Of a stretch of 24,404 nt of DNA, positions 1-24,404 are shown one piece after another. Position numbers and translations under genes: made by a program. The notes beneath the pieces are model-generated. The model was given only the letters and a program-made list of their open reading frames with translations. It was not told the origin of the DNA and did not search any database. Source of the stretch: a virus; IMG/VR virus record IMGVR_UViG_3300008116_007218, positions 1-24,404 of that record; one strand, written 5' to 3'. Position 1 is the first letter of the stretch. Every line of letters begins with the position of its first letter.

Positions 1-259
1 CAGACGCTGGGCGGTAATCAGGGTCTCACGCGCAATCTTGAAGGTGCTGGGCTGAGTGGGGTCACTCGGGTCAGCAGGACCGGTGTACTCGCGAAGCGTC
101 ACGAGCACCTTATCCTTCACGATATTGCGGCTGTTAGCAGTACCAATGGTCTGCTCAGCAGTACGCTCGCGAGATTCTTTGGAGCCGGGGTTACCGAAGA
201 AACGGTAACGATCTAACTGAACCGTCTGGCCGGGTTGCTTTGAAAAGTCGTGGACAACA
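1..259 (-). CDS. Major capsid protein, exon 2 (partial, runs off the left edge)
   Basis: Reading leftward from 259, the frame encodes a protein containing HDFSKQPGQTVQLDRYRFFG and, later, a Thr-Arg-Glu rich stretch ending in ITAQRL at the window edge. The pattern (GQTV-L-RYRFFG, then an ERTAEQTIG-like segment and a VTLREYTGP strand) resembles N4-gp56/P22-like coat proteins of phages with the HK97 fold; this is from recall, not a search. The frame is closed upstream by TAG at about 294, and no proper start lies between it and the intron end. It joins in frame to exon 1 (1386-1477) if the intervening group I intron is removed: exon 1 ends ...GCAGAGCCGGT and exon 2 begins TGTTGTCCACGAC, giving EPVVVHDFSKQ. 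The C-terminal part of the gene lies outside the window. Confidence 0.82.
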
Positions 260-1385
260 CGTGTTAGGATCCCTGAGTCCGGGTCCGCTCCCTAGGTTTC
301 TCATCCCTAGGGCACTGACTATATCTTGCTCCCAGATGTCACGCTTTGAACGTTTTGACCCAGAGTTTTCTGTTGTTCAAGAACTGGCTTCGAAAATGCC
401 AGATGTTGAAGCAGCTAAAGTTCTAGGTGTAACGATGGTGACTTTTTATAAAGCTAGGAAGAAACTAGGTATTCCATCTTATTTCGAACAAACCGGTAAG
501 CGTAAGAGAAAATCAGGAGAGACTTACTCTTTTCTGGATTACAATGATCGCTATTTTGAGATCATCGATACGCCAGATAAAGCTTACTTTCTAGGTTTGT
601 TAGCAGCAGATGGAAACATAAGTCCTAGATTAACGGCAGCGAGGATAGCTCTAAAAGAACAAGATTGTAACATTTTAGAGCAGTTTAGAAAGTTCTTAGG
701 TGAAGGTGCTCCAGAACTTAAAACAAAGATTTCTAAAATTAATGAAAGGAACTGTGCCCCTCAAAAAATTTTAGTTCTTAGTAAAAAGTCTTTAGTGGAG
801 GATTTACTTAAGTTAGGTATAACACCTAACAAGTCCTACACTTTGAAACTTTCTTGTAACCTCCGTGAGTTTAAAAAGGACTTTCTAAGAGGAGTGTGGG
901 ACGGCGACGGATCCGTTACAGAACGTCGGTTTAAAGTCACCACGGCTTCTCTAGAGTTTGCTTACCAGCTTCAGACTTGGATCCTCGACGTTAGTGGCTT
1001 AAGTCTTCCGATTAAATCAGAGCTAACCAAAAACGGGAAAGATTTGTATTCTATTCCCGGTTACATCAGGGACGCAAAAGCCATACAGGCTATTTACGGA
1101 GGATCTAGTCTAGGTATTGAGCGAAAGCTTAAAGCTTACGAACAATACTGGGAGCCCCGGCGCTAGTGGACTTCATAATCCGGTCTGGATCGTATGCCCT
1201 AGTCGATGAACCTTCCACTCATTCCTGAGAGGCTTGGCTGCTGATTGCCCCAGACTTCAGACTTTTTAACCATTCACGCTTGCCGTCGCCGGCTACGTTG
1301 TAGGGCCTGAAGCTTTTAAGAAGGGTTTCCAGCAATTCACCGGGTTTTCACTCTCCGATTACTCAGAGAGGCGGCTGGTTTGTCA
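260..1385 (-). ncRNA. Group I self-splicing intron in the capsid gene
   Basis: The leftward strand shows the catalytic core of a group I intron in correct order. P4 is TGCTG (1330-1334) pairing with CAGCA (1239-1243), followed by the typical AGCAGCCAAGCC J6/7 region. The P7 5' strand is GACTA (1200-1204), inside GTTCATCGACTA, and its partner TAGTC (317-321) lies in the classic AAGATATAGTC block. P8 is a perfect 8-bp pairing of GCTCCCAG (1148-1155) with CTGGGAGC (328-335). P9 is CCCTAGG/CCTAGGG (290-296 with 306-312). The proposed ends follow the group I rules: U is the last exon 1 base (1386) and G the last intron base (260), and splicing restores the capsid frame. About 810 nt of endonuclease gene fills the P8 loop. 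I did not resolve P1, P3 or the subgroup, so the ends may be off by a few bases. Confidence 0.88.
336..1166 (+). CDS. LAGLIDADG homing endonuclease, antisense within the intron
   Basis: This 276-aa protein has two LAGLIDADG motifs about 100 residues apart, FLGLLAADG (residues 85-93) and FLRGVWDGDG (183-192), each carrying the acidic catalytic residue. That fits a single-chain, pseudo-dimeric homing endonuclease. Residues 18-46 (ASKMPDVEAAKVLGV...FYKARKKLGI) look like a helix-turn-helix DNA-binding segment. The frame is open further upstream to 240, but that part covers exon 2 and the intron 3' end. ATG 336 directly follows the P8 strand (328-335) and is the sensible start, though no good ribosome binding site is visible. 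The last codons overlap the other P8 strand. The gene is on the strand opposite to the intron and capsid gene, so it cannot be translated from capsid mRNA and needs its own promoter. Its composition is more AT-rich than the flanking capsid exons, as expected of a mobile element. Confidence 0.9.
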   Translation: MSRFERFDPEFSVVQELASKMPDVEAAKVLGVTMVTFYKARKKLGIPSYFEQTGKRKRKSGETYSFLDYNDRYFEIIDTPDKAYFLGLLAADGNISPRLTAARIALKEQDCNILEQFRKFLGEGAPELKTKISKINERNCAPQKILVLSKKSLVEDLLKLGITPNKSYTLKLSCNLREFKKDFLRGVWDGDGSVTERRFKVTTASLEFAYQLQTWILDVSGLSLPIKSELTKNGKDLYSIPGYIRDAKAIQAIYGGSSLGIERKLKAYEQYWEPRR

Positions 1386-1477
1386 ACCGGCTCTGCAGCC
1401 ATCTCAACGATGTATGCAGGGTGAGGACGGTAAAGTTCCGCACCAAGAATCTTCGGGAAATCATTATCGATAAACAT
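1386..1477 (-). CDS. Major capsid protein, exon 1
   Basis: The leftward frame starting at ATG 1477 gives MFIDNDFPKILGAELYRPHP, followed by AYIVEMAAEP and the first two bases of a Val codon. An in-frame TGA lies a few codons upstream, so this ATG is the only plausible start. Without splicing, the frame reads only 19 further codons into the intron before TGA. Joined to exon 2 it gives a continuous, conserved-looking capsid N-terminus (EMAAEP-VVVHDFSKQPGQT). The intron therefore sits after codon 30, in phase 2. There is no strong Shine-Dalgarno sequence; an AU-rich leader with inverted repeats precedes the start. The gene follows the unknown protein at 1562-2365 by 84 nt. Confidence 0.82.
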
Positions 1478-1561
1478 CGATAAGACTCAGAAGAAACTAC
1501 AAAAGTAATCTTAAGTCTTTAAAAGCCCTAAGGAACAACAAGTTGTCGCACTTTTAGAGGT
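1478..1561 (-). promoter_or_regulatory. Structured 5' leader of the capsid gene
   Basis: The 84-nt gap upstream of the capsid start contains two nested inverted repeats on the leftward strand. AAGACTTA pairs with TGAGTCTT just before the ATG (8 bp with one G-U), and CTAAAAG can pair with CTTTTAAAG further upstream around a GACAACTTGTTGTTC palindrome. Such a leader could control capsid translation or mark an RNA processing site. No promoter of sigma70 type is convincing here. The role is inferred only. Confidence 0.35.
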
Positions 1562-2365
1562 TTAGATCTTAGTCCCAGGGCTAAACCTACGCACCATATT
1601 TCGTACACCTTCTCCAAGGACACCATATACCGACCCGTAATTAGGGACGTAACGAAGTGACTTGCCTCGATAACTATTACGGACAGGAGAGCCCATTTGA
1701 CCAGGGACTCCGCTGTAGCGAGTCTCGGTGAATGACTGACAATAAATTGGATAGTGATAAACCCACGCGGCGCGTGACCCAGACGTGTCGTTAGTTGGGT
1801 TGGTTAGCGTGGGCGAAGCAACTGAGGGATGTGTAACACCTCCACCTGTAATACCTCCTCCATCTAGTGTGTTGTCGTTCGAACTAGGTGTCTGGAAAGG
1901 AGAATATAGCTGATTATCAGGTATTTGTTCACCATACCAAGTATGAGTGCCAAAATTACGCAAACCAGGCTGTGGACCTAAAGCGGTCTGGACAGTCGCA
2001 TTCGCAGTGCTGTAGAGACCCTGAGCACGGAAACCTACGTAACTGTCAAGTAAGCCAGATGCGTGCGGCTGCGTGTTCTCGTAATTAGTCCAATAACCAG
2101 AAATAGCAGGAGGAACCGCTCGCCACTCGGTCGTGAAGTATCCACTAATATTTGGAGGGCCTACCGGAATCCGCCCAAAATCAGCGCCTTCGTCAATAAC
2201 GCCAAGCCAAGTCTGCTGCACCCCTAAAGGAGTTACGTAGCCACTAGAAATCGTTAAATAAGTGTCCCGCAGATCTAAGTCGTCGCCCGTGCGCTGAGGA
2301 CCAGACTGAATCGGATGATAAAGGTTTTTATCGTATTTCCAATTAGTTTGAGGAGCGTATACCAT
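1562..2365 (-). CDS. Unknown protein, probably virion-associated
   Basis: This 267-aa protein is not recognised. It is rich in Gly, Pro, Ser, Tyr and Asn, has no membrane segment or signal peptide, and is low in Lys. It has aromatic-rich stretches (TNWKYDKNLYHPIQSGPQRT, YFTTEWRAVPPAISGYWTNY) and a Gly-rich linker (LDGGGITGGGVTHP, about residues 168-181). It ends with a basic tail, GVRNMVRRFSPGTKI. The start ATG 2365 is preceded by GGAG at good spacing (AGCTGGAGTATCACTATG). It lies immediately upstream of the capsid gene on the same strand, and composition and place both suggest a head decoration, head-tail joining or fibre-type protein. That is inference from position, not from a family match. 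Confidence 0.75.
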   Translation of the reverse strand: MVYAPQTNWKYDKNLYHPIQSGPQRTGDDLDLRDTYLTISSGYVTPLGVQQTWLGVIDEGADFGRIPVGPPNISGYFTTEWRAVPPAISGYWTNYENTQPHASGLLDSYVGFRAQGLYSTANATVQTALGPQPGLRNFGTHTWYGEQIPDNQLYSPFQTPSSNDNTLDGGGITGGGVTHPSVASPTLTNPTNDTSGSRAAWVYHYPIYCQSFTETRYSGVPGQMGSPVRNSYRGKSLRYVPNYGSVYGVLGEGVRNMVRRFSPGTKI

Positions 2366-2386
2366 AGTGATACTCCAGCTTATTTA

Positions 2387-2392
2387 ATTGTA
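2387..2392 (-). promoter_or_regulatory. Possible -10 box for the capsid-side leftward genes
   Basis: In the 63-nt divergent gap between the starts at 2365 (leftward) and 2429 (rightward), the leftward strand has TACAAT, five of six matches to the sigma70 -10 consensus, about 22 nt upstream of the ATG. The hexamer 17 nt further upstream is a poor -35. It may need a phage-modified or activated polymerase. Weak evidence. Confidence 0.3.
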
Positions 2393-2428
2393 CTTCGTCT
2401 AAGATATTTAAGAGCGTCGTAAGGGCGG

Positions 2429-2764
2429 ATGTCCTCCCACATAGAAAGAGTCCTTACGGTGTTTTTCGAAGACCCTGAATCCTCAATAGCTTGCTTTTCG
2501 GGGTCAATCACCGAAAGCTTAACGCACCCACGAGGAGTAAAAAAGGTAATACCTTATCTAATTAAGGCATCGCTTGTTGGTTACATGCTGGCTACTTTTG
2601 TAAGTCCAGCTATTGAAGAAAGATTCAAGCTCACAAAAAATGAGGCCATAGCGACCTCATTCATTATTGGCTACGCAGGTATCCGAATTTTGGCAGCCGT
2701 TGAACGGTTAGCCGAGAAAGAACTAGAGCGTCGCCTGGGAAAAAACGACGATAACGTCAGCTGA
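2429..2764 (+). CDS. Small two-helix membrane protein, holin-like
   Basis: This 111-aa protein has two hydrophobic segments, about residues 40-58 (VIPYLIKASLVGYMLATFV) and 73-91 (AIATSFIIGYAGIRILAAV). A short loop with charged residues separates them, and a strongly charged tail follows (ERLAEKELERRLGKNDD). The size, two helices, a GYAGIR-type segment in the second helix and the charged C-terminus fit small phage holins, but no specific family could be named with certainty. GGGCGG lies directly upstream of the ATG. It is the only rightward gene in the left 10 kb apart from the intron endonuclease. Its 3' end overlaps the small leftward gene at 2757-2894 by 8 nt. No endolysin is visible in the window, so a lysis role rests on topology alone. 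Confidence 0.7.
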   Translation: MSSHIERVLTVFFEDPESSIACFSGSITESLTHPRGVKKVIPYLIKASLVGYMLATFVSPAIEERFKLTKNEAIATSFIIGYAGIRILAAVERLAEKELERRLGKNDDNVS

Positions 2765-2894
2765 TAACAACAGACTCATCAAAAGAATCAAGTGATTCAG
2801 GCTGAGTTTCATTAACTTGCTCGACGGGAGCCACTTCCTTTACTTCTTCTTTTTTCGAATCCTCTTTACGAGGACGATAGCTGAGAGAGCGCAT
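2757..2894 (-). CDS. Small charged protein, 45 aa
   Basis: Translation of the leftward strand from ATG 2894 gives a 45-aa protein starting MRSLSYRPRKEDSKKEEVKE and ending in an acidic Ser/Glu/Asp segment (ESLDSFDESVVIS). It has a basic start, a Lys/Glu-rich middle and no membrane segment. AAAGGGA lies 8-9 nt before the ATG, a good ribosome binding site, which is the best argument that it is real. It starts about 30 nt downstream of the intrinsic terminator that closes the scaffold unit, so it needs read-through or its own promoter. It converges on, and overlaps by 8 nt, the end of the holin-like gene. Function unknown. Confidence 0.6.
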   Translation of the reverse strand: MRSLSYRPRKEDSKKEEVKEVAPVEQVNETQPESLDSFDESVVIS

Positions 2895-2925
2895 GAAATT
2901 AATCCCTTTATAAAAACATTAGCAA

Positions 2926-2951
2926 GAAAAAAGCCCCCAGTAACGGGGGCT
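2926..2951 (-). terminator. Intrinsic terminator after the scaffold gene
   Basis: On the leftward strand AGCCCCC-GTTACT-GGGGGCT forms a 7-bp GC-rich hairpin followed by TTTTTTC. It lies 23 nt past the stop codon of the scaffold gene (2975) and should end the long terminase-portal-scaffold transcript. There is no T-run on the other strand, so it acts in one direction only. Confidence 0.88.
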
Positions 2952-2974
2952 CTGACCTTGGCTCTTTAATGCTA

Positions 2975-3898
2975 TCAAGCAGGATCCATAAAGAGAAGCT
3001 TGCTACGCATAGCTTCAGGACCCATTTGCTGAAGAACACGCCAGGCGTTCTCAGGGCTGCGGTTCATGACGTCGCTGAACTGCTCCCACTGTTGCTGAGG
3101 TTGAGCGCCGGCATTAACGCCACCTGCATTAGCCGGGGGCGCTGGCATGTCGTAGCGGGGCTGGTACGTCTGAGCTTGTTGCTGGCTATAGTCAAGATCA
3201 CCGTCGATGTCCACGGGTACCACTTCCGTGAAATAACGATCGGTGTAGTTAGCCAGATGCTCGGGATCAGTCAGGATCGTCTGCATCGCATCGTGGCGAG
3301 CAGAGAGGGCGTCCATTTTCTGAGCTTGGTCGATGAGGAGATCCTCAAGCGAGCAAGCGTACTGATTCAGGATGCCGGGAGCTTCAATCCCGAAGTGATT
3401 AACGACCTCGGCGGTTACGGGGCTTACGCTCGTTTGCGGGGCCGTAGAAGTTTGCGAGGAAGTTTGGGTCTGTGAAGCGTTGGTAAACGAGGTCGGCGCT
3501 ACCTGCTGCTCCTGGTAAGCCCAAGGTTGGGCCTGTAAACTCTGATTGCTCAGTTGAGTAGCCAGTTGCGGTGCCACCTGGTAAGGCGACTGTTGAACCT
3601 GGCTGGGGGACGGAGAGTTCACCTGGGACAGCACCCGTTCCAGGGTACCCATCGCCGCTTCCCAAGGATTGCTCGGGGAGGAGGGCGACGTTAACTGGCT
3701 GAACTGGTTGCTGGTAGAAAGGCCCGTAGCCTGTTGTACCTGCGACGGCGGTTGGGCTGTAGGTACCGAAGCTACCGCCGGGGTAGAGGTTTGCGCCACC
3801 CACTGCGGGTAGGCGGTTGAGCCCTGGTCCGATGATACCGCCGGGGCTACCGCCGGGGAGACCGGGCTCGGGGTCGAAGCTTGGATCTGCTGGCTCAT
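2975..3898 (-). CDS. Probable scaffold or capsid-assembly protein
   Basis: This 307-aa protein sits just downstream of, and overlapping, the portal gene and upstream of the capsid gene, the usual position of a scaffold. Residues 1-165 are low complexity, rich in Gln, Ser, Pro, Thr and Val (QASTPSPVSPAVAPAVSSDQ and similar). Residues 166-235 are more ordered and acidic/amphipathic (GIEAPGILNQYACSLEDLLI, then a helix with AQKMDALSARHDAMQTIL). A Gln/Pro-rich linker follows, then a short helical tail (ENAWRVLQQMGPEAMRSKLL). Scaffolds are often disordered with a helical C-terminus, which fits. The first 500 nt lie in the +1 frame of the portal gene. The ribosome site before ATG 3898 is weak (TCGGGTAGCTATG), and an internal start such as the Met at about 3652 is possible. 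The assignment rests on position and composition. Confidence 0.62.
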   Translation of the reverse strand: MSQQIQASTPSPVSPAVAPAVSSDQGSTAYPQWVAQTSTPAVASVPTAQPPSQVQQATGLSTSNQFSQLTSPSSPSNPWEAAMGTLERVLSQVNSPSPSQVQQSPYQVAPQLATQLSNQSLQAQPWAYQEQQVAPTSFTNASQTQTSSQTSTAPQTSVSPVTAEVVNHFGIEAPGILNQYACSLEDLLIDQAQKMDALSARHDAMQTILTDPEHLANYTDRYFTEVVPVDIDGDLDYSQQQAQTYQPRYDMPAPPANAGGVNAGAQPQQQWEQFSDVMNRSPENAWRVLQQMGPEAMRSKLLFMDPA

Positions 3899-5624
3899 AG
3901 CTACCCGAGTAAGTTAGTTCTTCCGCGAGGTGGTCGAATGTCCTGTAAAGGAGCGGAGTTATGTTCAGTCTAGGATCAGCAGCAAGTGGCTGATTCGGCG
4001 CAAGGGGATGCGGCGACTGCAACATCTGGCTTAATAATACCAGAAATTGTTGCATTGCTGATTGAGTTTGTTGCACCATGCGGAAGGGGAAACCCTTCAA
4101 CATCTCAGCTCGCTCAGAATCAGTTTTCTCAGGGAAAAGAAACTTAAGAGCTTCGATGCTGTCCACACCAAGCTCTTGTAAATTACGAACAACGATCGAC
4201 TTTTGGTTAATGTCGTATGCCGTATCCTCGTAAACATCGCCTTGATACCTGTAAGTAACAGTGCGATCACCATCTTCGGGTAAACCGACGACGCCAGGAG
4301 GCACTTTATTTTCTTGGAGAGCAAGCTGAATCGTCTGGGTGACTTTAACCTCGTACCGAGCTAAAGATTTCTGATACTTCTCTAGAGTTTCTTCCGTTTG
4401 TTCTTTAGGTAAGCTCGGTTCTTTAAGTCCAGCAGCGGCAATAAACGACTCGCGGAAAATCATCTCCTGGTGATAGATCATCATCTCTAAGAGACGATTG
4501 AAACCGTAAGTCAAGAAGCTTTTGTTCTTACGGAGAGCCGTGGCTTGAGCACGACCCATCAAACCCTTGATTTCTGTAGCGGTCGCGCCAGCTGAAATTG
4601 AAATTTCATCAACGCCGCCCAAGGCAGTACGTATTTCCTCTCGCAGAAGGAGAGCGTACCGGTTCATATCTCCGTTCACTGGGTCCGGAGTCATGTAACC
4701 CACGCGGTCAGAGGGTTCCACGTTCGCAATAATGCGAGGCACGCGAAGACCGCCGCCCATGCCGGCACCAAAAGGCTCGCTTACGCGTGTCGAAGGACTA
4801 TCGACCCCAGAAAAACCGCTCTGACTGCTGATAGTCGGCCTAAAAGTACTGGAGGCGTCACTCGCTTCGACCAGATCACTCCGAGGACGTGAGCTAATCA
4901 GCGTGGGATTCCCAAAAAATTCAATATTCTTTGCGATGTTCCGAGTCATCTCGTCATGGAGCACAATCTGCTCCATAAACGGGTCAAACTCGCCTTCACC
5001 CTCAGTTCCGCTGGCGTTTGGTTTATTTAAAACTTCAACAGCAGGGATAAAACCAAGAGTATTTGGTCGTTTTTTGGCTGGAGTCAGAATAGCTCCAGGC
5101 TCTAAATCAAAACTTAACTCAGTATCAGTCTCAACTTCGCTAATTTCGTCAGCTGTGATGGTCAAGCGTACATAACGCTTGTTTTGTCCGTAGCTATTGC
5201 TAGGTAAACCAAGATTCGCGTTTTTAACTTTATAGCTGTAGACAATAACGACTTCTTCAACCTCTCCGTTTACATCGTGGTAAACGCGATACTGATTTTT
5301 GTTGAAGAAGTAGATCTGATACTTAAGCTTTGGGTCTGGTCTGAAGTAAAACAGTCCACAGCCGTCGATTAAAAAGTTCCTAATAATCGCTGGAAAACGT
5401 ATATCAAGCTTATTTAAAGCAATAACGTCGTCTAGAAAACGTGTACGGCTTTTAAATGTATCTTGATCACAATAAAAAGTCAGACCCTTCTTAATCATGA
5501 GAAGGGTCATCTGCTGTAGATGGCTCAAAACAACCATGGTCGACGCCTGGTTGCTTCGATCCTGAGTGCGGGACGCCTCTAAGATCTCATTGAACCTCTT
5601 CCTTGTTTCGGTCGAACTGGCCAT
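3399..5624 (-). CDS. Portal protein
   Basis: This 741-aa protein would form the dodecameric ring at one capsid vertex through which DNA enters. The first 570 or so residues have portal character. There is an N-terminal helical region (RFNEILEASR...MVVLSHLQQMTLLMIKKG). An alpha/beta part follows, with FYFRPDPK and VEEVVIVYSYKV strands. Further on come HDEMTRNIAKNIEFFGNPTL, SDRVGYMTPDPVNGDMNRYA and a TATEIKGLMGRAQA region like the 'A-T-E-I' segment before the portal stem helix. The last 166 residues are a Gly/Pro/Thr-rich extension (GGSPGGIIGPGLNRLPAVGG) ending in a more specific segment (DLVYQRFTDPNFLANFYGP) and a basic tail (ERKPRNRRGR). That extension is encoded in the stretch shared, out of frame, with the scaffold gene. 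The protein is longer than many portals because of this tail. It follows the 52-aa gene by 36 nt. Confidence 0.85.
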   Translation of the reverse strand: MASSTETRKRFNEILEASRTQDRSNQASTMVVLSHLQQMTLLMIKKGLTFYCDQDTFKSRTRFLDDVIALNKLDIRFPAIIRNFLIDGCGLFYFRPDPKLKYQIYFFNKNQYRVYHDVNGEVEEVVIVYSYKVKNANLGLPSNSYGQNKRYVRLTITADEISEVETDTELSFDLEPGAILTPAKKRPNTLGFIPAVEVLNKPNASGTEGEGEFDPFMEQIVLHDEMTRNIAKNIEFFGNPTLISSRPRSDLVEASDASSTFRPTISSQSGFSGVDSPSTRVSEPFGAGMGGGLRVPRIIANVEPSDRVGYMTPDPVNGDMNRYALLLREEIRTALGGVDEISISAGATATEIKGLMGRAQATALRKNKSFLTYGFNRLLEMMIYHQEMIFRESFIAAAGLKEPSLPKEQTEETLEKYQKSLARYEVKVTQTIQLALQENKVPPGVVGLPEDGDRTVTYRYQGDVYEDTAYDINQKSIVVRNLQELGVDSIEALKFLFPEKTDSERAEMLKGFPFRMVQQTQSAMQQFLVLLSQMLQSPHPLAPNQPLAADPRLNITPLLYRTFDHLAEELTYSGSYEPADPSFDPEPGLPGGSPGGIIGPGLNRLPAVGGANLYPGGSFGTYSPTAVAGTTGYGPFYQQPVQPVNVALLPEQSLGSGDGYPGTGAVPGELSVPQPGSTVALPGGTATGYSTEQSEFTGPTLGLPGAAGSADLVYQRFTDPNFLANFYGPANERKPRNRRGR

Positions 5625-5660
5625 CTACACACTCAAACAGGTAATTGAGACCCTAAAGGA

Positions 5661-5819
5661 TCACTTGCGGAAGATAGATTCCTTAGCCTTTTGTGCTTTG
5701 GCCTTAGCACGCTTGCGAGTTTCTTCAGACCCACTCACTTCTTTACCGCTAGGAGCCTTTTTGGCCTCACGGTCTGCGGCAAACTTCTTAAGAAGCTCTT
5801 CAGGCATTTTGTCAGCCAT
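5661..5819 (-). CDS. Small basic protein, 52 aa
   Basis: Leftward translation from ATG 5819 gives MADKMPEELLKKFAADREAK, followed by KAPSGKEVSG and a very Lys/Arg/Ala-rich tail (SEETRKRAKAKAQKAKESIF RK). It is likely helical and highly basic, without membrane segment. The start overlaps the stop of the upstream glycosyltransferase as ATGGCTGA (8 nt), which implies coupled translation. It lies just before the portal gene. A nucleic-acid or capsid-binding role would fit its charge, but no family is recognised. Confidence 0.72.
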   Translation of the reverse strand: MADKMPEELLKKFAADREAKKAPSGKEVSGSEETRKRAKAKAQKAKESIFRK

Positions 5820-6624
5820 CTGGCAAAAGATACGCTTTGACTCTCTCCAGTTTAACCGCTTCCTTAGGCAAATCTTCTACTGGGTACGAGGTTAACAAGT
5901 GGTCTTCGCGACCGAGCATATCCGTATGACCTTCTTCAGGCTTGAACTCATCGCAAAGTTTCTGAACCTCAGGTCGATCCCAAATGTAGTACTCAGCTAT
6001 GGAACGAAGTTTAGTCCTTCGTTTATCAGCATCACCCATCCAACTAAAGTGCCATCCAGCATCCCTAGTGCCAAAGTAACGATTATGCTGAGTAGCACGC
6101 ATGGAGGAAAGAGTGCCGAACTCTTTCAGTCGGGCCACGGTGCTAACAACGCCACAACGCCAGTCAAATAACTCGCCGCTAGGCGATACCAGCTGTCGAT
6201 CAGCCCGTCCGTAGTGCATGGACATACTCAAGCGAACAATCTTATCTTCTTCTTCCTTGACAACTTCTAACAGTTCGTCGAACTTAGAAGGATTAGCGAT
6301 CTCATCACAATCAGAACAAATAAACACCGTGTCATCAGGCATCATGTGAAGCCCGACGCCAAGCGCATCACGCTGACCTCGCTCTCGAATCCAGGGATCG
6401 GGAGCTTCTTCTACAGAAGGTAGCTCTACATGCAGAACCTGGATCTTTTCCTCAGGCAGCCCAAGTTCACGGATAGTCTCTAAGCATGTAAACGGCTTCT
6501 CCTCCCCACGGTGGGTCCGATTGGCGTCCGTGATTAAAAACCCATCGACATCATTTTCTAAAGTTCGAACGCGAAGCTCAAGAATCTCCCGTTCGTTAAA
6601 ATACGAAAAACAGTCTATGAGCAC
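5812..6624 (-). CDS. Glycosyltransferase of GT17 type
   Basis: This 270-aa protein begins at the conserved core: IDCFSYFNEREILELRVRTL at residues 3-22, then VDGFLITDANRTHRGEEKP. This is the hallmark of family GT17 (the MGAT3-like beta-1,4-N-acetylglucosaminyltransferase family). CSDCDEI at residues 103-109 is the probable metal/nucleotide-sugar binding acidic motif, and AGWHFSWMG (189-197) is another conserved block. The length is close to that of bacterial and phage members. It probably transfers a sugar from a nucleotide donor to a phage or host glycan; the acceptor is unknown. The start is GTG 6624; an ATG near the family N-terminus is absent, and no clear ribosome site is seen. It lies between small virion-type genes and the portal in one leftward unit. 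Confidence 0.85.
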   Translation of the reverse strand: MLIDCFSYFNEREILELRVRTLENDVDGFLITDANRTHRGEEKPFTCLETIRELGLPEEKIQVLHVELPSVEEAPDPWIRERGQRDALGVGLHMMPDDTVFICSDCDEIANPSKFDELLEVVKEEEDKIVRLSMSMHYGRADRQLVSPSGELFDWRCGVVSTVARLKEFGTLSSMRATQHNRYFGTRDAGWHFSWMGDADKRRTKLRSIAEYYIWDRPEVQKLCDEFKPEEGHTDMLGREDHLLTSYPVEDLPKEAVKLERVKAYLLPDG

Positions 6625-6655
6625 TGTAAGCAGAGCTGAGTCGTACTATATTAAC

Positions 6656-6949
6656 TCAATCTCCGAGTTGAAGGTACTTCGTAGCTTTTTGTTTTGCTCG
6701 CTTTAGTGAGTTTCCGTTGGACTGATCCAAAATTGTGCCATCATCAGTCTCCATCCCTGTGTATTGCTCACTTGGAGGAGCGGGTGCTTGAGGGTTGGGT
6801 GAGTAAGTGTAGTCCCGCTCCTCATCAGCAAGCCCTTCTGCAAAAGCATCGCTAGAGGGTTGGTTAGCCTGCCGCTGTTCATCAGCAGCACGCATATTCA
6901 TTTGGTATGCTTTAGCAAAACCAAAAGCAGCGCGAGTGTACGGATCCAT
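6656..6949 (-). CDS. Unknown protein, 97 aa
   Basis: The protein is not recognised. It starts MDPYTRAAFGFAKAYQMNMR, an amphipathic, possibly helical stretch. A Pro/Glu/Asp-rich middle follows (YTYSPNPQAPAPPSEQYTGM), with a basic tail (SLKRAKQKATKYLQLGD). There is no membrane segment. Its ATG overlaps the stop of the upstream gene as TAATG, indicating translational coupling. Its place in the head-gene unit suggests a minor structural or assembly protein (inference). Confidence 0.7.
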   Translation of the reverse strand: MDPYTRAAFGFAKAYQMNMRAADEQRQANQPSSDAFAEGLADEERDYTYSPNPQAPAPPSEQYTGMETDDGTILDQSNGNSLKRAKQKATKYLQLGD

Positions 6950-7233
6950 TAGTAAAGCACAAACACACCGTTAACACTACCGCTAATTAAAGCAGTGCAA
7001 GCAATAGGTATAAGGTCATTGCCATCTAAGTTAACAGCCGTGGCCTCCTGACCTGGGGCATCAGACAACTCAACGGTCAAATAATCCTTACTATTTGTAG
7101 ATTTAGCTTCAATAAAGATGGCCCGACAAGTGGCAAAATTTTTACGACCTTGAGCAGGAGCCCAGCCGAAGCCACTCGCATAAGGCAGCATAGAAGTCTG
7201 CCCATACACAGAGCCAAAGGCGCGAATATCCAT
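6949..7233 (-). CDS. Unknown protein, 94 aa, possible small structural protein
   Basis: This compact 94-aa protein is probably beta-rich: MDIRAFGSVYGQTSMLPYAS, then CRAIFIEAKSTNSKDYLTVE, and a hydrophobic end (IACTALISGSVNGVFVLY). The residue pattern of alternating polar and hydrophobic residues, and the lack of charged clusters, resemble small phage capsid-vertex or fibre-type proteins, but I cannot name a family. The start ATG 7233 has no good ribosome site. The stop overlaps the next start (TAATG). Confidence 0.7.
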   Translation of the reverse strand: MDIRAFGSVYGQTSMLPYASGFGWAPAQGRKNFATCRAIFIEAKSTNSKDYLTVELSDAPGQEATAVNLDGNDLIPIACTALISGSVNGVFVLY

Positions 7234-7256
7234 ATAGAGAGACTGTTTCGTCTATC

Positions 7257-7550
7257 TTAACGCCCTTCGCCAGTCTTCTCCAAATACGAAATAAGTCGGT
7301 TTAAGTACCACCTAGCTTTTTTAAGATCTTCCAATCCATTCTTATGTTTCTCTCTAGAGACGTACTTTAATACGTTCATTTTGCAAGCTCCGCAGAACTC
7401 TTCTGCCGTTAAACACGACTCCATATAATCAATGGTTTCCACAGCTCCCTGCGTATAGTGCTTCGGGTGCTCAACGGCGTCATGTAGCTCCTGCTGAGCA
7501 GGCAGACCTAACTCAGAGAAAGACAGTTGAATGTACTCAGGCTCAGGCAT
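7257..7550 (-). CDS. DUF3310 family protein
   Basis: This 97-aa protein (from ATG 7550) contains the full DUF3310 signature. HPKHYTQGAVETIDYMES is followed by EEFCGACKMNVLKYVSREKH and KNGLEDLKKARWYLNRLI. The family is common in phages and is sometimes labelled a nucleotide-kinase-like protein, but its biochemical role is not established. An upstream TTG (7556) also opens the frame. ATG 7550 is preferred because it overlaps the upstream stop as ATGCCTGA, the same coupling style seen elsewhere in the unit. It is the only likely early or metabolic gene within this otherwise packaging and virion run. Confidence 0.9.
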   Translation of the reverse strand: MPEPEYIQLSFSELGLPAQQELHDAVEHPKHYTQGAVETIDYMESCLTAEEFCGACKMNVLKYVSREKHKNGLEDLKKARWYLNRLISYLEKTGEGR

Positions 7551-8427
7551 ACCCAAACATCTCCGAAATATCGAGAGTGTGTCCCAGTTTATCTTCTAAT
7601 TCCGAACTGTACTTAGTGTCACAATGCTCGATAAGCCCAAAAGGAGCTATCTGAACTTTATCGCCCACCTTAACGATTGGAACGACTCGACGGTGCTCTT
7701 GCCCTAACCGCAAGTTTTCAAACGCGAGCCCCATAGAACTCCTGTCAGCCAGCGGCCAGCAACGAAACTGGATTAGCTCAAAACTTCGTACAGGATCGAA
7801 ACTTTGAGAATGTACATACCTCTCAGCCATCTCTTGATCCAGGATCATCATCCCCATGTAGGGGTTGCCTAAGGACGCGAACCCAATAAACCAATCGTCC
7901 AGTGGAGTCAAATAAGTCTCAACTTGATAAGGTCTGTCGCCCCACACGTCGCTCGTGGCCCTGTTGAGCTGCCATACTTTGTGATTATCAAAAGGCACGA
8001 GCTTGGACTTATAAGTCTCGTACCGACAGAAACCAGGCTCAAGATTTAACTTCTTTAACCTGTCTTTATATAGGAACCAGTAAATAAAGTTTTCGCTAGT
8101 AAAACACATATCGTTCTCTGTATAAATATAAAAGTCGTAATAATTGTTTAAAACGGCTTCTCGCAGTAAACCTTTATGAGCCCAGGTGAGGGAAAACCCC
8201 TGCCAGGCTTCAGAAGCTACGATAATACTTAAAGAGTTAAACGAGACATTAGAATTTACTAACTCACGTAAAGTACTTTCATCTTCTCTGTGCTCATAGT
8301 CTATATAAATAAACACATCAATTTGACCAGGAATTTCTTCGTAGCCACGCAGCGTTTTAAGTAACGCGTCAAATCGCGCAAGGGGGTTATGCGCCGTTAT
8401 CAGAACAAGAAATTTATGGTCTTCCAT
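7543..8427 (-). CDS. Glycosyltransferase, GT-A/GT2-like
   Basis: This 294-aa protein starts with a Rossmann-type beta strand and the typical GT2-like opening KFLVLITAHNPLARFDALLK. It then has VFIYIDYEH and YDFYIYTENDMCF, where E104-N105-D106 takes the place of the DXD metal-binding motif. GFASLGNPYMGMMILDQEMA further on may line the acceptor site. No exact family can be stated. ATG 8427 is chosen over an upstream in-frame start at 8469 because it overlaps the terminase stop as TGATG. It probably transfers sugar to a phage or host acceptor. The coupling to terminase means it should be made late, along with packaging proteins. Confidence 0.75.
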   Translation of the reverse strand: MEDHKFLVLITAHNPLARFDALLKTLRGYEEIPGQIDVFIYIDYEHREDESTLRELVNSNVSFNSLSIIVASEAWQGFSLTWAHKGLLREAVLNNYYDFYIYTENDMCFTSENFIYWFLYKDRLKKLNLEPGFCRYETYKSKLVPFDNHKVWQLNRATSDVWGDRPYQVETYLTPLDDWFIGFASLGNPYMGMMILDQEMAERYVHSQSFDPVRSFELIQFRCWPLADRSSMGLAFENLRLGQEHRRVVPIVKVGDKVQIAPFGLIEHCDTKYSSELEDKLGHTLDISEMFGYA

Positions 8428-9950
8428 CAGTACTCCATCTCGAAGTTGCCTCGACGCTGCAGAAAGCAAACCAAGTGCGTGTAAGCATCTAGTAGATCGT
8501 CGTGAGAAGTTGCACCAATATTAATCAGCTGGTCGAACAACACATCAAACTTACGATATCTGTTAAACGTCACCTTCTTGTTTTCTAGAAGACCTAGAGT
8601 TCCTCTAAATCTAGCTATCTTATCTCCTCTAAATCCTTTAACTTCGTGAATATGTAGATTACCTAGTCCCCACTCGTTCAGCATGACTCGTCTAAGGTCT
8701 GCGGCAAGAGAAGCTTGATAAGCGACAGACTCAACGACTAGAGAGCAAGTCGAGTATGTCGGATAATATTTACCATCATTATCTTCTTGAAGTATCCCCC
8801 ACTCCACAAGCATTTTGCACAGTAAATCTATTTTCTCAAGGTTACCTATAGAGCGCACCTGATGTGCGTCAATAATATAGTACTTGTCTTTTAACCGACC
8901 TCCCAGGACAAATGCTGTGTAGTCAGAGGTTTCGTTCTTGCTTGCCGACAAATCAATTCCAACAGCGAGACTATCGAACTCCGTGACGACATCGCCTTTA
9001 ATAAGTAAATCTGGCGATAACACCAAGTCAGAAGTCATCACAGGCTGTTGCTGGTACTGGAAAGCAAAAGCTACGGGATCGAGTTCCTTCTGACCTAATA
9101 AATAATCAACACTCCACTGCTCAGGCCAGTAACTAACAGCCTCACCGTCATCGTCATAAGTCAAGGCTTCTTGCTGAACTTGCTTCCAGCCTTTATCAGG
9201 CACAAACATCGTTTTATGAATATCTAACGGATGGAATCGAGTCCCCAGACAAATAGCTCGACCGCCTTCAAAAATAATCGGTGCAATCACGGAGCTCCAG
9301 TTATTATTCATCTCTTCCCTAATAGTAGGGTTTTTAATGTCAGTACTAGATTTAATAGGGTCGTCTACAATAACAAGGTGAGCACGTTTAGACGTAATAG
9401 AACCTCTAAGCCCCGCAGCACGCAAGGTAAATTCTTCATCGCCCACACGGCTGATGCCTGCGTAATCAAAATCGATACTCCAGCCAATATCAGACTGCAT
9501 ACCGGACCGAAGCTGGACCTTTGGAAAAATCTTTTTATACGTAGATGAGTCGATAATCTGCTTGATGATCCGACTCTTAGGTATAGCCGTGGCGATGTTG
9601 TAAGAACAATAGATAATCTGCAACGGCAATCCTGCAGTAGTATGACGACCTATGATCCATGCAGTAAACATATTAAGCACTGTAGACTTGGCAGAACCCC
9701 GAGGCGCCAAAATATCTAGGTTAGGTCCTGCTATATCTAATAGATATCTATTACTCTCACCTGTTATAAGGTGTTTATGCCACTCCAGCATATGGGCTGC
9801 TGGAGCCTTATCCATGATTGTACAGAACGTATGGAAATCATCTGAGGCACGCAGAAAGATATTATCGATGGATCCCGTCTCGGAATCCACGGCTTTTGCT
9901 GCACGGAGTTTAAGTGCGCGACGGTAAGCAAATGTCTCTCTGCTAGGCAT
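8427..9950 (-). CDS. terL: Terminase large subunit
   Basis: This 507-aa protein is the DNA-packaging motor. The ATPase domain has a Walker A variant APRGSAKST (residues 82-90), a Walker B HLVIVDDP (191-198), and the coupling motif CLGTRFH (about 234-240). The C-terminal RNase H-like nuclease domain has GIDLSASKNETSDYTA (331-346), the acidic strand LVVESVAY (404-411) and HDDLLDAYTH (483-492), the three catalytic acidic clusters. The length is typical. It is the first gene of the leftward unit that ends at the terminator near 2930. Upstream lies a 49-nt divergent gap shared with the rightward GT4 gene. It is separated by more than 2 kb from the other virion genes at 12329 onward. Confidence 0.96.
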   Translation of the reverse strand: MPSRETFAYRRALKLRAAKAVDSETGSIDNIFLRASDDFHTFCTIMDKAPAAHMLEWHKHLITGESNRYLLDIAGPNLDILAPRGSAKSTVLNMFTAWIIGRHTTAGLPLQIIYCSYNIATAIPKSRIIKQIIDSSTYKKIFPKVQLRSGMQSDIGWSIDFDYAGISRVGDEEFTLRAAGLRGSITSKRAHLVIVDDPIKSSTDIKNPTIREEMNNNWSSVIAPIIFEGGRAICLGTRFHPLDIHKTMFVPDKGWKQVQQEALTYDDDGEAVSYWPEQWSVDYLLGQKELDPVAFAFQYQQQPVMTSDLVLSPDLLIKGDVVTEFDSLAVGIDLSASKNETSDYTAFVLGGRLKDKYYIIDAHQVRSIGNLEKIDLLCKMLVEWGILQEDNDGKYYPTYSTCSLVVESVAYQASLAADLRRVMLNEWGLGNLHIHEVKGFRGDKIARFRGTLGLLENKKVTFNRYRKFDVLFDQLINIGATSHDDLLDAYTHLVCFLQRRGNFEMEY

Positions 9951-9999
9951 ATCGATTAAGAAAGTGTCTGTATACTGATAGGCAAGATTCTACTGCCAA
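9951..9999. promoter_or_regulatory. Divergent gap between terL and the GT4 gene
   Basis: These 49 nt must serve the starts of both the leftward terminase and the rightward glycosyltransferase unless transcripts come from further away. Rightward there is TATACT (9971-9976) without a good -35. Leftward there is TTGGCA followed 19 nt later by TATACA, an acceptable but loosely spaced pair. Neither is convincing alone. Confidence 0.3.
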
Positions 10000-11172
10000 A
10001 TGGCGAAAATTCTTTGGTACGGCGACACCCTCTCAAACACGGGGTTTGCCCGAGTAACACACAGTATCCTACAGCACTTAGCAGAGTCTCATGAGATTGT
10101 AGCGTTTGGAATTAACTATAATGGTGATCCGCACGACCTTCCTTTTCGAGTTTATCCGGCTAGCGCTACAAACCCGTCAGATCGATTCGGCATTGGTCGA
10201 CTTCCTCAAGTTGTCGAAAAAGAAAAGCCAGACTTTATTATCTGTCTAAACGATATCTGGGTCGTTAACCAGGTCTGGGAACGCATACACCTCCTAAAAG
10301 ACTCTCTAAGGTTTAAATTTATTGCTTACTTCCCTATTGACTCGAACTACTATGTAAGTTCGATGCTTGGCTACATTCAAGACTGGGATTTTGCAATCAC
10401 GTTTACGGTGGAGCAAGCACACCGTTTAATGGCTCAAGGTGTTCAACCCCGCTTGCTTGGAGTGGTTCCCCACGGGCTGGATGCCGGAAAATTTTATCCG
10501 ATTTCTCAAAACGAAGCTCGCAAAGCTTTGAGACTGCCAGAAGATAAATTTATAGTTCTCAACGCAAACCGGAACCAACCGCGTAAGCAAATTGATCTAA
10601 CAATCAAAGCTTTTGCAGAGTTTGCTGTTGATAAACCAGATACTCTTCTGTATCTGCACATGAGCGAAAAAGACCTTGGTTGGGATGTACGAGCAATATT
10701 TGAAACGGAAATGCAACGGAGAAGCGTACCAGCTGACGGACGTTTGGTTATGACTACAGCCAATATTGATTACATGAACGCGCCGCCGGATGAACTACTC
10801 AATCTGATATATAACGCATGTGATGTAGGTATTAACACCGCAAACGGAGAAGGCTGGGGCCTAGTTCCGTTTGAACAAGCTTCGTGTCGAAAGCCGCTTG
10901 TTCTGCCAAACCACACGTCGTTTGCCGATATATGGAAAGACAGCGCCCTACTGGCAGACGTCGCAGCGTGGATCTACGACAAAGACTTAGGCGTCGAGCG
11001 AGGCATCGTTAGCACACAAGACGCTGCCGCAAAACTAACAAAGCTGTACACGGATAAAGAGTTTTACAAAGCTACAGCTGAAGCGTGCTTCAAGGTCACT
11101 CAAAACCCAGCATATCGTTGGGATCGGATCGCTGAAGCTTTTAACAAAGCCATGGAGGAGCTCAACAAGTGA
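10000..11172 (+). CDS. Glycosyltransferase family 4 (GT-B fold)
   Basis: This 390-aa protein has the GT4 layout. The N-terminal Rossmann half begins with ILWYGDTLSNTGFARVTHSI (the Gly-rich turn binding acceptor/donor). VVPHGLDAGKFYP (155-167) is the usual domain linker. The donor half has NRNQPRKQIDL (190-200, the R/K pair) and the EX7E motif in GEGWGLVPFE (E284 and E292), which holds the nucleotide-sugar donor in a retaining enzyme. It is full length. It is in a two-gene rightward cassette with the GH130-like gene (GTGA overlap) inserted between leftward units. A retaining sugar transfer is expected, but substrate unknown. Confidence 0.92.
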   Translation: MAKILWYGDTLSNTGFARVTHSILQHLAESHEIVAFGINYNGDPHDLPFRVYPASATNPSDRFGIGRLPQVVEKEKPDFIICLNDIWVVNQVWERIHLLKDSLRFKFIAYFPIDSNYYVSSMLGYIQDWDFAITFTVEQAHRLMAQGVQPRLLGVVPHGLDAGKFYPISQNEARKALRLPEDKFIVLNANRNQPRKQIDLTIKAFAEFAVDKPDTLLYLHMSEKDLGWDVRAIFETEMQRRSVPADGRLVMTTANIDYMNAPPDELLNLIYNACDVGINTANGEGWGLVPFEQASCRKPLVLPNHTSFADIWKDSALLADVAAWIYDKDLGVERGIVSTQDAAAKLTKLYTDKEFYKATAEACFKVTQNPAYRWDRIAEAFNKAMEELNK

Positions 11173-12254
11173 CACAATTTCATCGTTACCGCACTTACTA
11201 CAACAGCACAACAAAGCGAGCTTTTGCGCCGAGTAAATCTGGTTACCCCTCAGTCTTTGACCAGGCTTACGACATAGGCGGAACGTTCACAAAAATAATC
11301 TCTGGTCTTCCTAGTGATAGTTTCGCTAACTTCAGTCCATGCGTCCTTCAACACAAAGGAGCGACGTTGATCGCGTGGAGATCCCAACCAAAACACTTTG
11401 TGTTTAGGCACGATATGAAGTATTTTTATTACAACAACACTCCTACTGATATCTGGATTGGTCAGCTGCTTACTGACGACACAATTATCGCTCCTCGTAA
11501 GTTAATCGACAAACCCCATCGACTGAGTTACGAAGACCCACGCATATTTGTTTCTCCTGATGACAACCTGCTTTGTCAGTTTGTGACCAGTACATACGCA
11601 ACAAAGTGGGACACAACAAAACATAAGATGCTGAATAAGCCCAAAGTATGTACAGGTGTTGTTAACGAATTCGGCAATCTGGTAGATAAGTTCTATCCTC
11701 CTGTAGGTTCAAACTTAGAAGAAGGTAAGGCAGAAAAAAATTGGTGTTTCTTCTCTGATAACAAAAGCCTTCGACTTTTGTACTCGACCCAACCACTCGT
11801 CATAAAAACTCCAAACGAGCCGGATAAGTTTATTGATTCCACATGTCTCAAGAGAGTGACGGGCGAACACCCGACATTCAACTCAACCGCGCCTGTCTTA
11901 ATTGACGACGAGTGGTTGGTCTTCTATCACTGGAAGTTTATGTGCCACGAGCTGGATCGTCGCCCATACCTCCTATACGCTCTTGGTGCTTACACGTTAG
12001 ACAAAGATCTCACGCGTATCGTCAGAATGACGACGGAACCTTTATTTATCGGTTCAACAAACGACGACTTAGTTACTTGGACCGATCCGGTAGGGAACGA
12101 TATCTCGAATCAACCTGCCTGCATTCTCCCGTTTGGGTGCTTTGTAGAAGACGAGGATGATTTAGTTATGTCACTAGGTGTTAATGATTACTTTATGGGT
12201 ATATTTAGAACACCTGTGCTTAACGTGCTATCCTTAATGGAGCCCGTTGGGTAG
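11169..12254 (+). CDS. GH130-like five-bladed beta-propeller glycosidase or phosphorylase
   Basis: This 361-aa protein shows the ordered blocks of GH130-type enzymes (mannoside phosphorylases and hydrolases). FSPCVLQHKGATLIAWRSQP lies near residues 55-74, YEDPRIFV at 121-128 and EKNWCFF at 189-195. STAPVLIDDEWLVFYHWKF follows (239-257), then YALGAYTLD (270-278), and ILPFGCFVEDEDDLVMSLGV (319-338). The repeated strand pattern fits a beta-propeller. The HGV-type block is altered to YHW, so activity or specificity may differ. The start is GTG 11169, overlapping the GT4 stop as GTGA, so the two are coupled. A sugar transferase coupled with a mannoside-type enzyme suggests building and trimming, or sugar-phosphate recycling, of one glycan (inference). 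Confidence 0.78.
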   Translation: MTQFHRYRTYYNSTTKRAFAPSKSGYPSVFDQAYDIGGTFTKIISGLPSDSFANFSPCVLQHKGATLIAWRSQPKHFVFRHDMKYFYYNNTPTDIWIGQLLTDDTIIAPRKLIDKPHRLSYEDPRIFVSPDDNLLCQFVTSTYATKWDTTKHKMLNKPKVCTGVVNEFGNLVDKFYPPVGSNLEEGKAEKNWCFFSDNKSLRLLYSTQPLVIKTPNEPDKFIDSTCLKRVTGEHPTFNSTAPVLIDDEWLVFYHWKFMCHELDRRPYLLYALGAYTLDKDLTRIVRMTTEPLFIGSTNDDLVTWTDPVGNDISNQPACILPFGCFVEDEDDLVMSLGVNDYFMGIFRTPVLNVLSLMEPVG

Positions 12255-12270
12255 ACGATTTTCAGATTTC

Positions 12271-12328
12271 GTTTGCTCCACAAAGCCAGAACGGGTCAGA
12301 AGGTAGGCTTTGACCTACCTTCGCAAAC
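12271..12328. terminator. Large inverted repeat between converging genes
   Basis: GAAGGTAGG (12299-12307) and CCTACCTTC (12314-12322) form a perfect 9-bp hairpin with a 6-nt loop. Outside it, GTTTGC (12271-12276) matches GCAAAC (12323-12328). It lies between the converging ends of the GH130-like gene (12254) and the leftward gene at 12329, the normal place for a two-way terminator, but no clean T-run follows on either strand. Confidence 0.5.
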
Positions 12329-12859
12329 TTAAGTCTTTTCCTCTTTCTCGATAGTAGACCAAATAACCATAGAGGCATCTTCAAGTAACGCGTATATTGT
12401 CGGTGCGTCCTCAAAACTATTCATAAGCTCACGCATACAGCGGTCGGCTCCGGCAAGTAAAAGACCGCGCCGATCTAATCCATCTGTAATTTGCCGCACG
12501 ACTTGGATGTGCGAACGAATTTCCTTTTGTAATACAGCAATCTTCGTGGCGGCAGTTGCATGATCCAACATGCCGGTAAGGGTCATTTGCCTTACGTTAT
12601 GCAAGTCAGTTTTTAACGAGTCGATCTCAATAAGCAAAACCTTCCGTAGATCTTCTTTGGGGTACTTTTCTTGGATCCACGCTGTTAAATCGGATATTGA
12701 ACCGGTATAACTTGGTTTTAAAACACGAGCGTATAGATAAGCCTCGATGTCACTCGTGGAATTTTTTGCGTAGTGTTTAAATGCGTCCTGCTGAGACTTT
12801 TCTAGAGAACCTAGCCAGGCCCCAACAGAAGTTGAGTCGCCAATAGTTGATTTAATCAC
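12329..12859 (-). CDS. Unknown protein, 176 aa, helical
   Basis: The protein is mostly helical. The N-terminal half has DAFKHYAKNSTSDIEAYLYA and then SISDLTAWIQEKYPKEDLRK. A long heptad-like segment follows (LLIEIDSLKTDLHNVRQMTL, KIAVLQKEIRSHIQVVRQI), then RRGLLLAGADRCMRELMNSF. A small helical, coiled-coil protein at the end of a virion gene unit could be a small terminase subunit or a head-completion protein. A small terminase is attractive because none is otherwise visible and terL is the next leftward gene beyond the glycan cassette, but there is no clear DNA-binding motif, so I leave it unnamed. The start is GTG 12859, overlapping the upstream stop as GTGA. Confidence 0.72.
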   Translation of the reverse strand: MIKSTIGDSTSVGAWLGSLEKSQQDAFKHYAKNSTSDIEAYLYARVLKPSYTGSISDLTAWIQEKYPKEDLRKVLLIEIDSLKTDLHNVRQMTLTGMLDHATAATKIAVLQKEIRSHIQVVRQITDGLDRRGLLLAGADRCMRELMNSFEDAPTIYALLEDASMVIWSTIEKEEKT

Positions 12860-13556
12860 GCAAAAGCTCGTGTACCTGCAAGAGCTTGGTTAGCTCCGAA
12901 CTGTTTTAAAGCTAGCTGTCCTTTGGTAGCTGCTTTAGTTCGTGCTAAATCACCAAGTGTCCGTACTTTATCTAACTGAGCAGCTTGCTGATACTGCTGC
13001 GCTCCCAACTGAGCGGCCTGCCGGAACTGCTGTTCGCCTAATTGCGAAGATTGCCGGAACTGCTGCTCAGCTAAGTTAAAACCAGATTCAAACTGTTGCG
13101 CACCCAGAGCAAGTCGACCTTCGTTGTCCGCCCTAGTAGATGCGATACTGCTTAAAGTTTCTGCTTGATTCTTGGCGATGTCGCCACGGAGTTGCTCCTG
13201 GTAGGCACGAACGCCCAGGTTTGTGCTTAGAGTATCACCACCTAATTTTGACTGATATCCCGCTACAGACGCTTGCAAAGTAGCGTCCTTCTGAGCTCGC
13301 TGAAGAGCTTCAGCAAGCATACTCAGCTGAGCTGAAGCTTTAGTCGTAGCTTCTTGGCCTAGAGCTCCAGCGAATGCACCTTGGGCTAAACCAACTCCCT
13401 GGTAAAGCGCAGTTAACGCGCTATTCTGTGCAGCTAACTGAGGGCAAATTGATTATAAGGGTCGGATTGCTGGCTACTACCGCCGCCAAAAATATTATTT
13501 AAGCCCCACGAAGTGGCAGCTCCGGCAATAGGTCCAAGAATTGCTGGTAACGCCAT
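12856..13556 (-). CDS. Gln/Ala-rich virion protein split by a -1 frameshift
   Basis: Two frames read as one protein. From ATG 13556, 40 codons give MALPAILGPIAGAATSWGLN followed by NIFGGGSSQQSDPYNQFA, then a stop (TAG at 13434-13436). In the -1 frame the sequence goes on at once as PQLAAQNSALTALYQGVGLA and joins, through SAQLSMLAEALQRA, the long open part that ends at 12856. One extra C in the GCCCT run at 13441-13445 would restore the frame. No good slippery heptamer is seen, so a point deletion or a sequence error is more likely than programmed frameshifting. Start at ATG 13320 has no ribosome site. The architecture is a Gly/Ala-rich hydrophobic N-terminus then a Gln-rich coiled coil with four 11-residue repeats. 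This resembles T7 gp14-type internal virion proteins in layout only. Confidence 0.65.
12976..13107 (-). repeat. Four tandem 33-bp repeats (11-residue coiled-coil units)
   Basis: Within the Gln-rich protein the units LGAQQFESGFN, LAEQQFRQSSQ, LGEQQFRQAAQ and LGAQQYQQAAQ follow each other with no gap. The first starts at base 13107 and the last ends at 12976. The first residue is always Leu, and Gln-Gln-aromatic recurs at positions 4-6. This is a hendecad pattern, typical of slowly right-handed coiled coils. The third and second units are the most alike, as after recent duplication. Confidence 0.85.
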
Positions 13557-13558
13557 GG

Positions 13559-14179
13559 TCAGCTAATAACAGAAGTAGGAGTACCAAAGCTCGACCGGCC
13601 TTGAGCAGCTAGAGCTGCGCCACCCTGAAGAACATTAGGGTTAGGCATACCAGCGGTATAAGCCAATTGCATCATGCCTAACCCAAGCGTGGCGTCACGA
13701 TTAATCTGCGCTTCAGTAATCCCACGCCAAGCAGCGATTGTGTCTCCTTCAATCTTCCGGCGAGTTAACTCACGGGTCTGCTCCATGCCCGCGATGCGAT
13801 TAAGCTCCTGAGAGCGTTCCCAGTTAGCTTGATCAACTGCAGCCCGGCTCGCGTAAAGACTCGGATCTAAATTAGCGAGAGCAATCTTTGCTTGAAGCTC
13901 GTTAGATCCTTGTAACTGCGCCAACAGAGCAGCTGACTGGGATTCACTAGCCCCAGTCTGTAAGCGAATCTGCTCTAACGCGTACTTTTGCTTCTCCCGC
14001 TCAAGAGCAAGATCCCGTCGAAACTGAGCTTCCCGTACAGCTTCTTCTTCAGCGCGTTTAGTGGTCCTTTGTTCAGGGGACTCACCAAATAAAGCTGAAC
14101 CCGCAGCAGTGCCAGCAGCACCTAAGCCGAATACACCTAGACTTTTTAGGGCATTCAGAACCAAGGGATTAAGAGCCAT
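13559..14179 (-). CDS. Probable internal virion or ejection protein, 206 aa
   Basis: It begins with a hydrophobic, Gly/Ala-rich stretch (LGVFGLGAAGTAAGSALFGE, about residues 14-33). A long charged helix follows (EEEAVREAQFRRDLALEREK, then QKYALEQIRLQT), then Gln/Ala-rich helices (SESQSAALLAQLQGSNELQA) and a Gly/Met-rich end. The layout, a membrane-active-looking N-terminus followed by coiled coil, is shared with the next gene downstream and with podovirus internal virion proteins such as T7 gp14. No sequence family is claimed. Its stop lies 2 nt before the start of the downstream gene (TGACCATG). Confidence 0.7.
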   Translation of the reverse strand: MALNPLVLNALKSLGVFGLGAAGTAAGSALFGESPEQRTTKRAEEEAVREAQFRRDLALEREKQKYALEQIRLQTGASESQSAALLAQLQGSNELQAKIALANLDPSLYASRAAVDQANWERSQELNRIAGMEQTRELTRRKIEGDTIAAWRGITEAQINRDATLGLGMMQLAYTAGMPNPNVLQGGAALAAQGRSSFGTPTSVIS

Positions 14180-14182
14180 TTA

Positions 14183-14704
14183 TCACATCCCCTGAGCGAC
14201 AGTTTGAAGCGATGGATCAATATTAGGACGAGACAGGTAACTTTGGAGAAACTGCTGAGCTACATTTGAGGCAGCTTGAGATCCTGTTCCAGCTGCCTGA
14301 GCAAGGGCGGGAATAGCTGCCACAGGAATAGCGACCTGAGCTTTTGCAAGTTCACGAGCACCTGCTTCATCAGCGGAGATGCGAAGCTGAGCCTCGCGCT
14401 CGTTGATAATATCTTGAGCGTCCAGCATCGGTAAATCCTCTCCGCCAGGAAGCATATTGAGGACTTGACGCCGCATGTTTTCACCAGCGACAAATTTCTC
14501 GATCTCCTTGACATCTTGCAAGGTGATCATGTATTTGCTTCCAGAGCTCCCTTGAGGAGCTGGAGGCTCCAAGCCGCCAGTGACAGCTTGCGCGAGGCCC
14601 ATGCCGCCCGAAACAAGGAGGCTGCCGAGGACTTCCTGAAGTAAACCGCCGGGAGTTAAACCGCCGAGCTTACCTACAGCAGCTGCAGGGATTTGTGGCG
14701 CCAT
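14183..14704 (-). CDS. Unknown virion-type protein, 173 aa
   Basis: Residues 5-45 are Gly/Ala/Leu-rich and hydrophobic (AAAVGKLGGLTPGGLLQEVL, GSLLVSGGMGLAQAVTGG). A polar middle follows (KYMITLQDVKEIEKFVAGEN), then an Ala/Gln-rich helix (VAIPVAAIPALAQAAGTGSQ). It fits the same group as its two downstream neighbours and is probably a structural or ejected protein. It starts at ATG 14704, 3 nt past the upstream stop, so it is coupled. Confidence 0.7.
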   Translation of the reverse strand: MAPQIPAAAVGKLGGLTPGGLLQEVLGSLLVSGGMGLAQAVTGGLEPPAPQGSSGSKYMITLQDVKEIEKFVAGENMRRQVLNMLPGGEDLPMLDAQDIINEREAQLRISADEAGARELAKAQVAIPVAAIPALAQAAGTGSQAASNVAQQFLQSYLSRPNIDPSLQTVAQGM

Positions 14705-14707
14705 CGA

Positions 14708-14947
14708 TTAATAACCCCCCGGATTGTCGTACTTAGTCCCACTAAGGGGTTTCTTGGTTAATTTTAAAGCATCTTGTTGGTTATCTGTACTCAAACCACG
14801 CTCAGACTGTTGCGGCGAAGGATATGCAAGTGTCTGTGGAAAGTTGCTTTCTATATACAGACGCATAAACGTAGCCGGGTCTTGCTCAGGAGAGAGTCGG
14901 CGAACATCGCGCTCTCTCAGCTGCCTCTGGCGTTCACTCAGTTCCAT
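14708..14947 (-). CDS. Unknown protein, 79 aa
   Basis: The protein has an Arg/Glu-rich N-terminus (MELSERQRQLRERDVRRLSP), a short ordered segment (PATFMRLYIESNFPQTLAYP) and a polar, disordered tail ending KYDNPGGY. The start overlaps the upstream stop as TGATG. Not recognised; position suggests a minor virion or assembly protein. Confidence 0.65.
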   Translation of the reverse strand: MELSERQRQLRERDVRRLSPEQDPATFMRLYIESNFPQTLAYPSPQQSERGLSTDNQQDALKLTKKPLSGTKYDNPGGY

Positions 14948-15444
14948 CAGCTCAACTGCTGGTAAGCGCGAGAAGGCTCGATGCCGTTCGAAGACGGAGC
15001 ATTTAATACGCTGTAGTTAGACCCAAGATTAGGAGTGTCGTACTCCAGAGGACGCTGAGAGGACAATCGATCTGACTCCTCGTCCTCCTGCTCGGCAAGC
15101 TGCTCTAGCAGCATAAGAATAAGATCAAACTCCTCAGGATCTAAAGACGCTATCAACTCCATGAGGTAGGCGTCCTCGTGAGGTCGCTCAGGCTCAGTCC
15201 GTAAACGAGAAGCTAATTGAGCCTTTTGCATAGGCATGGTGTTATCCGGGTACGTGTTCAATGAACGCGTAGCACCGGTATAAATACCATCTGCCTCCAT
15301 TCCCGGCATCGGAGGGAGACCCTGGGCAAAGCGGCGAACAATCTGAGCCGTAGCAGGCGTAGCGGCAGCCATTTCTGCCGGAGTCTGCGGCACAGGGAGG
15401 CCAAGAATACGAGCAGCTAATTCGTAATCGGCTTTAGAAAACAC
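14947..15444 (-). CDS. Unknown acidic protein, 165 aa
   Basis: The protein begins MFSKADYELAARILGLPVPQ, then has a Pro/Ala-rich part (AEMAAATPATAQIVRRFAQG). A strongly acidic helix follows (DAYLMELIASLDPEEFDLIL, MLLEQLAEQEDEESD), with a Ser/Asn/Pro-rich end. The start is GTG 15444, lying 11 nt inside the end of the XRE gene. The acidic central helix is like that of scaffold or assembly chaperone proteins, but no family is recognised. Confidence 0.68.
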   Translation of the reverse strand: MFSKADYELAARILGLPVPQTPAEMAAATPATAQIVRRFAQGLPPMPGMEADGIYTGATRSLNTYPDNTMPMQKAQLASRLRTEPERPHEDAYLMELIASLDPEEFDLILMLLEQLAEQEDEESDRLSSQRPLEYDTPNLGSNYSVLNAPSSNGIEPSRAYQQLS

Positions 15445-15706
15445 CGGAACCCACCACGGCTAGTTCTTCTATCTTACCTTGTATTTTTAATAGATCGCCA
15501 GGATCACAACTAAGAGAAGTACAAAGCTTCTCAAGCACATCAGGTGATGGTATGTATACAGGATCTGTGTAAATCTTACGGGTTGTCGTTGGCGAGAGGT
15601 CAGCGATCTTGCTAAGCCCAAAAGAAGAAATTCTTTTGGAATCAAGTATCGACTTTAGGTTATTTACTAATCTGCCTCCGGCGGTACGCGATGAATAAAA
15701 AGGCAT
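15434..15706 (-). CDS. XRE-family helix-turn-helix regulator
   Basis: From ATG 15706 the 90-aa protein contains one Cro/C1-type domain: NNLKSILDSKRISSFGLSKI, then ADLSPTTTRKIYTDP (recognition helix), then PSPDVLEKLCTSLSCDPGDL. The PS...L.K.C..L...PGDLL tail is diagnostic. A TTG at 15730 opens the frame further upstream, but ATG 15706 follows directly the stop of the upstream gene, so it is preferred. No inducer or oligomerisation domain is present beyond the basic domain. It may repress a phage or host promoter. Its position in a late-type structural run is unexpected. Confidence 0.85.
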   Translation of the reverse strand: MPFYSSRTAGGRLVNNLKSILDSKRISSFGLSKIADLSPTTTRKIYTDPVYIPSPDVLEKLCTSLSCDPGDLLKIQGKIEELAVVGSGVF

Positions 15707-15707
15707 C

Positions 15708-16073
15708 CTAATTAAACTGACCTGGGTCAATCATAAAACGAGGATCAAGGCCGTGAGAGGATATCAAGGAGTTACAAGCATTAGCAGTTAAAGCGTACAC
15801 TTCTTCTTTGGTCTTATTTAATTCTAAAGCAATTTCTTGAGTAATCTCTTTTATATTGCACAGAAGAGGTCTATGAGAATACACAGAACACTTACCTTCC
15901 TGTAACATAAAACAAGCACCGTCCACCCCCCAGGAATAAGGAAAGGCAGCCGCAGCTCGGTACATAATAGAACTTTTAGGATAAGTTAGAGCACTAAAAT
16001 AAATGCTACTAATGTTCGTGCAGCACAGAGAACACCCTGTACAAGGAAACTCACCGTTTACTGAGTACGTCAT
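15708..16073 (-). CDS. YkgJ-type CxxCxxCC cysteine-cluster protein
   Basis: This 121-aa protein opens with FPCTGCSLCCTNISSIY, where Cys11, Cys14, Cys17 and Cys18 form the CxxCxxCC cluster of the putative zinc- or iron-chelating family (PF03692, YkgJ). Further ligands follow in DGACFMLQEGKCSVYSHRPL and LCN (Cys54, Cys62, Cys72), a pattern also known in that family. The cellular role of the family is not established. It starts at ATG 16073, 1 nt after the upstream methyltransferase stop, and its end touches the XRE start. Metal sensing with XRE would be a guess. Confidence 0.88.
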   Translation of the reverse strand: MTYSVNGEFPCTGCSLCCTNISSIYFSALTYPKSSIMYRAAAAFPYSWGVDGACFMLQEGKCSVYSHRPLLCNIKEITQEIALELNKTKEEVYALTANACNSLISSHGLDPRFMIDPGQFN

Positions 16074-16074
16074 A

Positions 16075-16764
16075 CTAAGCAGGTGCTAGCTCAAGGCCAC
16101 GGCTGATATTCACTAAACCGCTGCCTGTGAAGTGACCAAAAGAAGTTAAATCAATTTTTGGGCTTTGGATTCTTCGCCATAACAAGGCTTCACTAGGAAA
16201 ACGAATGTCGTCTAGAAACAAAAATCGACGCTTAAAGTTAAAAGATAATGAAGACAGTTTAGAAATAAAATTCTCTTCAAATACTCCATCCTTAGGGCCG
16301 TCACACATAATAAAGTCTGCGTTCATTAGTAGAGTTTTGTGCTCTTCAAACTTAGTTTGGTCTTTTAAATCAGCTAAATACTGAGTCAATCGCCCTCCGT
16401 TATTAGAAAAATCAGAGCTTTCTAAAAAAGTTTTAGGGTAGCTGTCCCAGGGAGCAATATCAAAAGTCGCTACAGCAGCTTTAGGTGCATAATCTAACAT
16501 AACTCTTGTTCCAGTACCATAATGCGTTCCAACATCAACAATAGACGTAATACGTGATTTATTATCTAAAGATTGGAACAACCCAGAAAGTAAACGATAG
16601 TGATCACCAGGAAAGGCGTTGGCAAAAGGATTATCAATATCTAACTGAGTTTTAGCAGCATAAAGAACTGCTTCACACACAAGCTCCCAATCTGAAAAAC
16701 TCTGCGCAGCCGGATCGTCATCAACAGATAGACAGGCAGACTCAACAACATGACGGATAAACAT
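16075..16764 (-). CDS. Class I SAM-dependent methyltransferase-like protein
   Basis: This 229-aa protein has the SAM-binding motif I as IVDVGTHYGTGTRV (residues 75-88), then an acidic end of strand 2 in ATFDIAPWDS (99-108). A later strand has ADFIMCDGPKDG, then RRFLFLDDIRF. The layout fits methyltransferases of the Methyltransf_24 or FkbM-like kind that often lie in glycan gene sets. The target is unknown; with a glycosyltransferase upstream, O-methylation of a sugar or an amino-acid modification is plausible. It starts 1 nt past the stop of the upstream gene (TAAAATG). Confidence 0.78.
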   Translation of the reverse strand: MFIRHVVESACLSVDDDPAAQSFSDWELVCEAVLYAAKTQLDIDNPFANAFPGDHYRLLSGLFQSLDNKSRITSIVDVGTHYGTGTRVMLDYAPKAAVATFDIAPWDSYPKTFLESSDFSNNGGRLTQYLADLKDQTKFEEHKTLLMNADFIMCDGPKDGVFEENFISKLSSLSFNFKRRFLFLDDIRFPSEALLWRRIQSPKIDLTSFGHFTGSGLVNISRGLELAPA

Positions 16765-16765
16765 T

Positions 16766-17536
16766 TTAAAAACCTAAATGCTTACGACGAACAAACTCTA
16801 AATCATACGTTGTAAAATCAACAGGAAGCTCAGGAACATTAAAAGGCGTTTTATACGTCTCCCCATCAACATGAGCTTGCCACGCTTCACTCCACTTCAT
16901 ATGAAGATATCGTTTATTAAGTTCGTGAGCTACGTGAACAGCCGTCTGTAATCGGGGCTCAGATCGCCAAGTTTGTGAGCCGTCTGAATAATCTTTGCGA
17001 GTTCCGTGGTAGTACTCGTGATCCAAGCTGAGGATGCGCTTTAAGTCATCATGTATAAAACGCATACCGTAATCCATGTCTTCGCAGTACCCAGGGTATA
17101 GATTTTCGTCAAACAAACCATACTTAGTGACAACCCAATCTTTGAGAAGAAAAATATCCCAACCGCCGCCAGATCCGTGAATTATCCCAGTCTCTGCGTC
17201 CTGAGCCTTTTCATTCATCTCAGCCAAGAAACCAGGCTCAAACATAATGTCGTGATTTGATATAACCCAATAAGGTGCTTTCATAAAGCACTTAATGATC
17301 AGGTTCCAAGCGCCAGAGCACCCGACATTCGCCGGCATATGAGTGACATGGACCCGCTTAACAAACGGATTAGACAGCTTGCGAACGCTGTCGACAGCCT
17401 CAGTAATCTGACCTCTGCCGTTGTTATTAAATACAACAAAATTATCAACAGGATAATCTATGCTCATAAAGAGCCTGTGTAGCCAGTATGGATTATTAAC
17501 GATTGCAGTACCTAGTACGGGAATCGACTCTGACAT
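16766..17536 (-). CDS. Glycosyltransferase family 2-like
   Basis: This 256-aa protein has a GT-A fold signature. There is an N-terminal strand with VLGTAIVNNPYWLHRLFMSI, then VFNNNG, then the NVGCSGAWNLII block (residues 70-81), typical of GT2. The metal motif is SNHDIMF (94-99), with HD replacing the first Asp of DXD. YPGYCEDMDYGMRF (148-161) holds the probable catalytic ED pair. It is an inverting sugar transferase by family; donor and acceptor are unknown. It is separated from the upstream gene by 28 nt that include a TATACT sequence, so an internal promoter cannot be ruled out. Confidence 0.88.
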   Translation of the reverse strand: MSESIPVLGTAIVNNPYWLHRLFMSIDYPVDNFVVFNNNGRGQITEAVDSVRKLSNPFVKRVHVTHMPANVGCSGAWNLIIKCFMKAPYWVISNHDIMFEPGFLAEMNEKAQDAETGIIHGSGGGWDIFLLKDWVVTKYGLFDENLYPGYCEDMDYGMRFIHDDLKRILSLDHEYYHGTRKDYSDGSQTWRSEPRLQTAVHVAHELNKRYLHMKWSEAWQAHVDGETYKTPFNVPELPVDFTTYDLEFVRRKHLGF

Positions 17537-17564
17537 GTTGAGCCCAGCTTATGTCAGTATATTA

Positions 17565-18005
17565 TCAGACTAAAGCCTGAAACAGATTGCATCCTTTGGC
17601 ATCCTCTGTCTGCGCTTCTGGAATATCAAAAGAACAACCGTTAGGAGTCAGATGAACGCAATCACAGCAAGGGATCTCGTCAACCTCCACGCTTACAACA
17701 GTCGCTTCATCTGACTTAAGAGGTATTTGAGGCTTAGGTTCAGCTTCAAAGACAGCGTTGCGTATAAGAGCAAACTTTGAACGAAGCACCCTTAGCTCTT
17801 CATAACACTCAGAAGGGATTTCATACATAGTTTGCCTAAAATCGCATGACGTGCACTCGTACCTTCTGCGGGTGCCATCAAAAGTTTTCCTGCTTTCAAT
17901 AACCTTAAAACTACGCTTACTGCAGGCTGGACAGTCTTTAATCTGGTTAAAACTGTAAAACCCGCTCAGCTGAGCTTCGGTGTGTTTTTTGCGTTGTGCT
18001 GCCAT
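17565..18005 (-). CDS. NrdR-like zinc-ribbon protein with a second Cys cluster
   Basis: From ATG 18005 (146 aa), residues 25-63 read like the NrdR zinc ribbon: CPAC, then KVIESRKTFDGTRRRYECTS and C-x-x-RQTMYE. The Cys25, Cys28, Cys51, Cys54 ligands and the basic RRRYEC stretch match the DNA-binding half of the ribonucleotide reductase repressor. The ATP-cone domain that should follow is missing. Instead there is a short helix (ECYEELRVLRSKFALIRNAV), a linker, and a second cluster with Cys113, Cys114, Cys116, Cys124 and Cys139. The longer frame to 18047 is wrong because it runs into the tRNA-Leu gene; the ATG lies 15 nt from the tRNA 3' end. DNA binding is likely, targets unknown. Confidence 0.82.
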   Translation of the reverse strand: MAAQRKKHTEAQLSGFYSFNQIKDCPACSKRSFKVIESRKTFDGTRRRYECTSCDFRQTMYEIPSECYEELRVLRSKFALIRNAVFEAEPKPQIPLKSDEATVVSVEVDEIPCCDCVHLTPNGCSFDIPEAQTEDAKGCNLFQALV

Positions 18006-18020
18006 GTTGAAGTGATGTGA

Positions 18021-18102
18021 TGCTGCAGGTGGGACTCGAACCCACACGAGATTAACTCAGCGCATTTTAAGTGCGCAACGTCTACCATTCCGCCACTGCA
18101 GC
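18021..18102 (-). tRNA. tRNA-Leu (UAA)
   Basis: The leftward strand folds into an 82-nt class II tRNA. The acceptor is GCTGCAG with CTGCAGC (7 bp perfect) and discriminator A. The D arm is GCGGAATGGTAGACGT. The anticodon stem is GCGCA/TGCGC with loop CTTAAAA, giving anticodon TAA. The long variable arm is TGAGTTAATCTCG, and the T arm is GTGGG-TTCGAGT-CCCAC. The 3' CCA is not encoded. It lies in the leftward transcript, 15 nt ahead of the zinc-ribbon gene. Confidence 0.96.
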
Positions 18103-18125
18103 GGCAAAGGGACTATAGCAACAAG

Positions 18126-18341
18126 TCAAGCCTCGGAAGCGCCTGACTCACCTTTTTTCCACGTTTCGTCGTGGGGCAGCGGCTCAGTTCCGTACTCGTA
18201 GGTGTCGTAATCTTCGTCATTGCGAGGATCTTCAACTAACACATAGTGTGTAGTTTCACTCTCAATAAACCCTTGAAGATTAGCTATAGCTTGAGACAGG
18301 AGTTCCTGCTCTTCAGGTGTTAGTTCGTCAGGGGTAGTCAT
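18126..18341 (-). CDS. Unknown acidic protein, 71 aa
   Basis: The protein (MTTPDELTPEEQELLSQAIA and on) has a helical N-terminus with a TPEEQELLSQAIANL segment, then a highly acidic stretch (VEDPRNDEDYDTYEYGTEPL) and a short basic-acidic tail. No membrane segment. ATG 18341 is used; a TTG two codons upstream overlaps the stop of the preceding gene. Not recognised. Confidence 0.68.
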   Translation of the reverse strand: MTTPDELTPEEQELLSQAIANLQGFIESETTHYVLVEDPRNDEDYDTYEYGTEPLPHDETWKKGESGASEA

Positions 18342-18343
18342 GA

Positions 18344-18616
18344 TCAACGGTAGATAGGTACGTAAGCGTTAGCGATTCGTGAGCACTGCCAAGAATCGTA
18401 CTGACCATACTTTTCCAGCTGTGACTGCATACACGTTGCCTTGATCGCCGTGTACTCTTGTCTCCGCTCCTGTTGAATCTTACTTTTCTTAATAAACCCA
18501 GGAACGCAAGCAAGAAAGAAGAAAGTTAAAAAGATCAAAACATAGTAGGTCGGACCTTTCCAGGCAATTGCAGCCTGGACAGCGTGCTTGGAATCAATGT
18601 TGATGTTGGTAGTCAT
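18344..18616 (-). CDS. Small single-helix membrane protein, 90 aa
   Basis: There is one strong transmembrane segment, YYVLIFLTFFFLACVPGFIK (about residues 24-43), preceded by a short cytosolic-type N-terminus. A charged and Cys-containing C-terminal part follows (SKIQQERRQEYTAIKATCMQ, SQLEKYGQYDSWQCSRI). ATG 18616 has GGTGA at good distance; a possible TTG at 18640 would sit inside the promoter -10 box, so it is rejected. First gene of the long leftward unit. A spanin-type lysis role is possible by topology but has no sequence support. Confidence 0.72.
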   Translation of the reverse strand: MTTNINIDSKHAVQAAIAWKGPTYYVLIFLTFFFLACVPGFIKKSKIQQERRQEYTAIKATCMQSQLEKYGQYDSWQCSRIANAYVPIYR

Positions 18617-18639
18617 GTGAGTCACCGAGTGACATGACA

Positions 18640-18668
18640 AGCATACACACCAAACTGGACCCTGTCAA
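18640..18668 (-). promoter_or_regulatory. Sigma70-type promoter, leftward
   Basis: The leftward strand has TTGACA (18663-18668), a perfect -35, then 17 nt, then TATGCT (18640-18645) as -10 (4 of 6). Expected start of RNA is near 18633, leaving about a 17-nt leader before the ATG at 18616. This is the best promoter match in the window and should drive the unit including tRNA-Leu and the virion genes down to 12329. Confidence 0.78.
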
Positions 18669-18685
18669 GAAAATCCTGCTACGAT
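18656..18685 (+). promoter_or_regulatory. Possible sigma70-type promoter, rightward
   Basis: TGGACC (18656-18661), 18 nt, then TACGAT (18680-18685) preceded by TGC, an extended -10 form. Each box matches four of six. The RNA start would be near 18692, 17 nt before the methyltransferase ATG at 18709. It shares its -35 region with the leftward promoter. Confidence 0.5.
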
Positions 18686-18708
18686 GCTGACACATCAAAA
18701 CCTGAGCC

Positions 18709-19422
18709 ATGACCACGACGAGCAAGCCCAGCTTCAAGGAGCTGATGGCTCAGTTGGGTGAGGAGACAGCAGCCGTAGCCCCCGTGGTCCAGATTCAGGG
18801 CAAAAAGAAGCTGAGCGATAGGTACAGCTTCAACCAAAGCTGGTATGACGCTCTCCTTAATACTGATATGGTTCTCTGCACTCGTGACGAGGCTGCAGAA
18901 CTGAAATTAGAGCCTACTGAAAAGCGCCAGATTGTCGAAATCGGGGTTTATGAGGGCGCTTCGAGCTGTTTTTGGTCTGATTTTTATCTTTCTCACCCCG
19001 AATCGCGTCTAATTTCAATCGATCCCTTCACCGGAAGCTCGGAGCACCACGAAAACCCAGCTAACTACCCCGAACTCGCGAACATCGAGCTGATTGCACG
19101 CGGAAATATTGCAAAATCTGACAACGCAGCCAAAATTGAAATCATCAAAGCTTGCAGTTGGGATGTTTTCCCTGAACTAAACCGACGAAACGACGGCGAA
19201 CCCTGGATTGACCTCCTTTATATCGACGGTGCCCACGATCCGACCTCGGTAGCTCGCGACACAACCCTGTACCTGCCCATGGTGAAGAGTGGTGGTGTCG
19301 TGATTTTTGATGACTATGGCCACCCAGACGTCCAGCGAGGTGTCGACATGGCTCTGAACGCCTTTGCCTCGATGAAACTTGCTGTGTTTACCGGCTGGCA
19401 ACTAGTAACGAAGGTCGCATGA
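18709..19422 (+). CDS. Class I SAM-dependent methyltransferase (Methyltransf_24-like)
   Basis: This 237-aa protein has motif I as IVEIGVYEGASSCFWSDF (residues 75-92) and strand 2 ending in LISIDPFTGS (101-110). The LLYIDGAHDPTSVARDTTLY region follows, then SGGVVIFDDYGHPDVQRGVD. The IDGAHD-Y--V--D--L and GG-V-FDDY blocks are the signature of Methyltransf_24 proteins (related to cephalosporin hydroxylase/TylF types), which are common with glycan genes. The first 40 residues are a low-complexity extension. Stop overlaps the next ATG (ATGA). The substrate is not known; sugar O-methylation is plausible. Confidence 0.85.
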   Translation: MTTTSKPSFKELMAQLGEETAAVAPVVQIQGKKKLSDRYSFNQSWYDALLNTDMVLCTRDEAAELKLEPTEKRQIVEIGVYEGASSCFWSDFYLSHPESRLISIDPFTGSSEHHENPANYPELANIELIARGNIAKSDNAAKIEIIKACSWDVFPELNRRNDGEPWIDLLYIDGAHDPTSVARDTTLYLPMVKSGGVVIFDDYGHPDVQRGVDMALNAFASMKLAVFTGWQLVTKVA

Positions 19423-19625
19423 CTACCGGAGACACCTGCCGGAACTGCCGGTATTTTCAGATGACGCACGAGGCGGAAGTCAACGCGACAGGACAATGTC
19501 GACGGTTTTCGCCTGTGCCCGTCTATATTCAATCTGCGTTGCTCCCACGGGCTCAATGGCCTCAGGTCAACGCAGACAAAGATTGGTGTGGACAGTTTAA
19601 ACCCATCAAATCAAATCCCAAATGA
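19419..19625 (+). CDS. Small Cys-rich protein, 68 aa
   Basis: The protein has TCRNCRYFQMTH near the start, then GQCRRFSPVPVY in the middle and DKDWCGQFKP near the end. The four Cys residues likely bind one metal ion. The CxNCxYF...GxCRRFxP...WCGQF pattern is shared by many small bacterial and phage proteins of unknown role. It is coupled to the methyltransferase by an ATGA overlap. Confidence 0.75.
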   Translation: MTTGDTCRNCRYFQMTHEAEVNATGQCRRFSPVPVYIQSALLPRAQWPQVNADKDWCGQFKPIKSNPK

Positions 19626-19726
19626 GACGCATGAGATTGGCGCTTAGGGGGTTTCGGCGCGTGCCCCACACTTCTCCCCACCAGTAGCTTCGCACTCACG
19701 TAGTTTTTATTTACACCTGCACCCCT
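19626..19726. other. Short gap after the rightward pair
   Basis: No gene is seen. GGGG and CCCC around TTTCGGCGCGTG (about 19647-19668) could form a weak hairpin ending the rightward transcript, but no T-run follows directly. Confidence 0.3.
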
Positions 19727-19933
19727 TTATCCTTCTACAGCCTGCTCCCTGTCCTTTTTTCTTGCGTCCCAATCTTTTGGTTTTGTCCTTCGGGTCAACT
19801 GAACCTTCCGCTCATCCACCAGATGCCAGCTACTCACAAAACTCTGTTCACCCCACGCTGCCTTCACTAAGATCCCGTACGCATCAACACCTACAACTTC
19901 AAAATCACCCTCATCAAATCCTACACAATCCAT
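19727..19933 (-). CDS. Unknown small protein, 68 aa
   Basis: From ATG 19933 the protein begins MDCVGFDEGDFEVVGVDAYG, then ILVKAAWGEQSFVSSWHLVD, and ends with a strongly basic/acidic tail (RRTKPKDWDARKKDREQAVE). The first half is probably a small beta-barrel or strand-rich domain. GGAGG lies 11 nt before this ATG, a strong though somewhat distant ribosome site; the TTG further upstream (19957) has none, so ATG is chosen. The gene is divergent from the next rightward gene. Confidence 0.62.
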   Translation of the reverse strand: MDCVGFDEGDFEVVGVDAYGILVKAAWGEQSFVSSWHLVDERKVQLTRRTKPKDWDARKKDREQAVEG

Positions 19934-20004
19934 ACAGCGTATAACCTCCGCAAACAAACATAAATGCTAGAGTGATATTACACCCTTAAAACGAAAGGGC
20001 CACG

Positions 20005-20850
20005 GTGGCTAACACAAATCCATACCTGCCAACATACCGCTCTGGATTTACCGGCCCTAGCGAGCGCATCGGCGGCTCATCCCCGTATCACATCGACCTT
20101 AAAGTTCTCCAAACTTTACCCCTACAGCAACGGATCCAAGCCATGGATTCGCTTGCCAACCAATACAGATCTATTGGGCGCGAAATTGAATTCTCCAACC
20201 AAGCCGTATCTGGTCGTCGCTGGAACCCAAACGCGCCCATAGAAGAAAAAGTTAACTTACTAGAACAAGCCGCTAAAGCTCACGCGCCGCGTAGTGGCTG
20301 GGATTCCTACGACTTCTACGTACCGTTCGCCAAGGCAAAGGACCGCTTCGAACCCGGTTCAGTCGAAGGTGCCTCCATTTACATCCCTGGTGTTCCCGGA
20401 GGCAAGATTCGGCGAAATGTTGCCGGCGACTACGGATACTACAGCGAAGCCCTCGATCCCACGGGGCGTGTGGTGTTTCGTGTGGGACACGGCGACATCA
20501 ACCGCCCTGAAGCCGAAACAGAAGTTGTCGTCGAAGGACAAACGCCGCAACAAACCCAGACCGCGCAAACGACAGGTAAATCTGCTGAAGACGTTTTGAA
20601 TGAAGCGATTGCACGCATAATGCAGCCTAAACCTGCCGAATTCCGCCCGAGCTACGCTGGCCCAACCGAAGACGATTTCCGTCAGCGCCGCACTCAGCTC
20701 GAAAACACAATGCTTGAGCTGATGCTCGACCAGGCAGCTCGCCAAGAAGAGAAGCCCCAAGCCCCTCAATTAGGCCAAAACTTAGGCGGCGCTCAAGCTG
20801 CCGCCCTCGGACTCAGCAGCTTTAGGCAGGTGCCACGGTCGGTGATTTAG
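20005..20850 (+). CDS. Unknown protein, 281 aa, probably virion-associated
   Basis: The protein starts at GTG 20005 with AAAGGG upstream. It has a Pro/Gly/Tyr-rich N-terminus (NPYLPTYRSGFTGPSERIGG) and helical part (LQTLPLQQRIQAMDSLANQY). An ordered middle follows (WDSYDFYVPFAKAKDRFEPG, then GKIRRNVAGDYGYYSEALDP), then a Gln/Thr-rich linker and a helical end (QRRTQLENTMLELMLDQAAR). The C-terminal LGQNLGGAQAAALGLSS part resembles the Gln/Ala-rich style of the other virion candidates. No family is recognised. Its 3' end overlaps a leftward gene by 29 nt. Confidence 0.75.
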   Translation: MANTNPYLPTYRSGFTGPSERIGGSSPYHIDLKVLQTLPLQQRIQAMDSLANQYRSIGREIEFSNQAVSGRRWNPNAPIEEKVNLLEQAAKAHAPRSGWDSYDFYVPFAKAKDRFEPGSVEGASIYIPGVPGGKIRRNVAGDYGYYSEALDPTGRVVFRVGHGDINRPEAETEVVVEGQTPQQTQTAQTTGKSAEDVLNEAIARIMQPKPAEFRPSYAGPTEDDFRQRRTQLENTMLELMLDQAARQEEKPQAPQLGQNLGGAQAAALGLSSFRQVPRSVI

Positions 20851-21070
20851 TGGGCTCCATACATAACTTACGAATACCTGTAATCAAATACGCGTAATCT
20901 CGCGCCTCGGTCACAGGTTTCTTTTGTTCACATACATCACACTTATCCATCCAAATAGAGCTGCACCCAACTGAGTACACCCCGAACTTATCGCCACATT
21001 CGCTACAAACAACATACGCGTCCTGTAGCTTTTTAAGTAGCCTCTTCTCCTCTTTAGTTAGCTTTTTCAT
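20822..21070 (-). CDS. Small zinc-finger-type protein, 82 aa
   Basis: From ATG 21070: MKKLTKEEKRLLKKLQDAYV, a Lys-rich helix, then CSECGDKFGVYSVGCSSIWM and DKCDVC. Two CxxC pairs about 26 residues apart give a treble-clef or ribbon-like zinc site. The C-terminal part is EARDYAYLITGIRKLCMEPT. It overlaps the end of the upstream gene by 17 nt, with GGTGAGG directly before the ATG. The upstream frame extension to 21124 is rejected. A nucleic-acid binding role is possible; no family named. Confidence 0.7.
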   Translation of the reverse strand: MKKLTKEEKRLLKKLQDAYVVCSECGDKFGVYSVGCSSIWMDKCDVCEQKKPVTEARDYAYLITGIRKLCMEPTKSPTVAPA

Positions 21071-21272
21071 AACCCTCACCGGGAAACAGCTGAGCCATAA
21101 CAGCTTCAAACCTGCTGACTTCATCGCGACGGCGAGCTAACTCGGCGCACATAGCTTTTTTAATCGCAGGAATAAGTGCACCGAGCGTATCTTCATCCGA
21201 ATATTCCAAAAGACTCTCCTCAAGCCTCTTGTACATAGAATCTTCGTACGTGGGCCAGGCGTCACAGGGCAT
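21054..21272 (-). CDS. Unknown protein, 72 aa
   Basis: The protein begins at ATG 21272 (MPCDAWPTYEDSMYKRLEES), then LLEYSDEDTLGALIPAIKKA and a helical Arg/Glu-rich end (ELARRRDEVSRFEAVMAQLF). It is predicted all helical and acidic. The start overlaps by 11 nt the end of the upstream membrane gene. A later Met (residue 13) could also start it. Not recognised. Confidence 0.66.
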   Translation of the reverse strand: MPCDAWPTYEDSMYKRLEESLLEYSDEDTLGALIPAIKKAMCAELARRRDEVSRFEAVMAQLFPGEGYEKAN

Positions 21273-21441
21273 CGTTCCAGTGGCGTACAACACCGGCAAT
21301 GATAAAGCAGTTGGTGACAAAGTACGTGACGAAAATCACAGTCCGTATCCACGCCACTCGATCTGCAACTTTTGGACACTCTGCGGCTTTGGGTCCGAGT
21401 GCATTGGCCCAGAGCTTGAACGCTTTCTGCCTGCGACGCAC
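21262..21441 (-). CDS. Small membrane protein, 59 aa
   Basis: Leftward translation from GTG 21441 gives a basic start (RRRQKAFKLWANALGPKAAE), then CPKVADRVAW and a transmembrane segment (TVIFVTYFVTNCFIIAGVV, about residues 34-52), ending RHWNDAL. A TAA directly precedes the GTG, so no longer version exists; a weak GAG lies upstream. Overlap with the next gene by 11 nt and the clear hydrophobic segment argue that it is real. Function unknown; positive N-terminus suggests an N-in, C-out topology. Confidence 0.6.
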   Translation of the reverse strand: MRRRQKAFKLWANALGPKAAECPKVADRVAWIRTVIFVTYFVTNCFIIAGVVRHWNDAL

Positions 21442-21481
21442 TTACTCATCTAAATCCAAACCTAGTCTAATGAGTTACAAG

Positions 21482-21664
21482 TCAGCGAATATCCAATTCG
21501 CCGTCCTCATTCCAGGTCATACTGTGCATTAAATGATATGGAGGTGTCTGTGCTTTGCGCGTGGCGACATTTGAAGCCCGACCAGGCGCACTAACCGGCG
21601 ATAAAGCCAGCAGCTTGCCAATCTGCGTCGAAATTCGATCGAACGCTTTACAGGGATCCCCCAC
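21482..21664 (-). CDS. Unknown small protein, 60 aa
   Basis: From GTG 21664: GDPCKAFDRISTQIGKLLAL, then SPVSAPGRASNVATRKAQTP and a PYHLMHSMTWNEDGELDIR end. A stop lies a few codons upstream, and AAGGGA is 13-14 nt before the GTG. Composition looks coding, with an amphipathic helix then a disordered middle. No family recognised. Confidence 0.55.
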   Translation of the reverse strand: MGDPCKAFDRISTQIGKLLALSPVSAPGRASNVATRKAQTPPYHLMHSMTWNEDGELDIR

Positions 21665-21736
21665 GGTGCTTTTGCGTGTCCCTTACTCTAGGAACCTTTG
21701 CGCCGCAAGGGATCTCGTAACTTAAAAATTATTATG

Positions 21737-22204
21737 TTAAATGCCGGGCAGCCTGGGAGGCGCGGGGAAAATACCTCGACCGATGCCTTCGCGGATGCTG
21801 CCTACCCCAAACTTGCTGCGCAGCACATCCTGAACAGAGGGCTTATTGCGATCCATGCGCTTAGTTACCTCGTGTTGGAACTCTTCCTGCGACATAGGTT
21901 CGGGTAAAGCAGCCACAAGGTCGCCGCCCATACCGCGCATGTAAAGTTCTAGAAGTAACTGAGCTTTCCTGGTTGCGTCTTCACTAGCCCGCACCAAGTT
22001 ATCTAAATTAGGAACCTCGGCGGAATAGGGGCGCTCACTGATGCCGTAATCAGTAGGCGTATCAGCGACAATGCCGCCGCCTGAACCGGGACCTCGGCGA
22101 TAAGGCAAAGTTTCAACAATGGTAGTGTCTACACCAGGACGAAACACAAGATCTCGTGTACTGTAAGAATCTTCCCCAGGTCGATATACAAGGTCCCGGT
22201 ACAT
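21737..22204 (-). CDS. Unknown protein, 155 aa, with N-terminal repeat
   Basis: From ATG 22204 (preceded by AAGAG) the protein starts YRDLVYRPGEDSYSTRDLVF, a near-duplicate of RDLV(Y/F)RPG(E/V)D. A Gly/Pro part follows (YRRGPGSGGGIVADTPTDYG), then a helix (LDNLVRASEDATRKAQLLLE, LYMRGMGGDL) and a Pro-rich end (IGRGIFPAPPRLPGI). A longer frame from TTG 22219 exists but is less likely. Its start overlaps head-to-head with the start of the rightward small membrane gene. Likely a virion or assembly protein by composition, not by family. Confidence 0.68.
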   Translation of the reverse strand: MYRDLVYRPGEDSYSTRDLVFRPGVDTTIVETLPYRRGPGSGGGIVADTPTDYGISERPYSAEVPNLDNLVRASEDATRKAQLLLELYMRGMGGDLVAALPEPMSQEEFQHEVTKRMDRNKPSVQDVLRSKFGVGSIREGIGRGIFPAPPRLPGI

Positions 22205-22376
22205 GTTGCTCTTCGGCAATAAACCTCAATCTATTTTAGAACCTCCGAAAGGAATCAAACGCACAATCGGAGTTATTGTGCTGCTGTGGGCTATCGGCAG
22301 CGTGATTATGCTTCTCGATGAAGCACGTTTAAAGATCATTCGCTTCAAGAATAACCGCAGCTACAACGAGTATTAA
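22203..22376 (+). CDS. Small membrane protein, 57 aa
   Basis: Rightward translation from ATG 22203 gives MLLFGNKPQSILEPPKGIKR, then one transmembrane segment (TIGVIVLLWAIGSVIMLL, residues 21-38) and a basic tail (EARLKIIRFKNNRSYNEY). The ATG shares bases with the oppositely directed ATG 22204 in the palindrome ACATGT. There is no strong ribosome site. The clear segment and the Lys/Arg on both sides support a real gene. Function unknown. Confidence 0.6.
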   Translation: MLLFGNKPQSILEPPKGIKRTIGVIVLLWAIGSVIMLLDEARLKIIRFKNNRSYNEY

Positions 22377-22430
22377 TAAAACAAAAATAACAGCCATCAT
22401 AATAATGACTGGCCAAACTACAGAGGTCAT
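22329..22430 (-). CDS. Tiny membrane protein, 33 aa
   Basis: ATG 22430 overlaps the stop of the upstream gene as TAATG. The protein is almost all one hydrophobic segment (VVWPVIIMMAVIFVLLILVV, AAVIL) with a short acidic end (EANDL). Its 3' part lies antisense to the end of the rightward membrane gene (48-nt overlap). Size and coupling suggest a phage micro-membrane protein, perhaps a lysis regulator or virion membrane peptide; unknown. Confidence 0.55.
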   Translation of the reverse strand: MTSVVWPVIIMMAVIFVLLILVVAAVILEANDL

Positions 22431-23314
22431 TAAGCGTACTCAGCAAAACCCTCGAACTCTTTAGCTAGTCGTTCTTTACGACCCATGCGGTCGGTAATGA
22501 GACGCTCAGCCAATCCAGGATTCTGAGAAACCCAAGAACGCATGTTGTCGGCAGTCATACCACCAGTCACATCCAGCTCAATCATCCGTCGCATAAGCTC
22601 AGCAGTGCGTTCTTGATCTGCGGCTTTCTTAAGCAGCTCATTTTCCACGGCTGCTCGGGTTGTTTCACCCGATGGAGTCGTTACGCTAGGCGGAACTACA
22701 CGACTAACTGGGGGGCGTTGCTCCTCGACAGGACGCCTAACTGAAGGCGGCACTACATTCCGCTGAGGTTGCACAGCCTCTAGTTCACGCTGAGCCGGAG
22801 TATCAAAACGAGTAACTGCATAATCACCAATCATCACGCCACCATCTTGATAACGAACCGGGCGTGGTGGACCATAATCATCAGCAATATACACACCAGG
22901 CGGTCTATTACTTAAAGCTGTTGCCAGAGTCTGAGCCTCAGCATCTTTTTTCATCTGAGCAGCTATCCGATTTTTCATATCTTGCTCAGAGCTGTATCCA
23001 AGAGCTCTCCAATTAGAGGTAGAAGTATCGCCTTGTGGAGTACTTCCCCCCAGACCAAGAGTCATATTGAGAGGACCAGACGCCAGATACAAACCAGTAT
23101 CGACTAACTGTTTGACGGGATTCCCTTTAGGTAAGAGCTCACTAGCAATAATTCCACCAATTTCAGGTCTAAACCCAATCATGGGTCTTACATAACTACT
23201 TCCCAAGGCACGACCAGCCATACGTACAGGGGCGGACTGTGTCACAGCGCGTACCACGGGGTTCTGTGTGACAGCTCGACCTACAGTATTTCTAAGATCT
23301 TCAAACCAGCCCAT
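22430..23314 (-). CDS. Unknown protein, 294 aa, probably virion-associated
   Basis: The protein opens MGWFEDLRNTVGRAVTQNPV, with VTQNPVVRAVTQSAPVRM as a short internal duplication. A Gly-rich hydrophobic stretch follows (VRPMIGFRPEIGGIIASELL, LYLASGPLNMTLGLGG), then a middle with YQDGGVMIGDYAVTRFDTPA. Next is a Pro/Val/Arg repeat (VVPPSVRRP and VVPPSVTTP) and a helical C-terminus (AAVENELLKKAADQERTAEL, MRRMIELDV). The layout resembles the internal-virion candidates at 13.5-14.7 kb. No family recognised. Upstream is the terminator at 23367-23386, so it probably has its own promoter. Confidence 0.72.
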   Translation of the reverse strand: MGWFEDLRNTVGRAVTQNPVVRAVTQSAPVRMAGRALGSSYVRPMIGFRPEIGGIIASELLPKGNPVKQLVDTGLYLASGPLNMTLGLGGSTPQGDTSTSNWRALGYSSEQDMKNRIAAQMKKDAEAQTLATALSNRPPGVYIADDYGPPRPVRYQDGGVMIGDYAVTRFDTPAQRELEAVQPQRNVVPPSVRRPVEEQRPPVSRVVPPSVTTPSGETTRAAVENELLKKAADQERTAELMRRMIELDVTGGMTADNMRSWVSQNPGLAERLITDRMGRKERLAKEFEGFAEYA

Positions 23315-23366
23315 TTTTAGCTGAACTATGCCCTGGCTTTAATTATAAGCCGTACATAAACACAAT

Positions 23367-23386
23367 AAAAAAGGGCCTATAGGCCC
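23367..23386 (-). terminator. Intrinsic terminator, leftward
   Basis: On the leftward strand GGGCC-TATA-GGCCC is followed directly by TTTTTTATTG. It lies upstream of the 294-aa gene and downstream of the tRNA-like element, and would end transcripts arriving from the right. Confidence 0.82.
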
Positions 23387-23454
23387 CCTGGTCCCCTTGT
23401 CCAACGTCCCAAGACGGAACAGATCAAGTTTAACGCGGTAAATGAAACTGTCAA

Positions 23455-23528
23455 TCGCGAGGGAAGGCATCGAACCTTCCGTCTCTAGGCTGTTTGCCTA
23501 GCGTTCTTGCCTTCTGAACTACTCACGA
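23455..23528 (-). tRNA. tRNA-like element with a non-standard anticodon loop
   Basis: The leftward strand folds as a 74-nt cloverleaf. The acceptor is TCGTGAG with CTCGCGA (7 bp, one G-U). Then TA at positions 8-9, a D arm GTTC/GAAC with a GG-containing loop, an anticodon stem CTAGG/CCTAG, and a T arm GAAGG-TTCGATG-CCTTC. But the anticodon loop is CAAACAG: there is no U33, and the flanking C-G could close it to five bases. The T stem also has a sixth pair before the acceptor, so the stacked helix would be 13 bp instead of 12. Formally the anticodon would be AAC. It may be a decayed or specialised tRNA or a tRNA mimic. A stop in this frame rules out coding on this strand. Confidence 0.6.
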
Positions 23529-23608
23529 AAGGCGCCTGTTATTGAGGGGAGACGTTATCGGACGCCTCCTGAACCGGAGCCCGATGCCGAAGCAGAGCGG
23601 GAACGCCC

Positions 23609-23749
23609 TCAATCTATCACAAGACTCTCGTGGGCATAACGAGGATCGATCTCCACGCCGCGATAAACACACCGATGGCCTGCCTCACGGGTCAGTTTCT
23701 GCCACTCGTGCACCTCTTTTTGGTGCTTAGTTAGATGTAAAACCAACAC
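23609..23749 (-). CDS. Unknown small protein, 46 aa
   Basis: From GTG 23749 (stop codon directly upstream; TAGG just before): VLVLHLTKHQKEVHEWQKLT, then REAGHRCVYRGVEIDPRYAH and ESLVID. Composition is rich in His, Glu, Arg and looks coding. HxxC and related residues do not form a known motif. It lies upstream of the tRNA-like element on the same strand. The 60-80 nt beyond its stop carry a Ser/Arg/Gly-rich frame after TGA that I do not count as part of it. Confidence 0.5.
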   Translation of the reverse strand: MLVLHLTKHQKEVHEWQKLTREAGHRCVYRGVEIDPRYAHESLVID

Positions 23750-23832
23750 CTAAGACCTAGAATTTTCTTGTACTTTGCTTTCTCCCCGTGGCACGGGAGT
23801 GGAACACCCCCACGCGTCAGCCGTGGAATGGG

Positions 23833-23991
23833 ATGATCAAGGCTTCACTTGATTCGATAGACCGGCACAACGAGCACTACCTAGCAACAAACAATTATAA
23901 ACACTTAGTAGCCGCACACTATCTTAGGCAATATGTGATTTACGTAAAAGATCTTATTACGGAGCTTGAAGAGGGCCAAATACACTCCTAA
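23833..23991 (+). CDS. Unknown small helical protein, 52 aa
   Basis: From ATG 23833, with GGAATGGG just before it: MIKASLDSIDRHNEHYLATN, then NYKHLVAAHYLRQYVIYVKD and LITELEEGQIHS. It is all helical, moderately charged, with His/Tyr-rich faces. A longer GTG start at 23788 exists but its first 15 residues cover an inverted repeat (CTCCCCGT/ACGGGAG, 23782-23799). The end overlaps the leftward gene at 23957 by 35 nt. Not recognised. Confidence 0.6.
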   Translation: MIKASLDSIDRHNEHYLATNNYKHLVAAHYLRQYVIYVKDLITELEEGQIHS

Positions 23992-24160
23992 GTGTACTCT
24001 TGTCGTGCTCTAAGACATCACGGTAGTCCATCATCATGTTAAGTTTATCCTCTGGTGTAATAACGTAGCGATCACCCTCATAACCCGTATATACATTACG
24101 CACCATACGAGGAGCAAGTTGTGCGATTAAAACTTCTTCTAGTAACTCATTAGCAGTCAT
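23957..24160 (-). CDS. Unknown protein, 67 aa
   Basis: The protein begins MTANELLEEVLIAQLAPRMV, then RNVYTGYEGDRYVITPEDKL and NMMMDYRDVLEHDKSTLRS. It is helical with an amphipathic N-terminus and a short strand-like middle. No good ribosome site lies before ATG 24160, which follows the stop of the next upstream gene by 41 nt. Not recognised. Confidence 0.6.
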   Translation of the reverse strand: MTANELLEEVLIAQLAPRMVRNVYTGYEGDRYVITPEDKLNMMMDYRDVLEHDKSTLRSVFGPLQAP

Positions 24161-24201
24161 TTGAGGAATAAAAAAGTGTTCTTTTACAGTTTAAAGGAGA
24201 A

Positions 24202-24404
24202 CTAGCGACCAAAAAGTAACTCAGTTAGACCTAATTCACCCTTGCGCCAGTTAAATCGCTGTTTTGCAAGATCCATTCGACGTTGCAGTTCATTTTGAGT
24301 CGCCTGTTGATTCATTTTTTGCCGTTGAGCTTGCGTAAGAGGGCGGATTTGGGCAGTTAGCGGCTTTTCACTCTGTGATTGCGGCGCAGAAACCCCAGTT
24401 CGAG
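24202..24404 (-). CDS. Unknown protein, C-terminal part (runs off the right edge)
   Basis: A leftward frame is open from the window edge to TAG 24202-24204 (67 codons seen). It is Gln-rich (SAPQSQSEKPLTAQIRPLTQ), then has a coiled-coil-like segment (AQRQKMNQQATQNELQRRMD) and ends FNWRKGELGLTELLFGR. The Gln/Arg helices resemble those of the internal-virion candidates. The start lies outside the window. Confidence 0.68.
   Translation of the reverse strand, partial: RTGVSAPQSQSEKPLTAQIRPLTQAQRQKMNQQATQNELQRRMDLAKQRFNWRKGELGLTELLFGR

Follow-up and report, generated by a model that had tools for sequence, protein, structure and literature searches.

A LAGLIDADG gene antisense to the group I intron that carries it, in the major head gene of S-EIV1-like phages

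How an endonuclease gene that is written against its own intron can be expressed without blocking splicing is an open question for nuclear rDNA introns, where the expression of antisense homing endonuclease genes (HEGs) has been called unsolved (PMC9548176). The same question can be asked in phages at the locus described here. It is found in a 24,404 bp IMG/VR virus record, the whole of which is called the window. The favoured reading, with a probability of about 0.8, is that of a mobile, self-splicing group IA-type intron in an S-EIV1-like head gene, with a LAGLIDADG HEG placed antisense in its P8 loop.

The interrupted head gene and its intron

The window phage is a freshwater cyanophage relative, and its nearest isolate is Synechococcus phage S-EIV1. 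The portal-like structural proteins of the two are 42% identical; capsid exon 2 is 81% identical. Three other minus-strand features of the window are the genes for the portal-like protein of S-EIV1 type (3399-5624) and the terminase large subunit (Terminase_6C; 8427-9950), and a tRNA with a long variable arm (18021-18102; 58 bits in Rfam), the anticodon of which is read as UAA (tRNA-Leu). The interrupted gene had been called a capsid gene from the letters of the window, and it encodes the major head protein: the 371-aa product of an intronless relative (L008) matches PHROG 1357 with an E value of 2.2e-23. In more than 70 intronless relatives the reading frame runs without interruption through MAAEPV and VVHDFSKQ (tblastn). 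The S-EIV1 record contains the major head gene without annotation as such (L006 5860-7011; KJ410740.1 60859-62010); the ORFs listed over it are AHV82227.1, which is antisense, and AHV82228.1, a truncated C-terminal one.

Sequence comparison confirms that positions 260-1385 are a minus-strand group I intron in the major head gene of this S-EIV1 relative. A cmscan search of both strands of the window gives an RF00028 match at 1395-290 on the minus strand (45.9 bits, E 6.7e-9) and no RF00028 match on the plus strand. The intron core thus reads leftward with the capsid gene, as the sequence-only reading had proposed. The score is below the RF00028 gathering score of 50 bits because of a 0.8 kb insert; the intron of contig L087, which has no insert, scores 58.8 bits (E 2.2e-12) and is above it. 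Relative to intronless alleles, including that of S-EIV1, the insertion is exactly 1126 nt, and about 100 such alleles fix the splice sites as GGT^T...ACG^TGTT. The register was chosen with a U before the 5' splice site and a G at the intron end, which gives 1385-260, the same ends that had been read from the window itself. This register is compatible with the intronless alleles, has the U.G pair at the 5' splice site (Table 1) and ends the intron with ACG at 260. Splicing would join ...AAEPV to VVHDFSKQ... in frame; in the unspliced capsid frame there is a stop about 16 codons into the intron.

Table 1. Features of the intron locus, in window coordinates
Feature	Position	Strand	Basis
Major head (capsid) gene exon 1, MFIDNDFPKILGAELYRPHPAYIVEMAAEPV-	1386..1477	minus	tblastn against 70+ intronless alleles
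Group I intron, 1126 nt, IA-like (P7.1/P7.2 present)	260..1385	minus	RF00028; exact ends from intronless alleles
P1, exon 1389-1386 with guide 1375-1372; U1386.G1375 at 5' splice site	1371..1390	minus	Rfam alignment, sequence reading
P2	1351..1370	minus	fold; compensatory change
P3 5' strand, pairs with 1162-1156	1338..1344	minus	fold/alignment
P4-P5 domain with extended P5a/b/c arm	1238..1335	minus	fold; 5 double-sided changes in P5 arm
P4	1335-1329/1244-1238	minus	hand assignment
P6		minus	hand assignment from Rfam alignment and minimum-energy fold
P7 5' strand GACUA, pairs with 321-317	1200..1204	minus	invariant
P7.1/P7.2 insertion between P7 and P3	1168..1199	minus	fold
LAGLIDADG homing endonuclease gene, 276 aa, N-terminal helix-turn-helix-like region	336..1166	plus	profile matches, alignment
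P3 3' strand, antisense to endonuclease codons P-R-R	1156..1162	minus	hand assignment
P8 5' strand GCUCCCAG, antisense to endonuclease codons W-E-P	1148..1155	minus	hand assignment
P8 3' strand CUGGGAGC	328..335	minus	hand assignment
P7 3' strand UAGUC within AAGAUAUAGUC	317..321	minus	Rfam alignment
P9, three double-sided compensatory changes among alleles	290..312	minus	allele comparison
P9.1-like hairpin	267..286	minus	allele comparison
Capsid gene exon 2, cut by contig end	1..259	minus	sequence comparison

The helices are manual assignments that combine the Rfam alignment with the minimum-energy fold. The stretch 1199-1168 folds as two hairpin elements, P7.1 and P7.2 (the subgroup call is by inspection); their location between P7 and P3 points to an IA-type intron. 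The fold z-score is -4.5 on the minus strand versus -1.8 on the plus strand. Among six distinct alleles, 99.4% of cells pair, and double-sided changes occur at 11 pairs versus a mean of 2.9 in shuffles and 0-3 with slid partners. These compensatory pairs are located in P2, the P5 arm, P9 and P9.1. No allele varies in P3 or P7, and the only variation in P4 and P8 is by wobbles; covariation is therefore no test of these four helices. Several of the one-sided changes exchange G-C and G-U or A-U and G-U pairs, and such exchanges preserve pairing only in minus-strand RNA.

The antisense endonuclease gene

The endonuclease is encoded on the plus strand (coding region 336-1163, stop codon 1164-1166). 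It matches LAGLIDADG_3 (E 6e-12; PF14528, 46.1 bits versus a cut-off of 22.5) and PHROG 4645 (E 2.3e-36). Both motifs, LGLLAADGN and LRGVWDGDGS, are conserved in six aligned proteins, and their acidic residues are invariant. Between distinct alleles dN/dS is 0.11-0.28 (mostly 0.11-0.21); the alleles differ mostly in the third base of codons, and numerous stops interrupt every other frame. A PDB sequence search returns two ATPase chains only, matching residues 76-240; these are presumably inteins. AlphaFold models have a pLDDT of 53 for the endonuclease and 30 for the head protein, values too low to base a fold comparison on.

The gene fills the P8 loop. As had been noticed from the sequence, it reads rightward, with the ATG at the base right after one P8 strand (328-335) and the stop past the other (1155-1148); the stop is also past P3 (1162-1156). 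The C-terminal codons W-E-P-R-R, which are antisense over P8 and P3, do not vary among the aligned proteins; the bases concerned thus serve both protein and ribozyme. A start further upstream, in the capsid exon or intron, is ruled out by a stop 6-8 codons before the ATG in contigs L007 and L004.

Strand logic precludes translation of the endonuclease from the capsid transcript, and this part of the sequence-only reading stands. A promoter scan of 1-1700 finds no sigma-70-like promoter on the plus or the minus strand, where chance would give 1.6, and ahead of the endonuclease ATG there is no obvious ribosome-binding site. In L004 and L005 a gene lies 2 kb upstream on the same strand as the endonuclease. 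It was considered as a shared promoter source and rejected; the genes of the two contigs are mutually non-homologous and are not tied to the intron. Unrelated small plus-strand genes (L004 1475-1951, L005 1504-1950) are found at an equivalent place opposite structural genes, and this place, roughly 2 kb away from the intron, is a variable cassette site.

The endonuclease would be made from a separate opposite-strand transcript, probably before late capsid transcription, and the capsid pre-mRNA would splice itself. The two transcripts could plausibly interfere, since an mRNA for the endonuclease inevitably overlaps P8 and P3; the timing of the transcripts could avoid this. The same overlap may be read as a function. 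An early endonuclease transcript would pair with the intron RNA (P8, P3 and loop) and hold back capsid splicing until late infection; if true, the homing gene would also time late phage gene expression. An mRNA for the endonuclease has to span the P8 loop together with the P8 5' strand and the P3 3' strand, and there is an antisense RNA in cyanophage which links psbA to a homing endonuclease (Millard et al. 2010, in the form in which PMC3428280 cites it). However, intronless alleles predominate and need no such control, and three contigs have lost the gene and retain the intron. Regulation by the antisense transcript is thus quite improbable.

Presence, loss and spread

The 5' junction scan gives 13 IMG/VR stretches besides the window. 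The intron is present at the capsid site in 14 contigs, versus 103 distinct intronless exon contexts; its presence is optional. Junction and protein scans together find the antisense endonuclease at this site in 11 contigs including the window, from about ten metagenomes, and it is intact in all 11. Related phages had been proposed as the place to look for the same endonuclease in sense; all 11 HEG-bearing contigs have it antisense, and none has a sense-oriented copy at the capsid site. A search of genome contigs found no host-genome relatives. A dead insertion, or an assembly artefact by which the capsid gene is broken, might be suspected because the window contig ends inside this gene. However, the structure recurs in the 11 contigs and about ten metagenomes; its boundaries are conserved, it shows compensatory changes and its ORF is intact, which makes such an origin extremely improbable.

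Three contigs (L087, L095 and L096) contain the same intron in a 334 nt form, from which the endonuclease is deleted and in which the core is intact. Their P8 loop, GCTCCCAG-TAACGTTCAAAACGTGGCAT-CTGGGAGC, still contains remains of the gene from both sides, namely its start-codon end (ATGCCACGTTTTGAACGT) and its C-terminal end. These remnants rule out the HEG-less intron as the ancestral state; the endonuclease has therefore been lost.

Some LAGLIDADG intron proteins are maturases, and the strong purifying selection seen here would also suit a protein which mainly helps splicing and is not, or is no longer, a homing endonuclease. Both LAGLIDADG motifs and their acidic residues are nevertheless invariant. 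The intron persists with an intact core in the three contigs without the gene (although a second LAGLIDADG intron is present there), and antisense synthesis is an odd supply route for a splicing cofactor. A mainly maturase role is thus unlikely.

Exon flanks of 15-21 nt on each side are 93-96% alike among intron carriers versus about 82% in the 103 intronless contexts. Further out, carriers are 79-89% alike and intronless contexts 75-82%. Optional occurrence and this flank pattern fit homing, with either co-conversion or target-site dependence; conservation near the site could partly reflect the sequence needed for P1 pairing. On the homing reading, the endonuclease would cut the intronless capsid alleles that co-infecting relatives carry, close to the site of insertion, and the intron would then be copied into the cut allele by recombination. 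The antisense orientation is inherited within the intron lineage, and deletion of the gene leaves a compact ribozyme; both are part of the explanation favoured at the outset.

A second group I intron is found about 15-17 nt downstream in the head gene of other contigs, with a LAGLIDADG-type gene in sense or with none. This second site is a hot spot: contigs with an insert there include L084-L086, L183, L172, L177, L219 and L228, HEG-less versions are found in L182, L192 and L196, and L187 also belongs to it. There are at least three insert sequence types (GGACT.., CTTGACC.. and CTGAGCTT..), which contain LAGLIDADG-type genes in sense or no gene; the inserts that were checked, from L084 and L087, match group I introns. 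L087, L095 and L096 have the two introns side by side, separated by a tiny exon (L087, minus strand, about 3402-2047; exon TGTTGTCCACGACTT.., about 15-17 nt, the exact ends of the second intron being ambiguous). The idea that the frame is kept when this short exon is skipped was dropped because of that ambiguity. Four kinds of natural allele thus exist around a single capsid site: some lack an intron, some have it with the antisense gene, some have it after deletion of that gene, and some have the neighbouring intron with its gene in sense. They make a good natural experiment.

Comparison with known systems

The second capsid intron is the closest in location. It interrupts the same gene, has a LAGLIDADG-type endonuclease and also exists in HEG-less versions; its endonuclease differs in that it is encoded on the capsid strand, and it has only marginal similarity to the antisense one. 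Related LAGLIDADG proteins (about 28-35% identity) are found in phage recA and DNA polymerase introns, namely Staphylococcus I-MsaII and Proteus PM135. In contrast to the window, the sampled cases with a detectable or annotated intron are all in sense, and no antisense orientation is found among the sampled endonuclease relatives that have a group I core or an annotated intron. In a huge-phage genome (L125), a HEARO RNA match (2265-2486; 68.9 bits, below the cut-off of 83) is located just before a LAGLIDADG-type match.

The sequence-only reading held that antisense endonucleases are mainly known from nuclear rDNA introns. They are indeed well described in the nuclear rDNA of myxomycetes, for example I-DirII and I-DsqI of Didymium (PMC9548176, PMC3679873). 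These introns are like the window intron in that the endonuclease gene is antisense to the ribozyme, and they face the same problem of antisense interference. They differ in that they are group IE or IC introns of nuclear rRNA genes, encode His-Cys box endonucleases and use a separate RNA polymerase II transcript; in Dsq.L2066 the HEG is located in P9.2, whereas in the window it is in P8.

As a general statement the claim is too strong, since there is a phage precedent. The capsid-gene intron of mycobacteriophage LittleE contains a LAGLIDADG-like ORF on the bottom strand, and RT-PCR together with protein sequencing has demonstrated that this intron is spliced (Pope et al. 2013, PMC3706429); no other phage intron with an antisense HEG was found in the literature, within partial open-access coverage. 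In LittleE, the capsid strand matches RF00028 with 30.7 bits, which is short of the gathering score, and the opposite strand matches LAGLIDADG_3. Both phages thus have a group I-type intron in the major capsid gene, with U before it and G at its end, and a LAGLIDADG-type ORF on the opposite strand. The LittleE ORF differs in its length (177 aa) and in its location after the whole matched core rather than in P8. The two proteins are barely alike (24% identity over 89 aa) and the hosts are unrelated; splicing in LittleE was demonstrated by experiment, and that of the window intron is predicted from sequence. The arrangement in the window is rare but not unprecedented in phages, and antisense homing genes in capsid introns are now found in two unrelated phage groups.
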